This document shows, piece after piece, positions 1 to 64,000 of a DNA stretch of 64,000 nt. Made by a program: the position numbers and the translations under genes. The DNA is from Pseudanabaena galeata CCNP1313. Lineage in GTDB: Bacteria > Cyanobacteriota > Cyanobacteriia > Pseudanabaenales > Pseudanabaenaceae. Positions within the stretch are counted from its first letter, which is position 1. The number at the start of each line of letters is the position of its first letter. The stretch is taken from contig NZ_CP112874.1 of assembly GCF_029910235.1 (NCBI RefSeq), forward strand, positions 4,516,501-4,580,500. The letters run 5' to 3'. Below the pieces are notes generated by a model, which worked only from the letters and a program-made list of their open reading frames with translations, was not told the DNA's origin and did no database searches.

Positions 1-525
1 CATCCAGACTATCAAAGACAACATCTTTCGATGAGGCTCCTGCATTATGCTTTACAGTCCTGTGTGAGTAAATGCGATCGCGGCTATACGATTTCGATGA
101 ACGCCAGCGATGGCAAGCCCAATCGGTTGGTGCGTATTTATGAGAAGTTTAACCTTTTGCGATTCCGATGCTCATCAATATTAGGAATCTACAGCGTAGA
201 TGCGGAAGTAATGCGATCGCTGGAACCGATACTCATGAAATATCGTGGCAAGATTTCCTATTTATCTCTACAAGGAATTAAGGACTTAAAACTCCAAAGT
301 AATGGGAAAATGCTGCCATTGCTGCATGTGCAGTGGGGCGAAAACATGCCCATAGGGATTGAAACTCCACTAGCTGGATATAGTCATATGTTTTGTGTGC
401 CTAATGGTGATGAATTAGCGATCGCGCTTCAGTCAAAAGGGATTTCCCCCAAGGCGACAGCTAGTTTGGTCAGTCATGGGATGGATCAAAGTGATTGGCG
501 ATTTATCTTAACTAGCGATATTTAA
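1..525 (+). CDS. Hypothetical protein, possibly 5'-partial at window edge
   Basis: The first ATG is at 31 and gives 164 residues, but the frame is open to base 1 with no stop, so the gene may begin outside the window. I recognise no family. The product is soluble-looking, with no membrane segment or signal peptide. It ends 11 bases before the stop of the convergent glutamine synthetase gene. HIP1 sites lie inside it, as in the neighbouring genes, so it looks resident rather than foreign. Function unknown. Confidence 0.55.
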   Translation, partial: HPDYQRQHLSMRLLHYALQSCVSKCDRGYTISMNASDGKPNRLVRIYEKFNLLRFRCSSILGIYSVDAEVMRSLEPILMKYRGKISYLSLQGIKDLKLQSNGKMLPLLHVQWGENMPIGIETPLAGYSHMFCVPNGDELAIALQSKGISPKATASLVSHGMDQSDWRFILTSDI

Positions 526-536
526 CAGCACAAACA

Positions 537-1844
537 TTAGCAATCTAAAGTATTTTCTAGTTCCCAAGGACTAATGCGAGTACTGAAATCATTCCATTCG
601 CGTTGCTTTAACTTTATATAGGATTGCACAAACTCTGAGCCTAAAGACTCTGGCAAAATCGTATTTGCTTGCAAACATCGCAGCGCATCTAAAAGATTAG
701 CTGGCAACTGCTTCACCGTGCCAAAGGGAAGCGGATCGGTGTAGGAATTATTGTCATAGCGTTGACCTGCTTCGCGTTGGTGTTTGATGCCATCGAGACC
801 ACTGGCGATGAGGGCAGCAGGGAGGAGATAGGGATTAGCGGCTCCATCGGCGAGACGGAACTCAAAGCGACCTGCTTCGGGAATGCGGATCATGTGGGTG
901 CGATTGTTGCCTGTGTAGCTGATTGTGTTGGGTGACCATGTTGCGCCAGAGTTAGTGACGGGGGCATTAATCCGCTTGTAGGAATTGACGGTGGGATTGG
1001 TGAAGGCACAGACGGATTCGGCGGAATGCAATACGCCACCGATAAATTGATAGGCTAAGCTCGATAAACCGAGTTCTCCTTTTGCGTCGTCAAAGAGATT
1101 CGTATTTCCCTCTAAATCCCAAATGGAGAGATGGGTATGACAGCCGTTGCCCGTTAGATGTGGGAATGGTTTGGGCATGAAGGTGGCGCGGAAACCGTAC
1201 TTTTCAGCGATCGCCTTAACCATATATTTAAAAAAGGCATGGCGATCGGCTGTGACCAAAGCATCGGCATAAGTCCAGTTCATCTCAAATTGACCATTCG
1301 CATCTTCATGATCGTTCTGATAGGCTCCCCAACCCATCTCTAACATGGCATCGCAGATTTCGGCAATGATATCGAAGCGGCGCATCAGGGCTTGTTGATC
1401 GTAACAGGGCTTGCTAGCGCGATCGCTTAAATCAGAAATATCCGTACCATCAGCAGAGAGTAGGAAATATTCGCATTCCACACCAGTTTTGACGCGATAA
1501 CCGAGGGCTTCGGCTTGACTGAGGGCTTGCTTGAGAACATAACGCGGGGCTTGTTTGACAGGTTCGCCATTCATGTAGAGATCGGCGGGCATCCAGCCAA
1601 TTTCGGGTTGCCAAGGTAAGGGGAAAAGACTATGGCGATCGGGAATAGCGAAGATATCGGGATCGGCGGGTGTCATGTCAAGCCATGTGGCAAATCCTGC
1701 AAATCCTGCGCCATTGGCTTCCATCGAGTCGATCGCTGCGGTTGGCACTAATTTAGCGCGTTGCACGCCAAAGAGGTCAGTGAAGGAAATGAGAAAGTAG
1801 CGAATCCCTTTTTCTTGAGCAATTTCCGATAGAGCCTTAGTCAT
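537..1844 (-). CDS. glnT: Type III glutamine synthetase family protein (GlnT-like)
   Basis: About 435 residues with the glutamine synthetase fold, which makes glutamine from glutamate, ammonia and ATP in the cytoplasm. Visible family motifs are GVECEYFLL (metal-binding glutamates, around residue 122), NDHEDANGQFEMNW, the ATP-region motif GNGCHTHLSIWD, NSYKRINAP (substrate arginine) and RFEFRLADGAANPYL. Length and the N-terminal FTDLFGVQRAKLVP fit the short GlnT/type III group rather than classical 470-residue GlnA. An upstream ATG at 1877 adds 11 residues; the ATG at 1844 (MTKALSEIAQ) fits the family start better. Related enzymes include gamma-glutamyl ligases, so the exact amine substrate is not certain. 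No NtcA-type GTA-N8-TAC site was seen just upstream. Confidence 0.85.
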   Translation of the reverse strand: MTKALSEIAQEKGIRYFLISFTDLFGVQRAKLVPTAAIDSMEANGAGFAGFATWLDMTPADPDIFAIPDRHSLFPLPWQPEIGWMPADLYMNGEPVKQAPRYVLKQALSQAEALGYRVKTGVECEYFLLSADGTDISDLSDRASKPCYDQQALMRRFDIIAEICDAMLEMGWGAYQNDHEDANGQFEMNWTYADALVTADRHAFFKYMVKAIAEKYGFRATFMPKPFPHLTGNGCHTHLSIWDLEGNTNLFDDAKGELGLSSLAYQFIGGVLHSAESVCAFTNPTVNSYKRINAPVTNSGATWSPNTISYTGNNRTHMIRIPEAGRFEFRLADGAANPYLLPAALIASGLDGIKHQREAGQRYDNNSYTDPLPFGTVKQLPANLLDALRCLQANTILPESLGSEFVQSYIKLKQREWNDFSTRISPWELENTLDC

Positions 1845-1929
1845 AATCCCGTAATCACAATGTTTATCTCTCAGCAAACGGGATTATCGCTCAAATTAAA
1901 AAGCAGTCTAGTATCAATCTTGTCAATAT

Positions 1930-2523
1930 TCACCAAGTCTTTGCTACAAAACTCTGATCGTTGACGATCGCCACCGTATCTCCTGAAGGTTTAATCAGAA
2001 ATAGCCCTTCCTGTGTGGCATATTCATCAGCTCGCTCATCCACCTTAATGCCAGCGATCGCGCCGTAGAGTTTATAACTTTGATATTTAGGAAGAGCCTG
2101 TTTAAAACGATCTAAAGTGATTAAAAATCGCTTCACATCACGAACTTCTAAATGAGACTTTACCTCAATCGCCACCACTTCATTAGTATTTTCGGCTAGA
2201 ACATCAATTTCAATAGAACCCTTTTCATCCTGAGCTTCTACTCGCAAGGCTGTAAAATGCACTTCAATCCCCTTCTCGCGAAACATCCGCACTGCCGCAG
2301 GTCTAACTAAGTTTTCAACAAACTCACCCCAACGACTCGTAATCCCACCGACTTGCTTATTGGTCTGCGCGACAATTTTTTTGAGTTCAGCCATTTCTTG
2401 CTCAGAGGTCTTTCTATATTCCTGCAAAGACTGCTCAAACTCTCGTTGTTGTTCTTTGCGTTGACGTTCACTTTCACGAAACAACTCGAAAATATCATCT
2501 ATGGTTACAGGGCGTTGGGACAT
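1930..2523 (-). CDS. DUF3782-like protein with PD-(D/E)XK-type core
   Basis: 197 residues. The N-terminal third (about 10-60) is highly charged and coiled-coil-like. The C-terminal half carries IEIDVLAE followed by VVAIEVKSHL, the D...ExK arrangement of PD-(D/E)XK nucleases. Such proteins are common in cyanobacteria, in many copies and without known function. It is divergent from the Uma2 gene at 2638, with about 115 bases between them. Nuclease activity is inferred from the motif only. Confidence 0.7.
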   Translation of the reverse strand: MSQRPVTIDDIFELFRESERQRKEQQREFEQSLQEYRKTSEQEMAELKKIVAQTNKQVGGITSRWGEFVENLVRPAAVRMFREKGIEVHFTALRVEAQDEKGSIEIDVLAENTNEVVAIEVKSHLEVRDVKRFLITLDRFKQALPKYQSYKLYGAIAGIKVDERADEYATQEGLFLIKPSGDTVAIVNDQSFVAKTW

Positions 2524-2637
2524 AGTTTTTTGGCGATCGCGTTAGATGTTAATAATGATTATAAACTCTTCCAAAACTCAAAAGATAAGTAGCGTAAACT
2601 GTAAATAGCGATCGCTGGATGAGTAAAGCTAGGAGAT

Positions 2638-3288
2638 ATGCAGATGACCACCCTATTACGAATCTCACAGATTGAAACCTTAGCAGGACAAAGCACAGTC
2701 CTCCATGATATCAACTGGCAACAATTTGAATCTATCCTCCAAGACCTTGGCGACAAGCGCAGATCGAGAATTGCTTATTTAAATGGTGTATTAGAAATTG
2801 CTTTGCCACTACCTGAAAGCGAAAGAATTAAAGTTTTGATTAGAGATTTTGTACAAGTCCTAATGGACAAAATGGGAATCGATTTTGAAGGGTTTGGCTC
2901 CACGACTTTCAAGCGCATCGACAAACTTGCAGGACTAGAACCCGATGACTGCTTCTATATTCAAAACAATGTCGCTATGCGTGGTATCCGCAAACTAGAC
3001 ATGACCATCGATCCTCCGCCTGATTTAGCGATCGAGGTGGATGTCACTTCCAAAACCAAGTTTAATGTTTACCGCATCCTTGGCGTACCTGAGCTCTGGC
3101 TATACGATCAGAGCTTGAAAATTTATATTTTGCGTGATGGCGAGTATGTCGAATCGGAATTAAGCCCTATTTTTGGAGCTATCCCAATCCGTGATGTCAT
3201 AACGCAGTTTTTAGAGATGAGTCTTAGCGAAGGACGCAGTAAAGCGATGAAAGCTTTTCGGTTATGGATGCAAGAGAACTTATCATAA
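2638..3288 (+). CDS. Uma2/DUF820 family protein (putative PD-(D/E)XK endonuclease)
   Basis: 216 residues with the Uma2 pattern: RIAYLNGVLEI, then PPDLAIEVDVTSKTK and YRILGVPELWLYD. The D...E-V...K spacing is the restriction-endonuclease-like active site. Uma2 genes are amplified in cyanobacteria and their role is unknown. Translation could also start at the ATG at 2644 (MTTLLRI). This is one of four Uma2 genes in the window (others at 18413, 48195 and 59320), and the most divergent of the four. Confidence 0.8.
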   Translation: MQMTTLLRISQIETLAGQSTVLHDINWQQFESILQDLGDKRRSRIAYLNGVLEIALPLPESERIKVLIRDFVQVLMDKMGIDFEGFGSTTFKRIDKLAGLEPDDCFYIQNNVAMRGIRKLDMTIDPPPDLAIEVDVTSKTKFNVYRILGVPELWLYDQSLKIYILRDGEYVESELSPIFGAIPIRDVITQFLEMSLSEGRSKAMKAFRLWMQENLS

Positions 3289-3497
3289 CTAAATATCTAT
3301 AAAACTATGCTTCATACGACAGGTGAGCTAGATCGATTGTTAGGGCTATTTCAAGCCATTTTCCAAGAATGTCAGCAAAATTTACTAAAATCTAAAAACA
3401 ATTAAAAAACTAAGTTATGGCTGAATTTGAATCAAGAGCCTTTTTCTGCAAGATGTCTGATCTATAATGCTTTCAAAACCTCCTGCAATCTAACCCC

Positions 3498-4838
3498 ATG
3501 TCTCAAGATCTGCTGACTCAGATTTATAACGCTTTTGACCCGTTTGAGCCATTGCCTGCGGGCGATCCTGCCTATGTGGATTGTGCAGAGGTGCGGGGCG
3601 ATACGAATATTTTGGTGGACTTGGGGAATAAGTTGTTGCGATCGGATCGTATGGTCTGTCAGCTATATGCAGGACATCGCGGCGGCGGTAAGTCTACGGA
3701 GCTTTTGCGGTTAAAAGATCATCTGGAGAAAAAAGGCTCTGTGGTGGTTTACTTTGCGGCGGACGAGGATGATATCGATCCTGAGGATGCTCAATATACG
3801 GATATTTTGTTATCTTGTACGCGGCATTTGTTGGAAGAACTTAAAAATGCTGATCCTGCGCCAATTTTGGGGTGGTTGGGCGATCGCTGGCAGGATTTGA
3901 AAGATCTGGCGCTGACTGAGGTTAAGTTTGAAGATTTGAAGGTTGAAGCTCAAATTGCCCTATTTGCAAAACTAACGGCGAGTATTCGGGCGATTCCATC
4001 TGAACGTCAAAAGATTCGGGATAAGGTAAATCCGCATTCGATTACTTTGCTAACAGCACTGAATGAGTTTATTGATGATGCGAAGCGCAAACTTCCAAAA
4101 GGGAAAACGCATCTAGTGGCGATCGCAGATAATCTTGATCGTATTGTGCCAATCCCGCAGGAGCATGGGCGCACTAATCACGATGAGATTTTCTTGGATC
4201 GAGCGCAGCAGTTACAGGGTTTGAATTGTCACATCATTTATACAATTCCGATTTCGATGGTTTATTCGAGTCGGGCGGCGGATTTGCGCGATATTTATGG
4301 CGATCCGCAGGTGTTACCGATGATTATGGTGCAGACTCCTGATGGTAAGACGGATGCGGCGGGGTTTGCCAAAATCACGGAAATCATCAAGAAACGGATT
4401 GAACCTTTTGCACCTAATACGAATTTAGAGACGGAAATCTTTAGTAGTGGGGAAGGTTTGCTCAGGCTCTGTTTGATGAGTGGTGGTCATGTGCGGAATT
4501 TGATGTTGTTGGTGCGATCGGCGATCGATCATATCGATAGTTTGCCAATTACGGAAAAGGCGATTCAACGGGGAATTACTCAAGCGAGAGATACCTATCG
4601 CCGCACGGTGGAGCAGGATGAATGGGAGTTACTGGCGAAGGTGACGGAGTCGAAACAAATCGATAATGACGATCGCTATCGCAAGTTGTTGTTTAATCGT
4701 TGTGTGTTGCAATATGGCTATTTTGATGATGAGGGAGAACTTCAGCCTTGGTATGATGTGCATCCTCTGATTAAGCGTATTCAGCAGTTTAAGGATGCTG
4801 TTGCACAGTTAAAGAAGAATTCAATTATTGTTTCTTGA
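3498..4838 (+). CDS. P-loop ATPase of the GKSTELLRL family (STAND/AAA-like)
   Basis: 446 residues. Walker A is GHRGGGKST at residues 59-67, followed by ELLRLKDHL. Walker B is LVAIADNLDRI near 205-216. A later SGGHVRNLMLLVRSA motif resembles a sensor-2 or ORC/Cdc6-like arginine region. No membrane segment. The stop is 12 bases before the TPR gene, which is 12 bases before an antitoxin gene, so all are probably one operon. A family member lacking such partners is at 14412-15674 on the other strand. Related ATPases often act as switches in signalling or defence; that role here is inference. Confidence 0.75.
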   Translation: MSQDLLTQIYNAFDPFEPLPAGDPAYVDCAEVRGDTNILVDLGNKLLRSDRMVCQLYAGHRGGGKSTELLRLKDHLEKKGSVVVYFAADEDDIDPEDAQYTDILLSCTRHLLEELKNADPAPILGWLGDRWQDLKDLALTEVKFEDLKVEAQIALFAKLTASIRAIPSERQKIRDKVNPHSITLLTALNEFIDDAKRKLPKGKTHLVAIADNLDRIVPIPQEHGRTNHDEIFLDRAQQLQGLNCHIIYTIPISMVYSSRAADLRDIYGDPQVLPMIMVQTPDGKTDAAGFAKITEIIKKRIEPFAPNTNLETEIFSSGEGLLRLCLMSGGHVRNLMLLVRSAIDHIDSLPITEKAIQRGITQARDTYRRTVEQDEWELLAKVTESKQIDNDDRYRKLLFNRCVLQYGYFDDEGELQPWYDVHPLIKRIQQFKDAVAQLKKNSIIVS

Positions 4839-4850
4839 GAGTAGTGAACT

Positions 4851-6842
4851 ATGGAATCAGAAGAGATCGACTGGGAACAGGATTTACCGTTAGATGCTGA
4901 TGAGGCATATCAATCTTTGGTGCGATCACTTAGGCGTACTGATGGATTTTCGTTGCTGTTTGTGCGTTGTTCTCCTGTACAAGGCGATCGGATTATTAGT
5001 GATGTTCGGGCTGACTTACCTAGTAAAACAATTGAGGTATTGGAGTTAAAAGAATCGATTGATAATCTTTACGATCATGTAGCTGCTTTACCAAACCGCG
5101 TGCAGATTAATGTTCTCTTTATCAAGGGTATAGAGTATTCGATTTTTGCCTATGAAGATCGGGAAATGAATGATGTTAACCTTAGAAGTCAGAGTTCGGG
5201 GTATGGTGGTACATGGCAGGGAATACCAAGGGTTTTAGGTCATCTCAACCTTAGCCGAGAACGTTTTCGAGATAATTTTAAATTCTGTTTTGTCTACCTT
5301 TTACCAGAATTTGCTCTGCGTTATTTTATTCGTCGCGCTCCTGATTTTTTTGATTGGCGTTCTAATATTTATGAATTTCCAACAGATAAAGAAACTGTCA
5401 ATCAAGAAGCATATCGCTTGGCTTATCTTGATTGTAGCTATCAAGAATACTGTGACCTAACACCTACTCAGCGTATTGCAAAGTTATCAGCAATTTTAAG
5501 CTACCTTGATGAAACCCCAGAGCCAAAAAATGAAGCAGCTTTATGGCTTGAAAAAGGATTGATACATAGAGTAAGTAGCGAATATGAAGAAGAGACTGTT
5601 GCCTATGAGAAAGCAGTAGAAATAAACACTGACAAACACAAAATATGGAATGATCGAGGAAATGCTCTATATAATCTAGGAAGATATGAAGAAACAATTG
5701 CATCCTATGATAAGGCAATAGAAATTAAACCTGACCATTACGAATCATGGAGTCATCGAGGTAAGGCTCTATTTCATTTAGAAAGATATGAAGAAGCAGT
5801 CACATCCTTTAACAAAGCTTTAGAACTCAATTCTAATAATGACGACGCACTATTATGGCACTTTAGAAGCAAAGCGCTATTTGATTTAGACATATATGAA
5901 GAAGAAGTTACATCCTATGAGAATGATTTGCAATTCAATTCTGGCAAACATATAGCATGGTACTTTCGAGGCAAAGCTCTATTTAGTTTAGGCCGATACG
6001 AAGAAGCTATAGTGTCTTTTAAAAAAGCAGTGATAATCAAGCCTGATTTTCACTTAGCTTGGAACAGCCAAGGCATTACAATGGTTGGTTTATCTAGATA
6101 TAAAGAGGCAATAATATTTTTTGACAAGGCAGTGGAAATTAAACCTGACTTACAAATAGCATGGGATTTTCGAGGTAAGACTCTATTTAATTTAAGAAGA
6201 TACGATGAGGCAACCATATCCTATGATAAAAATTCGCAATTAAATCCTAGGAATTATTACGCATGGTACTTTCGAGGCAATGCACTAAGATTTTTGAACA
6301 GATATGAAGAGGCGATTGAATCTTTTAACATGGCTGTGGAAATAAATTCTTGTAAATACGAAGCATGGTATAAGCGAGGTAGTGTGCAAAGAGATTTAGG
6401 TAGATACGAAGAAGCAATCATTTCCTACGATAGGGCTGTGGGAATCAAGTCTGACGATTACTATGCATGGATCAACCGAAGTAATGCGCTACTTAATTTA
6501 GGTAGATACGAAGAAGCAATCAACTCCTATGACCAAACCCTTGCCATCAAACCGAACAAAGACAAAGCATGGGTGAAACGTGGCATTGCACTAAATAATT
6601 TAGGTAGATACGAAGAAGCAATCATCTCATATGACAAAGCATCAGAAATCAAACCTGACTCTCCAATTCCTTATTACAACAAAGCCTGTGCTTATTCTCT
6701 ACAAAATCAGATTGAACTTGCTTTAGAGAACCTTCAAAGAACAATTCAACTCGATCCTTATAAGTATCGCAAAATTGCAAAGACCGACTCAGATTTTGAC
6801 AGTATCCGCCATGATCAACGCTTTCAAGCCTTGATACAATAG
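4851..6842 (+). CDS. Large TPR protein with degenerate NTPase-like N-terminal domain
   Basis: 663 residues. Residues 1-200 look like a P-loop-type fold without a Walker A motif: an INVLFIKGIEYSIF strand, then CFVYLLPEFALRYF and RRAPDFFDWRS, a signature I associate with inactive NTPase-like domains fused to TPRs in cyanobacteria. From about residue 220 to 640 there are about eleven TPRs of roughly 34 residues, many with LGRYEEAI.SYDKA.EIKPD. The repeats are very alike at the DNA level, so recombination within the gene is likely. It is co-directional with the ATPase upstream and the toxin-antitoxin genes downstream. A degraded copy of its last 64 bases recurs at 7462-7526. Confidence 0.75.
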   Translation: MESEEIDWEQDLPLDADEAYQSLVRSLRRTDGFSLLFVRCSPVQGDRIISDVRADLPSKTIEVLELKESIDNLYDHVAALPNRVQINVLFIKGIEYSIFAYEDREMNDVNLRSQSSGYGGTWQGIPRVLGHLNLSRERFRDNFKFCFVYLLPEFALRYFIRRAPDFFDWRSNIYEFPTDKETVNQEAYRLAYLDCSYQEYCDLTPTQRIAKLSAILSYLDETPEPKNEAALWLEKGLIHRVSSEYEEETVAYEKAVEINTDKHKIWNDRGNALYNLGRYEETIASYDKAIEIKPDHYESWSHRGKALFHLERYEEAVTSFNKALELNSNNDDALLWHFRSKALFDLDIYEEEVTSYENDLQFNSGKHIAWYFRGKALFSLGRYEEAIVSFKKAVIIKPDFHLAWNSQGITMVGLSRYKEAIIFFDKAVEIKPDLQIAWDFRGKTLFNLRRYDEATISYDKNSQLNPRNYYAWYFRGNALRFLNRYEEAIESFNMAVEINSCKYEAWYKRGSVQRDLGRYEEAIISYDRAVGIKSDDYYAWINRSNALLNLGRYEEAINSYDQTLAIKPNKDKAWVKRGIALNNLGRYEEAIISYDKASEIKPDSPIPYYNKACAYSLQNQIELALENLQRTIQLDPYKYRKIAKTDSDFDSIRHDQRFQALIQ

Positions 6843-6854
6843 GAGAAAAACACC

Positions 6855-7118
6855 ATGACTACCCTACTCGAACAAGCTTTTACCGCCGCCTCTGCACTAC
6901 CACAGACAGAACAAGAAGAAATTGCCCAAGATATCTTCCGAAGACTTGAAGCCAGAAAAAAGTCTCGCCGATCCTTACTAAAAATGCCATTAGAACAACG
7001 CCGCCAAATCCTCTCTCAGCAAGCAGAAAAAATGGTAGAGCATTATCAACAAAATCCAGAATGGAAAGAACTAGGAGCAGGAGATATCCTTGAGTACCAC
7101 CACAATGAAACCAAATAG
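6855..7118 (+). CDS. Antitoxin of a MazEF/PemIK-type module
   Basis: 87 residues, charged and helical, with AEKMVEHYQQNPEWKE.AGDILEY near the C terminus, a tail typical of small antitoxins preceding MazF-like toxins in cyanobacteria. It starts 12 bases after the TPR gene and overlaps the toxin start by 14 bases. Its role would be to bind and neutralise the toxin and to repress the pair. Assignment rests on gene order and the tail motif. Confidence 0.7.
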   Translation: MTTLLEQAFTAASALPQTEQEEIAQDIFRRLEARKKSRRSLLKMPLEQRRQILSQQAEKMVEHYQQNPEWKELGAGDILEYHHNETK

Positions 7119-7458
7119 AGGTGAAATCTGGTTGGTAAATCTTGAACCAACCGTCGGTGCAGAAATTCGCAAAACTAGACCAGTGGTTGTGATTAGCTCA
7201 GATGCGATCGGCAAATTACCCATAAAACTGATTGCTCCCATTACTGACTGGAAACCATATTTCGAGGAAAACATCTGGCATATCAAGATTGAGCCAGATA
7301 GCACGAATGGATTAAGTAAAGTCTCAGCAATTGATACGCTTCAACTAAGAGGTCTAGACACCACAAGGTTTATCCGACAACTAGGCAGGATTTCTGAAGA
7401 GATAATGATGGAAATTACGATGGCGATCGCCCTAGTAATCGAATACACGCCAGATTAA
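7105..7458 (+). CDS. MazF/PemK-family toxin (endoribonuclease)
   Basis: 117 residues from the ATG at 7105 (MKPNRGEIWLVNLEP); the frame also opens at a TTG at 7090, which is less likely. The family signature RGEIWLVNL, the RKTRPVVVIS strand and the C-terminal SAIDTLQLRGL region are all present, as in MazF/PemK ribonucleases that cleave mRNA. The 14-base overlap with the antitoxin indicates coupled translation. It is the fourth gene of the ATPase-TPR operon. Confidence 0.85.
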   Translation: MKPNRGEIWLVNLEPTVGAEIRKTRPVVVISSDAIGKLPIKLIAPITDWKPYFEENIWHIKIEPDSTNGLSKVSAIDTLQLRGLDTTRFIRQLGRISEEIMMEITMAIALVIEYTPD

Positions 7459-7461
7459 CAA

Positions 7462-7526
7462 GCAAAGACCCGACTCAAATTTTGACAACATCCATCGTGA
7501 TCCACGCTTTCAAGCCTTGATACAAT
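7462..7526 (+). repeat. Degraded duplicate of the 3' end of the TPR gene
   Basis: This stretch matches 6777-6840 (the last codons of the TPR gene) with one inserted base and a few substitutions; the final TTTCAAGCCTTGATACAAT is identical. It is out of frame here and codes for nothing. It suggests that a second TPR gene once lay upstream of the nucleotidyltransferase and was lost by recombination or deletion. Confidence 0.8.
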
Positions 7527-7820
7527 GATTACAACTATGGAAAGCAAAGCATTACTTCAACGTATCAAAGAATTTGTATGTGCGATCGAGCCAACCGCAC
7601 AAATATTTCTCTATGGCTCCTGCGCCCGTAATGACGCAAGACCAGACTCAGACTGGGATATCTTGATATTGGTTGACGGAGTCGTCAATCCACCCCAACG
7701 CGATCGCCTACGCCATCAAATTTATGAAATTGAATGAAAAACAGGAGAAGTTATTTGTTCAATCATCCGCAGTCTTCAAGAATGGAACACACCACGCTTT
7801 CAACACTTAGCTGTTTCTGC
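7525..7820 (+). pseudogene. MNT-type nucleotidyltransferase interrupted by an in-frame TGA
   Basis: The first 70 codons encode a minimal nucleotidyltransferase: YGSCARNDARPDSDWDILI, with the GS...D.D catalytic pattern. A TGA at 7735-7737 ends the frame, yet the same frame then continues as KTGEVICSIIRSLQEWNTPRF, the conserved next part of this family. One substitution to TGA has therefore probably broken the gene. The frame runs into the convergent MetX-like gene. Intact relatives usually pair with a HEPN toxin gene; none is present here. Confidence 0.75.
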
Positions 7821-8825
7821 TTACCGACTTAGCAATTCCCCAACTGCTTGACGAATGAACTTCTCATCTTCAGGATTTTGATAGGGATTACCTGCACGAT
7901 GTCCCCAGATCGAAGAAATGGGAATATATGAACTATGGGGAATTAGCGCCGCCTCGCGATCGCAATCTTCGGGGGTAAAATACAAATCTGTATTGCTGGG
8001 CATGACTAAGGTTTTCGCTTGAATCGATCGCATGGCAAGTTCATAATCTTTTTGATAAATGGGATTATCGCTGACATCACACCTGAGCCAAGTATCAAGC
8101 ATCGCCATCAAATTTCGCGGATCGCGCTTGCGATAGCCAGCTTCCCAACCACGCAAGAGATAATCTTCGAGAGATTCGTAACCGAATTGATAATACAAAC
8201 CTTCACGATAAAAGGCTTGGGATGATGCCCAACTAGCGTATATTCTGGCAAAGGTACGAAAACCGCGATCAGGAATACTATCAAAACTAGTTCCATTCCA
8301 AGTTGGATCGGCTGTGAGGGAACAGCGCAAGCTCTCTAGGAAAATACGGTTATGCTCTGTAGTTTTCGCCGTGCCACAAATTGCGGCTATACGTTCCACG
8401 CGATCGCCATACAATGCCCCCCAATGATAAGCCTGCTGAGCACCCATCGACCAGCCATAAACTAGGGCTAAGCGCTCAATCCCAAAGACTTCGCGTAGCA
8501 ATTGCTCTTGAGCCGTGACGTTATCTAGATGCGTAAACCAGAAACCCTGCTCGGCTAAGCCACATTCCACACAATTGCTTGGCGAACTCGATAGCCCATT
8601 CCCAAACATATTGATGATGATCACGAACCATTTTGTCGGATCGAGAATACCATCAGGTCGCACCAACCATTCAATATCTGTGTGTTGCGCTCCGTAGGAG
8701 GTGGGATAGAGAATTACGTTCGAGCGATCGCGATTGAGTTCGCCATAGGTCTGATAAACCAGTTGAGCGTTGGGCAAAGTTGCCCCGCACTGAAGCTGAA
8801 AGTTTTTAATCGTAAAAGTATTCAT
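7821..8825 (-). CDS. MetX-like alpha/beta hydrolase (homoserine O-acetyltransferase family)
   Basis: 334 residues of the MetX-type alpha/beta hydrolase fold. The nucleophile elbow is YGWSMGAQ with Ser126; the likely acid is Asp280 (SNTDLYFTPED) and the histidine is His309 (WGHRAGNP). The NMFGNGLSSSPSN loop is typical. True MetX enzymes usually read GGSMGG at the elbow, so this may be a divergent hydrolase or acyltransferase rather than the methionine-pathway enzyme. Its ATG overlaps the TGA of the upstream desaturase by 4 bases, so the two are translated together. Confidence 0.75.
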   Translation of the reverse strand: MNTFTIKNFQLQCGATLPNAQLVYQTYGELNRDRSNVILYPTSYGAQHTDIEWLVRPDGILDPTKWFVIIINMFGNGLSSSPSNCVECGLAEQGFWFTHLDNVTAQEQLLREVFGIERLALVYGWSMGAQQAYHWGALYGDRVERIAAICGTAKTTEHNRIFLESLRCSLTADPTWNGTSFDSIPDRGFRTFARIYASWASSQAFYREGLYYQFGYESLEDYLLRGWEAGYRKRDPRNLMAMLDTWLRCDVSDNPIYQKDYELAMRSIQAKTLVMPSNTDLYFTPEDCDREAALIPHSSYIPISSIWGHRAGNPYQNPEDEKFIRQAVGELLSR

Positions 8826-9766
8826 GCTACTGAATTCTCAGTCTTCGCGTCAAAATTAGCGATGATTTGGCGATGGACGTTGAAATAGCCCTTTTCGACA
8901 CATTCAAAATGGGAACTTAGTTTTGCATGGGCTGAACCTAATTGATGGAAGGGAATGGAAGCATAGAGATGATGTTCGGCATGGTAGGAGATATTCCAAA
9001 TTAGGAATCGAAAGGGCGCGAAGGTGAGGGTGGTGCGGGTATTAGTGAGCATATTATCGGTATTGGGGCGATCAGTATGCTCGGCTAGGAGCAGAAATCT
9101 TAAAATCGGCTGACCGACTGCGAGAGGGAGCATCCAGTAGGTGATAAACCAAGGATGTTGGAAATATATAGAAATAGCGATCGCCACCGCATAAACCAAT
9201 AGCTGTAAACGGTTAGAGCGAATTACTTCTGCGCGAGAGCCTTCAGGGATAAACGGACAATTTTCTAAGTTGCCGATCGCTGTAAGAAAATGTCTACGGA
9301 ACTTGCCGATCCACCAAGTAATTCCGCTAATTTCGATAATATATTCCTTGAGATTGGTCGGTTTGCGATCGCTTAATTCAGGATCTTTATCCAAGATTTG
9401 GGTATAGCGATGATGCCACTTGTGATAGAGCCGATAGAAGGTACTGTTATAAAAAGAGAGAAGTCCTGCAAACCAACATAGGACATCATTGGCTTGATTA
9501 TTCGTAAACACGGTGCGGTGGGAAGCCTCATGCAATGGCGCAAACATAATCGCAAAGCTAAATCCATAAAGCACTAGGGCTGGTATGGCAATAAACCAGC
9601 GATCGCTAAGGTTGCCCATATTTGCGCCCCAGAGATAGCCACTCCCAGCCATCACTGCTAAATGTCCTAATAGTTGCAAAGCTCCTTTTAAATTTGACTT
9701 GGCATTTAAAACGCTTAATTCCTGAGGAGAAAGAATTTGCGTAGGTTTAATATCGCTTGAAAACAT
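8822..9766 (-). CDS. Membrane fatty acid desaturase family protein
   Basis: 314 residues from the ATG at 9766 (MFSSDIKPTQ). The longer frame to 9871 reads into an inverted-repeat element, so its extra 35 residues are probably false. Three histidine boxes bind the di-iron centre: HEASH (about 79-83), HKWHH (about 115-119) and HAEHH (about 262-266). Hydrophobic segments lie around residues 30-75 and 185-225. It probably inserts a double bond, or hydroxylates, a lipid or carotenoid-type substrate in the membrane; the substrate cannot be read from sequence. First gene of a two-gene operon with the MetX-like hydrolase. Confidence 0.85.
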   Translation of the reverse strand: MFSSDIKPTQILSPQELSVLNAKSNLKGALQLLGHLAVMAGSGYLWGANMGNLSDRWFIAIPALVLYGFSFAIMFAPLHEASHRTVFTNNQANDVLCWFAGLLSFYNSTFYRLYHKWHHRYTQILDKDPELSDRKPTNLKEYIIEISGITWWIGKFRRHFLTAIGNLENCPFIPEGSRAEVIRSNRLQLLVYAVAIAISIYFQHPWFITYWMLPLAVGQPILRFLLLAEHTDRPNTDNMLTNTRTTLTFAPFRFLIWNISYHAEHHLYASIPFHQLGSAHAKLSSHFECVEKGYFNVHRQIIANFDAKTENSVA

Positions 9767-9810
9767 GACTAAAAATTCACTATTTGCTGATGATTTGGTG
9801 CTTGGCTCTA

Positions 9811-9956
9811 TATTAAGTAGGTCAGAAAAAGAACCCTGTAAATGCACAGATCCCCGACTTTTTCTAGGCAAGCAAAGACTATTTGCAAATTCACAAAAAA
9901 AGTCGGGGATCTTAATTTTTACTTTTAAAGTTGTCTTGTGCCTAGCTACTTATTAA
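9811..9956. repeat. Family G inverted-repeat element, copy 1
   Basis: The left end TATTAAGTAGGTCA and right end TGCCTAGCTACTTATTAATA are imperfect inverted repeats matching the ends of the elements at 20526 and 31125. Inside is a second inverted pair built on AGATCCCCGACTTTTT. It lies just upstream of the desaturase start and creates the false N-terminal extension of that ORF. Confidence 0.65.
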
Positions 9957-10077
9957 TAAGTATGTTGTCAAAGCGTTTCCGAATAAGTCAAAGTTAATAC
10001 AAACCCGATCGCCTAAAATCTCTGTTAGCTTAAAGTAAGCCTTGCCCAGTTTTCTACCAGTTTTCCAAATAAATTTT

Positions 10078-10800
10078 ATGCTCCTACATTTATCCACATG
10101 GCAAGAAGTTGAAGCCTACTTGCAGCGATCGCCAGCGGTGATTATTCCTATTGGCTCCACCGAGCAGCATGGTCCCACGGGATTAATTGGCACGGATTTT
10201 ATTTGTGCCGAAGCAATCGCTCGTGCGGTGGGGGAAAATGCTGATGCTTTAGTGACTTCGACGCTGACTCTGGGCATGGCGGAGCATCACACAGGATTTG
10301 CAGGGACGATTAGCCTCAAGCCTTCCACGCTGACCTTAGTAATTCATGATGTGGTGCGATCGCTTGCTAAGCATGGATTTAAACGCTTCTTCTTCTTGAA
10401 TGGGCATGGTGGCAATATCGCTGTTCTTAAAACCGCCTTTACCGAGATTTATAACGAACTGCCCGATGTGCGCTGTCGGCTCGGCAACTGGTGGGCAAGT
10501 GGTGAAATTTATAAACTCGTCAAAGAGCTTTATGGCAATCAGGAAGGCTATCACGCTACGCCTAGCGAAATTGCAGTGACGATGTATCTCTATCCCGATG
10601 CGATCAAAAAGGCGACCCTTAGTGATTCTGTCAATAAAGATAGCCGCATCTATAGCCCCGAAGAATTTCGCAAACGCTACCCCGATGGGCGCATGGGATC
10701 AAATCCTGCCCTCGCCACTGTGGAGCATGGGCAACAACTTTTTGAACTTTCCGTCAAGGAATTAGTCAGTCAGTACAACGATTTTATTGCTGAAATTTAA
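10078..10800 (+). CDS. Creatininase family protein (metal-dependent amidohydrolase)
   Basis: 240 residues from the ATG at 10078 (MLLHLSTWQEV); an upstream ATG at 10042 adds 12 residues without family similarity. Creatininase-fold motifs: IPIGSTEQHGPTG, GTDF, AEHHTGFAGT, LNGHGGN and EGYHATPSEIA, supplying metal ligands (Glu, His, Asp). Members hydrolyse cyclic amides such as creatinine or formamide-type intermediates. The substrate here is unknown; no pathway neighbours point to one. Confidence 0.85.
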   Translation: MLLHLSTWQEVEAYLQRSPAVIIPIGSTEQHGPTGLIGTDFICAEAIARAVGENADALVTSTLTLGMAEHHTGFAGTISLKPSTLTLVIHDVVRSLAKHGFKRFFFLNGHGGNIAVLKTAFTEIYNELPDVRCRLGNWWASGEIYKLVKELYGNQEGYHATPSEIAVTMYLYPDAIKKATLSDSVNKDSRIYSPEEFRKRYPDGRMGSNPALATVEHGQQLFELSVKELVSQYNDFIAEI

Positions 10801-10861
10801 GGTTAAGCAAAATAGCCAGTCTTCGCTCTAAATCAACGATTTTGGCGCAAGATTAAGTCAT

Positions 10862-11491
10862 TTGCAGCAAAGCACAAACTCAACAATCGTTGTATGCTGT
10901 CAGCTTAAACATCAAAAGTACTTGCATTTCTGCATCATGCTTGATCGCGCAACCATAACCGTAGCCATTTCTTTATGCCCTGAAGAGGCTGTTTGTTATT
11001 TAGCGAGGGTATACACGACCCTAGTTATTTTCAATCCGCCTGAATTTCTCAAAACTTCTATTGAAAGTAGAGTCTTGATTCATTCCCTTGGCTATCCTGA
11101 TAATCCTGAATCGGCACATATCTGTCGGCAACTTATGGATGAGTTTGGTTTCGATACTGAGACTTTCCCTGCTTGTGCAATTCAAGGACTAGCGACGATC
11201 GCTTCGATATTTCCATGCGATCGCAATAACTTGGCAGTAGATTTTGAACTGGATCGCCATTTGGACATTGCACCCACGAGCCTCATTGATATTCAATCAA
11301 GGGTACAAGACCAAGGACAAGAAGCGTGGTTAGTACAGCTTAAGGACACTTACTTTTTGCAAGAACCGATTTATGATGTCTTACCACCAAGGGACATCGC
11401 TACAGGAGATGTTTGGCTGCCACAAAACACATCTCATGTAGAAGATTTTCAAAATGCGATCAGTCGAGATATTCTCCGCAGCAAGGTGTAA
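10862..11491 (+). CDS. Conserved-looking protein, possible ASCH/PUA-like fold
   Basis: Up to 209 residues; the start is uncertain and the ATG at 10937 (MLDRATITVA) is more likely than 10862. Not firmly recognised. The order of motifs (TVAISLCPEEA, then RVLIHS, FPACAIQGLATI, EAWLVQLKDTYFLQEPI and a terminal GDVWLP) resembles ASCH-domain proteins, which bind RNA or modified bases. That is pattern reading only. A strong terminator follows at 11495. Confidence 0.6.
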   Translation: MQQSTNSTIVVCCQLKHQKYLHFCIMLDRATITVAISLCPEEAVCYLARVYTTLVIFNPPEFLKTSIESRVLIHSLGYPDNPESAHICRQLMDEFGFDTETFPACAIQGLATIASIFPCDRNNLAVDFELDRHLDIAPTSLIDIQSRVQDQGQEAWLVQLKDTYFLQEPIYDVLPPRDIATGDVWLPQNTSHVEDFQNAISRDILRSKV

Positions 11492-11494
11492 CAC

Positions 11495-11525
11495 AAAAAA
11501 GGCATCGCGAAGCGATGCCTTTTTT
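11495..11525. terminator. Terminator hairpin shared by two convergent genes
   Basis: GGCATCGC-GAA-GCGATGCC stem flanked by A and T runs on both sides, so it can end transcription in both directions between the genes at 10862 and 11528. Confidence 0.8.
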
Positions 11526-11527
11526 GC

Positions 11528-12868
11528 TTAGGGAATGACAAAAGATAGAACTTTGCTACTACCTTCTGTTCGTAGGAAATTGCTGGCAAAAATCAAACGT
11601 TTCTTCTCTGGTTTATCGGCTATAGCGCTCACCACGGGTGGATAGTAAATATGGCTATTCATCAAAGTAGGAGTTCGCCATACTAATTTGCCAGTTTTAT
11701 CGTCAAAGGCGCTGACCCAGCTATTGTTATCAGCAGAACCATAGAAGCCCAAGGTCACATTTTTGATTTCCATATCTTCTATATAAACCCGACCATCTAC
11801 CCAAGTTAAATGTTGAGGCTCCCTATCATATTCACGGGTCACTGTAAATCTACGTAAGAATCGCCCCGTTTCTTTGTCTAAAAATACAAAATTACCACTA
11901 GAGTTGCGTGTAGGTTCCCAGATCAAGATTTCGCGCTCATTTACGGCTTTGACTTTGCCAGTAATGACATACGACCATTTCTCTTTACCAGTTTTGAGGT
12001 CAATCGCGCGGATGCGTCCCGATGGCTGCGTCTTAGTATGTCCAAAGACCGAAGTATAGATCGTATCTCCAAAAACATTAGCTGACCATAAGCCATTAGG
12101 ATTTTGTGGTGCTTCCCAAGTCCAGAGAACTTTACCAGAAGCGACATCCATCACCGTAAATTGTTCGATACGACCTGCGGTTGTGTCGTGAAAGGATGGT
12201 AACAATAGAATTCCATTCTGTACTAATGGGTTGATTGCCTGAATACCAATCAACCCATTAGTTTTAGGAAGCTGATATGACCAAATAGTTTTATCTTTAT
12301 CAATACCAAATACTTTTGTTTGATAGCCTGCGAGACTGGAGCCACTCTCATCAATTGCTATAGAATCACCATATATAGCAATATCCTGATGTATGCCCAT
12401 CAAGCGATCGCGGATACCGCCACGTATATCTTCTGCATATTTAAAAGATGCTTTAGGAGAACCAGTTGCAGGATCAAATCCCAAAACGCCATTGTCATGA
12501 CTAGCATAGATAGTTCCATTCTCTAAAATTAACTGGCGGCTACCAAGAGTCTGATAAGGTGGTAATTTCTGCTGCCATTGCACTTTCCCTGACGCAGTAT
12601 TAATCGCAAATAAAGTAGCCGAATAATCTCTTGGCTCTTCACTATACTTCGGGTTCTCAATTACAAATAAATGCTCGCCAGTCGTAATCAGTTGAGTACT
12701 TGCTTGCAAGTTAGCAGTCCATTCAGGCTGAATTATAACTTCAGGATTATTTGCGTAAGCTACGAAATGCAAGCCCAATAAAAGCAGCAAGGAAATTAGA
12801 AAGTATTTCCCAAAATTGATCAACTTTCGCGAATCTGGCAACTTAAATTTTGAGTTGATGACATGCAT
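11528..12868 (-). CDS. Exported PQQ-like beta-propeller repeat protein
   Basis: 446 residues from the ATG at 12868 (MHVINSKFKL). The longer frame to 12931 reads through a palindromic element. Residues about 20-40 form one hydrophobic helix ending near AYA-N, a signal peptide. The rest holds repeated blade motifs: LFAINTASGKVQWQQ, VLGFDPATGSP, VMDVASGKVLWTW, AIDLKTGKEKWSY and AFDDKTGKLVWRT. This is the pattern of PQQ-dehydrogenase-like or BamB-like propellers. No quinoprotein active-site residues could be confirmed, so a binding or scaffolding role in the periplasm is likelier than catalysis. Confidence 0.8.
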   Translation of the reverse strand: MHVINSKFKLPDSRKLINFGKYFLISLLLLLGLHFVAYANNPEVIIQPEWTANLQASTQLITTGEHLFVIENPKYSEEPRDYSATLFAINTASGKVQWQQKLPPYQTLGSRQLILENGTIYASHDNGVLGFDPATGSPKASFKYAEDIRGGIRDRLMGIHQDIAIYGDSIAIDESGSSLAGYQTKVFGIDKDKTIWSYQLPKTNGLIGIQAINPLVQNGILLLPSFHDTTAGRIEQFTVMDVASGKVLWTWEAPQNPNGLWSANVFGDTIYTSVFGHTKTQPSGRIRAIDLKTGKEKWSYVITGKVKAVNEREILIWEPTRNSSGNFVFLDKETGRFLRRFTVTREYDREPQHLTWVDGRVYIEDMEIKNVTLGFYGSADNNSWVSAFDDKTGKLVWRTPTLMNSHIYYPPVVSAIADKPEKKRLIFASNFLRTEGSSKVLSFVIP

Positions 12869-12891
12869 AATGGTTCTGCAATTTAATGAGG

Positions 12892-12964
12892 GGAACCGAT
12901 TTTTGGTAGCGCGACTGCATTGCGCTATCAAAAATCTGATTCCTTATTTTACGGCTACGCCCTA
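12892..12964. repeat. Family H palindrome, copy 1
   Basis: GGAACCGATTTTTGGTAGC pairs imperfectly with GCTATCAAAAATCTGATTCC. The right flank TTATTTTACGGCTACGCCCT matches the flank of the copy at 30961-31036. A third copy is at 27312-27372. Confidence 0.7.
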
Positions 12965-13163
12965 ATGGCGATCGCTATATTTTTCAAAGGCTTTAAATAT
13001 TATAATTTATAGTTTATTTTTGCTTTAAATTCACAAACAACAGCAATTATTAAAGTTAAATCAAAATCAAATATGCGTATCACTGTTTTGGTAGATTTGA
13101 TCTTGGGAAAGAAGTAATAATAAATACAATTTAATCAATTTTTATAAGGATCGGTTCAGAATT

Positions 13164-14165
13164 ATGAGCAGTAAACCCAAACGAGTTGTTGTGATTGGAG
13201 TTGCAGGAGACTCTGGCTGTGGCAAATCCACATTTTTACGCAGATTAACTGATCTGTTTGGCGAAGAATTTATGACCGTGATTTGTCTAGATGACTATCA
13301 CAGCCTAGATCGCAAGCAACGGAAAGAAACGGGAATTACTGCACTTGATCCGCGTGCGAATAATTTTGACTTGATGTATGAGCAAGTCAAAGCCCTCAAG
13401 GAAGGTAAATCGATCATGAAACCGATTTACAATCACGAGACAGGCTTGCTCGATCCTCCTGAATTAGTTGAGCCTAATAAAGTGATTGTGATTGAAGGCT
13501 TGCATCCAATTTATGACGAGCGTGTGCGGAGTCTCCTTGACTTCAGTATTTACCTCGATCTCAGTGATGAAGTCAAAATTGCTTGGAAGATTCAACGAGA
13601 TATGGCGGAGCGTGGTCATACCCTTGCGGATGTCATGCAGGCGATCGAATCCCGTAGACCCGACTTTGAAGCGTATATTGATCCTCAAAAAGCTCATGCT
13701 GATGTGGTTATCCAAATCTTACCTACGAATCTGATTGCCAATGATACAGAGCGGAAAGTATTGCGGGTGCGCTTAGTTCAACGCAGTGGTGTTGAGGGAA
13801 TTGAGCCAGCTTACTTATTTGATGAAGGTTCAACAATTTCTTGGATTCCCTGCGGTACAAAGCTAACTTGCTCTTATCCCGGAATCAAGCTATTTTCGGG
13901 TCCCGATAGCTGGCTTGGTCAACCCGCAAGCGTCTTGGAGATTGATGGACAATTCGATCGCCTTGAAGAGATGGTTTATATCGAAAATCATCTCAGTTGC
14001 ATCAATACCAAGTTCTACGGTGAATTAACCCAGTTGCTGCTCAAGCATCCTGATTATCCAGGGTCTAACAATGGCACTGGGCTATTGCAAATTATCGTTG
14101 GACTGAAGATGCGGGCAACCTTTGAGCGCCTCATCAAAGAATCAGAACAACTGGTCGCAGCCTAG
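13164..14165 (+). CDS. prk: Phosphoribulokinase
   Basis: 333 residues, the usual cyanobacterial length. It phosphorylates ribulose 5-phosphate to ribulose 1,5-bisphosphate in the Calvin cycle. The P-loop GVAGDSGCGKST (12-23) is followed by CLDDYHS and VIEGLHPIYD. Cys19 and Cys41 correspond to the N-terminal redox pair, and Cys230 and Cys236 (PCGTKLTC) to the C-terminal pair that allows CP12/thioredoxin control in oxygenic phototrophs. It is monocistronic, with a strong hairpin after the stop. Confidence 0.97.
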   Translation: MSSKPKRVVVIGVAGDSGCGKSTFLRRLTDLFGEEFMTVICLDDYHSLDRKQRKETGITALDPRANNFDLMYEQVKALKEGKSIMKPIYNHETGLLDPPELVEPNKVIVIEGLHPIYDERVRSLLDFSIYLDLSDEVKIAWKIQRDMAERGHTLADVMQAIESRRPDFEAYIDPQKAHADVVIQILPTNLIANDTERKVLRVRLVQRSGVEGIEPAYLFDEGSTISWIPCGTKLTCSYPGIKLFSGPDSWLGQPASVLEIDGQFDRLEEMVYIENHLSCINTKFYGELTQLLLKHPDYPGSNNGTGLLQIIVGLKMRATFERLIKESEQLVAA

Positions 14166-14178
14166 ATTATAAATTACC

Positions 14179-14226
14179 AAACCCATTAAGGTTAAGCCCC
14201 TGTGGGGCGCAACCTTAATGGGTTTT
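14179..14226 (+). terminator. prk terminator hairpin
   Basis: AACCCATTAAGGTT pairs with AACCTTAATGGGTT around a GC-rich loop, with a T-run, directly after the prk stop. Its end merges into the family D/A nested elements. Confidence 0.7.
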
Positions 14227-14231
14227 AAAAA

Positions 14232-14344
14232 CACGTGAGTTCGATATAGCCATTTGCGGCGTGCTTTGCACGCCGCAAATGGCGAAAAATGGTAAGAATC
14301 GCTTAGCGATTCTTACCATTTTTCGCTTTTGTCGAACTGACGTT
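14232..14344 (-). mobile_element. Family A miniature inverted-repeat element, copy 1 (reverse orientation)
   Basis: 113 bp with ends CACGTGAGTTCGA and TCGAACTGACGTT and two internal hairpins. It is the reverse complement of the copies at 16566, 30841 and 37757. It is flanked by TAAAAACAC on both sides (14226-14234 and 14344-14352) and splits a family D palindrome that is intact at 37686. Confidence 0.85.
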
Positions 14345-14380
14345 AAAAACACAAAATGGCTACGCCATTTTGTGTTTTGG
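14345..14380. repeat. Family D palindrome, copy 1 (split by a family A element)
   Basis: AAAACACAAAATGGCTACG folds back on CGCCATTTTGTGTTTT. The left part of this element, GGGTTTTAAAAACAC, lies on the other side of the family A insertion at 14232. Related copies are at 34351-34382 and 37694-37726. Confidence 0.75.
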
Positions 14381-14411
14381 TATTGAAGGATTATCAAGGG
14401 AATTAGCACCG

Positions 14412-15674
14412 CTAATTCCCTTGATTTTTGGTTGCCAAAGGACTGCTAAACCAATAGCCTTGATCATCGTGATGTTCAAACAGTAAGAGGCGGCGGCACA
14501 AATTGAGCAATTCGGGCGTAAGCAGGTGATAGCCAATCAAATATTTCTGCAAAGCTTGCCGATCGCCATCATTCATCGTTGATAGCCGCGTGGTGCGATC
14601 GCTTTCTAATACGTGGTTGAGCGTCTCAAGCTGGATGGGCGGATCTTGTAATTGTAAGCAACCTTTTAGTAATGATAGTAAATAGGGGAGATGACCTTGA
14701 CTCACCAGACATAACCGATCCAAAGTATCTAGACAATCAAATTTCTCAATAATTTTCTCCAGTCTTATTTCAGGGGCTATATTAGGAAGCATTCTTGCTA
14801 AAACAATTTGTCGTAGTAGATTGAGAGTTTCATGATTAATCACACCATGGCGATCGCATAGCTGCAAACTTGGCAACACAACTGCGAAATTCCCCTTCAA
14901 AAATTGTTGAAATTTTTGCTGAAACTGCTCATCAGGACAGACGATCGCGAGCAATGGCAAACAGTAGATTGTGTGACATTGAAATTGACGCAAATATTTA
15001 CCACCTTTGCCCAAAATGATCTCTACCTGATCTGTTGATAGCCGATCAAGGTTATCTACCAACAACACTAACCCTTTTTTTCCAGTTTGTTTAAGCTGAT
15101 CAATGGCGACTCCCGTTACTTCTTCGATCGCCACGATTAGCAAATTGGGAAGACGTGTTTCCAAATGATGGTGTAACTGGCGGCGGTTCTGCTCACTATC
15201 TTGCAACGCTTCCAAAATTTTTTGTAAGCGTTGCACATGGGAAGAGCCTACCGATGGAGTCATTTTCATCCATTTTTCGATTTCAGCGATCGCATTGGGT
15301 AAATAAGCTAGGGATAATGAATCTCCTTTGTTTTCTATTTGTTGCAAAATCAGCATCAGCATCACTAGCCAAAGCTCCGTTAAGCCAACATCAGTAATTT
15401 GGAGATATTGGTCAGCCATACAATAAATTACGGTAAAGCCTTGCTGCTCAAGCTCAAATTTTAAACGTAGCAGTTCCGTTGATTTACCACTGCCTAAATT
15501 TCCTGAGAATAATTGATAGGTTGGTTTATTAGGAGATAAAGCGATCGCTCTTCGCATTCGCTTCACCACATCCTCTCCCCTTGCCGATGCTAAATCTATA
15601 TAGTAATGAGATTCTTTTTGGATACAGATATTAAAGCTAGGATTGCAAGCATGGAGAGATTCAAGATTTGACAT
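14412..15674 (-). CDS. P-loop ATPase of the GKSTELLRL family, second copy
   Basis: 420 residues. Walker A is SGNLGSGKST (about 57-66) followed by ELLRLKFEL, and Walker B is LVLLVDNLDRL. CHTIYCLP and LCLVSQGHLPYLLSLLK parallel CHIIYTIP and LCLMSGGHVRNLMLLV in the ATPase at 3498, so the two are homologous though far diverged. Unlike that copy it has no TPR or toxin-antitoxin partner beside it. The gene ends inside a hairpin (AAGGGAATTAGC...). Function unknown; a regulatory NTPase is the best inference. Confidence 0.7.
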   Translation of the reverse strand: MSNLESLHACNPSFNICIQKESHYYIDLASARGEDVVKRMRRAIALSPNKPTYQLFSGNLGSGKSTELLRLKFELEQQGFTVIYCMADQYLQITDVGLTELWLVMLMLILQQIENKGDSLSLAYLPNAIAEIEKWMKMTPSVGSSHVQRLQKILEALQDSEQNRRQLHHHLETRLPNLLIVAIEEVTGVAIDQLKQTGKKGLVLLVDNLDRLSTDQVEIILGKGGKYLRQFQCHTIYCLPLLAIVCPDEQFQQKFQQFLKGNFAVVLPSLQLCDRHGVINHETLNLLRQIVLARMLPNIAPEIRLEKIIEKFDCLDTLDRLCLVSQGHLPYLLSLLKGCLQLQDPPIQLETLNHVLESDRTTRLSTMNDGDRQALQKYLIGYHLLTPELLNLCRRLLLFEHHDDQGYWFSSPLATKNQGN

Positions 15675-15726
15675 AACGCAGAAATAATTGGGTGAATCAC
15701 AATGGGCTTAAGCCTCTTATTTATTT

Positions 15727-15880
15727 AACTGGTGTTACGTGGAAGCTTACAAGACCCTCACCCCTAGCCCCTCTCCCAAAAGGGGAGAGGGGAACAAGAA
15801 ATTATTCTTACTCCCCCTCTCCCTTAATGGGAGAGGGGGCTGGGGGGTGAGGGCTATATTCGTTCTATGTAACATCAGTT
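15727..15880. mobile_element. Family E inverted-repeat element, copy 1
   Basis: Ends AACTGGTGTTACGTGGAA and TTCTATGTAACATCAGTT are inverted repeats shared with 47996-48161. The interior is a long palindrome of CCCCTCTCCC / GGGAGAGGGG type. No coding capacity. Confidence 0.75.
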
Positions 15881-15886
15881 ATTTAA

Positions 15887-15928
15887 GTAAAGTGTTTAGC
15901 TATACTAACCACTTTACTTAAATAAATA
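15887..15928. terminator. Hairpin at the end of the DUF721 gene
   Basis: TAAGTAAAGTG and CACTTTACTTA pair around a short loop, overlapping the DUF721 stop. It could end transcription from the minus strand. Confidence 0.5.
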
Positions 15929-16516
15929 TTCAATCGCACAAACTCGGCACATCTGCCAACGAGATATTTCACCAGTTAAAGCGGGGCGATCGCATCTTGG
16001 ACATTGGGGCATTTGATTTGTTCTTAACTTCATTACATTTTGCCAACGCTGAAAGGCTTCACTGGCTGTTTCAGGTGCTTTAGGAGTCTCTAATTTGATT
16101 TTAAGATTTGGCTTGAGTTGAGGATGTGATGACTCTTTAGCGATCGCTGGTGGTAAATAACTAGGATGATCTTCGGTGACCACTTTGCGCTCTTTTAAGG
16201 TTTGCTGTTGGGTCGCCCATTTTGCAGTTGAGAAATGAATGTCAGCGATCGCTAAATTACCAGAACCAGCAAATAGAGCATTTATTTTCGCCAAAATCCG
16301 TACTCTTTCAAAGGTCAGAGCCTGTGACCAAACCGAACTAGACACAGCCACTTGTAACGCTTTTTGATATACGCCAATTGGGCAAGTTTGTTTAGCTACC
16401 GACTCACCGACAATATCAGCCCATTTTTCGACAATCAGCAAATACTGACAGCGTTGCTGCCAGCTAGTACGCGCCTGAATGTCGTGCAAAATATTTGGTA
16501 ACCCTGTCAAGGACAT
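15914..16516 (-). CDS. DUF721 family protein (DciA-like helicase loader) with C-terminal zinc-finger
   Basis: 200 residues from the ATG at 16516 (MSLTGLPNIL). The frame to 16621 reads through a family A element and is rejected. Residues about 10-95 match the DUF721/DciA pattern: WADIVGESVAKQTCP, then LQVAVSSSVWSQALTFER. DciA loads the replicative helicase DnaB in many bacteria lacking DnaC. The C terminus has CPRC...CRVC, a four-cysteine metal-binding knuckle found in cyanobacterial versions. The middle is proline/lysine-rich and probably disordered. Confidence 0.75.
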   Translation of the reverse strand: MSLTGLPNILHDIQARTSWQQRCQYLLIVEKWADIVGESVAKQTCPIGVYQKALQVAVSSSVWSQALTFERVRILAKINALFAGSGNLAIADIHFSTAKWATQQQTLKERKVVTEDHPSYLPPAIAKESSHPQLKPNLKIKLETPKAPETASEAFQRWQNVMKLRTNQMPQCPRCDRPALTGEISRWQMCRVCAIEYLFK

Positions 16517-16565
16517 GCTCGTAAACCAAACAGAACTTTGCTTAAGATTAGCATTTTTATAAATT

Positions 16566-16678
16566 AACGTCAGTTCGACGAAAGCGAAAAATGTTAAGAA
16601 TTGCTTAGCGATTCTTAACATTTTTCGCCATTTGCGGCGTGCTTTGCACGCCGCAAATGGCTATATCGAACTCACGTT
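16566..16678 (+). mobile_element. Family A miniature inverted-repeat element, copy 2
   Basis: 113 bp from AACGTCAGTTCGA to TCGAACTCACGTT. One internal hairpin is built on AAAAATGTTAAGAATTGC and the other on CCATTTGCGGCGTGC. It sits between the DUF721 gene and the 5'-nucleotidase and creates a false start for the former. Confidence 0.85.
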
Positions 16679-16696
16679 AAAAGAGGATGAGGTTAA

Positions 16697-18370
16697 TTAC
16701 TGACGCACTATGCGACCCTCAGTTGTTATCTGCAAAGGGGAACTAGCAGTAATATATTCAGCGATCGCATCCGATAGCAGATAACCAGTTTCCAATAGAT
16801 TTTTGCCTTCAGCAAAAACGCGATAACCATCACCACCAGAGGCAAGGAAGTTATTTGTTGCGACTCGATAAACATCTTCGGAATTTAACAATTGGAACTT
16901 ACCTGAAGCATCTTTTACTTCTACTTTCGTAACTCGCTTGCCTGCGGGTAGTTTGCTATCCCAGACAAAGCGAATTCCTGCCACTTGCGGAAATCGTCCT
17001 TCCCCTTGCTCCGCCATACTTACCCCACTCTCTAAGGCTTCTATTAACTGCTTGCCAGTCAACTCCACCCGCGTAATTGTATTACCGAACGGAAGGGCTT
17101 CTAACACATTCCCCATCGTGATATCACCTAAAGGAAATCCATTGCGAATACCACCCGCATTAACGATCGCTACTTGAACTTGATCCACCTTTGTCTTTGC
17201 CAAGATTGCATCGACAATCAAGTTGCCTAGAGGCGTTTCGCTATTGCGTAGTTTGACGCGATCGCCATCTAGCGCAACCAAAGATTTACCAATAACTTTT
17301 TGGCGCAATGCTTCAATTGGTGCAGCGTAGGCTTTGAGCTTATCCATAAATTCTGAATTGGGTTTGATACTCGCATCAATCGCATGGGGTTTACCTGCCC
17401 AAGCAATCAACTTACCTGCGCGATCGAAACTTACGGATAAATCCCCCAAATATTTTCCCCATTCCCAATCAGTTACTACTAGCACAGGTGCTTTTGTGCC
17501 ATTCTTCTCAACCAATGGATAGGGATGATTAGCATTGGGAATATTGCCGACAGATGTATGACTATGACCACCGATGATGATATCAATGTCAGGGACTTTT
17601 CGCGCTAATGTGACATCATTCTCAAAGCCGATGTGGGTTAGCGCCACAATTTTATTAATTCCCTGTTTTTTAAGAGATGACACTGAAGCTTTTGCTGCGG
17701 CGATCGGGTCAGTAAACTTCACACCTTCACCAACGCTAGCTAAAATTGCGGTGTCGGGAGTCGTCAAACCAAACAGTCCAACCTTTTCGCCTTGCATATT
17801 CAGCACATGCCAAGGACGAACTTTGCCATAGAGTGGAGATTCGGGCGCGATGTCGATATTTGCGGAAATGATGGGAAATTTGGCTTTAGCGATGAAGTCG
17901 GCGAGTACCTGCTGTCCGCGATCAAACTCATGATTACCAATTGTACTAGCATCGTAGTTAAGGGCGTTATAAAAATCCAGATCCGCCTGACCTAGATATT
18001 GATTGAAATAGAGAGTCCCTTGAAAAATATCGCCTGCATCCAATAACAATAAAGGTTCTTGATTAGCCTTGTTCTCTGCACGAATTTGATCAATGAGCGT
18101 CCGACGACGGGCAATTCCACCCAATAGGCGATCACCATATTTTGCAGGTTCCAAATGGGCATGATGATCGTTGGTATGCAAAATCCTGAGGGAGAAGCGA
18201 CTTTCCTGTGCAACGACATTTAACAGTGTAGGAGAAACAACAATTAGAAAGGTAATCGCAAAAGCTACGAATATCTGCAAAGATCGCCAAATTTGAGGTT
18301 TCAGTTTTAAGTAATTGGCGATCGCTTTAAAACTATTCTTCGCTTTCACAGGCATCACCCTCAAGTTCAA
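16697..18370 (-). CDS. 5'-nucleotidase / UshA-like metallophosphatase, exported
   Basis: 557 residues. A hydrophobic segment (about 30-55) ending VAQ-E is a signal peptide or anchor, so the enzyme acts in the periplasm. The metallophosphatase motifs are HTNDHHAHLEP, LDAGDIFQG, IGNHEFDRG, THIGFEND and IGGHSHT (two-metal site). The C-terminal 5'-nucleotidase domain has NAGGIRNGFPLGDITMGNVLEALPFGN, for nucleotide base stacking. It probably dephosphorylates external nucleotides or UDP-sugars for phosphate or nucleoside scavenging. Translation may also start at Met6 (18355). Confidence 0.9.
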   Translation of the reverse strand: MNLRVMPVKAKNSFKAIANYLKLKPQIWRSLQIFVAFAITFLIVVSPTLLNVVAQESRFSLRILHTNDHHAHLEPAKYGDRLLGGIARRRTLIDQIRAENKANQEPLLLLDAGDIFQGTLYFNQYLGQADLDFYNALNYDASTIGNHEFDRGQQVLADFIAKAKFPIISANIDIAPESPLYGKVRPWHVLNMQGEKVGLFGLTTPDTAILASVGEGVKFTDPIAAAKASVSSLKKQGINKIVALTHIGFENDVTLARKVPDIDIIIGGHSHTSVGNIPNANHPYPLVEKNGTKAPVLVVTDWEWGKYLGDLSVSFDRAGKLIAWAGKPHAIDASIKPNSEFMDKLKAYAAPIEALRQKVIGKSLVALDGDRVKLRNSETPLGNLIVDAILAKTKVDQVQVAIVNAGGIRNGFPLGDITMGNVLEALPFGNTITRVELTGKQLIEALESGVSMAEQGEGRFPQVAGIRFVWDSKLPAGKRVTKVEVKDASGKFQLLNSEDVYRVATNNFLASGGDGYRVFAEGKNLLETGYLLSDAIAEYITASSPLQITTEGRIVRQ

Positions 18371-18412
18371 AGATTTTTCTATGACAGTTTAACGCTTGTT
18401 TTGAGCGATCGC

Positions 18413-19045
18413 TTAAAATTTAACCCGCCGATAAACTTCTTGCATTGGCAGTTCTAAGTTTAAGCTCTGTAAATGAATAGTCTGCTCTATGCGATCGCAT
18501 ATTTGTAATTGCCAGCGATCGTTATTATTTTGGCGATCAATTTGGTGATATTGCTCTACATAGGGTTCTGACTGGCTGACGAGCAAATATTCACTGAAGC
18601 TAGGAATGGAGCGATATTTTCTAAACTTGTCGCCGCGATCGTAGCCTTCGGTTGAGGGAGATAGAACTTCCACAATCAATAAAGGATTTAGAATTTCATC
18701 AGTGCGCTCTTTATTAAATTCGGGTTCGCCATTAATAATCATCAGATCGGTGTAAGTACCGCACTTATACTCAGGAATCCATACTCGCAAATCGCTATTG
18801 TATAAACGAAAATCTGTATCTCTAAGCAAAAAGCCTAGGCAAATCAACAGATTGCTAGCGATCTCGCTATGAGTAGCCGTTCCTCCAGACATGGTAATAA
18901 TTTCTCCGTTGCAATATTCATAACGTTCTTCAGATGTTTCGGCGATCGCCCGATATTCTTCTAGGGTCATGCGAACTTTGGATTCTGAAGCTTCAGATTC
19001 TGGAGATATATTTTTTGCGATCGGTTTAGCTTGAGCGATGACCAT
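18413..19045 (-). CDS. Uma2/DUF820 family protein (putative PD-(D/E)XK endonuclease)
   Basis: 210 residues: MTLEEYRAIAETSEERYEY, CNGEIITMSGGTATHS, CGTYTDLMIING, LIVEVLSPSTEGYDRGDKF and YRSIPSFSEYLLV, the standard Uma2 order with Asp, Glu and Lys of the nuclease-like site. Close in pattern to the gene at 48195. Function unknown. It stands alone between the nucleotidase and dapL. Confidence 0.85.
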   Translation of the reverse strand: MVIAQAKPIAKNISPESEASESKVRMTLEEYRAIAETSEERYEYCNGEIITMSGGTATHSEIASNLLICLGFLLRDTDFRLYNSDLRVWIPEYKCGTYTDLMIINGEPEFNKERTDEILNPLLIVEVLSPSTEGYDRGDKFRKYRSIPSFSEYLLVSQSEPYVEQYHQIDRQNNNDRWQLQICDRIEQTIHLQSLNLELPMQEVYRRVKF

Positions 19046-19089
19046 GATCGTACCTCTGAAAATAGCGTAACGTTAAGAGCGAATTATAG

Positions 19090-19154
19090 CGCAGGGAAAA
19101 TTTATGAATTTTCCCTGCGGAAAGAACCTCTGTGCAAAGCACAGAGGTTCTTTC
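19090..19154 (-). terminator. Two hairpins after dapL
   Basis: GAAAGAACCTCTGTGC pairs with GCACAGAGGTTCTTTC (19120-19154) directly at the dapL stop. A second stem, GCAGGGAAAATT/AATTTTCCCTGC, precedes the Uma2 start. Confidence 0.65.
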
Positions 19155-20386
19155 TATTTGAACTTATCGAGAATGCGGCGCATGGCTTCATTCACGTTGT
19201 CGCGACTGTTGAAAGCCGAAATACGGAAGTAACCTTCGCCTGCTGCACCAAAACCAGAACCGGGGGTTCCCACGACATTACAGGTTTGCAAGAGCTTATC
19301 GAAGAAATCCCAACTGGTTAGCCCTGCGGGAGTCTTCACCCATACATAGGGAGCATTCTCGCCACCATAAACCGCTAAACCTGCTTCCGTTAGTTTCTCG
19401 CGGATAATCTTGGCATTTTCCATATAGAAGTCAATCAAGGCTCTAGTTTGAGCTTTCCCTTCTTCAGAATAAACTGCCTCAGCCCCCCGTTGAACGATGA
19501 AGGAAACACCATTAAACTTAGTGGATTGACGACGATTCCAGAGCTTCCATAGTTCTACGCTAGAACCATCCTTCGCCTTGCCAATCAAGTTCTTAGGAAC
19601 TACGGTTAAGGCGCAACGAGTACCTGTAAATCCTGCATTCTTGGAAAAAGAACGGAACTCGATCGCACATTCCTTAGCGCCTTCAATTTCATAGATGGAG
19701 TGGGGAAGACTCGGATCGGTGATAAATGCTTCGTAGGCAGCATCAAAGAAGATGATCGAACCATTGGCGCGAGCATAATCTACCCATGCTTGTAGATGTT
19801 CCTTAGTCGCCGTTGCACCTGTAGGATTATTTGGGAAGCAGAGATAAATCAGATCGACTTTTTGGGTGGGAATTTCGGCGGTGAAATTATTTTCGGCAGT
19901 TACAGGTAAATAAACTAAGCCTTCGTATTCGCCTTTCTCATTGATGTCGCCCGTGTGTCCTGCCATGACGTTGGTATCCACATACACAGGATAAACGGGA
20001 TCGGTAACCGCAATGATATTGTCATTGCCAAAAATATCGAGAATATTTCCGCAGTCGCACTTAGAGCCATCGGAAATAAAAATCTCAGAAGCGTCAATAT
20101 CACAGCCTCTAGCTTGGAAATCATTCGCGGCAATCTTTTCCCGCAACCATGCATAGCCTTGCTCAGGGCCATAGCCCTTAAATGAACTGCGATCGCCCAT
20201 ATCTTCGACAGCTTTGATCATGGCATCACGACAGGCTTGGGGCAAGGGTTCGGTGACATCGCCAATGCCGAGGCGAATCACTTTTGCTTCAGGGTTTGCC
20301 TCGATAAAGGCATTTACCCGTCTGGCGATTTCGGGAAACAGGTAGCCAGCCTTAAGTTTGAGATAGTTGTCGTTAACGGTAGCCAT
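19154..20386 (-). CDS. dapL: LL-diaminopimelate aminotransferase
   Basis: 410 residues, the family length. It converts tetrahydrodipicolinate directly to LL-diaminopimelate for lysine and peptidoglycan synthesis, the plant/cyanobacterial route. Features: [37 protein letters not shown], and the PLP lysine in [14 protein letters not shown]. The N-terminal [16 protein letters not shown] is typical of DapL. Single gene, followed by hairpins. Confidence 0.95.
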
Positions 20387-20525
20387 GATGGATGAGTTAA
20401 TCTTTTTTGATTTTTGTATAGCTTTATATTATGCCTTTATGCAAGTTGCTAATGAGAATTGCTGGAGCAAGATTGTCAGTCAGCACCAAGGCTACAAGTC
20501 CTGATATGATCGTCAGGCAGAATCA

Positions 20526-20621
20526 CTATTAAGTAGCTAGGCATAATTAAAACCTAAAACTAGAAGCTGTCCCGCCCGCGTAGCGGGCGGGACAGCTTTC
20601 TAGGTCTTAACTACTTAATAG
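20526..20621. repeat. Family G inverted-repeat element, copy 2
   Basis: CTATTAAGTAGCTAGGC at the left and the inverted CTTAACTACTTAATAG at the right enclose a GC-rich hairpin around GCCCGCGTAGCGGGC. It lies between dapL and proS, possibly within the proS leader region. Confidence 0.75.
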
Positions 20622-20677
20622 GCTAACGAAATTCTAGCGAACATCCCTAGCGAATATCAGCGAATACTTCCAGCAAT

Positions 20678-22468
20678 ATGCGTCTATCTCAAATGCTCTG
20701 GGTCACTCTGCGCGAAGATCCCGCCGAAGCAGAACTCACAAGTCACAAATTGTTATTGCGTGCAGGCTATATCAGGCGCGTGGGTTCAGGCTTGTATGTG
20801 TACTTGCCGCTTATGTGGCGCGTTTTACAAAAGATCTCGGCGATCGTCCGCGAAGAGATGAACGACACAGGGGCGCAAGAATGCCTATTAACGCAGTTAC
20901 AACCTGCGGAACTATGGCAGGAGTCAGGACGCTGGGATACCTACACCAAAGCCGAAGGGATCATGTTTGCCCTCACCGATCGCGCCAATCGTGAAGTTGG
21001 GCTGGGTCCCACCCATGAAGAAATTATTACGGCGATCGCTAGGGATACGATTCGTTCCTATCGCCAATTGCCACAGCATTTATATCAAATCCAAACCAAG
21101 TTCCGCGATGAGATTCGTCCTCGCTTTGGCTTGATGCGTGGTCGTGAGTTCATCATGAAAGATGGTTATTCCTTCCATGAAAATGAAGAGAGCCTCAAAG
21201 AAACCTACTACGAAATGGATCGCGCCTATCGGAAGATGTTCGATCGCTGCGGTTTAAAATTCCGTGCTGTCGAAGCTGACTCAGGGGCGATCGGTGGTTC
21301 AGGCTCGCAGGAATTTATGGTACTAGCGGAAGCTGGTGAAGATGATATTCTCTTTACCGAAGATAGTAGCTACGCCGCCAATGTCGAGAAGGCGGTATCT
21401 TTACCACCTGATGCTATGCCTTCGCATTTTGACAAGTTTGAGAAAGTGCATACTCCCAAAAAGGGAACCATTGAGACTGTGTGCAAGTTGCTGAAATGCG
21501 ATCCCACCCAAGTTGTCAAACAGGTTCTCTATCAAGTCGTTTATGACAACGGCACAATGGTTTTAGTGCTAGTCAGCATTCGCGGCGATCGCGATGTTAA
21601 TGAAGTGAAGTTGCAAAATGAACTAACGAAACTAGCAAGTAACTACAGCGGGAAAGCAGTTATCAAACTTCAAGTTGCCGATCCTGAATCTCAGCAAAAA
21701 TGGGCGCATTCTCAACTTCCCGTGGGATTTATCTCACCCAGTTTGGATGATTCCTATATTGATAAAAGTTCCCCAGTTTCCTCAAAGTTTCTCCGCTTAG
21801 CCGATCGCACCGTAGCAGATTTAAAAAACTTTGTCACGGGTGCAGATGAAGCTGATTATCACGTTGTTGGCGCAAATTGGGGTAAAGATTTCCCATTGCC
21901 GACGGTGGTAAATCTTGATAAAGCCAAGGCAGGCGATCGCGCAGTTCACGATCCTTCGCAAATCTTGCAAACCGCCAGAGGCATCGAAGTTGGGCATATT
22001 TTCCAATTGGGAACCAAATATTCGCAAGCGATGAAGGCGACCTTCACTAATGAGCAAGGCGAAGAACTGCCCCTAGTCATGGGTTGCTATGGTTTAGGAG
22101 TCTCGCGCCTCGCCCAAGCCGCCGTTGAGCAGTCCTACGACAAAGATGGCATCATCTGGAACAAGGCGATCGCTCCTTACCATGCGATCGTCACCGTGCC
22201 GAATGTGGGCGATGCGAAGCAAATGGATGTGGGCGAGAGGCTCTACACGGCTCTTGATGCCGCAGGTGTGGAAGTATTACTAGACGATCGCGATGAACGG
22301 GCTGGGGTGAAGTTCAAGGATGCCGATCTCGTTGGTATTCCCTATCGGGTGGTTACGGGTAAGGCGATCGCTGATGGCAAAGTCGAAATCGTCAATCGGG
22401 CGACAAAGGTAGCGACATTGGTAGACATCGAATCAGTAGTTGAATACTTACAAAATGAACTCCAGTAA
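20678..22468 (+). CDS. proS: Proline--tRNA ligase
   Basis: 596 residues, bacterial-type ProRS. It charges tRNA-Pro with proline. N-terminal class II motifs: [14 protein letters not shown], the [10 protein letters not shown] block and [18 protein letters not shown]. The middle (about 230-400) is the editing insertion. The C-terminal anticodon-binding domain has [33 protein letters not shown] tRNA-Pro(GGG) gene is elsewhere in the window at 37245. Terminator at 22470. Confidence 0.96.
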
Positions 22469-22469
22469 A

Positions 22470-22504
22470 AGAAAGCGGTGCAATGCGCCGCTTTTTTGTT
22501 TTTT
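22470..22504 (+). terminator. proS terminator
   Basis: GAAAGCGGTGCAATGCGCCGCTTTTTTG: a short GC stem followed by a T-run right after the proS stop. Confidence 0.75.
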
Positions 22505-22519
22505 GACCAACCTTTGATT

Positions 22520-22617
22520 GTTATACCAAAACCGAAAGAAACAGTAGCGGCGCTTCGCGCCGCTACTCTTCTTTGGGGTTTTGATTTTTGTCCGAGCTAT
22601 CTCTTACATTGCTATAT
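22520..22617 (-). mobile_element. Family C inverted-repeat element, copy 1 (reverse orientation)
   Basis: A central hairpin (GTAGCGGCGC-TTC-GCGCCGCTAC) lies inside an outer arm ending TCTTACATTGCTATA, the inverse of the end of the copy at 34588-34703. Its right end coincides with the premature end of the small ORF at 22612-22719, so it probably inserted into that gene. Confidence 0.65.
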
Positions 22618-22719
22618 ATCTGTGATCGCACCATCAGTCCCTTGTAGGGCAGTTCCACCAGAGTGAAGCTGAATGTCTTGATTTAAGGTGACGGAATCAA
22701 ACATTTGAAACTTACTCAT
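22612..22719 (-). pseudogene. Truncated small protein, DUF4926-like N-terminal part
   Basis: 35 codons from the ATG at 22719, after a good ribosome-binding site (AGGAGGCAAAACC). The product begins MSKFQMFDSVTLNQDI and reaches LQGTDGAI, resembling the start of DUF4926 proteins (60-90 residues), then stops inside a family C element. The 3' half seems to have been lost at that insertion. Family assignment is by eye. Confidence 0.5.
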
Positions 22720-22848
22720 GGTTTTGCCTCCTGCTACGTTGTGGTACTGCTGTTACAAATCTAGCAATGTTTTCGCCTTTCAGCACAATCCAAGCGGTGA
22801 GAATTTCCCTTGATTGCTCACGGTGATCGGTTAACGAAACAATTGCTG
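22712..22848 (-). pseudogene. 3' remnant of a DUF6883-like gene
   Basis: An open frame without a start encodes about 45 residues, including LTDHREQSREILTAWIVLKG and NIARFVTAVP, the usual end of DUF6883-type proteins. It overlaps the ATG of the DUF4926-like ORF. The 5' part is missing; the RAYT gene begins just upstream. Two adjacent small genes, both truncated, mark this as a decaying locus. Confidence 0.45.
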
Positions 22849-22853
22849 TATAC

Positions 22854-23324
22854 CTAAAACTGCCAATTTTCAGGATTAGTCAAAACGTACTCGCGCAGAC
22901 GATGTAGTTCTTGATCATTTCTAATAATTCTTTCATGATAGTTTCGTTGCCAGATAGACACACCCAAATTTTGATTAATTTTATTGATTTTGCGGGCAGA
23001 AATGGATTTGAAATTTTGAATGATTGTTGCTAATGAATAGAGTGTTTCAGCCTGTTCTAAAATGACAATAATTCCATGCAGATGATCGGGCATGAGGATA
23101 AATTGATCAAGTTCCACGTTAGGGAAATGCTGCGGAATTTTTTGCCAAATCGCAGAGATAATCTGACCTGTGACATTTAGCTGCATTTCCCCATTATTCA
23201 CTTCTCCAAATAGATGTTGTCTTTGAAAGGTACAAATAGTTACAAAATAAGCTCCTGATTGAGAATAGTCATAGCCCTGTAAACGAATAGAGCGTCGATG
23301 ATGGATTTCAGGGTTGTAAGCCAT
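22854..23324 (-). CDS. REP-associated tyrosine transposase (RAYT, Y1/HUH family)
   Basis: 156 residues. IHHRRSIRLQGYDYSQSGAYFVTICT is the typical RAYT start. MPDHLHGI holds the HUH metal-binding histidines, and NYHERIIRNDQELHRLREY holds the likely catalytic tyrosine. RAYTs are single-copy, domesticated-looking relatives of IS200/IS605 transposases linked to short palindromic repeats (REPs). No tnpB is next to it. The window is full of palindromes that could be substrates, though no direct match between this gene and one family was shown. Confidence 0.9.
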   Translation of the reverse strand: MAYNPEIHHRRSIRLQGYDYSQSGAYFVTICTFQRQHLFGEVNNGEMQLNVTGQIISAIWQKIPQHFPNVELDQFILMPDHLHGIIVILEQAETLYSLATIIQNFKSISARKINKINQNLGVSIWQRNYHERIIRNDQELHRLREYVLTNPENWQF

Positions 23325-23386
23325 AAAACATGAAATTTATAAACGTATAAATAAAAAATGTAGATACTGTCTTGAGTACCAAAAAG

Positions 23387-24373
23387 TCAAGAGGGAATTT
23401 GGACAAAATTTGGGTCGAAAGAACGCTGAGACTTGAGAACACCAAAGACCTGTCGCAATAGCTTGTGCATGACCGCACCAATGACCGACATTTTGGACTT
23501 ACCCTTAGCTGTAAGGCGAGCGCAGAAAGCAGCAATAGGCGAATTATAACGACGAGCAACAATCGCAGGCATAAACAAAGCTTTACGCAAACGGGAATTA
23601 CCAATTTTCGATAAACGCGGCTTACCATGAATCGAAGAACCAGAAGAAAACTCACGGGGAGTTAACCCCGCAAAAGCAGCTAACTGATCGGCAGTATCAA
23701 AAGCCGAAATATCACGAATTTCCGCCAGTAATACAGTTGCGGTCAGTTCAGCAATACCAGGAATGGAAGTCAACAAATCCCGTTGAGATTTCAAATGAGG
23801 ATGTTGATCAAAGTGCTGACGGATCAATTGCTTGGTCATTTCAATTTGCTCTTTGAGAAAATCAATGTGAGCGTTAATTGCCTCGACCAAAATAGGGTCA
23901 GCCGTGGCAAGACGATTCTGCTCTTGCTGCTGCATAGAGGTTAAGCTGTCTAAACGATGCACCAATGCTTGGAGTTGCTCAATTTCTAATGGTGGTGGTG
24001 TCCAAAGAGCAGGTTTTAAAGCTGCACAAAATCTAGCAATCACTTTGGCATCAGCACGGTCTGTCTTTGTCCGACTTAACTCACTCTTACCAAAGGCTTT
24101 GGGACGAGATGGATTGACGATACTTACTTTGTACCCTGCCTCTACTAAGAATCTAGCTAAGGCATTGCCGTATGTGCTGGTAGCTTCCATACAACTATGC
24201 AAGTTTGTCACATTTTGAAGGTTTAGCCATTCTTGTAATTCAGCAAATCCTTCAGGATTGTTGCCAAATACTTTACTCTTGATTTTGGCGTTGCCTTGGA
24301 TTAGGGCAACATCAAACTTGGCTTTGCTGATGTCTATGCCTAAAACATCTAATACTTCATTGCTATTGTTCAT
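23387..24373 (-). CDS. IS110-family transposase
   Basis: 328 residues, full length. The N-terminal DEDD RuvC-like domain has VLGIDISKAKFDV, SCMEATSTYG and TKTDRADAKVIA. The C-terminal Transposase_20 domain has LTSIPGI, FAGLTPREFSSGSS with the likely catalytic serine, GKPRLSKIGN and LRKALFMPAIV. IS110 enzymes use a bridge RNA from the element's non-coding end to choose donor and target. No frameshift, so it could be active. Confidence 0.95.
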   Translation of the reverse strand: MNNSNEVLDVLGIDISKAKFDVALIQGNAKIKSKVFGNNPEGFAELQEWLNLQNVTNLHSCMEATSTYGNALARFLVEAGYKVSIVNPSRPKAFGKSELSRTKTDRADAKVIARFCAALKPALWTPPPLEIEQLQALVHRLDSLTSMQQQEQNRLATADPILVEAINAHIDFLKEQIEMTKQLIRQHFDQHPHLKSQRDLLTSIPGIAELTATVLLAEIRDISAFDTADQLAAFAGLTPREFSSGSSIHGKPRLSKIGNSRLRKALFMPAIVARRYNSPIAAFCARLTAKGKSKMSVIGAVMHKLLRQVFGVLKSQRSFDPNFVQIPS

Positions 24374-24600
24374 AGGTATTTCCAGTCTTTTTGCTAGATT
24401 TATCCATCAAGCAATCAGTGGTATTAAACTATCCTTGTGAATGCAGGTTTACCCATTAGGCGACCTCTGATACTGTCCAGTCTTTACTGTTGCCACTGTT
24501 GAAGCAGAGACGACTCTATCTACATTACGGGCTTGGTGTCCCTAGGGGTTGAACGAGTTTATCTCTGCCTTTGCTTGTTGGATCTTAGTAAAGATTTTAT
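24374..24600 (-). ncRNA. Candidate IS110 bridge-RNA region (5' non-coding end)
   Basis: About 225 bases upstream of the IS110 ORF have no gene. On the minus strand GGCAGAGATAAAC near the outer end can pair with CGTCTCTGC about 50 bases later, closing a structured region. IS110-group elements encode the bridge RNA in this position. The exact RNA ends and guide loops cannot be set from one copy. Confidence 0.4.
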
Positions 24601-24613
24601 CCTTTACTTTTCT

Positions 24614-24692
24614 TCCTAGATACAAGGGGCTGTGTCCCCGTGCCTGCCCTAGACTTTCGCCATCGCAAGAATTCCTTCCACGTAACATCAGC
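24614..24692. repeat. Family E element, half copy next to IS110
   Basis: Read on the minus strand, this matches the first 75 or so bases of the element at 47996: GCTGATGTTACGTGGAAGG, then CTTGCGATGGC and GCCCCTTGTATCT. The other half is not found beside it. IS110 insertion or a later deletion probably removed it. Confidence 0.7.
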
Positions 24693-24705
24693 GATAATTG
24701 CTGTA

Positions 24706-24741
24706 AACGAAAAAGCCGCGCTCAGCGCGGCTTTTTCGTTT
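24706..24741. terminator. Terminator hairpin
   Basis: CGAAAAAGCCGCGCT-CA-GCGCGGCTTTTTCG, a strong stem with A/T flanks at the stop of the minus-strand fusion gene; it can work in both directions. Confidence 0.8.
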
Positions 24742-27016
24742 AAGGATTTGGTGGACACCAGAATAGATTTTGACTAGATATGCCAAGAGATTCGAGAATC
24801 TCCTTCATCGTTTTAGTACATTCCATCCAATAGTCTTGGTTGTCATACATCCAGTCGGGACTGAAATGGAGATCGTAATGGAGTAGATTTGGGATATCGG
24901 CAAACTCATCAGATGTTTGCTTAGAAATAAGCAGCACTCGGAATGGTTTGCCTTTGCATTTAATCGTTAGCTTCTCGATCAGGTCTAGCACATAGTCGCG
25001 ATTAGTTACGCCAGTACGCACAAATAAAACTTCATCGCAATGATCCAGAGTGTATAAAAATCTCTTTGCCCGCGCCGAATAGCGAACCCGCATTCTTTCA
25101 TGAATCGGCTGCATATTATTCGCAGGATCGTCGGTATCTTCGACTTCATGCCCAAAGGATAAGCCAGACCATTTGGAATGATAGACTCTCCCCTCTTCAA
25201 TATTGTAATGGAGATAATCAGGGTTCCACATGTCTTGGAAATCATTCATTACCATATCTGACACATCGCCTAGATTTGTGGAACGAGCCAAATCAAAGGG
25301 GAACGCTGGCCCATCATATTCCATTTTATACAGGAGCATTCTCGCCGCGCAGCGATCGCCTAAAGGCAAAATGGCAATGCGATTAATTTCTGACAGTTTA
25401 CATTTGTATTTGAGCAGCATTGTCGATTTGAATGGAGCCTTGACTCGACTCTCTAAACCCTGTTCGCCGATCATCATCGTCCGAAATGGAGCTTCTAGAT
25501 TAGCAGGATCGTGATAAACACCTGCAGGCATGGCTGCTAGAGCAGACCGAATCTCTTTCCACATCGGATGAATGTTATATTCTTCTTCAGATTCATTGAT
25601 AATCCGAATCGTGCGATCGCCTTCCTTGAGAATACCTAGATGTCCATCATAGTAAAGAATTTCTGCGTTTTGAGGAGCAAAAAACTTAAGCGCAGAGCAA
25701 TATTGCAGATCGACTCCAATCGGAATTTTAACTGTATTCTCAATCGAGCCATTAAACCCAACTGAAAGTAATGGAACCAAGCCTAACTCATCATTTTTAG
25801 AGACATATGATGTGCCAAAGGTTAAGCCAGCCTTACGCTTCAGTGCTTCTTGTAATTCCTTCCAAGTAGGAGTGATATTGTAAGTATATTCAGACTTATT
25901 GATAATTCTTAAGGTCTGAGCTTCAGGGTTAGCAAACACTTGAAACCCATATTTATCTTCATAAATAGAAATCTCGGATGTTTTGCTAGAATGCGATATT
26001 AGTGTCTGTGCTTGCGATCGCTGAATGCGATCAATCTGGAAAATGTCGAGATTAATCGCTTGAAACATTAGCTCATGCCCTTTGGTATTGGGATGAGCCA
26101 CATCTAGAGATATGTCATGTTTCCAGCCTCCATAACCATTGTCCAACACATCCAACCAATCGAGAATAGGAACTCCCCACTTCAACATACGATGGTAAGT
26201 ATCGCGTAGCAGCCAATTATGTTCGGGGTTGTAGTCTCCATGCGGATATAGACCACCAATAATAGGCAATGCACCTAAATCTTGAGTCATCTTGATTAAT
26301 TGCAGTAACCCACTCTCAAAGCGACGTTGCACTGCTCGGCGATCATGAGGACGACAATAAGCTAGCCCTTCATTTCCCAAGGAAAGAGAAATGATCACTA
26401 CATCTGGTTTTTCAGGCGCAACAACCGAAGTAAAGCGTTCAATCGTGCTGGTGACATTTGCCCCCAATTGTGATCGATTGACCAGTTGATGCCCATATTT
26501 TTCTTGCAAAGCTTGTCCTAGATGACTTGCCCAACCTTTGAGTAGCCAAGCACTACATCCCATCGCCACAGAACTACCGATGACTAATACTTTAAGTCCA
26601 TCTGGTGAGGGTATTGCTGATTTTGAGTCTGGAGCTAAGGCGATCGCCTTTTCCAAATATCCATAGGGATATGCAGGAATATAACCAAAAGCTTGATCAT
26701 CCACAATAATTGTCGAGGTTGAGGAATTAATATGATCTAGCTCAATCGGAACCCATCGATTAGCATCATTTTCACATTCCCATACAGTTTTACCGTTGGC
26801 TGCAACTCGTACATACTTATACTCAATTTTTGCTTCAGAGTCAGGCAAGGTTAACGGATCAATTTCTACATCTACCCACCAAATTGGGTAGCGATCGCCT
26901 GATGTACGCAAAGGTAAATATTTTTTAATGTCCCACGATCCCATTTGAGGAATCGAACCGACGATACCAATCATTTCCCCACTTTGAGTGGGAGCTTTTA
27001 CCTGAAATCGATACAT
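24740..27016 (-). CDS. CBM20 - SGNH hydrolase - DUF1796 fusion protein
   Basis: 758 residues from the ATG at 27016 (MYRFQVKAPT). The frame to 27151 reads through a palindrome and is rejected. Residues 1-105 look like a CBM20 starch-binding module (IVGSIPQMGSWDIKKYLPL, then EYKYV and W...N..W). Residues 142-330 are an SGNH/GDSL-like hydrolase: VIGSSVAMG in place of GDS, LSLGNEGL, and the D-H block DVAHPN (Asp305, His308). Two copies of an LRIINKSEYTYNI..TWKE segment follow (about 368-392 and 469-491). Residues 547-740 resemble DUF1796, a papain-like peptidase family (AILPLGDRCAARMLL, PFDLARST, SFGHEVEDT). No signal peptide. A carbohydrate-linked enzyme is inferred; substrate unknown. Confidence 0.7.
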   Translation of the reverse strand: MYRFQVKAPTQSGEMIGIVGSIPQMGSWDIKKYLPLRTSGDRYPIWWVDVEIDPLTLPDSEAKIEYKYVRVAANGKTVWECENDANRWVPIELDHINSSTSTIIVDDQAFGYIPAYPYGYLEKAIALAPDSKSAIPSPDGLKVLVIGSSVAMGCSAWLLKGWASHLGQALQEKYGHQLVNRSQLGANVTSTIERFTSVVAPEKPDVVIISLSLGNEGLAYCRPHDRRAVQRRFESGLLQLIKMTQDLGALPIIGGLYPHGDYNPEHNWLLRDTYHRMLKWGVPILDWLDVLDNGYGGWKHDISLDVAHPNTKGHELMFQAINLDIFQIDRIQRSQAQTLISHSSKTSEISIYEDKYGFQVFANPEAQTLRIINKSEYTYNITPTWKELQEALKRKAGLTFGTSYVSKNDELGLVPLLSVGFNGSIENTVKIPIGVDLQYCSALKFFAPQNAEILYYDGHLGILKEGDRTIRIINESEEEYNIHPMWKEIRSALAAMPAGVYHDPANLEAPFRTMMIGEQGLESRVKAPFKSTMLLKYKCKLSEINRIAILPLGDRCAARMLLYKMEYDGPAFPFDLARSTNLGDVSDMVMNDFQDMWNPDYLHYNIEEGRVYHSKWSGLSFGHEVEDTDDPANNMQPIHERMRVRYSARAKRFLYTLDHCDEVLFVRTGVTNRDYVLDLIEKLTIKCKGKPFRVLLISKQTSDEFADIPNLLHYDLHFSPDWMYDNQDYWMECTKTMKEILESLGISSQNLFWCPPNP

Positions 27017-27057
27017 AGAAATGTCTTCTGTGGATAGGACTTGATTAGTTCTGCCTA

Positions 27058-27168
27058 CTGTAGCTACTTGTCTTAAGGCAAGTCCCAACCCGATTGATGA
27101 GATGCTGCGCGAAGCACAGCATCTCATCAATCGGGTTGGATGTCTTAACAAGATCGGCTATAGCTATA
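27058..27168. repeat. Family C-like palindrome, copy 2
   Basis: CCCGATTGATGAGATGCTG pairs with CAGCATCTCATCAATCGGG, followed by ATGTCTTAACAAGATCGGC, as in the right arm of the element at 39951. It lies upstream of the fusion gene and causes its false N-terminal extension. Confidence 0.6.
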
Positions 27169-27311
27169 ACAATCATTAGTATTTAGGGCGATCGCCTCAG
27201 GTTTGAACTGTCTTAGAAACTATCATTCATTAGGTTTTAAGTCTGTTTTAGAAACTACAGCTAGCTATCCAGAAATATCGTTATTGATTGCTCAAAATTG
27301 GAGAACAACAA

Positions 27312-27372
27312 AATAAGAAACCGATTTTTGATGGTGCGGCTTTGCCGCACCATCAAAAATCGGTTTCTTATT
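27312..27372. repeat. Family H palindrome, copy 2
   Basis: AATAAGAAACCGATTTTTGA pairs perfectly with TCAAAAATCGGTTTCTTATT around a GGTGCGGC hairpin. With the element at 27058 it fills much of the 516-base gap between the fusion gene and pgk; the last 150 bases presumably hold the pgk promoter. Confidence 0.7.
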
Positions 27373-27532
27373 AAATTACAGCGCCATGATAATTCAATTT
27401 CATCGGCAGAAAATAAGAGGTAACACAAAGTGCTGTCTCTTATTTTTTGGAGTTTTAAACTGGACGGAATTCGGTAAAATTATTAAGACATTGTAAAAAA
27501 GCAACTTTATATACTACGAGTATAAAAATTTT

Positions 27533-28735
27533 ATGGCGAAGAAGAGTCTTGCAAGTTTGACTGCTGCGGAATTAGCAGGCAAGAAAGTTTTAGTAAGAGT
27601 TGATTTTAACGTTCCTCAAGACGAAACAGGCAAAATTACCGACGATACCCGTATTCGTGCAGCATTACCAACCATTAAGTACCTCACCGAAGCTGGCGCT
27701 CGCGTAATCCTCACCAGCCACTTCGGCAGACCCAAGGGTGTTACCGAAAGCCTCCGCCTCAACCCTGTAGCAGTGCGTTTATCTGAGCTACTTGGTCAGC
27801 CCGTTGTCAAAACCGATGATTGCATTGGTGACGCAGTTGCCGCTCAAGTTAATGCTCTCAACAACGGCGATGTCGCTTTGTTAGAAAATGTGCGTTTTTA
27901 TCCTGAAGAAGAAAAGAACGATCCTGAATTTGCTAAAAAATTAGCATCTTTGGCAGACATTTATGTAAATGACGCTTTTGGTACTGCTCACCGCGCCCAT
28001 GCCTCAACTGAAGGCGTAACCAAGTTCATCAGCACCTCAGTTGCTGGTTTCTTGCTTGATAAAGAATTGCAATACTTGAGCGGTGCGATCGACAATCCTA
28101 AGCGTCCTCTAGCAGCGATCGTTGGTGGTTCTAAGGTTTCTAGCAAGATCGGCGTAATCGAAACCTTGCTCGACAAAGTTGATTATTTGTTGCTCGGCGG
28201 CGGCATGATCTTCACCTTCTACAAGGCTCGTGGCTTGAGTGTTGGTAAGTCTCTCGTTGAAGAAGACAAGCTAGACTTGGCTCGCGCTCTTGAAAAGAAA
28301 GCCGCAGAACGTGGGGTCAAGTTTTTGCTGCCTACTGATGTAGTTGTAGCTGATAACTTCAAGCCTGATGCTAATGCCCAAACCGTGAGCATTGACAATA
28401 TTCCCGATGGTTGGATGGGCTTGGATATTGGTCCTGACTCCGTAAAGGTATTCCAAGCTGCGCTTGCTGAATGCAAATCTGCAATCTGGAATGGTCCAAT
28501 GGGTGTATTTGAGTTTGATAAGTTTGCGGTTGGTACTGAGGCGATCGCGCATACTCTTGCTGATCTCACAGCCACTGGCACAATCACCATCATCGGCGGC
28601 GGCGACTCCGTAGCTGCGGTTGAAAAGGTTGGTGTTGCTGACAAGATGAGCCACATCTCCACTGGTGGTGGTGCAAGCTTAGAACTGCTCGAAGGCAAAA
28701 TCTTGCCTGGTATCGCAGCTTTGAACGAAGCTTAA
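27533..28735 (+). CDS. pgk: Phosphoglycerate kinase
   Basis: 400 residues, standard length. It interconverts 3-phosphoglycerate + ATP and 1,3-bisphosphoglycerate + ADP in glycolysis and the Calvin cycle. Motifs: [53 protein letters not shown] and the terminal [13 protein letters not shown] with [13 protein letters not shown]. Start ATG at 27533 after a short AT-rich leader; terminator at 28734. Confidence 0.97.
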
Positions 28736-28773
28736 CAAAAAAAGAAGCGGCGCTAAGCGCCGCTTCTTTTTTA
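28734..28773. terminator. Bidirectional terminator between pgk and the COP23-like gene
   Basis: AAGAAGCGGCGC-TAA-GCGCCGCTTCTT flanked by A and T runs between two convergent genes. Confidence 0.85.
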
Positions 28774-29583
28774 ACGGAAATTATCAGGATTGAGTCTTCG
28801 ACCACTACTGCCAGTAAAGCCGCTCTTGTTTAAACTTGCACCAGTGCCACCATCACTAGGATCAAGGAATGGCTTCAAGTACAAGTTGCCACTACGTACA
28901 TTGGATACAGGGCGGGTTGGTGATAGCACCGAACCAAGGACACCATTAATTCCTGTGAGATCAATACCTAAGCCAAGATCACCAGTGATGTCATTTAAGG
29001 TGCGATCGCGTCCGCGATAGGTATTCACCGCCGTAGTTTGTTGTCCACTATCAGCCGTGGCGAGATTGCCAAACACCTGATCGCGAGTGGCGATCGGATC
29101 TTGACCATTGGGAACGGTCAAGACAATACGACAGGCTGAATTTTTATCAGTGGTAGCACAGATCACGTTGTAGCCGTTTTCAGTACTGGTTCGCATTTCT
29201 AGCAAACCATCGGGACGATAGGACTCTAAACGACGACTAATTTCATTGCAACGTCTTTCAGGTGACCAACCATCGCCCATGAGACTAGGAGCAGCCCAAG
29301 GGAAATATTTTTGGGGTTGACTCTTAGGTTGATAAACCACAATATACTGACCATCACGCGCTTGACAGCTAAAACGAGCCGTTTTGTTGTCCGTAGGATT
29401 GGCGGCTTTGTCGTTGGGGTTTTCGGAGGGAAGCGTTGAGGGATTTGAGCTAGGGCTAGTCTCGACAGGAATAATCTGCGCGAAACTAGGCATCGCGACT
29501 AGAGGCAAACTAAGGGCGATCGCCGATAAGCAGCCAAATTGCTTTTGCAAAAATTTTGGTAAATTTCGGGTTGAGTAGTTCAT
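28771..29583 (-). CDS. COP23-domain exported protein
   Basis: 270 residues from the ATG at 29583 (MNYSTRNLPK); the frame to 29682 is an unlikely extension. The signal peptide ends near MPSFA-Q. A Ser/Pro/Asn-rich linker follows, then the COP23 pattern with paired cysteines: FSCQARDGQYIVVYQP, WSPERRCNEISRRLE and NVICATTDKNSACRIVL. COP23 was named for a circadian-oscillating membrane protein of cyanobacteria; biochemical function is unknown. Confidence 0.75.
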   Translation of the reverse strand: MNYSTRNLPKFLQKQFGCLSAIALSLPLVAMPSFAQIIPVETSPSSNPSTLPSENPNDKAANPTDNKTARFSCQARDGQYIVVYQPKSQPQKYFPWAAPSLMGDGWSPERRCNEISRRLESYRPDGLLEMRTSTENGYNVICATTDKNSACRIVLTVPNGQDPIATRDQVFGNLATADSGQQTTAVNTYRGRDRTLNDITGDLGLGIDLTGINGVLGSVLSPTRPVSNVRSGNLYLKPFLDPSDGGTGASLNKSGFTGSSGRRLNPDNFR

Positions 29584-29764
29584 AGGATTAGCGGGTGTGT
29601 GAGGATTAGTAAACAAATCAAAGCTTCCCCCCAGATATATTTTGTGACTCTTGCGTAGAACGCCTATGAGATTGCGCGTCACTTTTTCTGATTCTAACTA
29701 TAGATCCTTAGATCTTTCTATAGTTGCATGACCTCATGTTCAAAAAATATGTTCCCTCCAACAA

Positions 29765-29801
29765 TAAAAAAGGCTGTGCTAAGCACAGCCTTTTTTATTT
29801 A
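29765..29801. terminator. Terminator of the FAH-family gene
   Basis: AAAAAAGGCTGTGC-TAA-GCACAGCCTTTTTT, touching the stop of the minus-strand gene. Confidence 0.8.
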
Positions 29802-30620
29802 GTCATTAATTTCGCTTTCTTCCGTCTCATCGTCAGGCGGTAAAGGCGATCGCAAGATTACAGTGTTATGCAATTTACCAATCCCCTCGATTTCGATATA
29901 AATGCGATCGCCTTCTTGCATTGGACCCACCCCTTCAGGCGTACCCGTAAGAATAATATCCCCTGGCAGTAAAGTCATAATTTGGCTAATGTAGGAAACG
30001 ATGTAATCTGGTGAAAACACCATTTCCTCGATCGAGGTCGCCTGAAAAGGCTTTTTAGTATCATTTACAAAGGTTTGCAACATCGCAGTGGGACTGATTT
30101 CGCGCACAATCCACGGGCCCAAGGGACAGAATGTGTCAAAGCCCTTGCCCCTAGTCCATTGACTATCGCTTCTTTGGAGATCCCTTGCCGTCACATCGTT
30201 AGCGATCGTATAGCCCCAAATAGCAGCGATCGCTTGATTAGGTGTGACATTAAAACAATGAGAACCAATCACCAATGCTAGCTCACCTTCATATTCCACC
30301 CGTTTAGACTGCGGAGGTATGGCTATTTCTGCTTCAGGCGCGATAATTGTCGTAGTTGGCTTTAAAAATATAATTGGCTCTTTTGGTACTTCTCCACCCA
30401 TTTCCGCAGCATGAGCGGAATAGTTTTTACCTACAGCAACAATCTTGCTCGGTTCGCAGGGAGCTAAAAGTTGATAAGTATCTGGCGCAAGTAATTCTCC
30501 ATTTGGCTCCCCTCCCAGCCAAGGTGCTGTATTGAGTAGCTTTATAGATTGGTTCAACTCTAACAGCCCATAATAGACTTTCCCTTGGGAAGTTTTCACG
30601 CGAACATAACGATCCGCCAT
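29799..30620 (-). CDS. Fumarylacetoacetate hydrolase (FAH) family protein
   Basis: 273 residues. The FAH catalytic core is clear: KIVAVGKNYSAHAAEMG, PIIFLKP, the metal ligands in VEYEGELALVIG, YTIANDVTARDLQR and GDIILTGTPEGVGPM. Members cleave C-C bonds or act as isomerases or decarboxylases (for example acylpyruvate hydrolase, oxaloacetate decarboxylase). The precise substrate cannot be told. Single gene with a long, element-filled upstream region. Confidence 0.88.
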   Translation of the reverse strand: MADRYVRVKTSQGKVYYGLLELNQSIKLLNTAPWLGGEPNGELLAPDTYQLLAPCEPSKIVAVGKNYSAHAAEMGGEVPKEPIIFLKPTTTIIAPEAEIAIPPQSKRVEYEGELALVIGSHCFNVTPNQAIAAIWGYTIANDVTARDLQRSDSQWTRGKGFDTFCPLGPWIVREISPTAMLQTFVNDTKKPFQATSIEEMVFSPDYIVSYISQIMTLLPGDIILTGTPEGVGPMQEGDRIYIEIEGIGKLHNTVILRSPLPPDDETEESEIND

Positions 30621-30718
30621 AGCATCTTATTTGTATCTAAATATTAAGAGGGGCAACCTAGCAGACTTGATTATATAGCAATCACCATCATAAACCTAGG
30701 AAGGTGCGGTGGCTAAGC

Positions 30719-30840
30719 AATTCTCATTATAAAAATCGGTTTTTTGAAAGCCCACCGTTGGCGGGCTTTCAAAAAACCAATTTTGGTGTTTCCAGCGCCT
30801 TCGGCGCTGGAAGCACCAAAATTGGTTTCATACTGAGATT
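30719..30840. mobile_element. Family B double-hairpin element, copy 1
   Basis: Starts AATTCTCATTATAAAAATCG and ends with the inverted GGTTTCATACTGAGATT. The first hairpin is on GAAAGCCCACC/GGCGGGCTTTC and the second on GGTGTTTCCAGCGCC/GGCGCTGGAAGCACC. Other copies are at 34465, 51204, 52310, 54901 and 56550. Confidence 0.8.
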
Positions 30841-30953
30841 AACGTCAGTTCGATGACAGCGGAAAATGGCAAGAATCGCTAAGCGATTCTTACCATTTTT
30901 CGCCATTTGCGGCGTGCTTCGCACGCCGCAAATGGCTATATCGAACTCACGTT
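30841..30953 (+). mobile_element. Family A miniature inverted-repeat element, copy 3
   Basis: 113 bp from AACGTCAGTTCGA to TCGAACTCACGTT. TGAGATTAA is present on both sides (30834-30842 and 30953-30961), consistent with a 7-9 bp target duplication. It abuts a family B copy on the left and a family H copy on the right. Confidence 0.88.
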
Positions 30954-30960
30954 GAGATTA

Positions 30961-31036
30961 ATAAGGAACCAATTTTTGATGGCGTGGTAAAGCCGCACCA
31001 TCAAAAATTGGTTCCTTATTTTACGGCAAAGCCCTA
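30961..31036. repeat. Family H palindrome, copy 3
   Basis: ATAAGGAACCAATTTTTGAT pairs with ATCAAAAATTGGTTCCTTAT. The right flank TTTTACGGCAAAGCCCTAA resembles that of copy 1. Third element of the cluster at 30719-31195. Confidence 0.7.
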
Positions 31037-31124
31037 AGTCCAAAGTAAACCGCGATCGCGGTTCATTTTGGACTTTCTTAGTGGTCTTACTTAAGCTAGT
31101 TTGAGATATACAACCGCAAGTTGT

Positions 31125-31195
31125 TTATAAGTAGCTAAGCAAGGCTTGCGCTTCCCGCGTAGCGGGAGACCCAGACCATGCTTAGCTACTTATAA
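31125..31195. repeat. Family G inverted-repeat element, copy 3
   Basis: Perfect 17-bp ends TTATAAGTAGCTAAGCA and TGCTTAGCTACTTATAA around a CCCGCGTAGCGGG hairpin. It ends 24 bases before the symporter start, so it lies in that gene's leader. Confidence 0.8.
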
Positions 31196-31219
31196 GTTTT
31201 TACGTTAGTAAATTGGAAT

Positions 31220-32452
31220 ATGAGTCTATCTACATTCATCCTAGTTTCGCTTGCCTTTGGAGTTGCCTTTGGAACTCTATTAAATACAACTTTCCCTCAG
31301 AATATTGAACTAATTAATCAAAGTTTTTTAGCTCCAGTTGGGGAATCTTTTTTAAGGCTGATTCAGTTTGTAGTTGTTCCCATTGTTTTTTCTTCTTTAA
31401 TCATGGGATTAACCCGAATTCAAGGAGCAGGGCAAGTGGGCAGATATACAGTCAAGTTAATGACTAGTTACTTGATTACTAGCTCAATAGCACTTTGTGT
31501 GGGCATGGGAACAGCCTATTTTTTGCAACCTGGTAGTGGTGTGACAGGCTTCTCTATGTCCGAAAGTATTAGTATTACGGAAGCGCCTTCTCTCATATCT
31601 TGGTTAGTTAGCTTAATTCCTGTCAATCCATTAGAAGCTCTCAGTACTGGCAATCTATTACAAATCATTTTTTCAGCAGTTCTACTAGGCATAGGCGTAC
31701 AACTTGCTAAGGATAAAGCCAAACCCTTTGTCGAATTAATAGAAAGCATCTATCACATTAGTGAAAAGACTTTATCCATAATTTTGTATGTTGCACCCTT
31801 GGGCGTATTTGCCCTGATGAGTTCGACGATCGCTACTCAAGGACTAGAGCTAGTTGCTAAATTATTTCTCTATGTTTTGGGTTTAGTGATTGCTTCTTCG
31901 ATCATGATTTGTTTGGATATGTTAGCCCTATTTATCCTTAAGGCTGATCCTATAAGATTTTTGCGTAGTCTTTCAGAAGCGATCGCCCTCGCGTTTGGCA
32001 CAGCTAGTTCTAATGCAGCACTGCCTGTGGTATTACAAAATATTCAAGAGAATTATGGACTACGTGAGGAAATAGCCAGCTTTGCCATTCCCCTCGGTAC
32101 TGCCCTCAAACGTGATGGCGCAGCAATTTTACAAGGATTTAATGCTTTATTTGTCGCCCAAATTTACCAAGTTCCCCTAACGCCTTCCCTATTAACGGCG
32201 ATCGCCGTTAGTAGTTTGTTGGTTTCCTTTAGTACCCCAGGAGTCCCCGGCTCAGCCCTGATTACAATGGCAACTGTTCTTTCAGCTTCAGGATTGCCGT
32301 TAGAAGCGATCGCTTTAGTTGCAGGAATAGATCGGCTTACCGATGGCTTTAAAACTGTTGTTAATATCATTGGCAATAGTGTTAACGCCATTATTCTCAG
32401 CCATTGGGAAGTAGAACAAATATCTGAAATAGAACAAATACCTGCTAACTGA
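31220..32452 (+). CDS. Dicarboxylate/amino acid:cation symporter (DAACS family)
   Basis: 410 residues, about eight membrane helices plus two re-entrant loops in the inner membrane. DAACS landmarks: VVPIVFSSLIMGL, a serine-rich loop AFGTASSNAALPVVL (HP1), PLGTALKRDGAAI and TPGVPGSALITMATVL (HP2), and VAGIDRLTDGFKTVVNIIGN (TM8). It imports glutamate, aspartate or C4-dicarboxylates with Na+ or H+. The exact substrate is not decided by sequence. Confidence 0.9.
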   Translation: MSLSTFILVSLAFGVAFGTLLNTTFPQNIELINQSFLAPVGESFLRLIQFVVVPIVFSSLIMGLTRIQGAGQVGRYTVKLMTSYLITSSIALCVGMGTAYFLQPGSGVTGFSMSESISITEAPSLISWLVSLIPVNPLEALSTGNLLQIIFSAVLLGIGVQLAKDKAKPFVELIESIYHISEKTLSIILYVAPLGVFALMSSTIATQGLELVAKLFLYVLGLVIASSIMICLDMLALFILKADPIRFLRSLSEAIALAFGTASSNAALPVVLQNIQENYGLREEIASFAIPLGTALKRDGAAILQGFNALFVAQIYQVPLTPSLLTAIAVSSLLVSFSTPGVPGSALITMATVLSASGLPLEAIALVAGIDRLTDGFKTVVNIIGNSVNAIILSHWEVEQISEIEQIPAN

Positions 32453-32535
32453 ATAATCTGAAGCGATCGCTATAGCAGTTTTGATTTTGCCGAAAGCAAC
32501 AAGATAAAATCAGACAAAACTATGGGCAATAAATC

Positions 32536-33213
32536 ATGATGATTTTAGATCGCGTTGTGCCGTTTGGACGGTCTAAAACTGAATATGAGTTAATGTTTGC
32601 GCTATCTGAAAGCGATCGCCTTAAATCCATAGTTGGCATCGGTGACGGGCCAGCAAGCTTTAATGCGGAAATGACTGCCGCAGGTTATCAAGTTACATCG
32701 ATCGATCCAATTTATCAATTTACTGGCTTAGAAATTAAAAGTCGCTTTGATGCTTGCGTAGATACCATTATCGAACAGGTTCGCAGTACCCCAAATAACT
32801 GGGTCTGGAGCTATCACAAATCTCCTGAAGATTTACGCGCAAATCGGGAGAAGGCTATTTCGTTATTTCTTGAAGATTATGATCACGGCACAATTGAAGG
32901 TAGATATCTCAATGCTGAATTACCCAAACTAGATTTTCAAGACAAGCAATTTCAGCTTGCGCTATGTTCACATTTTCTATTTCTCTACTCTGAGCATCTC
33001 AGTTTTGAATTCCATTTAGAATCAATCCGCGAACTATGTCGGATTGCTGAAGAAGTAAGGATTTTCCCATTATTGAATTTGGCTCAAGCGCGATCGCCTT
33101 ATATCGATGAAGTTTGTAGCATCTTAGCCAAAGTAGGAATTAGCTCAGAAATTATGCAAGTGGACTACGAATTACAAAAAGGTGGCAATCAGGCGATTAT
33201 TTTTCGACAATAA
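32536..33213 (+). CDS. Class I SAM-dependent methyltransferase-like protein
   Basis: 225 residues, with a second ATG at codon 2. The N-terminal Rossmann-like motif IVGIGDGPASFNAEM, then an acidic SIDPIYQF at the end of strand 2, fits a SAM-binding fold. Later FQLALCSHFLFLY matches motif IV. The substrate is unknown; similar small methyltransferases are often annotated as hypothetical. A terminator follows immediately. Confidence 0.65.
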   Translation: MMILDRVVPFGRSKTEYELMFALSESDRLKSIVGIGDGPASFNAEMTAAGYQVTSIDPIYQFTGLEIKSRFDACVDTIIEQVRSTPNNWVWSYHKSPEDLRANREKAISLFLEDYDHGTIEGRYLNAELPKLDFQDKQFQLALCSHFLFLYSEHLSFEFHLESIRELCRIAEEVRIFPLLNLAQARSPYIDEVCSILAKVGISSEIMQVDYELQKGGNQAIIFRQ

Positions 33214-33242
33214 AAAAGCTCGCAATGCGAGCTTTTTTATTG
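33210..33242 (+). terminator. Terminator after the methyltransferase-like gene
   Basis: AAAAAAGCTCGC-AAT-GCGAGCTTTTTT directly after the stop codon and just before the minus-strand tRNA-Leu 3' end. Confidence 0.8.
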
Positions 33243-33248
33243 ATTAAT

Positions 33249-33329
33249 GCGGAACGGGGGACTTGAACCCCCAAGTCTTTCAACACATGTACCTGAAACA
33301 TGCGCGTCTACCAATTCCGCCAGTTCCGC
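33249..33329 (-). tRNA. tRNA-Leu (anticodon CAG)
   Basis: 81 nt. Acceptor GCGGAAC pairs with GTTCCGC. The anticodon arm is CATGT-TTCAGGT-ACATG, giving CAG. The TTCAAGTCC T-loop is present. The short variable arm, GTTGAAAGAC, is consistent with class II tRNA-Leu. CCA is not encoded. Confidence 0.93.
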
Positions 33330-33448
33330 GATTGGTATTTTGAGATTTTGCTGTTAGGTATTAGCTTTTAGCTGACGAATTTAAATAGCGTAAGCATCTA
33401 ACTGGCAGTTACTAAGTTTCCTGTAAAGATTGCACAATGTCAATAATC

Positions 33449-33596
33449 AAAACTGATAAATTAGAGATATACTCCCTTCCCAGTGAAAAAATAGACGTTG
33501 CGGCGCTTCGCGCCGCAACGCTATTTCTTAGTTTTATATGTCTATTTCTTCGGTGGGAAGGGAGTAGCTTTGCGATATCTCTAATTTATCAGTTTT
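33449..33596. mobile_element. Family F inverted-repeat element (148 bp)
   Basis: The 22-base left end begins AAAACTGATAAATTAGAG, and its inverse closes the right end (CTCTAATTTATCAGTTTT). The arms continue with ACTCCCTTCCCA/TGGGAAGGGAGT. The centre holds a GTTGCGGCGC/GCGCCGCAAC hairpin. Only one copy in the window. Lies between tRNA-Leu and the peroxiredoxin gene. Confidence 0.75.
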
Positions 33597-33704
33597 ATGT
33601 CATAATCTACAGTAAAGCGATGGGAATACCGCCCTATAGGGCTAGCGATTTTTCCAGTAATCTTGTATCTTAGATTTGTAACAAAGAAGACTAACTTTAA
33701 AACT

Positions 33705-34346
33705 ATGACACTGCGTTTAGGCGATACCGTACCCGATTTTACTCAAGACTCCACTGAAGGCGTGATCAACTTCCATGAGTGGATCGGCGATAACTGGGCT
33801 ATTCTATTTTCTCACCCCAAAGATTTCACCCCTGTTTGCACCACCGAACTTGGAACCGTAGCTAAGCTCAAACCAGAATTTGATAAGCGCAATATCAAGG
33901 CGATCGCTTTGAGCGTTGATGGCGTTGAATCCCACAAAGGATGGGTTGGCGATATCGAAGAAACCCAAGGCGCTACCCTTAACTACCCAATTTTGGCTGA
34001 CGAAGATAAGAAAGTGTCAGAACTTTATGACATGATTCACCCTAACTCGGCAACAGGTAACACCTTGACTGTGCGATCGGTGTTTATCATTGACTCCAAC
34101 AAAAAACTTCGCCTTAGCTTGACTTACCCTGCTAGCACAGGTCGCAACTTTGATGAAATTCTACGTGTAATTGATTCCTTACAATTGACCGACAACTACA
34201 GTGTTGCGACACCTGCCAACTGGAAAGATGGCGATGATTGCGTAATTGTCCCTTCAATTTCTAACGAAGAAGCTAAAACCAAGTTCCCTAAAGGTTTCAA
34301 TCCTATTAAGCCTTACTTACGCCTAACTCCTCAGCCTAACAAGTAA
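33705..34346 (+). CDS. 1-Cys peroxiredoxin (Prx6-type)
   Basis: 213 residues from the ATG at 33705 (MTLRLGDTVP); the frame opens earlier at a TTG that is not needed. HPKDFTPVCTTELG contains the peroxidatic Cys45. The long C-terminal domain (PANWKDGDDCVIVPS, then FPKGF and YLRLTPQP) is typical of Prx6. It reduces hydrogen peroxide and lipid peroxides in the cytoplasm. A single gene followed by a series of palindromes. Confidence 0.93.
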   Translation: MTLRLGDTVPDFTQDSTEGVINFHEWIGDNWAILFSHPKDFTPVCTTELGTVAKLKPEFDKRNIKAIALSVDGVESHKGWVGDIEETQGATLNYPILADEDKKVSELYDMIHPNSATGNTLTVRSVFIIDSNKKLRLSLTYPASTGRNFDEILRVIDSLQLTDNYSVATPANWKDGDDCVIVPSISNEEAKTKFPKGFNPIKPYLRLTPQPNK

Positions 34347-34350
34347 TACC

Positions 34351-34382
34351 AAAACACAAAATGGCGTAGCCATTTTGTGTTT
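34351..34382. repeat. Family D palindrome, copy 2
   Basis: AAAACACAAAATGGCGTAGC pairs with GCCATTTTGTGTTT. The flanking AAAACCC and GGTTTTCAATTC match, inverted, the flank of the copy at 37694. It may serve as terminator of the peroxiredoxin gene. Confidence 0.75.
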
Positions 34383-34464
34383 AAAACCCTTGCTGGGTTT
34401 GGTTTTCAATTCACAATAAATTGCTTTAAATTGCTTTTTGTCAATGAGTACATAATCATTCAGC

Positions 34465-34584
34465 AATTCTCTTTATGAAACCGATTTTGGTGTTTCCAGC
34501 GCCGAAGGCGCTGGAAACACCAAAATTTTTTTGAAAGCCCGCTGACTGTGGGATTTCAAAAAACCGATTTTTATAATTAGAATT
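34465..34584. mobile_element. Family B double-hairpin element, copy 2
   Basis: Begins AATTCTCTTTATGAAACCG, contains GGTGTTTCCAGCGCC and GAAAGCCCGCTG hairpins in the opposite order to copy 1, and ends TTTTTATAATTAGAATT. Confidence 0.75.
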
Positions 34585-34587
34585 TGA

Positions 34588-34703
34588 TATAGCAATGCAA
34601 GAGATAGATGGGACAAATCAAAACCAAAAAGATGAGTGGCAGCGCGAAGCGCCGCCACTCATCTTTTTGGTTTTATGTCTTAAGCAAAACTTACATTGCT
34701 ATA
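34588..34703 (+). mobile_element. Family C inverted-repeat element, copy 3
   Basis: Ends TATAGCAATGCAAG and CTTACATTGCTATA (related to 22520-22617). The core hairpin reads GAGTGGCAGCGC/GCGCCGCCACTC, bounded by AAAACC and GGTTTT. The rest of the 491-base gap to the NIL gene holds two more hairpins near 34728-34765 (ATGGCACAGTGTGCCAT) and 34797-34830. Confidence 0.7.
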
Positions 34704-34837
34704 ATCATTGGCAAAACACCATACAAAAAGAAATATGGCACAGTGTGCCATATTTCTTTTTGTAGTAAATAAAACTTTCTATTTAATTGAATGTGAAAGA
34801 GAAAGACTGCTAGGCAGACTTTCTCTTTTCTGAGTAT

Positions 34838-35149
34838 TTACCAGCTTTCGTCTTCGACAGCCGTTTTATCCCAAATTTCTAAATCTAGCTCTTCTAGATA
34901 AATAATTCCACTTTGAATTTGTTGAGTTGTTCCAGTTAGTTCTAACGTGAACCAGCCATCATCTTCTGGACTTTCGCCCAGAAGTGCAGCAATAATTGTC
35001 ACAATTAAACCGTGTTCACAAGAGAGGCGAGAAATAATAGGTTCTCCATAGCAGCTTCTCGGAACACGCATAGCAATGCGTGTCGTCGTTCGGCGCTTTT
35101 CCTCTAAATTTACGGTAGCTCTGGAATCGATGCATTCCGCCGCTAGCAT
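34838..35149 (-). CDS. NIL-domain protein
   Basis: 103 residues. The region TTTRIAMRVPRSCYGEPIIS, HGLIVTIIAALLG, DGWFTLELTG and SGIIYLEELDLEIW is the NIL ligand-sensing fold (ferredoxin-like), found at the C terminus of methionine ABC-transporter ATPases and as single small proteins in cyanobacteria. It probably binds a small ligand such as an amino acid. The start could be downstream, near the conserved RTTTRI. Confidence 0.75.
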   Translation of the reverse strand: MLAAECIDSRATVNLEEKRRTTTRIAMRVPRSCYGEPIISRLSCEHGLIVTIIAALLGESPEDDGWFTLELTGTTQQIQSGIIYLEELDLEIWDKTAVEDESW

Positions 35150-35278
35150 TGAAGTATCTCCAGTGCAAATGTCTTAGTGTTTTGACATTTACCATAGTAG
35201 CTAAAGTTTTACGGAAATGGAAGTGATTCAAGTCACTAAATCTATAAAGAGTATAAATTTACACTATAGTCAACAGCC

Positions 35279-35623
35279 ATGAGTAGTAATACCACAACTT
35301 ATAATCGTATTTATGAAATTGTGTGGCAAATTCCCCAAGGATTTGTGGCTACCTATGGACAGGTCGCTGAACTTTCAAATTTGGCAGGAAAAGCTCGTGT
35401 GGTGGGCTATGCGCTCTATCGAGTTGACATGAAAAATTCGGATATTCCTTGGCAGCGTGTAGTTAATGCTAAGGGTGAGATTTCTCTTTCGCCTTTGCGT
35501 TTTGGTACGGACTATTTGCAGCGATCGCTACTGGAAAATGAAGGAATTAGCTTTAATGATGCAGGTAAGATCGATCTGCGAAAATATCTATGGCAACCAC
35601 CCAAACCGCAAATTTTTGCTTAA
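35279..35623 (+). CDS. Alkyltransferase-like (ATL) protein, MGMT family
   Basis: 114 residues. YEIVWQIPQGFVATYGQVAE is the winged-helix DNA-binding part. In place of the catalytic PCHR of O6-alkylguanine methyltransferases it has IPWQRVVNAKGEIS, with Trp for Cys. Such ATL proteins bind alkylated bases and hand them to nucleotide excision repair without repairing them. It ends in a perfect palindrome that includes the stop. Confidence 0.88.
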   Translation: MSSNTTTYNRIYEIVWQIPQGFVATYGQVAELSNLAGKARVVGYALYRVDMKNSDIPWQRVVNAKGEISLSPLRFGTDYLQRSLLENEGISFNDAGKIDLRKYLWQPPKPQIFA

Positions 35624-35658
35624 AAGGGTTGCAAAGCAACCCTTTTAAGCAAAAATTT
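35610..35658 (+). terminator. Palindrome overlapping the ATL stop codon
   Basis: AAATTTTTGCTTAAAAGGGT and its exact inverse meet around GCAA; likely terminator. Confidence 0.7.
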
Positions 35659-35702
35659 GGATATTACTTCAGTGCAAACTGTGGCAAAGTACGACAAAAA
35701 CT

Positions 35703-36575
35703 ATGACTACTGCAACTTTACTTGTTTCCTGCCCTGACCAAAAAGGCTTAGTGGCAAAAATTTCGGACTGGGTATTTTCCCATGGTGGGAATATTCTCCA
35801 TGCCGATCAACATGCTGATAGTACGGCGGGATTGTTTTTGATGCGTGTTGAGTGGGACTTGGAAAACTTCGATTTAGCAAGGTCAGAAATTAAGCCGACC
35901 TTTGAGAAATTAGCAACTGAAATTAATGCTAAGTGGAGTATTCAGTTTTCTGATTATGTGCGTCGCATTGCCATTTTTGTCTCGAAGCAGGATCACTGTT
36001 TGTACGATTTGATTTTACGGCAGCGATCGCATGAACTCTCAGCGACGATCCCTGTGGTGATTAGCAATCATCCAGATTTAGAAAAAGTTGCCCATAACTT
36101 CGGGATTAATTATCATCACATGGCGATCGCGCCAGAGAACAAGTTGGAGCAAGAAAAACAGCAACTTGCTTTACTCAAACAATACAAGATTGATTTAGTC
36201 GTTCTCGCGAAGTATATGCAAGTTTTGAGTCCAGACTTTCTCTCTCAGTTCTCGCAAGTTATTAATATTCACCATTCATTTTTACCAGCTTTTGCTGGTG
36301 CAAATCCCTATCACCGCGCCTATAAGCGTGGTGTAAAAATCATTGGTGCAACGGCTCATTATGTGACTGAAGAATTAGATGAAGGTCCAATTATCGAGCA
36401 GGATGTCATTCGAGTTTCGCATCGTGATTCGGTTACAGACCTGATTCGCAAAGGCAAAGACTTAGAGCGCATTGTCTTAGCTAGAGCCGTCAGACAACAT
36501 TTACAAAACCGTGTACTAATTTATGGACAATCGGCAAGCTCAGGCTTAGGGTTGCGAACTGTCGTATTTGATTAA
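35703..36575 (+). CDS. purU: Formyltetrahydrofolate deformylase
   Basis: 290 residues. An N-terminal ACT domain (TLLVSCPDQKGLVAKISDWV, about 1-80) is followed by a formyltransferase-fold catalytic domain: VVISNHPDL, LAKYMQVLSP, NIHHSFLPAFAGANPYHRAY with the catalytic Asn and His, and the Asp in EELDEGPIIEQD. It hydrolyses 10-formyl-THF to formate and THF, balancing one-carbon pools. Family members are about 280 residues; the last dozen here (ASSGLGLRTVVFD) look extra. Confidence 0.93.
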   Translation: MTTATLLVSCPDQKGLVAKISDWVFSHGGNILHADQHADSTAGLFLMRVEWDLENFDLARSEIKPTFEKLATEINAKWSIQFSDYVRRIAIFVSKQDHCLYDLILRQRSHELSATIPVVISNHPDLEKVAHNFGINYHHMAIAPENKLEQEKQQLALLKQYKIDLVVLAKYMQVLSPDFLSQFSQVINIHHSFLPAFAGANPYHRAYKRGVKIIGATAHYVTEELDEGPIIEQDVIRVSHRDSVTDLIRKGKDLERIVLARAVRQHLQNRVLIYGQSASSGLGLRTVVFD

Positions 36576-36694
36576 CAGTAATGGTGCGATAAAGCTACAC
36601 CTTTACTGTTAATGAGTGTTAATTTTGAGTTATGTTAATACAAATGTGCTTTTAAAAAAGTCTTATTCAAAGTTTTAGATCAAGGTTTTAAAAA

Positions 36695-37036
36695 ATGACA
36701 GCAAAAATACAGTTGACGCGCGGTATTGACGAAGAGGCAACCGATGTAAAAATTACGCGCTCTAAGGATGGAGATACCAGTGTTGCGGTGTTTATCTTCG
36801 ATTCACCTAAATGCATGAGTGGTGAGAATGCTAGCAATAATGAGATATTGGGAATGTATATGATTGATGAAGAAGGTGAAATGGTGACTCGCAATGTCAA
36901 CGCCAAATTCATCAATGGCAAATCAGCAGGAATTGAAGCAATTCATAAAATTGAAGGCGAACGTGATTGGGAAAGGTTTCTCAGATTTATGAATCGTTAT
37001 GCTGAGTCTAATGGGATGAGTTTAAACAAAGCCTAA
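36695..37036 (+). CDS. psb28: Photosystem II assembly protein Psb28
   Basis: 113 residues, the normal Psb28 length. AKIQLTRGIDEEATDVKITR, VFIFDSPKC, GMYMIDEEGEM and INGKSAGIEAIHKIEG are the conserved parts. It binds on the cytoplasmic side of PSII assembly intermediates near CP47. An inverted pair, GGGTTTGCATTTG and CAGATGCAAAGCCC (37053-37124), follows and may be its terminator. Confidence 0.95.
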   Translation: MTAKIQLTRGIDEEATDVKITRSKDGDTSVAVFIFDSPKCMSGENASNNEILGMYMIDEEGEMVTRNVNAKFINGKSAGIEAIHKIEGERDWERFLRFMNRYAESNGMSLNKA

Positions 37037-37244
37037 ATGAGGGTTTAAAGCGAAGAGGGGTTTGCATTTGTAGATAGAGATTTGCTGCTGTGAGTTTGGA
37101 GATGGTATCGCAGATGCAAAGCCCCTAGCAAGTAGGAGATGAGATGTCAATAGGACTGTGTCAAGTAACAGTGACTGATATTTTTTATGAGCTAGCGTAA
37201 TTTGTAAATCATCGTGTTATCATAGGAAAGCGTCAAAAACGCAA

Positions 37245-37318
37245 CGGGATGTAGCGCAGCTTGGTAGCGCACCACTTTGGGGTAGTGGGGGTCTTGGGTT
37301 CAAATCCCAACATTCCGA
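37245..37318 (+). tRNA. tRNA-Pro (anticodon GGG)
   Basis: 74 nt. Acceptor CGGGATG pairs with CATTCCG (one G-U). The D-loop is AGCGCAGCTTGGTAGCGC. Anticodon arm CCACT-TTGGGGT-AGTGG gives GGG. The T-arm is TTGGG-TTCAAAT-CCCAA. CCA is not encoded. Confidence 0.95.
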
Positions 37319-37367
37319 TTTTTGAAAAGCATAGGGCTGTGCGATTTAGTAAAGTGCCAAATATAAA

Positions 37368-37726
37368 AATAGAACTAGTGGGGCGGCGAAGCTGCCTCAC
37401 CAGTTCTCTAAAATCTGAAATGGTACTTTATTTATTTGATTGTCCCTTAGTAGTTGTTTTTAGGGAAATTCTTTAGCTTGAAGTGCTGCAATAATTGATA
37501 AACAAAGATTGTAGTCTCGGATATCTTCGATATCTGAAACACTAGTTTTAGCCTAAATCCTAAGAAACGAGTGACGACGCTTTGCATCTCCACTCGTTTC
37601 TTAAGGGGGATTCGTCCTAAGGCTAGTGATACCAATTCACGAAAGTGTGGCAACACTTTTGTGAATTAAAACGCAAATCCTGTAAGGGTTTTAAAAACAC
37701 AAAATGGCTACGCCATTTTGTGTTTT
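37368..37726. repeat. Row of palindromes, including family D copy 3
   Basis: No gene is seen between tRNA-Pro and 37953. In order: AGAACTAGTGGGGC with GCCTCACCAGTTCT (37368-37404), GATATCTTCGATATC (37519-37533), AAGAAACGAGTG/CACTCGTTTCTT (37561-37603), AATTCACGAAAGTGTGG with its inverse (37637-37668), and the family D palindrome at 37694-37726 (AAAACACAAAATGGCTACG). Confidence 0.65.
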
Positions 37727-37756
37727 GGGATGACTACAGCTATATATATCTTTTTT

Positions 37757-37869
37757 AACGTCAGTTCGACGAAAGCGAAAAATGGTAAGAATCGCTAAGC
37801 GATTCTTACCATTTTTCGCCATTTGCGGCGTGCGAAGCACGCCGCAAATGGTTATATCGAACTCAAGTT
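37757..37869 (+). mobile_element. Family A miniature inverted-repeat element, copy 4
   Basis: 113 bp from AACGTCAGTTCGA to TCGAACTCAAGTT. The right end has one change from the consensus. The flanks are both T-rich (CTTTTTTA and TTTTTTTA), compatible with a target duplication. Confidence 0.85.
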
Positions 37870-37952
37870 TTTTTTAGAATTCTAGAAAATTTTTCTTTTA
37901 CAATCAAGAGAATTAATGTGAAAATTGCTACATTAATTCGTGGGTTAAGACA

Positions 37953-38702
37953 ATGGAACTAGAAGATTTTTTTGCTTTAGTGCATCCTGCGATCGCGGTT
38001 ATTGTGGTGTTTCCCCTAATCGGTATTGTCACAAATCGCGCTTGGTTAGTTCGTCAGCGTCGCTTGCAAGTCATTGATGGCGAAAAAAGCAAGATTCCTC
38101 CAGTTGTGGGATCTGAACATGTAGCGATCGGTAATTGGCTGAGCATCTCCGTCGTAGGAGCCGCCCTATTGGGTATGGCTTATCCAATTTTTTCCAAATT
38201 CCTCAAAAATAATGTCTTCTCCTCGGATTCTTTGCGTGCATCTTTTGTCGTTGCGATTTTCATAGCCACAATCGCCTCATTTACATTTCTATTTAAGGCA
38301 AAGGTCAAACTGGGGCGAACTATTTTTGCCGCCTTAACATCGATTGGATTAATTATGTTAGGGGCGCAGCCAGAAGTATTTCGGCGGGATAGTGAATGGT
38401 TTTTCTCTCATTATTACTATGGTATTGCTGCCGCGATATTGATGATTATTTCGGTTGCTATTACTCAAGATATTTACAAGGACAAACAAAATCGCTGGCG
38501 GAATATCCACATTATTCTTAACTGTTTTGCTTTACTTCTATTTGTAGGACAGGGAATGACTGGTGCTAGAGATTTATTATCGATACCTTACAATTGGCAA
38601 AAAGAATATCTGCGTTCTTGTGATTTTAAAACGAGAACCTGTCCAAAATCTACAGCTTTTTATGCTCCAATCAATATAGAGCCTATTTACAGCAATTTAT
38701 GA
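37953..38702 (+). CDS. DUF4079 membrane protein
   Basis: 249 residues with about six hydrophobic segments (near 8-27, 62-83, 95-113, 122-138, 150-170 and 185-205). HPAIAVIVVFPLIGIVTNRA with a conserved early histidine is typical of DUF4079, a cyanobacterial/plastid-lineage membrane family of unknown function, loosely cytochrome-b561-like in layout. The C-terminal 45 residues are outside the membrane and hold two cysteines (CDFKTRTC). Confidence 0.75.
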   Translation: MELEDFFALVHPAIAVIVVFPLIGIVTNRAWLVRQRRLQVIDGEKSKIPPVVGSEHVAIGNWLSISVVGAALLGMAYPIFSKFLKNNVFSSDSLRASFVVAIFIATIASFTFLFKAKVKLGRTIFAALTSIGLIMLGAQPEVFRRDSEWFFSHYYYGIAAAILMIISVAITQDIYKDKQNRWRNIHIILNCFALLLFVGQGMTGARDLLSIPYNWQKEYLRSCDFKTRTCPKSTAFYAPINIEPIYSNL

Positions 38703-38729
38703 TCAGATCATGTGCATAGAAGCAGAGAT

Positions 38730-38832
38730 TAGGGCTTGGAGACCAAGCCCCTACCTCTACAAAAATGTAGGGCTTGAAGACCAAGCCCCTACCTCTACAA
38801 AATGTAGGGATTTGGTCTCCAAATCCTCTTTT
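38730..38832. repeat. Short direct repeats
   Basis: Two copies of a roughly 40-base unit (GGCTTGGAGACCAAGCCCCT, then ACCTCTACAAAA and TGTAGGG) followed by a partial, diverged third that ends GGTCTCCAAATCC. It also forms internal stems. Non-coding. Confidence 0.65.
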
Positions 38833-38872
38833 GCAGAGATTTGCTTCAAATTCCATTAGGTAAATTACCATA

Positions 38873-39919
38873 GTGAAAATCAACAATATTCAGAAATTCT
38901 TAGAACGAATTCCTAGCTCAATTTACCTTGCCATTGCGGTCTTGATTTTTGCATCTTCTAACTCGGTTACTCGCAAAATCGTAGCCATTGGCAAACAGAA
39001 CTTGATCGATGGTAGAAATCCCATTTCACTCTGTAATGTTTTATTTGTAGGCAATATTTGCGCCTTTGGATTGATGGCTTGTATCTTTCACCAAGACTGG
39101 AAAATTAAGAACCTCAAGGCTATCTCTCTTAAAAATTGGATTAGCCTTACCATCATGGGCATTCTGTCTGGCGCGATCGCCCCAGCCTTAATTTTTACAG
39201 CGCTTGAACAAACAAACGTGACTAGTATCGTCTTAATTGGGCGGATTGAGCCAATTCTGACATTGATATTAAATGTTTGTTTATTAGGTGCATCAGTTAA
39301 CGCTTGGACGATCGCAGGTTCTTTCGTTTCCTTTGCGGGTGTCGTCGTCACCGCCCTTTTAACAACATCCAATAGCAAAATGATGATGATGGGAGGATTT
39401 GCGATTGGCACTGGCGAAATTTTAGTAGCGATCGCGGCGGTGATTGTTTCCATTTCCACGATTGTTAGTAAATTGCAATTACGGGCGATTCCCTTGGGGA
39501 TTATGACCCTTTATCGTAATGCATTGGGAACTGTGATTTTCTTTATATTAGCGAATGTGCTTTATGGAGTAGAACACTTTCAGGATGCCTTTTCGCCTTT
39601 GCTCTGGCAATGGATGCTCATCTATGCTGCTGTAATTGTGGTGACTGGTCAAATATGTTGGTTAGCAGGACTAAAAAATGCTACTTCCACAGAACTAAAT
39701 TTAGCCAGTTTATTCAATCCAATCATCGCGATTATTATGGCGTATTTGATTTTGGCTGAAGTTCCCACTCAAGCCCAATATTTAGGCGGCAGCCTCTTGT
39801 TAATCGGATTTATATTCAGTTTTATTGGCAATCGCTATCAAACAAAAATTAGTCGAGAATTAAAGAAGCCAAATCTTCCTGAAGCGGAAGAAATGATGGG
39901 TGGTTTTCGAGGAGTATAA
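38873..39919 (+). CDS. DMT-superfamily (EamA) transporter
   Basis: 348 residues from a GTG start at 38873, with ten hydrophobic segments arranged as two EamA halves. PALIFTALEQTNVTSIVLIGRIEPILTL marks the end of the first half, and NATSTELNLASLFNPIIAIIMAYLILAEVPT the second. It is probably an inner-membrane exporter of metabolites; substrate unknown. A strong terminator follows at 39918. Confidence 0.85.
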   Translation: MKINNIQKFLERIPSSIYLAIAVLIFASSNSVTRKIVAIGKQNLIDGRNPISLCNVLFVGNICAFGLMACIFHQDWKIKNLKAISLKNWISLTIMGILSGAIAPALIFTALEQTNVTSIVLIGRIEPILTLILNVCLLGASVNAWTIAGSFVSFAGVVVTALLTTSNSKMMMMGGFAIGTGEILVAIAAVIVSISTIVSKLQLRAIPLGIMTLYRNALGTVIFFILANVLYGVEHFQDAFSPLLWQWMLIYAAVIVVTGQICWLAGLKNATSTELNLASLFNPIIAIIMAYLILAEVPTQAQYLGGSLLLIGFIFSFIGNRYQTKISRELKKPNLPEAEEMMGGFRGV

Positions 39920-39951
39920 AAAAAGGGGCGATTTGCGCCCCCTTTTTTTAT
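39918..39951 (+). terminator. Terminator after the EamA transporter
   Basis: AAAAAAGGGGCGATTTGCGCCCCCTTTTTTT, a GC stem and T-run directly after the stop. Confidence 0.8.
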
Positions 39952-40066
39952 ATAGCTATAGCCACCTGGATCAGGTCAAATCAAAACCCAGATAGTGTGA
40001 GGCGGCGCTTCGCGCCGCCTCACACTATCTGGGTTTTATGTCCTAACAAGAATGGCGACAGCTATA
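39951..40066 (+). mobile_element. Family C inverted-repeat element, copy 4
   Basis: Outer ends TATAGCTATAGCCACC and GGCGACAGCTATA enclose a hairpin on GATAGTGTGAGGCGGCGC. Its last bases include the glgB stop codon (CTA at 40062-40064 on the plus strand). Confidence 0.7.
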
Positions 40067-42320
40067 CTTCGCCGATGTATTTCAGCACTACCACACTTAA
40101 TGGCGGTGCTGTTACATCAATTGAGTAGGGCTTGCCGTGAGTTCCATAGTCATCAGTATACTTACCGCCCAGATTGCCAACCCCACTACCGCCATAGATC
40201 GGCGCATCACTGTTAAGCACTTCCTTATAGAAGCCCTTCTCAGGTACACCCACACGATAGTTATGATGAACAACAGGGGTAAAGTTGCAGACTACCAACA
40301 CAAATTCACCATCATCACCTTTCCGTAAGAAAGAGATTACCGAATTCTGAGTGTCATTACATTCAATCCATTCAAATCCATCTTGAGTGAAGTCTTGAGT
40401 GTAAAGCTCAGGTAGCGATCGCAAAAGTTTATTCAAGTCACCGACATATTTTTGCAGAGTCTTGTGGCTAGGATATTGCAGCAAATGCCATTCCAAATCG
40501 CCCCAAACATTCCATTCCGCCCATTGACCGATTTCCATGCCCATAAACATGGTCTTCTTGCCTGGGTGAGTGAACATATAGCCATAGAGACAGCGCAGGT
40601 TAGCAAACTTCTGCCATTCATCCCCCGGCATCTTACCAATCATCGGACTCTTGCCATGCACTACTTCATCATGGGATAGCGCCAACATGAAGTTTTCACT
40701 GAAGGCATACCAAATGCTAAAGGTAAGATAATTGTTGTTATGTCCACGGAAGTATGGATCAAGCTTGAAATAATCAAGCATGTCGTGCATCCAGCCCATA
40801 TTCCATTTGAGGTTAAAGCCTAAGCCTCCTGAATAAGCGGGCCATGTCACCATTGGCCATGAAGTGGATTCTTCAGCAATCGATAATGCCCCAGGGTAGT
40901 AGGTAAAGAGAATGCTATGAAGATGACGGAATAACTCGATCGCTTCTAAGCTTTCACGACCGCCATACTCATTAGCGAGCCATGTCCCTGGTTCACGGTT
41001 GTAATCGCGATAGATCATTGAGGCGACTGCATCAACGCGAATACCATCAATGTGATATTTGTCGAACCAGAACAGCACATTGGCGATCAAGAAATTCTTA
41101 ACTTCACTACGCTTGTAGTTAAAAATCTTGGTTCCCCATTCCTTATGCTCACCAATGCGGACATCGGCAGGTTCATACAAGAATGTGCCATCAAAGAAAG
41201 ACAAACCATGTCCATCCTTAGGGAAATGGGCGGGAACCCAATCGACAATGATACCAATGTCATTTTGGTGGCACTTATCGATGAAGTACATCAAATCTTG
41301 GGGTGTGCCATAGCGCGACGTGGCGGCATAGTAACCCGTCACTTGATAACCCCATGAGCCATCGAAGGGATGCTCAGCCACAGGCATCATTTCGATGTGG
41401 GTATAGCCCATTTCCTTGACGTAGGGGATCAGGTCTTCGGCGAGTTCGCGATAGGTGAGAAATCTTGCCCCAGGTTTGAGATCGGCGGCTGATACCGCAG
41501 GATAGCCACTGGCTGGAGGATTGGCTGCGGAGGCGTGCATCCATGAACCAAGGTGCATCTCATAGACAGAAATTGGCTTTTTAAGAGGATCTTCAGTGCG
41601 ACGCTTTTCTAACCAAGCCTGATCATTCCATTCGTAGGTATTGAGATCGGTGACTATTGAGGCTGTCTTGGGGCGCACCTCTTGAAAGTATCCATAGGGA
41701 TCGGATTTTTCGTAAATATGCCCTTCAGGACTCTTAATTTCGTATTTGTAAACAGTACCAACTGTTAATTCAGGAATAAATAGATCCCAAATGCCCGTAT
41801 GTCCCTTACGCATTTGGTGCTTGCGTCCGTCCCAGCTATTAAAATCGCCGATAATTGAGACGTTACGCGCATTAGGAGCCCAGACTGCAAAATAAACGCC
41901 ACTTACACCGTCAATGGTGGTGGGGTGTGCGCCCATTTTTTCGTAAATCTGATAATGTGTGCCTTCACCAAATAGGTAAGCGTCAAACTCAGTTAGCAAT
42001 GGTGATTTGAAATAGTAAGGATCATGAATTAGGCGATCGCTGTCTCCAGCCTTGACTCTAAACTGGTAATTGAACAGGTGGGGCGCATCGCTAATCACAC
42101 ATTCAAAAAAGTGGGGATGATGCACTGATTGCATCGGATATTCTTTGTGCTGATCGGGCGTAACTACATAGACTGCCTCTGCGTCGGGTAGATACGCTCT
42201 AACCACCCATACCGACTTACCATCTTGCTCAATTTCATGGGGACCAAGGACTGTAAAGGGGTCGTGGTGTTGATTCCACACAATGCGATCGATCTGCTCG
42301 GTGGGGATGGTTGGGGTCAT
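40062..42320 (-). CDS. glgB: 1,4-alpha-glucan (glycogen) branching enzyme
   Basis: 752 residues. It makes alpha-1,6 branches in glycogen. N-terminal GlgB domain (NQHHDPFTVLGPHE), CBM48 (GVYFAVWAPNARNVSIIGDFN), then the GH13 barrel: YTHIEMMPVAEHPFDGSWGYQ, the nucleophile Asp in GIRVDAVASMIY, the acid Glu in SIAEESTSWP, and LSHDEVVHGKSPM. The C-terminal beta domain ends LSVVVLKYIGEV. The stop codon is supplied by a family C element, so the end may have been altered slightly. Confidence 0.97.
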   Translation of the reverse strand: MTPTIPTEQIDRIVWNQHHDPFTVLGPHEIEQDGKSVWVVRAYLPDAEAVYVVTPDQHKEYPMQSVHHPHFFECVISDAPHLFNYQFRVKAGDSDRLIHDPYYFKSPLLTEFDAYLFGEGTHYQIYEKMGAHPTTIDGVSGVYFAVWAPNARNVSIIGDFNSWDGRKHQMRKGHTGIWDLFIPELTVGTVYKYEIKSPEGHIYEKSDPYGYFQEVRPKTASIVTDLNTYEWNDQAWLEKRRTEDPLKKPISVYEMHLGSWMHASAANPPASGYPAVSAADLKPGARFLTYRELAEDLIPYVKEMGYTHIEMMPVAEHPFDGSWGYQVTGYYAATSRYGTPQDLMYFIDKCHQNDIGIIVDWVPAHFPKDGHGLSFFDGTFLYEPADVRIGEHKEWGTKIFNYKRSEVKNFLIANVLFWFDKYHIDGIRVDAVASMIYRDYNREPGTWLANEYGGRESLEAIELFRHLHSILFTYYPGALSIAEESTSWPMVTWPAYSGGLGFNLKWNMGWMHDMLDYFKLDPYFRGHNNNYLTFSIWYAFSENFMLALSHDEVVHGKSPMIGKMPGDEWQKFANLRCLYGYMFTHPGKKTMFMGMEIGQWAEWNVWGDLEWHLLQYPSHKTLQKYVGDLNKLLRSLPELYTQDFTQDGFEWIECNDTQNSVISFLRKGDDGEFVLVVCNFTPVVHHNYRVGVPEKGFYKEVLNSDAPIYGGSGVGNLGGKYTDDYGTHGKPYSIDVTAPPLSVVVLKYIGEV

Positions 42321-42748
42321 ATCTCTTTTAGTAAACGCACATATTTAAATTACTGCATATTAATCACCAAATGACAGGGTGTAATCTAAAGTAAAGACTG
42401 GCGAATATTTTCTTTTGTTTTTTATATACATAAAACACGAGGTTGAGATGTTTTTTTTGAGACATCGCGCTATCAATATGCATCATCTCCAATCGTCCAT
42501 AATCAGCGATCGCCTTTTGTCATCATCAAGTGCGATCGCCTTGATAAATGCTAGAATCATCCGAAAGTTTCAGTAGTTGTCATGAACGATCGCGATCGCA
42601 CTAATATTCAGGGGTTTTTAGCTAAATGCCAAGGCTCATAGGGAAATGAACTATTAGATTTTTTAGCGAATAGTGTTTGGCTTTGCGTTTAGGATGTCCG
42701 ATTTTGAGTTATTTTAGAAGATATTCTTAAATATTAGGATAATCCTTA
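42321..42748. other. Intergenic region without recognised gene
   Basis: 428 bases between divergent glgB and the nuclease-like gene. It has several HIP1-type sites and a short GAGATG/CATCTC inverted pair near 42443-42489. I see no RNA gene or ORF of note. It must hold promoters for both sides. Confidence 0.5.
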
Positions 42749-43660
42749 ATGTATTCTGACAGACAGCTTGCAGCCAATCTCAATGAGGAAAATATTAATT
42801 ATTTACGGAATAAACATCGGGGAGGACAGGTTAATCAAAAGGGCAACTCATACGAAAACTTCTTTGCAATTTATCAAATAGCATTACTGGCAAAAGAAAT
42901 CATTAGTCAAGAAGTAGAAGACATTGATATTTTCAGCCAGATTGTGGCTTTCGTAGACGATCTGATTATTGATCGCGGAGTAGGCTTAGATTTACAGCAC
43001 TTCCAAATTAAAGAATCACAATCACTTTCATGGGGAACAGATAATAGCGATGTCAAAATTGCTTTTGATTTTAGGATGCAATTTCAACTCAACACAAATG
43101 CTCTCAATCGCTCATCTATAATGTCAGTCGTTGTTTCATCTGAAGATGTGGCTAAAAAATTAATTGCGAAAATGCCTATGGATATTCAGGCTTATAGCTC
43201 AGTAATTTTCTTCCCTTATCGAAAAACGATAAATGAATTATTGACAGTTAATAATCAACTGAGAGAAGCTATTTCCTATTTAACAGCTTTCGAGAATCCG
43301 ACGCAAGACAAAATCGAATGTGTTGCAACAGTTTTAATAGGCGCATGGGTATCTAGTGATACATCGCAAACTACTGTGCGTAATGTTCTGGAGAAAGCGC
43401 AAAACTGTCAACCATCCTTTATCCGTTCTTTTAAATCAGATGATTCATTTGCTCTTGAGCCAAAAGTTATCTCGATTCTACAAAGTATTAATGGATTTAC
43501 CTATTCTATTTCTAGAGGTTTTTTCCATTGGGAATATCCAGTGCTAGGAATGGATGGTACATATCCTATCAGTCTTGAGAGTGAAGAGTTTCAAAAATTA
43601 CAGAATCTTATTCTGCAAATAAGCCCTACGACATTTGAAGATTTAGAAAATTTGCTTTAG
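42749..43660 (+). CDS. Putative nuclease-like protein (Cap4/DUF4297-like N-terminal region)
   Basis: 303 residues, not firmly recognised. The N-terminal half reads HRGGQVNQKGNSYENFFAIY, then QIVAFVDDLIIDR and LDLQHFQIKESQSLSWG. The GG.x.KG..YE start plus D...Q-x-K core is like the PD-(D/E)XK domain of defence nucleases of the Cap4/DUF4297 kind. The C-terminal half (about 130-303) matches nothing I know. No membrane helix. It is followed without a gap by a PRTase-like gene. Activity and target are inference. Confidence 0.6.
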   Translation: MYSDRQLAANLNEENINYLRNKHRGGQVNQKGNSYENFFAIYQIALLAKEIISQEVEDIDIFSQIVAFVDDLIIDRGVGLDLQHFQIKESQSLSWGTDNSDVKIAFDFRMQFQLNTNALNRSSIMSVVVSSEDVAKKLIAKMPMDIQAYSSVIFFPYRKTINELLTVNNQLREAISYLTAFENPTQDKIECVATVLIGAWVSSDTSQTTVRNVLEKAQNCQPSFIRSFKSDDSFALEPKVISILQSINGFTYSISRGFFHWEYPVLGMDGTYPISLESEEFQKLQNLILQISPTTFEDLENLL

Positions 43661-43661
43661 G

Positions 43662-44435
43662 TTGTACAAATTCTTGGGAGAGTCTATACTCAAGGTAATA
43701 TTTACAAAAAATCAAGCGATCGCAACCGTGTCTAGAAAGTACACACAATTTGCTGGAGACAAGGAAAAAGCGCTACTCGACGCTCTTGCTGACAAGGGTA
43801 GCAGCATTGATTACTATCGGCAAAGTATGTATCAACTAGGAGAAAGTCTGGCAGGCGCTGTTTTATCGCAGATTGTTAGTAACTCAAGTTCGGCACATTT
43901 AGCTTGTACGGCTGAAGATGCTGATTTTCTTGCCAAAGGAATTCTTAGCAGATTGGATGGTACTCTTGCCAAGGTTACTTTTTCTTGCTTTTGGAATAAA
44001 AGGTTTAAGCCTTTTGGCATTGCCGATCTACAGGTTGCTCCTATTTTAAAGCGTTATCTCGAACCATCAGATGCTCAAGTAGATAGCTTGATTATCGTTA
44101 AGTCGATTATTTCAGGGGCTTGTGTTGTGCGTACTAACTTGATTGACACGATCGCAAGGATATCACCAAAACAAATATTTATCGTTGCACCTGTTATTTA
44201 TCAAGGGGCGGAGGATCGTTTAAAAAAAGGATTTTCTGAGCATATTTATAACAAGTTTCGGTATGTGTACTTAGCTGAGGATGATGTAAAAACGCCTGAA
44301 GGAATTATTGTTCCGGGAATTGGGGGTGAGGTTTATGTTCGTCTTGGTTTTGATTCGCAAGATGATAAAAATCGTTCTACTCCTGAGTTAGTCAGGCAAA
44401 GACGGTTAGCTATTTCTCAGCGTCAACTTGCGTAG
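43662..44435 (+). CDS. Phosphoribosyltransferase-like protein (degenerate UPRTase-type)
   Basis: Up to 257 residues; no ATG at the front. The frame opens with TTG at 43662, one base after the upstream stop, and other starts (for example GTG at 43728) are possible. The C-terminal half reads QIFIVAPVIYQGAEDRLKKG, then YVYLAEDD, TPEGIIVPGIGGEVYVRLGF, close in layout to uracil phosphoribosyltransferase (VAAPEG..., D..LN..GYIVPGLGDAGDR). The PRPP loop is altered (VKSIISGACVV instead of DPMLATGGT), so ordinary PRTase catalysis is doubtful. Translation is probably coupled to the nuclease-like gene. Confidence 0.6.
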   Translation: MYKFLGESILKVIFTKNQAIATVSRKYTQFAGDKEKALLDALADKGSSIDYYRQSMYQLGESLAGAVLSQIVSNSSSAHLACTAEDADFLAKGILSRLDGTLAKVTFSCFWNKRFKPFGIADLQVAPILKRYLEPSDAQVDSLIIVKSIISGACVVRTNLIDTIARISPKQIFIVAPVIYQGAEDRLKKGFSEHIYNKFRYVYLAEDDVKTPEGIIVPGIGGEVYVRLGFDSQDDKNRSTPELVRQRRLAISQRQLA

Positions 44436-44495
44436 TCAATTACAAGCTTGGATTCCTTTTAAAATATTGTGATGCTATAACAGCTACTAAAATTC

Positions 44496-46127
44496 TTAAC
44501 CTTCTAGCTTTTTAATACGGCTTAGTACATCATTGTAATCATCTATTTTTCCTTGAAGTTGATAAAGTCGTGCCGCCTCTCGAAAATCTGTTAAAGCTTC
44601 TTTTTTTTGCTTTAGATGTTGGTAAACGATTCCACGATTCAAATAAGCCACAGTATAGCTAGGTCTGATATCAATTGCCTTACTATAATCGGATATAGCA
44701 GACTGACTGGCTCCACTTTTCAATCTTATATTCCCTCTCTCAACATATGCCTTGGCATAGTTAGGTTTAAGACGCATAGCATTGGTATAAGCTGCCGTAG
44801 CTCCTATTTCATCTTCTTTTTTTAACTTGATTTTCCCAAGCTCATAGTAAACATCTGCATAGTTAGGATTTATACGAATTGCTTCGTTATAGTCCGAGAT
44901 AGCTTTATCTGTATCACCTAACTCGTTCATAATTATTCCACGAGCTCGATATGCAGCAACATAGTTAGGGTTAATTTCAATAGCTTTAGTAAGATCGTCA
45001 ATTGCACCCTGCTTATCATCCAATCCAGATTTAGCAATCGCTCTACCGTGATATGCTTCGGCTGTGGAAATAGGGAATAAGGCAATAGCTTTCTTTAAAT
45101 CTTTTTTAGCATTAGTCTCATCATTTATTAACTTGAAAGCTCTTGCTCTTCCTGCGTAAGCGATTATGTAATCAGGCTTAAGTTGAATTGCTTCAGTATA
45201 TTTAGAGATTGCAATTTCATAATCTCCATGTGATTGTTGTTCATATGCTTGGTTAAAAAGATCTTCAGCAGAAAATATTTTGTCCAAGCTTTTTAAAGCA
45301 TCCAAAATTTGTTGTGCTGTCCATCTTTCAATATGATTTTTTTGCAAACATCCATTTGCAATTTCTATCCATTCATCAGGCACACCATCAAGATCGATAG
45401 GTTCTTTTTGAATATTTGTACTAGTGATTGGATCTTTAATAGGATGATGCCCCGCAAGCATCTCAACTATCATTACTCCTAATGCCCATATATCTCCTTT
45501 CGTCGATATCCACTGTCTTTCAAAGATTTCTGGCGGCATATAACGATCTGTACCACCAATCAGAGTCGCTTGCACTGAGCCTTTATTAAGAAACTTAGCA
45601 AAACCAAAATCAGCCATTTTCCATTTTTTACCAACTTTGATAACATTTGCTGGCTTAAGATCTCGATGGGTCAGTTGTTCAGGAGGAGTGAGTTCGCTAC
45701 CACCATGTACCTTGCTATGCATATAACACAATCCTTCAGCTACAGATAGAACTATCTCCTTTACCTCATCTGAACTTAGTACTTGTCTATCTTTCCTATA
45801 GCTATCTAGACAATATTCTCCAAGTTCCATAACTAGATAAAGCATAGGGAAATCATTAATTTTCACTTGCCCCCAATTAAAATGTTGGATAAGGCTGTCG
45901 TGCGAAGGTAAACTCAGCGCAGATTTAAGTTCACAGTGCTGCATACCTCCCACACCACCATCCTGCATTAGTTTAACGGCAACTTGTTTTTGCAACGTAT
46001 GCCCTAACACAATCATCTTTGCCTGAAATACCCCACCAAAACTACCTGAACCAATCAGCTTTTCCAAACTATACCTATCGTCAATAGTCTTACCAACACA
46101 TGCCTCCCAGAAATTTTTATTTTGCAT
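44496..46127 (-). CDS. Serine/threonine protein kinase with C-terminal TPR repeats
   Basis: 543 residues. Kinase domain 15-285: GSGSFGGVFQAKM (P-loop), VAVKLM (ATP lysine), HRDLKPANV (catalytic loop), MADFGFAKF (DFG), GTDRYMPPEIF and DIWALGVMIVEMLAGHHP. From about 292 to 540 there are seven TPRs of the NPNYA.AY..RG type. No transmembrane segment, so cytoplasmic. It is convergent with the nuclease/PRTase pair. A role in signalling with bound partner proteins is likely; substrates unknown. Confidence 0.92.
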   Translation of the reverse strand: MQNKNFWEACVGKTIDDRYSLEKLIGSGSFGGVFQAKMIVLGHTLQKQVAVKLMQDGGVGGMQHCELKSALSLPSHDSLIQHFNWGQVKINDFPMLYLVMELGEYCLDSYRKDRQVLSSDEVKEIVLSVAEGLCYMHSKVHGGSELTPPEQLTHRDLKPANVIKVGKKWKMADFGFAKFLNKGSVQATLIGGTDRYMPPEIFERQWISTKGDIWALGVMIVEMLAGHHPIKDPITSTNIQKEPIDLDGVPDEWIEIANGCLQKNHIERWTAQQILDALKSLDKIFSAEDLFNQAYEQQSHGDYEIAISKYTEAIQLKPDYIIAYAGRARAFKLINDETNAKKDLKKAIALFPISTAEAYHGRAIAKSGLDDKQGAIDDLTKAIEINPNYVAAYRARGIIMNELGDTDKAISDYNEAIRINPNYADVYYELGKIKLKKEDEIGATAAYTNAMRLKPNYAKAYVERGNIRLKSGASQSAISDYSKAIDIRPSYTVAYLNRGIVYQHLKQKKEALTDFREAARLYQLQGKIDDYNDVLSRIKKLEG

Positions 46128-46189
46128 AAATACGAAAGTTTTTTACCCAATTTCTTATTGTAAACATTTTAGCTGTAAATCATATTGAT

Positions 46190-46352
46190 CTCGCGATCGC
46201 AACAACCGATCGCCCAATTTAAAAATGGTAGCCGCTATAAAAATGCAATTTCAGAAAACCTCGAACGCCTAGAATGGTTCGGCATCCTGCACTGCCATCA
46301 AGAAGCACAAATCAAATACTGGCAACACATCGAAACACAACAGGCAAGTTAA
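46190..46352 (+). pseudogene. Possible 3' gene remnant
   Basis: An open frame without a plausible start gives about 50 residues, including NGSRYKNAISENLERLEWFG and KYWQHIETQQAS before a stop. It has protein-like composition but no family I know. A short related string, GAATGGTTCG, recurs at 46604. Probably the tail of a lost gene. Confidence 0.3.
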
Positions 46353-46375
46353 ATAAGTAGATTGCTGAAAATGTA

Positions 46376-46452
46376 GGATGGGTTAGCGATAGCGTAACCC
46401 ATCATCTTTAAACTAACTGATGCGTTACGTTGCACTAACGCATCCTACTAAA
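46376..46452. repeat. Inverted-repeat element (GTAGGATG type)
   Basis: TGTAGGATGGGTTAGCG at the left and CACTAACGCATCCTAC at the right are inverted, with GGGTTAGCGATAGCGTAACCC and GATGCGTTACG stems inside. Elements of this look are very common between bacterial genes. Confidence 0.65.
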
Positions 46453-46629
46453 TAATTAAACCTTCCTACCTATAAAACATGCTATTTATATAAGTAGCCC
46501 TTCCCTTTGCGAAGCCTCAAGTTCCACTTGGGATACGTCTAAAAACAATCCCTAAAAAGATTAGTCCAATGACATAGCAAGGGCGGGGCTTTTAATTGTT
46601 TAGAATGGTTCGACACTAAGCGATCGCGA

Positions 46630-46923
46630 TTATTTTCTAAATTTCCAAGCCCGAATCAACAAAGTCCCCACCGTAATCACCCCACATAAAATCGTCAAAA
46701 TCCAATTCTGAAGAGTCCAGTCCACTGCAACTAGATAATTAGAGCCGATCGCAATTGTATGTACTGACGCTAGTATGAACACAGGAACTGAGAGCAAATG
46801 GACATAGCGCCAAGACTTACCGAGTTTACTTACCATCCAATCGGAACTGGTGAGAGCGGCAGGAACCATCAGCGCGATCGCGATCGCGCCAATCCAGATC
46901 GATATTTGATGCTTAGGATTCAT
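46630..46923 (-). CDS. Ferric-reductase-like membrane protein, short (possibly N-terminally truncated)
   Basis: 97 residues with three hydrophobic segments (8-24, 42-62, 72-90). LTSSDWMVSKLGKSWRYVHLLSVPVFILASVHTI resembles the last part of ferric-reductase/MsrQ-like haem membrane domains (KLGK.W...H, a later H). Full proteins have five or six helices, so this may be a remnant that is still open. No flavin domain nearby. Confidence 0.5.
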   Translation of the reverse strand: MNPKHQISIWIGAIAIALMVPAALTSSDWMVSKLGKSWRYVHLLSVPVFILASVHTIAIGSNYLVAVDWTLQNWILTILCGVITVGTLLIRAWKFRK

Positions 46924-47019
46924 AAAGGATAAAGCATCAAAGTTCCGTTGAAAAGTATGCTCAACCTTTAATTATGGCGAGCTACTTATGATAAAAAAAT
47001 CGATAAAAATCAATTCTCT

Positions 47020-47931
47020 TTAGATCGTTCCTTTAAATAATCCTTGCGGTTTGAAAAGCAACACTAAAATCATAATTACTAAACCTACGCCTAGTTTATA
47101 TTCTGTGCCAATGCAGTATTTCTGTAGTTCTCCCAATGCCACTGGACAAGTGGTAGCAACTTCTTGAGATATACCGACAATTAACGCCCCTGCGATCGCG
47201 CCATAGGGATTACCAATCCCACCCAAAATCACCGCCGCAAACATGGGCAAAATCAAGAACCAGCCCATATTTGGGCGTAAGTTAGTAATCAATCCGTACA
47301 TGCTGCCACCAAAGGCAGTCATGCCACCCGCAATTACCCATGTCCAGATAATCACCGCATTCACATTGATCCCCGCTACTTTCGCTAGTTCGGGATTGTC
47401 GGCAACTGCTCGCATCGCCTTACCGATCTTGGTGTTTTGCAATAGATAGTAAAGTCCTGCGATGATCGCGATCGCAGCCACGATAACCACCATTTTATTG
47501 CGGGTGATTGCTAAGCCAAACACATCGATCGCTGGGAAAGTTGGCAGATTGTATTTCTGTGGTTTTGCCCCCCAAACAAGGACGATCGCATTACGAATCA
47601 CCAATGCTAAACCAATCGAGACGATCATCATCGTGGTTGAGGTGGCGCGTTTGGCGCGTAACGGTTGCCAGAGGATTTTTTCGCAGATTAGGACTAGAAC
47701 GATGGAGATAGCACAGCCAAAGGCGATCGATAACCAAATATCGAGATTGAGGGTAGTATTGGCGAGAAAGGCAAGGTATGCGCCGAGGGTGAGGATGTCA
47801 CCATGGGCAAAGTTTGCTAGGCGCAAGATGCCATAGGTAAGCGTTAAACCGACTGCGGCAAGGGCAATAATGCTGCCGACCGCGATACCATCAATGGTTG
47901 ATTGCAGGACTGATTGCAGAACTTCAGGCAT
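47020..47931 (-). CDS. livH: Branched-chain/neutral amino acid ABC transporter permease (LivH/NatD family)
   Basis: 303 residues with about eight membrane helices. It opens with DGIAVGSIIALAAVGLTLTYGILRLANFAHGD, the LivH signature. MRAVADNPELAKVAGINVNAVI is the cytoplasmic loop that contacts the ATPase, and AVILGGIGNPYGAIAGALIVG follows. In cyanobacteria the relatives form the Nat-I neutral amino acid importer. The partner genes (second permease, ATPases, binding protein) are not in the window. A dyad lies 26 bases upstream. Confidence 0.92.
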   Translation of the reverse strand: MPEVLQSVLQSTIDGIAVGSIIALAAVGLTLTYGILRLANFAHGDILTLGAYLAFLANTTLNLDIWLSIAFGCAISIVLVLICEKILWQPLRAKRATSTTMMIVSIGLALVIRNAIVLVWGAKPQKYNLPTFPAIDVFGLAITRNKMVVIVAAIAIIAGLYYLLQNTKIGKAMRAVADNPELAKVAGINVNAVIIWTWVIAGGMTAFGGSMYGLITNLRPNMGWFLILPMFAAVILGGIGNPYGAIAGALIVGISQEVATTCPVALGELQKYCIGTEYKLGVGLVIMILVLLFKPQGLFKGTI

Positions 47932-47956
47932 TGAAAGAATTTAATAGAACTTTATT

Positions 47957-47971
47957 GTTACTCATAGTAAC
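47957..47971. promoter_or_regulatory. Dyad upstream of the LivH-type permease, possible operator
   Basis: GTTACT-CAT-AGTAAC is a perfect 6-bp inverted repeat with a 3-base spacer, 26 bases upstream of the start codon. It is not an NtcA site (no GTA-N8-TAC). Chance occurrence cannot be ruled out. Confidence 0.3.
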
Positions 47972-47995
47972 GTTTTCCAGTTCGTGTAAGTTATT

Positions 47996-48161
47996 AACTG
48001 ATGTTACGTGGAAGGAATTCTTGCGATGGCATAAATCTAGGGCTGGCACAGGGTCAGCCCCTACAAGATCTGAAATTTACAGGTAGGGGCAATCCCCCCG
48101 TGGTTGCCCTGTTATGCTAGCAGCAAGAGGTTCATCATCTGAGTTCCACGTAACATCAGTT
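47996..48161. mobile_element. Family E inverted-repeat element, copy 2
   Basis: 166 bp with ends AACTGATGTTACGTGGAA and TTCCACGTAACATCAGTT, perfect 18-bp inverted repeats. TTATTAA occurs at both junctions. The interior has GGTCAGCCCCTAC and GTAGGGGCAATCCCCCC stems and no ORF. The best preserved copy of its family. Confidence 0.85.
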
Positions 48162-48194
48162 ATTAAATTTATTTTGTAGTTTGGATGGATGAAA

Positions 48195-48767
48195 TTAATC
48201 AAATTTCACGCGCTTGTACAAATCTTGTAACCTGATCTCTAAATGCATTGATGTCAATTTAATTACAGCTTCTTTTCCCTTATGGGTCATCAATACCCAT
48301 CTATTCTCTGACTCCTTGACGTAGTGATCAACTTCATAGCCATGTTGACAAACTAAAATATATTCCTGAAAAGTAGGAATAGAGCGATATTGACGAAATT
48401 TACTATCATGATCATAGGTTTGGGTGGAGTTGGATAGAATTTCCACAATCAAACAGGGATTAGTAACTTCCATCTGTTTTTGATCAACAAAAACTGGTTC
48501 ACCTGCGACAACCATCACATCAGGATAGGTATAACGATTATATTCAGGTATCCATAGCCGCATATCGCTCATGAAGACTGAATATTCTAGATCTTCCAAA
48601 GCTAACAAAAGAAGAGCGTGAAACTTACCTGTCAGAATATTGTGATTTGCAGAAGCGCCTGCCATAGAAATAATTTCTCCATTAATAAATTCACTCTTAA
48701 ATTCCGCTTTTTCTTCTAAGGCTAAATATTCTGATGCGGTATATCGCTTTGTAGCTGCTAAAACCAT
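48195..48767 (-). CDS. Uma2/DUF820 family protein (putative PD-(D/E)XK endonuclease)
   Basis: 190 residues. YTASEYLALEEKAEFKSEF, INGEIISMAGASANHN, RYTYPDVMVVAGEP, LIVEILSNSTQTYDHDSKF and YRSIPTFQEYILV give the complete Uma2 pattern with its Asp, Glu and Lys. Similar in layout to the gene at 18413. It is divergent from the methylase fragment. Confidence 0.85.
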   Translation of the reverse strand: MVLAATKRYTASEYLALEEKAEFKSEFINGEIISMAGASANHNILTGKFHALLLLALEDLEYSVFMSDMRLWIPEYNRYTYPDVMVVAGEPVFVDQKQMEVTNPCLIVEILSNSTQTYDHDSKFRQYRSIPTFQEYILVCQHGYEVDHYVKESENRWVLMTHKGKEAVIKLTSMHLEIRLQDLYKRVKFD

Positions 48768-48844
48768 ATGCGATCGCCTCCTAAAAATTGACCATTGGCA
48801 AGATTATAACTAATCGCGATCTCCCGCAATGTAAAATCGGTACA

Positions 48845-49102
48845 ATGTCCACCAACACAGCCGATCTCGGTTTCTTTGTCACTCTTGCTGAACCTATCAA
48901 AGCGATGATCACCGAGGCAAACAAAGCAGGATTCTATCGCGCCGCCAATGGCAAAGACTATTCCCGCGTCCAAATTTTCACCATCGAAGACTTACTTTCA
49001 GGAGCCAAGAAACCCGAATATCTCGATCTCAGCCTCGGCGACATCAACTTCAAACGCGCCGAAAAAGAAAGCGTAGTTGTCTCACAAAAAGAGTTATTTT
49101 AA
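48845..49102 (+). pseudogene. 3' fragment of a DNA methyltransferase gene
   Basis: 85 residues from the ATG at 48845; an earlier in-frame start at 48788 is possible. GFFVTLAEPIKAMITEANKA, then GKDYSRVQIFTIEDLLSG and LSLGDINFKRA match the end of large site-specific adenine methyltransferases (VTLEEPTKPM...AG.Y...PRIQILTI..LL.G). The methylase core (DPPY, FxGxG) is absent and the region upstream is another gene, so this is a stranded tail. Confidence 0.6.
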
Positions 49103-49120
49103 TTATTTATACACACTATT

Positions 49121-49267
49121 ATGTCTAGACGCGATACCTTACATTTTGCATTACGCCGAACTCTTGAAAAAGATGGATGGACTATTACTGTTGTTCAACG
49201 CAATACAATTAATTTATTAGTCTATGAACCCGATCAGGAGGTAATTACCCAATGGATACAACACTAA
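49121..49267 (+). pseudogene. xisH: xisH with internal deletion
   Basis: 48 codons. The first 23 (MSRRDTLHFALRRTLEKDGW, then TIT) match the start of XisH, and the last 20 (NTINLLVYEPDQEVITQWIQ) match its end. The roughly 90-residue middle, with the PD-(D/E)XK-like core (AVEVKSF), is gone and the frame is kept. XisH with XisI was named for control of fdxN-element excision in Anabaena; most copies have unknown roles. It overlaps xisI by 16 bases. Confidence 0.75.
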
Positions 49268-49593
49268 CTTATGCTGAAATACTTAAAAAGACCGTGAACG
49301 ATGCAACCATTCATCAACCAAGCATACAAGCGATCAAACTATATCCTGTTTGTGATCTTGAGTCTGGTCAATTTGTTGTTCTTGCCACAGGTTTTGACAA
49401 ACAAAAATGGATGGACTTTGTACTATTTCATGCGCGACTTATCGAAAAAGATAACTGCGATCGCCAAATCATCATCGAAGAAGATAACTTTGAGGAAGGA
49501 TTAGTTAATACCCTCATCGAAGCAGGAATCAAAAAAGAAGATATCGTCACCAGTTTGACCTCTAATAGTTATTCTACTGGTTTACAAAGATGA
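49252..49593 (+). CDS. xisI: XisI family protein
   Basis: 113 residues, normal XisI length: YAEILKKTVND, then VCDLESGQFVVLATGFDK, VLFHARLIEKDNCDRQIIIE and FEEGLVNTLIEAGIKKEDIV. It partners XisH, whose gene here is internally deleted, so XisI may now lack its partner. Ends at a bidirectional terminator shared with gltA. Confidence 0.9.
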   Translation: MDTTLTYAEILKKTVNDATIHQPSIQAIKLYPVCDLESGQFVVLATGFDKQKWMDFVLFHARLIEKDNCDRQIIIEEDNFEEGLVNTLIEAGIKKEDIVTSLTSNSYSTGLQR

Positions 49594-49647
49594 ACCAAAA
49601 AAAGTTGATAACGTTCAATCCAATCGTCGAATTTTTGAGATTGCCTA

Positions 49648-49684
49648 GTAATAGTGAGCCTCTCATCAAGAGGCTCACTATTAT
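49648..49684. terminator. Bidirectional terminator between xisI and gltA
   Basis: AATAGTGAGCCTCT-CATCA-AGAGGCTCACTATT followed by T-rich sequence. Confidence 0.8.
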
Positions 49685-49692
49685 TTAGGATA

Positions 49693-50829
49693 TTAACGAT
49701 CGCTAATTGGCTTATAAGTTACATCATGCAATCCTGTATAAACCTGCGTTGGACGGAAAAGACGATTATCGGAAAGCTGTTCCTTCCAATGGGCTAGCCA
49801 ACCAGGGACACGGGCGATCGCGAAAATAGTCGTAAACAAATTACTAGGAATACCCAACTTTTTGTAAACCAATCCTGAATAGAAATCCACATTCGGATGA
49901 ATTCCCTTACTAGCTAGCTTCTCAAAGGCTTGCTTTTCTAATTCTAGGGCAATGTCATAGTAAGGATCATGACCGAACTCGTCGAACATTTTATGTACTA
50001 AGTCCTGTAAAACGATCGCACGGGGATCTTTGACCTTATAAATCCGATGTCCAAAGCCCATTAACTTCTCCTTACGCTCAATTTTGCGCTCAAGGTAAGG
50101 TGTCACATTTTCAACTGAGCCAATTTCTTCGAGCATCATCATTACTTGCTCATTTGCGCCGCCATGCAAAGGACCAGCCAAAGTCCCGATCGCCGAAGTC
50201 ATCACCGCATAGGGATCGGTCAGCGTCGAAGCGGTTACCAATGCGGCAAAGGTAGATGCATTAACTGTATGCTCGGCGTGAAGAGTGAGACACACATCGA
50301 AAATATGAGCCGCGAGAGGATCGGGAACCTGCTCATTTAACATGTAGAGAAAATTAGACGCATAGTCCAAATCATCACGGGGCATCACAGGATCATTACC
50401 CTGACGCATCATATGAAAAGCCGCCACCATCGTTGGCACTTTTGCTAGCAGTCTTACTGTCGCTTGATAAATGTAGTCTGCATCATGGAAATTACCCAAA
50501 GGATAGAACATCCCTAATGCAGCGACACTTGTTTGGAGTGCATCCATCGGATGAGCATTATCGGGAAATGACTTAATCATGTCGCGAATGCGATACTTGA
50601 TTCTTCTTCTATGGGTGAGATCATGCTCAAATTCTTCTAGTTCCGTAGCTTTTGGCAATTCACCGAAGATTAGTAAGTAGCTGGTTTCCAGAAAATGACT
50701 ATGCTTGCAAAGATCCTCAATGCGGATACCTCGATATTCAAGCAAACCTGCTTTCCCATCAACATAACTTATATTTGACTGGGTTGCAGGAACCCCTTCT
50801 AAACCAGGCTTATATTCTCCGATCGCCAT
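49693..50829 (-). CDS. gltA: Citrate synthase
   Basis: 378 residues, short type-I/II citrate synthase as in cyanobacteria. It condenses oxaloacetate and acetyl-CoA. YVDGKAGLLEYRGIRIEDL, LHAEHTVNAST (catalytic His), AGPLHGGANEQ (catalytic His), MGFGHRIYKVKDPRA and the Asp in HPNVDFYSGLVY. Methylcitrate synthases look much alike, so substrate preference is inferred from lineage. Upstream lies psbY on the same strand. Confidence 0.95.
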   Translation of the reverse strand: MAIGEYKPGLEGVPATQSNISYVDGKAGLLEYRGIRIEDLCKHSHFLETSYLLIFGELPKATELEEFEHDLTHRRRIKYRIRDMIKSFPDNAHPMDALQTSVAALGMFYPLGNFHDADYIYQATVRLLAKVPTMVAAFHMMRQGNDPVMPRDDLDYASNFLYMLNEQVPDPLAAHIFDVCLTLHAEHTVNASTFAALVTASTLTDPYAVMTSAIGTLAGPLHGGANEQVMMMLEEIGSVENVTPYLERKIERKEKLMGFGHRIYKVKDPRAIVLQDLVHKMFDEFGHDPYYDIALELEKQAFEKLASKGIHPNVDFYSGLVYKKLGIPSNLFTTIFAIARVPGWLAHWKEQLSDNRLFRPTQVYTGLHDVTYKPISDR

Positions 50830-50916
50830 ATTTCAGCTACCTTACAAGATTAGTTTTGTTTATTTCTTAGCTTATTTTATCGCTATGTATGCTTATGACT
50901 GTGCATACCTAACAAT

Positions 50917-50970
50917 AAACCCAAATATTAAGAGAGGACGCAATGCGTCCTCTCTTAATATTTGGGTTTT
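50917..50970 (-). terminator. psbY terminator palindrome
   Basis: AAACCCAAATATTAAGAGAG and its exact inverse around GACGCAATGCGTC, just downstream of the psbY stop on the minus strand. Confidence 0.75.
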
Positions 50971-50979
50971 ACGCCGAAA

Positions 50980-51114
50980 TTATTGAAATGGGTTGTTGCC
51001 TTGCTTACCAAATAGGGAAGCTTCACCCTTGATTACGGCTCTGCCGAGGTTAAAAGCTGCCCAAGCAGCTACTAGAACGATAGGTCCTAATACGACTAAT
51101 ACTCTCCAATCCAT
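50980..51114 (-). CDS. psbY: Photosystem II protein Y
   Basis: 44 codons, too short for ordinary ORF calling. The product starts MDWRVLVVLGPIVLVAAWAA and continues FNLGRAVIKG, one membrane helix with the MDWRV start typical of cyanobacterial PsbY. It is a low-mass subunit at the edge of PSII near cytochrome b559. The last ten residues (FGKQGNNPFQ) are variable. Single gene with its own terminator. Confidence 0.88.
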   Translation of the reverse strand: MDWRVLVVLGPIVLVAAWAAFNLGRAVIKGEASLFGKQGNNPFQ

Positions 51115-51203
51115 ATATTTATACCAGTTTAAATAGAAATTGCTTTTAGACTTTATTATGACAGCAAAGCTGAAAATTGAAACCTCAAAACTAGATGAGT
51201 CAG

Positions 51204-51366
51204 CAATTTACATTATGAAAACAATTTTGGTTATTGCCGCGCCTACGGCGCGGCAATAACCAAAATCAGTTTTTTTGAAAGTCAGCCGACGGCTGACTTT
51301 CAAAAAAACTGATTTTGGTGTTTCTGGTGGCAAAGACATTGAAAACACCAAAATCGGTTTTTGAGG
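51204..51366. mobile_element. Family B element, copy 3 (extended, three hairpins)
   Basis: Starts CAATTTACATTATGAAAAC. Three stems: GGTTATTGCCGCGCC with inverse, GAAAGTCAGCCGACGGCTG with inverse, and a diverged GGTGTTTCTGG/AAAACACC. It ends in CCAAAATCGGTTTTTGAGG. Lies between psbY and uppP. Confidence 0.65.
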
Positions 51367-51423
51367 TTTTACCAGTTCGTGATATATGTCGTTAGTCTAA
51401 ATTTTATCTAAATTTTAATTTTT

Positions 51424-52269
51424 ATGGAATACTGGCAAGCTTTTATATTGGGGATCGTGCAGGGACTAACTGAGTTTCTACCGATTAGTAGTACGGCTCA
51501 TCTGAAGGTAGTTCCTGCAATTTTTGGTTGGCAAGATTCGGGTATATCCTTTGATGCGGTAATTCAGCTTGGTAGTATTGCGGCGGTGGTTGGCTATTTC
51601 TGGAAAGATCTCAGTAATATTACGTTAGGTAGTATCAAGGCTGTCCGATCGCAAAATTACAAGTCCCAAGAATTTAAATTAGCCGTGGCGATCGCCTTAG
51701 GGACATTGCCAATATTGCTAGTCGGATTGCTGATTAAAATTTTAGTCCCAGATTATGACAAATCGCCTTTGCGGAGTTTGACAGCGATCGCGATCGCCTC
51801 AATTGTGATGTCGAGTTTACTAGCTCTCGCGGAAATCTTGGGACAACGCCAAACCAAAGAAAAGCGTCATTTTCAAAGAGTGCGAGTAATTGACGGGATT
51901 TTAATGGGTTTAGCGCAGGCTATGGCGATTATTCCGGGGGTGTCGCGATCTGGCTCGACCTTAACCGCAGGATTGTTTTTAGGTTTAGATCGGGTTGCGG
52001 CAACCCGATTTTCGTTTTTGCTAGGTATTCCAGCGATTACGATTGGCGGAGTCGTGGAATTTATCAGTATTGCCAAGAAAGGTTTTGGAGGAGATATTGG
52101 GGCAGGACAACTGGCGATCGGGCTATTCTCATCGGTTATTTTTTCGTACTTAGCGATCGCATGGTTGCTAAAGTTTTTCCAAACCCATACGACTTGGGTG
52201 TTTGTCGGCTATCGCTTGATTTTTGGAGCATTGTTACTCACGGCTGTCGGCGTAGGTTGGCTCAAATAA
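51424..52269 (+). CDS. uppP: Undecaprenyl-diphosphatase
   Basis: 281 residues with about seven or eight membrane helices. It recycles undecaprenyl pyrophosphate for peptidoglycan synthesis; the family is also called BacA because it gives bacitracin resistance. FILGIVQGLTEFLPISSTAHL holds the (E/Q)xxxE and PIsST motifs, and IIPGVSRSGSTLTAGLFLGLDR holds the PGxSRSxxT motif with the catalytic Ser and Arg. Terminator follows at 52270. Confidence 0.96.
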   Translation: MEYWQAFILGIVQGLTEFLPISSTAHLKVVPAIFGWQDSGISFDAVIQLGSIAAVVGYFWKDLSNITLGSIKAVRSQNYKSQEFKLAVAIALGTLPILLVGLLIKILVPDYDKSPLRSLTAIAIASIVMSSLLALAEILGQRQTKEKRHFQRVRVIDGILMGLAQAMAIIPGVSRSGSTLTAGLFLGLDRVAATRFSFLLGIPAITIGGVVEFISIAKKGFGGDIGAGQLAIGLFSSVIFSYLAIAWLLKFFQTHTTWVFVGYRLIFGALLLTAVGVGWLK

Positions 52270-52316
52270 AACCCAAGTTTAAGTGACACTTCTTGTCACT
52301 TAAACTTGGGTTTTAT
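52270..52316 (+). terminator. uppP terminator palindrome
   Basis: AAACCCAAGTTTAAGTGAC and GTCACTTAAACTTGGGTTT pair around CACTTCTT, directly after the stop. Confidence 0.8.
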
Positions 52317-52427
52317 AAAAGTCAGGTTTTTGAAAGCCCGCCAAGGGCGGGCTTTCAAAAACCTGACTTTAGTGTTTCCAGCGCCGAAGGCGCTGGAAAC
52401 ACCAAAATCGGTTTCATAATGAGAATT
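52317..52427. mobile_element. Family B double-hairpin element, copy 4
   Basis: GAAAGCCCGCC/GGCGGGCTTTC and GTGTTTCCAGCGCC/GGCGCTGGAAACAC hairpins, ending GGTTTCATAATGAGAATT. The left arm has AAAGTCAGG in place of AAATCGG. Confidence 0.8.
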
Positions 52428-52589
52428 ACAAATAAATTTTCGCGGCGCGAAAATTTATTTGGTTCTTTCATGTATAGTTATAGATCGCACGATCTTTCAT
52501 GCTCGGATCGGGTTATTTAGAAAATTGGTGAAACTAGTTCCAACTAATTTCCCAATACCTGTACGGCATCTACTGAATACTTAAAAACC

Positions 52590-52919
52590 ATGAGTTACGC
52601 AATCATTGAAACAGGCGGTAAGCAATATCGCGTCGAAGTCGGCAGATTTTATGACGTTGAGCTACTAGAAGCCGAAGAAGACAGTAAATTGACCATTGAT
52701 AAAGTTTTGTTTGTCAATATGGATGGCGATATTTCCATCGGTCAGCCCATCGTTGATAGCGCTAGCGTAGAAGTTACCGTAATGCGCCATCACAAGGCGA
52801 AAAAAGTAATCGTTTACAAAATGCGTCCTAAAAAGAAAACCCGCAGAAAGAATGGTCACCGTCAGCCATTGACTAGAATTATGGTTGAGGCAATCAATCT
52901 TAGTGGTACAGCCGCTTAA
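52590..52919 (+). CDS. rplU: 50S ribosomal protein L21
   Basis: 109 residues: YAIIETGGKQYRVEVGRFYDVE, VLFVNMDGDISIGQPIV, VIVYKMRPKKKTRRKNGHRQ. Part of the large ribosomal subunit. The first gene of the usual rplU-rpmA pair, 68 bases upstream of L27. A short hairpin (AAATAAATGGAGC/GCTCCGTTTATTT) lies between them, perhaps setting relative expression. Confidence 0.98.
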   Translation: MSYAIIETGGKQYRVEVGRFYDVELLEAEEDSKLTIDKVLFVNMDGDISIGQPIVDSASVEVTVMRHHKAKKVIVYKMRPKKKTRRKNGHRQPLTRIMVEAINLSGTAA

Positions 52920-52987
52920 ACACAAATAAATGGAGCTTTGCTCCGTTTATTTGTGCATCTTTTAAATATTAAGAGGATACAAAACAA

Positions 52988-53275
52988 ATGGCACATAAGA
53001 AGGGTACAGGTAGTACAAGAAACGGTCGTGACTCTAATGCTAAGCGCCTCGGTGTAAAGCGTTACGGCGGTCAAGTCGTTAAGGCTGGTAGCATCTTAGT
53101 CCGTCAACGCGGTACTAAGTTTCACCCAGGCAACAACGTTGGTCGTGGTAGCGATGACACATTGTACGCAACCGTTGATGGTGTTGTGACTTTTGAGCGC
53201 TTTGGCAAAACTCGTAAGAAAATTAGCGTTTATGCACCTGTAGCTGTAGAAGTTGCAGAAGCAGAAGTTGCTTAA
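52988..53275 (+). CDS. rpmA: 50S ribosomal protein L27
   Basis: 95 residues: [20 protein letters not shown] and [21 protein letters not shown] are the conserved start, with [14 protein letters not shown] after. The short N-terminal tail reaches the peptidyl-transferase centre. Followed by two hairpins (53282-53350), the second shared with the convergent response regulator gene. Confidence 0.98.
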
Positions 53276-53281
53276 TAACCC

Positions 53282-53350
53282 CAAAAAGTAGCGCAACGCG
53301 CTAACTTTTTTAAAAAATAGAGCCTGTGCAAAGCACAGACTCTATTTTTG
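53282..53350. terminator. Two terminator hairpins between rpmA and a response regulator gene
   Basis: AAAAGTAGCGC/GCGCTAACTTTT with a T-run, then AATAGAGCCTGTGC/GCACAGACTCTATT with a T-run. Confidence 0.75.
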
Positions 53351-53764
53351 TGTTTTTAAGGATTCGTATTGCTGCAAAAGGTTTTTGAGCTTTTCGATTT
53401 GAATTGGTTTGCTAATGTAGCCACTCATCCCTGCATCACGACAGAGATGTTGATCATCATCGGTAGCATTTGCGGTCATCGCCACGATCGCTACTGGAGG
53501 GAGTTGGCGTTCTGATTCCTGCTTACGAATATACTTAGTTGCCTCTAATCCGTCCATTTCAGGCATTTGAATATCCATCAAGATCAGATCGTAGGATTTA
53601 TCAGCGATCGCCCTAATTGCTTCCTCACCGTTATTAACTACATCCGCTTGGTAACCCAAGTGAGTTAGTACCCGTTTAGCAACTTTCTGATTGACAGGGT
53701 TATCTTCGGCTAACAATATGTTGAAACTAGATGAAGATGAGTCGAGATTTCCTGAAGTATCCAT
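53342..53764 (-). CDS. Single-domain response regulator (receiver)
   Basis: 140 residues, only a CheY-like receiver: ILLAEDNPVNQKVAKRVL (acidic pocket), LILMDIQMPEMDG with the phospho-accepting Asp, VAMTANATD (Thr/Ala switch) and YISKPI (Lys). The sequence style is that of receivers found at the end of hybrid histidine kinases. A Ser-rich N-terminal tail of about 14 residues precedes it. The partner kinase is unknown. 57 bases after gatC on the same strand, so possibly cotranscribed. Confidence 0.92.
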   Translation of the reverse strand: MDTSGNLDSSSSSFNILLAEDNPVNQKVAKRVLTHLGYQADVVNNGEEAIRAIADKSYDLILMDIQMPEMDGLEATKYIRKQESERQLPPVAIVAMTANATDDDQHLCRDAGMSGYISKPIQIEKLKNLLQQYESLKTQK

Positions 53765-53821
53765 AGTTGCATGGTGTTAATATTTTCTGTCTGAAATCTT
53801 CGGTGCAATCGCAAGGTTTGT

Positions 53822-54112
53822 TTAACCCATAATCTGCGGTACGCGGAAAAAGTCTTCTTCGCGATCGGGAGCGCAATTGAGTAAGGTCTCGCGATCAGTA
53901 AAGGGTTGCAATAGATCGGGGCGAGTAATATTGACGGTATTAACCGCTCTAGTTGTGGGTTCTACTCCTTCTAGTAAAGGATCGAGTTCATTTAGCTGTT
54001 GGAAATAGTCGAGAATACTATCTAGTTGCTTAGTAAAAGAAATTTCTTCAGCTTCAGTTAATTGCAAGCGTCCTAAATGGGCAACGTGACGAACTTGTTC
54101 TCTATCGATCAT
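53822..54112 (-). CDS. gatC: Glutamyl-tRNA(Gln)/Asp-tRNA(Asn) amidotransferase subunit C
   Basis: 96 residues: VRHVAHLGRLQLTEAEE, FTKQLDSILDYFQQLNELD and the end LNCAPDREEDFFRVPQI, all classic GatC. It joins GatA and GatB to make Gln-tRNA(Gln) by transamidation. GatA and GatB are not in the window. Confidence 0.96.
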   Translation of the reverse strand: MIDREQVRHVAHLGRLQLTEAEEISFTKQLDSILDYFQQLNELDPLLEGVEPTTRAVNTVNITRPDLLQPFTDRETLLNCAPDREEDFFRVPQIMG

Positions 54113-54156
54113 GATTTATATATATGTGTGGGGAATAATATCAGAACAAGGGGCTT

Positions 54157-54272
54157 AAGCCCCTTGTCTTAAGATTTTGATAAAAGAACTATGCAAATCT
54201 TCTGTGACTGTCTTCTGAGTGAATAATTAGTGATGCTTGGCTTTGCCGCGCTTCACTAATTATTCGCTTTAT
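54157..54272. repeat. Two hairpins between ycf3 and gatC
   Basis: CAAGGGGCTTAAGCCCCTTG is a perfect palindrome (54158-54177). GAATAATTAGTGATGC pairs with GCTTCACTAATTATTC (54222-54267). They probably terminate ycf3 transcription on the minus strand. Confidence 0.6.
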
Positions 54273-54304
54273 AATACCTATTCTTGGGAAGGCAAGGAGA
54301 TAAC

Positions 54305-54817
54305 CTAGAAGAATAAGTTAATGTCGGCTCTACCAGTAGTTTTTAGCCAGTTTTGGGCTTCGATATAGTTGTTAGGGGCAAGACGAATCGCTCTTACCCA
54401 ATGGTCAGCAGCAGTGTTGAAATATTCTTCGGCTTGTTCTTCGTCTTGAGCATTTTCGCCCTTGTGGTGATAAATCACGGCTACGTTGTTGAGAGCTTGA
54501 GGCATTCGTGGATTAAGGTCGATCGCCTGTTCATAAAACTCTAGAGCCTTGTCATGATCGCCATTGCTGGCATGAATCAAGCCCATGTTGTAATACACGT
54601 AGCTGCGATCGTAGGAATTTTCTTCAAGCTTGAGCGCTTCTTCATAGTTAGCTAATGCTTCGGCATATTCGCCATCACCTTGAGCCGACATTCCATCACG
54701 GTAGTAAGCAAATGCTTCTTTTTCTTTCTGACTAGCAGGAAAGAGTTTTAGAATCGTGTCGGCAATAACGGTAAAGGTTTGATCGACGAAGTTGTCATTA
54801 CGTTGCGATCTAGGCAT
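54305..54817 (-). CDS. ycf3: Photosystem I assembly protein Ycf3
   Basis: 170 residues. [20 protein letters not shown] is the conserved start, followed by three TPRs ([54 protein letters not shown]). It is a thylakoid-associated chaperone needed to assemble PSI. Single gene. Confidence 0.97.
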
Positions 54818-54900
54818 AGTTCTTTATAAATTTGCAGTCAGTGTTAATTAGCATATCAAAAGCTTGATAAATTAAAACCCATAAAGATTAGGAGGCAGCT

Positions 54901-55022
54901 ATTCTCATTATAAAAATCGGTTTTTTGAAAGTCCGCCAACGGCAGACTTTCAAAAAACCGATTTTGGTGTTTCTAGCGCCGAAGGCGCTAGAAACACCAA
55001 AATCGGTTTCATAATGAGAATT
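54901..55022. mobile_element. Family B double-hairpin element, copy 5
   Basis: Complete copy: ATTCTCATTATAAAAATCGG start, GAAAGTCCGCC and GGTGTTTCTAGCGCC hairpins, end GGTTTCATAATGAGAATT. GATTAGGAGGC occurs on both sides (near 54888 and 55026), possibly a target duplication, but the right one is also part of a hairpin. Confidence 0.8.
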
Positions 55023-55058
55023 GCTGATTAGGAGGCTCGCTTCGCGAGCCTCCTAATC

Positions 55059-55841
55059 TTAGCTAGAGGCACTAGTGTAAAAACGTAGGGCAAAGCGCCA
55101 AAAACGATTTGAAACAAAGAGTAAGCCGATCGCTAAAAACATAGAACCCATAATCCACATTGGTTCTCCTCTCCCTAAAAGGGTTTCGGCAGGAACAGTG
55201 GTTAAAAAGGTGATCGGTACAACAAAAGTAAAAAAGAAGCGATAGGATGCGGGATAGGCTGCCATCGGATATCGACCCGCTTCCATTAAGCCGCGTAAAA
55301 CTTCGGTAACGTTATAAATTTTTACAAACCAGATGCTAGTTGCGCCAAGGATGAACCAAATACTGTAGAGACTAAGGAAACCAAAAGTTAGCGGAATTAA
55401 GCCCCAGAGATAATTGCTCAGACTTAATCCTAGTTTGTTACCTGCATAGAGCAAGATGCCACAACCAAAGATTAAATTTGGGAATCCCCAAGGGGATATA
55501 GCTCTTGCTGACAGCCAAAACTGACTGCTAATCGGTTTTAAAAGGACAAAATCTAATGTGCCACTCTGAACATGATCAACAATTTTGCTTAAGTTCGGCG
55601 CAAGAAAAGTACTCGAAAACCCTTCTAAGATTGTGAATATACCCAGCACCACGATCGCTTCTTCCCAGCGCCACCCTGCAAACGTATAACCAGTACGATA
55701 AAACAAAAACAGCCCAAACAAACTTCCCGCCAAATTGCCAATACTGCTTAGAGCCGCGATCGCAAAGTTAATCCGATATTCGAGTTCGGCGGCGATCGCC
55801 GTTGACCAGAATAGTTTTAATGCGTTGAGATATTTACTCAT
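55059..55841 (-). CDS. ABC-2 type permease (DUF990-like)
   Basis: 260 residues from the ATG at 55841 (MSKYLNALKLF); a GTG at 55856 lies inside a palindrome and is less likely. About six hydrophobic segments. AELEYRINFAIAALSSIGNL, GWRWEEAIVVLGIF, QSGTLDFVLLKPIS and a late YPASYRFFFTFVVPI fit the ABC-2 permease family found next to a second permease and an ATPase in drug or polysaccharide exporters. Those partners are not here. Substrate unknown. Confidence 0.82.
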   Translation of the reverse strand: MSKYLNALKLFWSTAIAAELEYRINFAIAALSSIGNLAGSLFGLFLFYRTGYTFAGWRWEEAIVVLGIFTILEGFSSTFLAPNLSKIVDHVQSGTLDFVLLKPISSQFWLSARAISPWGFPNLIFGCGILLYAGNKLGLSLSNYLWGLIPLTFGFLSLYSIWFILGATSIWFVKIYNVTEVLRGLMEAGRYPMAAYPASYRFFFTFVVPITFLTTVPAETLLGRGEPMWIMGSMFLAIGLLFVSNRFWRFALRFYTSASS

Positions 55842-55851
55842 ATTGATGTTC

Positions 55852-55898
55852 AACACGAACTGTAAGCAATGCTATAGCATTGCTTACAGTTCGTGTTT
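55852..55898 (-). terminator. Perfect palindrome after the RRM gene
   Basis: AACACGAACTGTAAGCAATG and its exact inverse meet at CTATAG. It follows the RRM stop (minus strand) and ends in T-rich DNA, so it is a likely terminator. Confidence 0.7.
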
Positions 55899-55917
55899 TC
55901 TTGCAATTAATTTAGGC

Positions 55918-56202
55918 TTAGGCGTAACCACGACCCCTAGGGCGATCGTTACTACGCTCAGCACGAGGCTTAGCCTTATTAACGCGAAGGGTTCGTCCCA
56001 TCCATTCAGCTTCGTTTAGCGCCGCGATCGCCGCTTCTTCCTGAGCATCGTCCTCCATGTCCACGAAGGCGAAACCCCGAACCCGACCTGTTTCTTGGTC
56101 GGTGGGCAATTGCACACGCTTTACAGTGCCGTAGTCTGAAAAGACGCTTGTTAAGTCGTCCTTAGCAGCTTGATAAGACAAATTTCCAACGTAAATAGTC
56201 AC
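55918..56202 (-). CDS. RRM RNA-binding protein (cyanobacterial Rbp type)
   Basis: 94 residues, one RRM: RNP2 is IYVGNL, RNP1 is RGFAFVDM, and a short Arg/Gly-rich tail (RSNDRPRGRGYA) follows. Such proteins are often cold-induced through long leaders and help mRNA localisation. The 600 bases upstream have no gene. The tail is short, as in one Rbp subtype. Confidence 0.95.
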   Translation of the reverse strand: MTIYVGNLSYQAAKDDLTSVFSDYGTVKRVQLPTDQETGRVRGFAFVDMEDDAQEEAAIAALNEAEWMGRTLRVNKAKPRAERSNDRPRGRGYA

Positions 56203-56549
56203 AGTCAGTTCGCTCCAAAAAGAGATCGATACAATAATTTAGCCAGTCTTCGGAAAAGACTCGCTCGATCCGAGATCTCACAAATCCAACCTAAATTTCA
56301 GCTTTGATATAGTTTACCGTTTAGCCGCAACAATTTGCGTAGGCTGTATTACAAAGCTTTGTACAACTAATGGTAAAGAAATCGAAAATATTTAAAAGTC
56401 TTAATAGCTTTCTTGCTGGAAGCGGTATTTATGGGGATTGATAATCGCCTTGAACCTAATCTTCCAAAACTGTGATCAAAATTTCATTCTAAAGAAATAG
56501 GTGAAATTACTTAGATTAGCCATAGCTTCTTTCCTGTTCTATAGCTGTC
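56203..56549. other. Upstream region of the RRM gene
   Basis: About 350 bases without a gene. It probably holds the RRM promoter and a long untranslated leader. No strong hairpin or conserved RNA motif was found by eye, apart from AGTCTTCGGAAAAGACT (56245-56261). Confidence 0.4.
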
Positions 56550-56659
56550 GCCATTCTTTTTTTGAAAGCCCGCCTTCGGCGGGCTTTCAAAAAAACGATT
56601 TTGGTGTTTTCAGCGGCAAAGGCACTGGAAACACCAAAATCGTTTTCATAATGAGAATT
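56550..56659. mobile_element. Family B double-hairpin element, copy 6
   Basis: GAAAGCCCGCC-TTC-GGCGGGCTTTC hairpin, then a diverged GGTGTTTTCAGCG/GGAAACACC stem, ending CGTTTTCATAATGAGAATT. The bases left of it, TATAGCTGTCGCCATTC, match the end of family C elements, so one may have inserted into the other. Confidence 0.7.
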
Positions 56660-56803
56660 GCTGCTAGAGCGCCCCTTGCTTAGAATCATAACTACAGTGG
56701 GGTATGATGGCAGATGTCTTAATATGTTCTCTGTTCATGCTGGCTCTGAGTAAAGCTTTATATAGCTTTACAAAAAAAGCGATCGCAAAAGCTATAAAAA
56801 AAT

Positions 56804-58285
56804 ATGGGTAAACAAAGTCGCCTGCTTGCCTTTGTAATGGCAATTTTAATAGGGGCTGTGTATCTAATCATCAGCAATCCGCCGAAGCTAGGCTTGGATT
56901 TACGAGGTGGCGCACAGCTTACACTCCAAGCTAAAGTCAATCCTGAACAAGGGATTAATGAACTTACGCCGCGCATCATGGAAACTGCCAAGTTTGTGGT
57001 GGAACAGCGCATTAATGGCTTAGGAGTCTCCGAAGCAACGATTTTGCTGGCTGGTAATAATCAACTGATTGTTCAGTTACCAGGGGTAAATGATCCTGCC
57101 CAAGCTGAGCGCGTCATTGGTACAACCGCTCAACTTGATTTTCGTAAGCAAAAGAAAGGTACGGAAAGTGAGCTAAGGGCAAGATTGCAAATCCAGCAGG
57201 CGGCGATAATTCAGCGTGAAGTCCTGAAAAATTCTAACGATCAAAAGGCGATCGCGGAAAATGAAGCAGCCTATAAGAAAAGTATTGAAGACTTGAAGGG
57301 AATTTTTGAGCGCACAGGTTTAACGGGAAATATGCTCAAAGATGCTGTAGCTGCGCCAACGGGAAGTGGACCTGATTCTTGGCAAGTGGCTCTGACCTTC
57401 GACGATAAAGGCGGTGAGCTATTTGCGAAAACCACTGGCGAAATCGGCGGTACTGGTCGCGTTTTAGGGATTTTTCTAGACGATAAATTAATTAGCTCTC
57501 CGTCAGTTGGTCCCGAACATCAGGGTAAAGGTATTACAGGCGGTCGAGCAGTCATCACTGGGAACTTCACCTTAGATACAGCTAATGAACTAGCCTTACA
57601 GTTACGTGCTGGTGCATTGCCTGTGCCTGTAGAAATAGTAGAAAACCGTACTGTTGGGGCAACTCTTGGAGCAGATAGTATTCTCAGCAGTATCTACGCA
57701 GGTGTTGCTGGATTATTGCTGGTATTAATCTTTATGGTGATTTATTACCGCATTTTGGGTGTAGTTGCGGATATTGCTCTGATTACCTATGCAATTATTA
57801 CTTTTGCAGTATTTAGCGTGCTGGGTGTGGTGCTGACCTTACCAGGTATTGCAGGTTTTATTCTGAGTATCGGTATGGCTGTAGATGCGAACGTACTAAT
57901 TTTTGAGCGCACTAGAGAAGAACTAAAAGCGGGACGTACACTTTATAAATCCGTTGAAGCAGGTTTTTATCGAGCTTGGTCAAGCATTCTGGATAGTAAT
58001 GTGACCACTTTGATTGCTTGTGGGACTTTGTTCTGGCTGGGTTCGGGTTTTGTGAAGGGATTTGCGGTAACTCTTGGTGTGGGCGTGCTGACTAGCATGT
58101 TTACCGCAGTTACTTTAAGCCGATCGCTAATGCTCGCCATGATTAGTAATCCTAATTTCCGCAAGCCTGAATACTATGGCATGAAAGCTTTTGGCAAAAT
58201 CTCCACAACTGCTGATCTAGATGCGATCGCTGAAAAGAAAGCAAGCGATAAGAAAAACGACAATACTACAGGTGCGGTGTTATGA
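56804..58285 (+). CDS. secD: Protein translocase subunit SecD
   Basis: 493 residues. TM1 near 8-24, then periplasmic P1 (GLDLRGGAQLTLQA, the conserved D1 motif) and a head region, then five membrane helices: GVAGLLLVLIFMVIYYR, then VLTLPGIAGFILSIGMAVDANVLIFER, the SecD/F signature. With SecF it uses the proton gradient to help Sec-dependent export across plasma and thylakoid membranes. Its TGA overlaps the secF ATG by 4 bases. Confidence 0.96.
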   Translation: MGKQSRLLAFVMAILIGAVYLIISNPPKLGLDLRGGAQLTLQAKVNPEQGINELTPRIMETAKFVVEQRINGLGVSEATILLAGNNQLIVQLPGVNDPAQAERVIGTTAQLDFRKQKKGTESELRARLQIQQAAIIQREVLKNSNDQKAIAENEAAYKKSIEDLKGIFERTGLTGNMLKDAVAAPTGSGPDSWQVALTFDDKGGELFAKTTGEIGGTGRVLGIFLDDKLISSPSVGPEHQGKGITGGRAVITGNFTLDTANELALQLRAGALPVPVEIVENRTVGATLGADSILSSIYAGVAGLLLVLIFMVIYYRILGVVADIALITYAIITFAVFSVLGVVLTLPGIAGFILSIGMAVDANVLIFERTREELKAGRTLYKSVEAGFYRAWSSILDSNVTTLIACGTLFWLGSGFVKGFAVTLGVGVLTSMFTAVTLSRSLMLAMISNPNFRKPEYYGMKAFGKISTTADLDAIAEKKASDKKNDNTTGAVL

Positions 58286-59247
58286 GATTAGACGTAATTA
58301 AGAATGCTCGCCTTTATGTTTCCATTTCCTCTGTCGTAATCTTGGCAGGGCTGGTGGCGATGGTGATTTCTTTTCAGCAGCTAGGATCACCTTTACGATT
58401 GGGCATCGACTTTACTGGTGGTTCGAGTATTACCCTTGGCTTAGCCTGTGATAGTACCAATAACTGCGGTAAGAAAATAGATGTCGGTGTGGTGCGTCAA
58501 GCGATCGAGAGTAAAGGCTTTGCCAATAGCGTGATCCAATCAGTTGAAGGCAAAGATCTTAAAGGTATATCCGTAAGAACGGCGCGACTAACCACAGAGC
58601 AACGCGAAAATTTGCGCTCAATACTTGCTGATACTTTGAAGCAATATGGTGAGATCGATGCTAAAAAATCTCAGATTGATGAAGTGGGTCCCTCAATCGG
58701 TCAGCAAGCTCTGAGCAATGGTTTACTAGCCTTGGCAATTTCCTTCGCGGGAATTGGTATTTTTCTGGCATTTCGATTTCAACTTGATTATGCAAGTTTT
58801 GCTATCATTGCGCTGTTCCACGATATTTTCGTCACCGCAGGTATCTTTTCGATCCTTGGTTTGACGCTAGGGGTGGAGATCGACAGCCTTTTTATCGTGG
58901 CGATGTTAACTATTTGCGGATTCTCAGTGAATGACACTGTCGTAATTTACGATCGCATCCGCGAAAATGTGAAGATCGATGCAGGGGCAACTAAGTTTAA
59001 CGAGCTAGTCAATGCTTCAATCAATCAAACCTTAGGGCGATCGATGAATACCACCCTAACTTCTACTTTGCCCTTGATTGCTATCTTCTTATTTGGTGGA
59101 GCAACTCTGAGATTCTTCTCTTTAGCTTTGATTATTGGGTTTTTATCGGGAGTTTATTCCAGCATTTTCAATGCCAGTATTTTCCTAGCATGGTGGCGTA
59201 GTCGCCAGACTCCAAAAATTAGTCAACAGCCACTAGAGTCAAACTAA
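58282..59247 (+). CDS. secF: Protein translocase subunit SecF
   Basis: 321 residues, six membrane helices. LRLGIDFTGGSSITLGLA is the SecF D1 motif. Later FALFHDIFVTAG and FSVNDTVVIYDRIREN are the conserved TM4/TM5 parts. An acidic or basic P1 domain (about 50-140) lies between TM1 and TM2. Translated with secD through the ATGA overlap, terminator at 59249. Confidence 0.96.
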   Translation: MRLDVIKNARLYVSISSVVILAGLVAMVISFQQLGSPLRLGIDFTGGSSITLGLACDSTNNCGKKIDVGVVRQAIESKGFANSVIQSVEGKDLKGISVRTARLTTEQRENLRSILADTLKQYGEIDAKKSQIDEVGPSIGQQALSNGLLALAISFAGIGIFLAFRFQLDYASFAIIALFHDIFVTAGIFSILGLTLGVEIDSLFIVAMLTICGFSVNDTVVIYDRIRENVKIDAGATKFNELVNASINQTLGRSMNTTLTSTLPLIAIFLFGGATLRFFSLALIIGFLSGVYSSIFNASIFLAWWRSRQTPKISQQPLESN

Positions 59248-59248
59248 A

Positions 59249-59282
59249 TGATAAGGGCGGTGCGATGTACCGCCCTTATCAT
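59249..59282 (+). terminator. secDF terminator
   Basis: TGATAAGGGCGGTGC-GATG-TACCGCCCTTATCA just after the secF stop. Confidence 0.75.
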
Positions 59283-59319
59283 TAGAGCTATTATGTGAGT
59301 AAGTATTGGGTCTATAACT

Positions 59320-59886
59320 ATGACTATAACTACAAGTCGTAAGCTTACATTTGACGAATATCTAACCTATGATGATGGTACTGATAAAAGGTATGAATTT
59401 AATGATGGAGAGTTAGTAGAAGTGCCACCGCCAATAGGATTACATGAAAGAATTGTTGCTTTCTTGTTTTTCTTTTTAGCTCTCACCATTAAACAAAAAT
59501 CTCATCCTTATTGTGTTCGCGCCAATGGAGTCGAAATTTGGACGGGTAACCGCACGCGCCGCCCTGATCTATGTGTGTTGAGCAAACAACAAGAATTCGA
59601 TATTTTAAGAAAAGCAGCTATCCTATTTACTCCACCCTTATTAGTGATTGAGGTTGTTAATCCAGACTACCGTAATGTCGATCGCCAAGAAAAACTAAAC
59701 GAATATCAAAGTATTGGCATATTTGAGTATTGGATTGTTGATGCATCTCTGGACTTAGTTTCGGTCTTATTGATGATCAATGGAACTTATCAAGAAACTG
59801 TTTTTCATTTAGGAGATCAAATTATCTCACCGACATTTGCGGATCTCCAGCTTACAGTTGATGACGTATTGAATGCAGATATATGA
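59320..59886 (+). CDS. Uma2/DUF820 family protein (putative PD-(D/E)XK endonuclease)
   Basis: 188 residues. LTFDEYLTYDDGTDKRYEF, NDGELVEVPPP, TRRPDLCVLSKQQ, LLVIEVVNPDYRNVDRQEKL and YQSIGIFEYWIVD are in the Uma2 order. Its stop overlaps the next ATG by 4 bases, an unusual coupling for a Uma2 gene. Confidence 0.85.
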   Translation: MTITTSRKLTFDEYLTYDDGTDKRYEFNDGELVEVPPPIGLHERIVAFLFFFLALTIKQKSHPYCVRANGVEIWTGNRTRRPDLCVLSKQQEFDILRKAAILFTPPLLVIEVVNPDYRNVDRQEKLNEYQSIGIFEYWIVDASLDLVSVLLMINGTYQETVFHLGDQIISPTFADLQLTVDDVLNADI

Positions 59887-60311
59887 ATTCTGATAATAGT
59901 GACGCACTCTCTGAATCTAGCTCTGAGATATCGATAGATCCTTTGCTAGAACGTCAAGTTCAACGATTGATTGAAGTACAAACTTATTTGCGATGGATAT
60001 TTGATGGTTTTCTGTGGCTGACGATCGGAACTGCAAGTATTTGGGCTTTGCGATCGGATATTGAGTTATGGATTGCAGCTTTTACATGGGCAGCTGTACG
60101 CATTACCTTAGCTTATAATCGCTTGCCAATGATGGGGGTAGGAATATGTGTGGCGATGACTCTGGCAACTTTAGTTTGGCAAAGTTCGATAATTTTGTGG
60201 GGAGTTAATCAGCGTGAGAAGCGATCGCTAGTTGATCAAGTAAAAAGGATTAAGAAAAAAGGAAAAAGTCATCCGTTGTGGCATTGGGTCTGTGAGGAAA
60301 AAACATTATAG
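59883..60311 (+). CDS. Small membrane protein, unknown
   Basis: 142 residues. An acidic, Ser-rich N terminus (1-25) is followed by a short helix and three hydrophobic segments (about 40-57, 62-80 and 88-110), then a basic C-terminal tail. No family recognised. Translational coupling to the upstream Uma2 gene (ATGA) suggests shared expression, not necessarily function. Confidence 0.65.
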   Translation: MNSDNSDALSESSSEISIDPLLERQVQRLIEVQTYLRWIFDGFLWLTIGTASIWALRSDIELWIAAFTWAAVRITLAYNRLPMMGVGICVAMTLATLVWQSSIILWGVNQREKRSLVDQVKRIKKKGKSHPLWHWVCEEKTL

Positions 60312-60335
60312 TGGGTGCGTTGCACCCGCTATAAT
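60307..60335. terminator. Hairpin between convergent genes
   Basis: TATAGTGGGTGC-GTT-GCACCCGCTATA, overlapping the stop of the membrane protein gene and next to the phosphatase stop. Confidence 0.6.
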
Positions 60336-60337
60336 GA

Positions 60338-62722
60338 CTACTTCTGTTTGAGAACTAACAATGTAATGTCGTCGTAAATTTTTTGATTGCCAATATGCGA
60401 TCGCAGATCCGCTATAACTGCTTGACGAATCTCCAGTGCCGAAGCCTCAACATTTTGGCAAACTACTTCACATAGACGATCTACACCATAGAGTTTTCTT
60501 TCTTCATCCTCAGCTTCAGTGATCCCATCGGTATATAGGACAACGACATCGCCCACATGTAAATGAATATGTTTTTGATCTAGAAATCCAAAAATCTCTT
60601 CTTCTAATCCAATTGGAAATCCTAAATCAATTGTATCAAATCGTTCTAAAGTTCCATTTTTGCGTACCAAAATCATTTCTTCATGTTGACCACTCAAAAT
60701 TAATTTTCCCTTTTCGTAGTCAATCAAAGATAGGGTTAAGTTCTTGTCAGAAGACATTCTCTGCACATTACCGTAAATTGTGCGGTTAAGGATATCGAGA
60801 AAGCGTACAGGATCATTCTCTTCACTTTGTAATAAGGTGCGTACCGAAGTTTGCACCATGATCATTAACATTCCGCTTTCCAGTCCATGTCCAGTTACGT
60901 CGCCAATCCCAATTTTAATCCGCCCGTTTTGTTGTAACACATCATAATAATCCCCACCAACTTCCGCAGCAGGCTCCATAAATCCTGCAATATCTAATCC
61001 CGCAATTAGCTCTAATTCTTGCTCCTTTGGTAAGATCATCTGCTGGAGTTTGCGGGTTACATCTAATTCACTACTCATTCGCAGATTTTCTAGTTTAAGA
61101 AGATTGTTCAGAGCTAGAATTTGTTTGTTAGCCCCATCCAGTGCAATTTCCGCAATCTTCCGTTGACTAATATCTTCGACAGTTCCCTCGTAATAAAGTA
61201 ATTTACCCTGTACATCTCTCAACGCTCTGACATTTTCACTAATCCAGATGGTTGTGCGATCTCGTTTATATACCTGTGACTCAAAATTAGTAATGGTGTC
61301 ATTTTCTTCCATCAGGGATTGAAACTGTTGCCGCCGATCGCGATCGACATAGAGTTGCGTCTTCACATCAACAATTTGTGCCAACATCTGCTCAACTGAG
61401 TCATAACCATAAATCCTTGCTAATGCAGGATTAACACTAAGATATCTACCATCGACGGTCGTTTGAAAAATGCCATCGACGGAGTTCTCAAAGATACTGC
61501 GATATTTTTCTTCGGACTCTCTTAGGGCGATCGCCACACTATTAAATGATCGCACAACCATCGATAATTCATCTCTACTGTCAAGCTTGATGGAAATGGC
61601 TCCCCCTGATGTCATCTGTTTAGAAGCAAAGTCTAACTGCTGGACTGTTCGCATTACCGACAGATAAAAACCCACAAATAGATAAATAATGCTAACCATT
61701 ACTATGGCTACAAATGTCAAAACAAACTGTTTACGCTCCTGAAATCCTTGAATACGATCTTCTAATAATTCATCTAGATGCTCCACAACTTTTTGCCAGA
61801 GAGTGAAACTATCGTCTAGAGTTCTTTCCATCTCTTGATAATAAAAATTGTTAATCACAGAAATATTATTGTCTTGACTTGCCAGTTGACTAACGTAGGT
61901 ATTCACCTCACTGATGCTGACAACAACATTGCGGAGATGTACAGACAAAGCATTGCGAAGATTTCCACGGGGATTATTTTGAAAAGCACGTTCTAGATTA
62001 GCTGCTAGTTCGTTGTTGTAATCACCCAGTAAACTAATTAGGGAAATTAGTCTCGCCTTTTTTTCGCTTGTTACTTCCTGCTTAAATACGATTTCTGCTT
62101 CTGTGTACATCATTTTGTACAGTAGCTTTTGCATCTCAGGTAGTTTAACGGCGATCGCATCCATTAAGTAATAAGTGTCTAAGTCTGGGTCAAGAATCAG
62201 GTTGGAAAAGTCCACTACATGTCTACGGAATAGATTAATTTCTTCGAGCAGTGCATCGTGATTACGAAACCCTAAAAACTCTTGCCCATCTAGCAAGCCC
62301 TGCCACTTAAATTTGACATCTCTAAGCCTCTCACTGGTTTGTATATCTTGCCCAAATTGGCGATCAACTTCTGTAAGCTTGATGAATTCTTGCTCAATTT
62401 TCTTTTGTAATTCTGACAATTCCTGATCTGAGGATGCTGTCTCCAAACGCTGAGAACTTTTATAAAACTGACGTTGTAAGATTAACTGTCTTTGGGGGAT
62501 ATATTGCCATAACTGATTGAGAGGGCGCAGGTAAGCATTGCCATAGATCTCTTTTTGCGTAAACTCTATACGGCTATCTAGTTCCGAAATTAGGAAATTC
62601 ATTACTAATGCTAATGGCAGCACAAATAATAGACTGATCAAGAAAAATTTCTGAGGATATTTCAGGCGATTCATAAGAGCGATCGCTGGTTTAAATAGAG
62701 TCATATTTTGCCTTGAAGTCAA
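60338..62722 (-). CDS. SpoIIE/RsbU-type PP2C phosphatase with sensor, HAMP and PAS domains
   Basis: 794 residues; Met7 (62704) is an alternative start. TM1 about 25-46, a large periplasmic sensor region (about 47-328), TM2 about 331-355, a HAMP-like linker, then a PAS domain (KYRSIFENSVDGIFQTTVDG, about 405-525) with its PAC end. The phosphatase domain (about 560-794) has VGGDYYDVL, IGDVTGHGLESGML, VLYTDGITEAEDEE and YDDITLLVLK with the metal-binding aspartates. It probably controls an anti-sigma-factor antagonist or similar partner-switch protein in response to an external signal; no such partner is nearby. Confidence 0.93.
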   Translation of the reverse strand: MTSRQNMTLFKPAIALMNRLKYPQKFFLISLLFVLPLALVMNFLISELDSRIEFTQKEIYGNAYLRPLNQLWQYIPQRQLILQRQFYKSSQRLETASSDQELSELQKKIEQEFIKLTEVDRQFGQDIQTSERLRDVKFKWQGLLDGQEFLGFRNHDALLEEINLFRRHVVDFSNLILDPDLDTYYLMDAIAVKLPEMQKLLYKMMYTEAEIVFKQEVTSEKKARLISLISLLGDYNNELAANLERAFQNNPRGNLRNALSVHLRNVVVSISEVNTYVSQLASQDNNISVINNFYYQEMERTLDDSFTLWQKVVEHLDELLEDRIQGFQERKQFVLTFVAIVMVSIIYLFVGFYLSVMRTVQQLDFASKQMTSGGAISIKLDSRDELSMVVRSFNSVAIALRESEEKYRSIFENSVDGIFQTTVDGRYLSVNPALARIYGYDSVEQMLAQIVDVKTQLYVDRDRRQQFQSLMEENDTITNFESQVYKRDRTTIWISENVRALRDVQGKLLYYEGTVEDISQRKIAEIALDGANKQILALNNLLKLENLRMSSELDVTRKLQQMILPKEQELELIAGLDIAGFMEPAAEVGGDYYDVLQQNGRIKIGIGDVTGHGLESGMLMIMVQTSVRTLLQSEENDPVRFLDILNRTIYGNVQRMSSDKNLTLSLIDYEKGKLILSGQHEEMILVRKNGTLERFDTIDLGFPIGLEEEIFGFLDQKHIHLHVGDVVVLYTDGITEAEDEERKLYGVDRLCEVVCQNVEASALEIRQAVIADLRSHIGNQKIYDDITLLVLKQK

Positions 62723-63126
62723 GATGGTTAGCCCTTTGCACTGTTAATCGAGCCTTGATTTTATAGAGATCGCTAAGTTTTGGCAGGCATGATTAATCTC
62801 AGATTTACGATCCATTTTATAGCCGTTAATCGTTTATTAGTCTTGGTTACAGTCTATTGAAGCCTTGGGTAGAACAGCTTAACTTTTGTAAACGTCGCTC
62901 TGCAAAGCTTTCAAAAGTTAAGCTAGGTTTTAAGTTAGCGTTGCATTTATATCGATCTTTGACTAAGAAGGCTGTAGAGATCTAGATCACAAATATGCGG
63001 GGGAACATATCACAAAGGAGGCAGTCATATTAGATTAAATCTAGGTTAAGATTAGGTTAATTAAAGTTAAATCATGATTAGTTGCTTATAAACCAGTAGT
63101 GATAAAAATATAATTCCCATATCTAG
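62723..63126. repeat. Gap upstream of the phosphatase, with one hairpin
   Basis: No gene seen. AGCTTAACTTTTG pairs with CAAAAGTTAAGCT across a GTAAACGTCGC/GCAAAGC loop (62877-62924). The rest is AT-rich and presumably holds the phosphatase promoter. Confidence 0.5.
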
Positions 63127-63232
63127 GAAACCATTTAAGAATTGTCTAGATCCCCCCAGCCCCCATTTTTTAAGGGGAGCTGGGGGATCTCTTAGAACTT
63201 TTGACCGCAGAAAGTAATTCTTAAATGGGTTC
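63127..63232. mobile_element. Family I inverted-repeat element
   Basis: Ends GAAACCATTTAAGAATT and AATTCTTAAATGGGTTC are inverted with one mismatch. The interior pairs GATCCCCCCAGCCCCC with GGGGAGCTGGGGGATC. Non-coding; a single copy in the window. Confidence 0.75.
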
Positions 63233-63335
63233 TAAGGTGATGTGTTATTCATCTCAGTAACACATTGCTTGGGCAAAATATTCCAAGACTATCTGGAGTC
63301 GCTCTTAAATTTGTAATCTTAAAAGAGGGAAAATT

Positions 63336-63557
63336 ATGTCTACAAACATCCAATGTCTGTTTCCACAGTCTCGTTATTACGGTAAATTTACGCCAGAGAA
63401 CTTAGTGTTCAATGCTAATTTGCAAGAGTTTTCCCATCGTGTCAGTATCATTTGCAGTCTCGAAACGGGCGGTAAAATCTCATCACAGGAAGCCTACTCA
63501 CAAGTCGCAGGGCTATGGCAGCAGCTAGAAAAATCGAAACAGAATCTCTTCACATGA
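63336..63557 (+). CDS. Small conserved cyanobacterial protein (DUF7219-like)
   Basis: 73 residues: FPQSRYYGKFTPENLVFNAN, LQEFSHRVSIICSLETGGKI and EAYSQVAGLWQQLEKSK. I know this pattern as a small cytoplasmic protein conserved in cyanobacteria, of unknown function. The start has AGAGGG upstream. A terminator follows at once. Confidence 0.8.
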   Translation: MSTNIQCLFPQSRYYGKFTPENLVFNANLQEFSHRVSIICSLETGGKISSQEAYSQVAGLWQQLEKSKQNLFT

Positions 63558-63559
63558 AA

Positions 63560-63595
63560 GGAAAAAGCGGTGTAATACACCGCTTTTTCCTTTTT
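63560..63595 (+). terminator. Terminator after the small conserved gene
   Basis: GGAAAAAGCGGTG-TAATA-CACCGCTTTTTCC followed by T-rich DNA. Confidence 0.85.
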
Positions 63596-63687
63596 GGGGC
63601 GATCGCGCAAAGGTGATTGTGTGGATTTGCCAACAATTGATTTAACTACTAGATGTAACTTTCCCTCTTAATGCTATTATTGTAAAT

Positions 63688-63783
63688 GGCTCGGATCTAT
63701 GCGATCGCAACGCCCGAATCGTGTCAGGGTCGGAAGACAGCAGCACTAAGGGATGCTTGAGATAGGCGTAGTACCCGGGCTAC
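63688..63783 (+). ncRNA. ffs: Signal recognition particle RNA (small bacterial type)
   Basis: About 96 nt. The conserved tip GTGTCAGGGTCGGAAGACAG and CAGCAC is the Ffh-binding domain IV with its GGAA tetraloop. The ends GGCTCGGATCTATGCG and GGCGTAGTACCCGGGCTA pair with some G-U, and a T-run follows. It scaffolds the SRP for co-translational membrane targeting. The exact ends are estimated. Confidence 0.92.
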
Positions 63784-63817
63784 TTTTTTAGGTTAGCAAT
63801 GGGTTCAGGAGAGATTC

Positions 63818-64000
63818 ATGGGTCGGGCGAAAAAAGTCGTACTTGCGTATTCGGGCGGCGTTGATACATCTGTTTGCATTCCTTATCTCAAGCAAGAATG
63901 GGGTGTTGAAGAAGTCATTACCCTTGCAGCAGACCTAGGACAAGGCGATGAGTTAGATCCCATCAAGCAAAAAGCTCTTGATTCAGGAGCATCGGTCTCT
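63818..64000 (+). CDS. argG: Argininosuccinate synthase (5' part, cut by window edge)
   Basis: 61 codons from the ATG at 63818. [20 protein letters not shown] is the PP-loop ATP-binding motif, followed by [22 protein letters not shown]. It joins citrulline and aspartate in arginine synthesis. The rest lies beyond the window. Confidence 0.96.

Follow-up and report, generated by a model that had tools for sequence, protein, structure and literature searches.

A single gene in the cyanobacterium Pseudanabaena galeata CCNP1313 encodes a protein in which a CBM20 starch/glycogen-binding module is followed by an SGNH/GDSL hydrolase, a duplicated middle region and a DUF1796 domain. As judged from sequence alignments, this fusion protein is conserved end to end in cyanobacteria, where it has no name in the libraries searched, and it co-occurs with an AMP-forming acyl-CoA synthetase, a new link that is absent from the first-pass annotation of this DNA. 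We see an even chance that the fusion protein, with the synthetase as its partner, performs glucan-directed acyl-ester chemistry, and glycogen is its likely target.

The gene lies on the minus strand of the window (the whole 64,000-nucleotide stretch analysed, NZ_CP112874.1) at positions 24740..27016 including the stop codon, and its 758-codon reading frame begins at an ATG at 27016 that is kept in relatives. The first-pass annotation, which was accurate except for omitting the strand, had described four elements in this order in one protein; the open reading frame, the Pfam matches and a comparison of the repeats agree with it, and CBM20, SGNH and DUF1796 all exceed their Pfam gathering cut-offs. 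Its statement that a signal peptide is lacking also holds, since the first CBM20 strand starts at residue 2 and the N-terminus (M-Y-[RQ]-F-Q) is conserved across relatives, leaving no room for an export signal; from its sequence, the protein is thus predicted to be cytoplasmic. AlphaFold2 modelled the whole protein with a pLDDT of 85 and a pTM of 0.75, and residues 335-758 with a pLDDT of 87.5 and a pTM of 0.82.

A perfect inverted repeat with 19-nt arms (24704..24742) overlaps the stop codon and could be a terminator-like element for the minus strand. Long near-perfect palindromes flank the gene at 27085-27139 (26-nt arms) and 27312-27372 (29-nt arms), the exact core patterns of which occur once and three times in the genome, respectively. 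Across the interval 27017-27532, the gene faces a divergent phosphoglycerate kinase gene (27533-28735) here and in the near relatives (L002-L006), and not in others. Downstream lie, on the minus strand, a Y1 transposase gene (IS200-like, possibly REP-associated; 22854-23324) and, adjoining it, an IS110-family transposase gene (23387-24373), the latter not seen at the corresponding place in the same near relatives. A 225-residue open reading frame at 32536-33213 has no Pfam match at E 0.001.

The source genome carries one copy of the fusion gene. When species genomes were scanned, 49 loci came up, each of them in a cyanobacterium, with dozens of full-length relatives, which rules out a unique chimera or an assembly artefact; no full-length relative occurs in plasmids or viral contigs, so that a plasmid or viral gene is ruled out as well. 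Identity to the relatives is 73-97% within Pseudanabaena, near 60% in Oscillatoriales and Nostocales, and 49-57% in distant forms; among the latter are Synechococcus M44_DOE_062 and a MAG that bears the label Gloeobacterales. The protein tree places Pseudanabaena and Nostocales in separate groups. Of 373 genomes drawn evenly from across the phylum, 24 carry the fusion gene and one further genome (G118) carries a remnant (L077) with an internal deletion of ~290 codons and a frameshift; in another remnant (L076, genome G167), the C-terminal end alone is clear. This patchy distribution may reflect loss, transfer or both. Residue conservation was evaluated on an alignment of 67 sequences.

The CBM20 module (residues 3-92; 26741..27010, minus strand) matches Pfam CBM_20 (PF00686) with an E-value of 4e-19 and 68.6 bits against a gathering score of 23.3. 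Members of the CBM20 family commonly, though not universally, possess a pair of tyrosines at binding site 2. We mapped the site residues by alignment with the starch-binding domain of Aspergillus niger glucoamylase and its published description, in which W543 and W590 form site 1 and Y527 and Y556 form site 2 (PMC10180094). At site 1, W28 and W79 are invariant (67/67) and K67 is kept in 61/67 sequences. Site 2 is incomplete: Y43, aligned with Y556, is present in all 67 sequences, and the residue at position 12, the counterpart of Y527, varies. The fusion protein resembles in this respect GWD3, an accepted CBM20 protein in which site 1 alone is thought to be functional (PMC6243121). The Pfam match and the conserved site 1 uphold the earlier identification of CBM20, and the module, with site 1 intact, is a predicted glucan-binding module.

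In 23 loci, an AMP-forming acyl-CoA synthetase gene lies near the fusion gene; one of these synthetases is of a second type (M2). The first type, M1, forms an orthologue group with 62-79% identity to the query P0002 and matches the MatB malonyl-CoA synthetases 4fuq and 3nyq along almost all of its length (E 4e-82), yet it scores 393.5 bits against the NCBIfam malonyl-CoA synthase model PRK07514, below the cut-off of 558. M1 is therefore best described as MatB-like, short of a curated MatB assignment. Within the 373-genome draw, M1 is present in 16 genomes, all of them among the 24 fusion carriers (hypergeometric probability 1.5e-22, ignoring the kinship of the genomes), and it is absent from both remnant genomes, G118 and G167. 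In one family (f7), M1 and the fusion gene occur together in 10 of 10 genomes, and at least 13 relatives have neither; M1 is also present in two further carriers, G376 and G382. M2, which is 36% identical to M1, occurs at E 1e-150 only in the four Pseudanabaena genomes of the draw, all of which carry the fusion gene and lack M1. Only in one of the Pseudanabaena loci, that of P. biceps O153, does M2 adjoin the fusion gene, and the pattern, being restricted to a genus, is weak on its own.

Shared ancestry and neighbourhood could by themselves account for this link, with the fusion protein acting alone, an explanation that we rate as unlikely while giving it real weight. Where M1 lies a few kilobases from the fusion gene, it does so in three arrangements: on the same strand in Oscillatoriales, convergent in Nostocales, and upstream in G143, from a further family. 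In favour of this explanation, the shared gene order is an inherited one in each of the two orders, Nostocales and Oscillatoriales, and 8 of the 24 carriers have no M1. Against it, M1 is retained in ten genomes where it is distant from the fusion gene or sits on another contig (G191, G109, G119, G123, G151, G101, G149, G153, G229 and G278), indicating that proximity is not the cause of the co-occurrence. Four carriers (G131, G286, G177 and G332) have neither ligase, which also counts against a glucan acyl-ester activity with a synthetase partner. In 36 flanking loci, no other ligase of the M1/M2 superfamily was seen, and the 20-kb flanks hold no further conserved neighbour besides the ligase, apart from lineage-local synteny.

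The SGNH hydrolase domain (residues about 140-329; 26030..26599, minus strand) was assigned from its predicted fold and a match to Pfam Lipase_GDSL_2 (PF13472) over residues 145-316 (E 7.1e-14, 53.1 bits against a gathering score of 32.9). Residues S149, G185, N215, D305 and H308 are invariant (67/67). The first-pass annotation had pointed to GSS in place of the canonical GDS and to a triad of Ser148 or Ser149 with Asp305 and His308. The GSS motif is present in all 67 sequences with the nucleophilic serine kept; the aspartate of GDS block I is non-catalytic, and the GDS spelling is not needed for membership of the SGNH/GDSL family. Of the two serines, S149 (26570..26572, minus strand) aligns with the nucleophile of the thioesterase TesA and is the predicted nucleophile, and D305 to H308 (26093..26104, minus strand) would supply the Asp-His pair. 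In one carrier, G143, the triad aspartate is replaced by glutamate and a 10-A run interrupts the reading frame; the break is a frameshift in the linker, natural or a sequencing error, and gene fission was ruled out.

The best matches to the predicted SGNH fold are carbohydrate esterases, including acetylxylan esterases; PbeAcXE (7toh) superimposes with a Z-score of 20.4 and an rmsd of 2.3 Å over 196 residues, and TesA scores lower (Z 17.4). PbeAcXE, Axe2 and TesA share with the fusion protein the SGNH fold and the invariant Ser-Gly-Asn-His/Asp set; unlike it, they lack CBM20, the paired middle domains and DUF1796, and have GDS instead of GSS. That TesA-type thioesterases share this fold weighs against the acyl-ester reading on glucan, and it raises the alternative of an acyl-CoA thioesterase or lysophospholipase acting on ligase-made acyl-CoA or lipid, with CBM20 merely localising the enzyme and linking lipid and glycogen pools. 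Such an enzyme would be in keeping with the TesA-type matches in sequence and fold and with a partner ligase that, from its family, makes acyl-CoA. We nevertheless regard it as rather doubtful, given that carbohydrate esterases are the best fold matches and that the protein retains two more modules resembling those of glucan enzymes.

These modules constitute the middle region, in which the first-pass annotation had seen two copies of an RIIN.SE..YNI..WKE segment. The repeat is confirmed and extends beyond that segment: in a profile-profile comparison, residues 335-445 match residues 440-545 with 98.2% probability (E 4.5e-14, 85 columns), and control stretches of the same protein gave 2.5% or less. 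The region has no Pfam match, and a PDB sequence search gave chance-level matches only. By predicted fold, middle domain 1 (residues about 344-450; 25667..25987, minus strand) resembles domain C of CGTases and amylases, with VIA-align Z-scores of up to 8.6, and middle domain 2 (residues about 451-539; 25400..25666, minus strand), which contains an invariant YNIHPMW motif, resembles GH13 domain C with Z-scores of 7.2-8.7, including that of the Nostoc debranching enzyme (NPDE, 2wcs). Z-scores below 8 can reflect a merely common arrangement, and those of the middle domains are 7-8.7; the best Foldseek E-value for the region was 1.9e-3. In favour of the domain-C assignment, nearly all of the 50 fold matches listed are amylase-type GH13 enzymes, and both copies match them. 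The predicted folds thus resolve the middle region into two tandem β-sandwiches with a GH13 domain-C-like fold, which replaces the earlier view of a duplicated linker or an unnamed domain. A wider family of such middle domains was ruled out, as none was found outside the fusion protein in the 373 genomes. GH13 amylases and CGTases share two components with the fusion protein, domain E of CGTases corresponding to CBM20 by sequence and GH13 domain C to both middle domains by fold. The fusion protein differs from them in having no GH13 catalytic barrel, in the duplication of the domain-C-like module, and in a middle region without sequence match to solved structures.

The GH13-type modules, together with the fact that the nearest SGNH folds deacetylate plant polysaccharides, are also compatible with a degradative esterase. 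This enzyme would deacylate imported or recycled glucans or other polysaccharides for a phosphorylase or debranching enzyme, and the ligase would salvage the acid, with no acylation of the cell's own glycogen. We find this improbable, as there is no signal peptide and no transporter or glycoside hydrolase is a recurrent neighbour in the different lineages.

The DUF1796 domain (residues about 541-758; 24743..25396, minus strand) was correctly recognised in the first-pass annotation: residues 550-698 match Pfam DUF1796 (PF08795) with an E-value of 4.3e-8 and 33.6 bits against a gathering score of 23. C556 (25349..25351, minus strand), D575 and H623 are invariant (67/67) and are also conserved in distant DUF1796 proteins. 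Close matches to the predicted fold are mainly viral DUF1796 models, from giant viruses, and a PDB sequence search returned no match. Giant-virus and small-genome cyanobacterial DUF1796 proteins belong to the same Pfam family and share the Cys, Asp and His; the domain is stand-alone or glycosyltransferase-fused elsewhere, whereas here it forms the C-terminal part of the fusion protein. In a small-genome cyanobacterium, a GT2 glycosyltransferase is fused to DUF1796 (L138:730-2271, minus strand), and a giant-virus protein named glycosyltransferase matches DUF1796 by fold. The fusion to GT2 suggests, by analogy, a glycan-related role for the domain, on which no paper was found in the open literature searched. 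The earlier papain-like label found no support in the fold searches, which returned no papain-fold match, weak evidence in that DUF1796 was modelled within longer constructs. It is very improbable that DUF1796 is a papain-like peptidase trimming a glycogen enzyme, with SGNH as an accessory, since the Pfam family name and the invariant Cys and His that would suit a peptidase are set against this missing fold match, the fusions to GT2 and, by fold, to the glycosyltransferase-named protein, and a ligase left unexplained.

We return to glucan-directed acyl-ester chemistry, for which the domains, their conservation, the predicted folds and the co-occurrence are observed, and from which we infer substrate, chemistry and direction. 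That a cytosolic SGNH enzyme is linked to a CBM20 module and to two modules of glucan-enzyme type suggests that its scaffold is glycogen. The first-pass annotation had proposed glycogen or a modified surface sugar; glycogen stands as the likely target, and the lack of an export signal makes a surface sugar the less probable choice. CBM20, through its intact site 1, and probably both domain-C-like modules would anchor the protein on glucan. SGNH enzymes proceed via an acyl-serine that is resolved by water or by a hydroxyl; here, S149, D305 and H308, with G185 and N215 as the oxyanion residues, would form the acyl-serine, and the domain would then either hydrolyse O-acyl groups from glucan or transfer them to it. 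As the acyl-serine is open to both outcomes, the MatB-like synthetase found in most carriers fits either as the maker of the acyl donor or as the enzyme that re-activates the released acid. DUF1796, through C556, H623 and D575, may contribute a second, glycan-related Cys-dependent activity. A more elaborate and rather unlikely version is a reversible acyl mark on glycogen, in which the synthetase makes acyl-CoA, DUF1796 and SGNH divide writing and erasing between them, and CBM20 and the domain-C-like modules serve as anchors; such a mark would parallel the phosphate cycles of starch in plants and of glycogen in animals. A search of the open literature turned up no account of acylated glycogen in cyanobacteria, which counts against glucan acyl-ester chemistry, as do the MatB score of the ligase below the curated cut-off and the altered triad and broken frame of G143.

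Each single domain is already known. Our searches covered the open literature, which misses most subscription papers; there we found no paper describing the architecture, in line with the first-pass remark that no protein with this domain order was known, and neither the repeat assignment nor the ligase link was found described. The closest analogues are laforin and plant GWD3, which are intracellular, have an N-terminal CBM20 and act on a covalent mark carried by storage glucan, as predicted for the fusion protein. Their catalytic parts are a phosphatase or a dikinase, in contrast with the unrelated SGNH and DUF1796 domains here, and the predicted mark is acyl, not phosphate. Laforin is a CBM20-linked enzyme that removes covalent phosphate from α-glucan, GWD3 is one that adds it, and, to our knowledge, covalent editing of storage glucan has been described for phosphate.

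In summary, these findings hint that some cyanobacteria may attach acyl groups to their storage glucan or remove them from it. The pairing of the fusion gene with the ligase gene offers a testable lead for DUF1796. If the acyl-ester reading is true, acyl editing of cyanobacterial glycogen would be a new parallel to phosphate editing, and would bear on the control of carbon storage.

Follow-up and report, generated by a model that had tools for sequence, protein, structure and literature searches.

A conserved cyanobacterial gene pair of a Cap4-like putative nuclease and a degenerate uracil phosphoribosyltransferase-like protein: a possible mobile toxin-antitoxin-like module

In the 64,000-nt stretch of Pseudanabaena galeata CCNP1313 DNA analysed here (the window), two genes of the forward strand form a cassette. 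The upstream gene (42749..43660, +) encodes a 303-aa nuclease-like protein, NUC, with Cap4/DUF4297-like N-terminal motifs, and the downstream gene (43728..44435, +) encodes PRT, a 235-aa degenerate uracil phosphoribosyltransferase (UPRTase)-like protein whose GTG start is deduced from relatives. By the coordinates of both genes they are separated by 67 bases (43661..43727). A reading of the window from sequence alone (hereafter the sequence-only reading) had let the second gene start one base after the first, and a TTG codon at 43662 does open the longest PRT reading frame (257 aa). The 22 extra residues gained in this way are absent from the relatives, which start at a conserved M-[ST]-R that corresponds in their alignment to GTG 43728 of the window. 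This points to GTG 43728 rather than TTG 43662 as the most likely start, with a 235-aa protein and 67 bases between the genes, and the one-base spacing had to be abandoned. Overlap of the two genes is nevertheless frequent: of the 12 intact pairs that do not belong to the window's family, 11 share 4 bases between the genes and the twelfth has a 6-base gap, whereas within that family the genes do not overlap and lie 67 to 142 bases apart. The predicted RNA fold across 43641-43760 was unremarkable (z 0.10), and promoter and terminator scans gave no excess over shuffled sequences.

The cassette lies within a gutted restriction gene. The first 27 codons (42582..42662, +) and the last 46 codons (46212..46349, +) of an MmeI-type IIG restriction-modification gene enclose the pair together with a Ser/Thr kinase-TPR gene (44496..46127, −), which belongs to the same block and stands outside the conserved cassette. 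The kinase-TPR neighbour and a methylase fragment, both suspected before, are real. An intact 1193-aa copy of the MmeI-type gene is located near glgB in another genome (G117, locus L174). The arrangement seen in the window, with the kinase-TPR gene beside the pair, is repeated at locus L002, and DNA similarity to three further family loci (L003, L089, L090) ends before the kinase-TPR gene. In genome G144 the 5′ remnant of the MmeI-type gene and the pair are found at another place than in the window. This 1.9-kb block is 96% identical between the window and G144, compared with 86% for the glgB regions of the two genomes, which points to recent transfer; the surroundings of glgB have the look of a hotspot where accessory genes are swapped. 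Further downstream of the pair, the stretch 48195-49593 contains a gene for a putative nuclease of the Uma2 type and, for the xisH suspected before, a XisI gene was found at 49252-49593. An ORF at 48788-49102, with no Pfam match, was judged by eye to be a possible methylase fragment.

We searched 388 cyanobacterial genomes with a profile of each protein. NUC matches were obtained in 20 of them, with an intact full-length gene in 14, and PRT matches in 26, full-length in 20 (the gene of a 21st, G071, is cut near a contig end). Every one of the 14 intact NUC genes is adjoined by an intact PRT, the one gene found next to all of them among neighbours that were identified in part. The pair is a conserved unit, and pairing in other genomes, named in advance by the sequence-only reading as a condition of its proposal, was found for every intact NUC. 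It is also mobile. Further intact pairs are carried by a Chroococcidiopsis plasmid and by a phage-like IMG/VR contig (L045), and a 10-kb Geminocystis plasmid equals contig C7 of genome G350 in length and gene positions. In the window's own genus, NUC occurs in 4 of 25 genomes and is broken in one of these. A tblastn search of 72,556 plasmids matched two records, both cyanobacterial; weak non-cyanobacterial plasmid rows with E values of 2 to 3 were discarded as chance. No relatives of the pair were detected in 50,697 phage records, IMG/VR scans with NUC queries returned L045 only, and in a phylum sample of 194 genomes the 7 with a match all belonged to the window's class. A contig scan with peptides of the window protein was sensitive to close relatives only. 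Overall, the plasmid, phage and phylum searches, with thin coverage of other bacterial phyla, yielded no pair outside Cyanobacteriota.

The two genes share their history. When 17 pairs were compared, including one whose NUC is broken, the pairwise distances of NUC and PRT were strongly correlated (r 0.924, a value equalled in 0 of 9999 permutations). The correlation persisted in the 12 pairs outside the window's family (r 0.74; equalled in 5 of 9999 permutations). Median identity amounted to 54% for PRT vs. 45% for NUC. Between the window and L002 the dN/dS values of 0.18 for NUC and 0.09 for PRT fit purifying selection on both genes.

The 303-aa NUC contains the elements RGG..NQKG.SYE, VDD and QIK. 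In the GG..NQKG.SYE motif (42821..42856, +), residues G25, G26, K31, G32 and E36 are strictly conserved in all 14 family members. The same holds for the stretch from the acidic DD at residues 70-71 to Q86-x-K88 (42956..43012, +), a putative PD-(D/E)xK core in which D70, D71, Q86 and K88 do not vary. The GG..KG..YE start and the D plus QxK noticed by the sequence-only reading are hence present and invariant, and all 14 members display the active-site arrangement GG...G...Y(E/Q), acidic residue, QxK. When NUC was compared by hhalign with six cyanobacterial Cap4 (PF14130) proteins, GG..KG..YE, DDL and QxK came into register. Whole profiles gave a score of 26.6 and P 0.012, but a probability of only 3.5%; unrelated control profiles scored 13.7 and 16.3. 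For the N-terminal parts the score was 24.8 (P 0.0016, probability 15.9%), a value reached by 0 of 200 column-shuffled decoys, the best of which attained 22.3. In a run of the Cap4 profile over 691 reading frames, from which one Cap4-overlapping frame was excluded, NUC members occupied 10 of the 18 top rows outside Cap4 genes; NUC accounted for 18 of the 691 frames, and these are not mutually independent. The reverse search with the NUC profile recovered one of the six Cap4 proteins, with an E value of 7.9 and among chance rows.

Library searches gave little further information on NUC. The window protein did not match PF14130 (Pfam gathering cut-off 26.2 bits), one of the 14 members did so with an E value of 0.065, below the Pfam threshold, and a PF14130 search of NUC's own genome gave no match. 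Apart from a chance row, Pfam returned nothing for the window NUC; there was no convincing match in NCBIfam, PADLOC or PHROGs, and none in the PDB by sequence or by profile. Likewise, the C-terminal half had no match in the libraries searched. An AlphaFold model built from a four-row alignment had a mean pLDDT of 43, too poor for fold assignment. Because the profile similarity is weak and the reverse search recovered a single Cap4 protein, we call NUC Cap4-like and not a Cap4 member; judged by its motifs, it is probably a Cap4-like nuclease. The nuclease proposed earlier is favoured by the motifs and the weak Cap4 similarity.

The AlphaFold model of PRT (pLDDT 70.9, pTM 0.74) retrieved, among the best 20 Foldseek rows (E 1.6e-7 to 5.8e-5), 15 UPRTases, yeast Fur1p and four entries with gene-code titles only. 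In the VIA comparison the model reached Z values of 17.2 to 13.6 for the UPRTase block vs. 10.1 for the best other PRTase. The PRT family profile matched the Sulfolobus UPRTase in the PDB (E 5.5e-5) and was similar to 11 cyanobacterial UPRTase-family proteins (P 3.7e-7, probability 93%). Both structure prediction and profile comparison favour a UPRTase fold, and the predicted model falls where the sequence-only reading had put the protein. In direct searches the window PRT had no match to the Pfam UPRTase model PF14681 at E 1, no convincing match in Pfam, NCBIfam, PADLOC or PHROGs and none in the PDB by sequence, and only 3 of 19 PRT members matched PF14681, the best with an E value of 0.00065.

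What PRT appears to have lost is the catalytic site. At the place of the UPRTase PRPP loop, (E/D)PM(M/L)ATG.S, the alignment shows KSIISGACVV in the window (44100..44129, +) and KS[IV]IS[GS][AG]CVV in 19 of 19 aligned members, so the altered loop noted earlier as VKSIISGACVV is a property of the whole group. The PRPP motif (D/E)P..ATG is found in none of the 19 PRTs vs. 10 of 11 control UPRTase-family proteins; L129, the control row lacking UPRTase motifs, is a divergent UPRTase relative. The RAG of the pyrophosphate loop, present in 10 of 11 controls, is absent from 18 of 19 PRTs, and the one in L014 lies near the N-terminus, elsewhere than the pyrophosphate loop. An E-D-x-D, invariant in 19 of 19 members (EDAD in the window, with E63, D64 and D66; 43914..43925, +), replaces it as judged by eye in a region of uncertain alignment. 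From the base loop PGLGDAGDR, PRT has kept PG[IV]GG and the following Arg, the window's PGIGG (44313..44327, +) being a remnant of the uracil loop PGLGD. The genome also has an ordinary UPRTase gene at another locus (G000:C1:611430-612053), which means that PRT is not its sole salvage enzyme. With the PRPP loop replaced in 19 of 19 members, PRT is probably no working enzyme but a degenerate, catalytically dead UPRTase, and the earlier suggestion that it might modify a nucleotide becomes unlikely because the PRPP loop is gone.

The same replacement weighs against PRT acting as an effector, or as an enzyme of changed activity that produces a signal or alters a nucleotide. Such a role would have a parallel in DprA-PRTase defence systems and retrons, of which PRTase proteins are the proposed effectors according to PMC9122126. 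Moreover, the strict conservation of KSIISGACVV implies that the site still does something. Yet survival of PRT where NUC is broken or lost, as seen in the genomes described below, is not what one would expect if PRT were toxic, and we consider this explanation quite improbable.

The two genes are not lost equally. Among the 20 full-length PRTs of the 388 genomes, 14 stand beside an intact NUC, 4 beside a broken one and 2 without any NUC trace, whereas no intact NUC without PRT was found (one-sided sign test, 6 vs. 0: p 0.016 or 1/64, kinship among genomes being ignored). The breaks differ: there is an internal stop in G144 (for its NUC, dN 0.0127, dS 0.0776, w 0.16) and in G161, G143 retains only the C-terminal part, split by a transposase gene, and G006 a 65-aa C-terminal remnant. 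Near the PRTs of G046 and G326 no NUC trace was detected within the 19.5 kb examined; in G046 a PIN-domain gene (L099:8836-9249) lies directly upstream of the solo PRT. NUC fragments without PRT on the stretch examined were seen at three places (G338:C11, G243, G242), and five genomes contain PRT fragments only (G216, G168, G017, G303, G260). The PRT of G143 showed a dN/dS of 0.28 against that of G087, which is weaker constraint than between the window and L002.

Phage-like contigs repeat the pattern. L045 carries the full pair with a phage tail gene downstream. In L043, L044 and L046, PRT and the downstream DNA are 100% identical to L045, and NUC is reduced to its last nine codons, which follow a tRNA-Tyr gene; L047 has the same junction with seven NUC codons kept and diverged flanking DNA (tRNA-Tyr and last NUC codons, then intact PRT: L043:7869-8001, L047:765-897). 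Identification of the tail gene comes from L043 and L045; in the other contigs it was recognised by its shared start. With 0 synonymous and 3 non-synonymous differences between L043 and L047, the solo PRT offers too few changes for a verdict on selection.

One-sided loss of this kind would fit a toxin with a harmless partner, and it would fit a separate second role of PRT as well. It is unexpected if PRT is an activator or obligate subunit that senses infection, with both proteins needed for cutting, as for HerA, the partner of the DUF4297 nuclease according to PMC11291478. The obligate pairing, gene overlap and shared history fit such a co-complex. However, 6 of the 20 genomes with a full-length PRT have no intact NUC, and neither do four phage-like contigs, so that we regard an activating PRT as rather unlikely.

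To describe the genomic surroundings, 148 of 162 neighbouring ORFs were scanned with PADLOC, 8 window ORFs, three DruE-like helicases and three other long ORFs having been dropped. As controls served 148 of 180 ORFs (those >1300 aa were left out) from 18 other regions of pair- or PRT-carrying genomes; the control ORF L130 consisted entirely of N, which leaves 147 effective controls. The neighbours matched 260 PADLOC families vs. 113 for the controls, in a count where a single methylase or specificity subunit matches many models. Among the matches listed, type I R-M, type IIG and mad2-like rows came from the neighbours, a CRISPR locus and a pAgo from the control regions. Since one subunit can match many models and the controls include a CRISPR locus and pAgo, we claim no enrichment, and none is clear over other regions of the same genomes. 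The solo PRT of G326 adjoins type I R-M genes. For the conflict system proposed by the sequence-only reading the support is contextual: the gutted restriction gene, the contigs with phage tail genes, some DruE-like and type I R-M neighbours and the one-sided loss are in its favour, whereas the PADLOC comparison is indecisive.

Ordinary genes occur beside the pair too, for instance a solute-binding protein gene and an amino-acid-kinase-family gene. Together with a NUC that has no confident library match or usable model, they would suit a pair in which NUC is no nuclease and which serves as an accessory module outside defence, such as a nucleotide-regulated protein. The in-register GG/E/D/QxK elements shared with Cap4, at a score that no column-shuffled decoy attained, argue against it, as do the gutted restriction gene and the phage-tail contexts, and we find this account distinctly unlikely.

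DruE-like helicases of ~1,700 aa (L084:1858-7182, L020:9772-14817, L098:11220-16295), two of which were shown to carry an MZB zinc domain, lie next to the pair in G087 and in the Chroococcidiopsis plasmid; in G143 the neighbours are PRT and what remains of NUC. Such adjacency raises the idea that the pair might form the front part of a larger system that includes a DruE helicase. By tblastn the helicase was found in only 3 of 21 pair or PRT stretches (vs. 0 of 18 other regions). Its relatives with at least 57% identity numbered 18 (two incomplete) in 204 genomes, and NUC or PRT lay within flanks of ~1.5 kb in only 2 of them (G087, G143). On these counts the larger system is very improbable, and a DruE three-gene system was set aside. 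The gene preceding the helicase ends in [YF]VGCSRAM plus ~20 residues in 8 of 22 loci and resembles, by eye, a UvrD-like helicase.

The designation of the pair as undescribed was borne out in Pfam, NCBIfam, PADLOC, PHROGs and the open-access literature searched, in which it has no name and no description was found. A related system may be drawn in PMC13092281 (DefensePredictor), one figure of which names a PRTase among the systems it predicts. No paper on the family name 'PRTase-CE' was found in the open-access literature. With the HerA-DUF4297 complex and Cap4 of CBASS the pair shares a Cap4-like PD-(D/E)xK nuclease, as suggested by motifs and weak profile similarity, and a dedicated partner; that partner is the HerA ATPase or a CD-NTase there and a degenerate UPRTase here. 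CBASS Cap4 systems are further marked by a SAVED domain. It resembles the DprA-PRTase (ShosTA-like) systems in comprising two genes, one with a PRTase fold, at phage-associated accessory loci. In those systems, according to PMC9122126, the role of effector is proposed for the PRTase and DprA homologues serve as antitoxins, whereas PRT has no PRPP motif and persists where NUC is lost. The conserved partner in the 388 genomes is NUC and not DprA. Compared with the upp UPRTase, PRT shares the predicted fold, the N-terminal region and the PG.G base loop, and differs in its replaced PRPP loop and in the pyrophosphate-loop RAG, which was not found at its place.

In organisation the pair also resembles type II toxin-antitoxin modules, likewise small mobile two-gene units with often overlapping genes. 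Their trait of two adjacent, co-transmitted genes, with the partner kept while the putative toxin is intact, is found here. On the other hand, the libraries searched gave no match of NUC or PRT to a family of toxins or antitoxins, and both are large for type II modules. PRT is also more conserved than NUC, whereas antitoxins often evolve faster than toxins. In addition, a PRT that has a function of its own would account for the one-sided loss as well, and the window's family lacks the gene overlap.

Taking these points together, we tentatively propose, at a likelihood just short of evenly balanced, that the pair is a mobile two-gene toxin-antitoxin-like or controlled-effector defence module in which PRT is the dedicated partner of NUC and holds a Cap4-like nuclease inactive. 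NUC would be a Cap4-like PD-(D/E)xK nuclease. PRT, a presumed former UPRTase without the PRPP loop (and, by eye, without the pyrophosphate loop) that has partly kept its base-binding loop, would probably bind NUC and keep it inactive. A cue, which may be a change in a nucleotide or base or damage by a phage, would then release NUC, and the role of the module would be phage defence. The dead-enzyme site suggests a small-molecule cue. In a bolder and, in our estimate, unlikely version of this proposal, the dead UPRTase would be a ligand-sensing inhibitor that monitors a pyrimidine base or nucleotide perturbed in phage infection and frees the Cap4-like nuclease, while some cyanophages, having deleted NUC, would keep PRT alone as a stolen immunity gene blunting the host system.

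If the proposal is true, a metabolic enzyme stripped of catalysis would be a new kind of partner in nuclease-based bacterial immunity, and nucleotide sensing would be tied to DNA cleavage in a small two-gene system that is directly testable in common laboratory strains. The phage contigs with PRT alone suggest that a counter-defence may already be ready-made.
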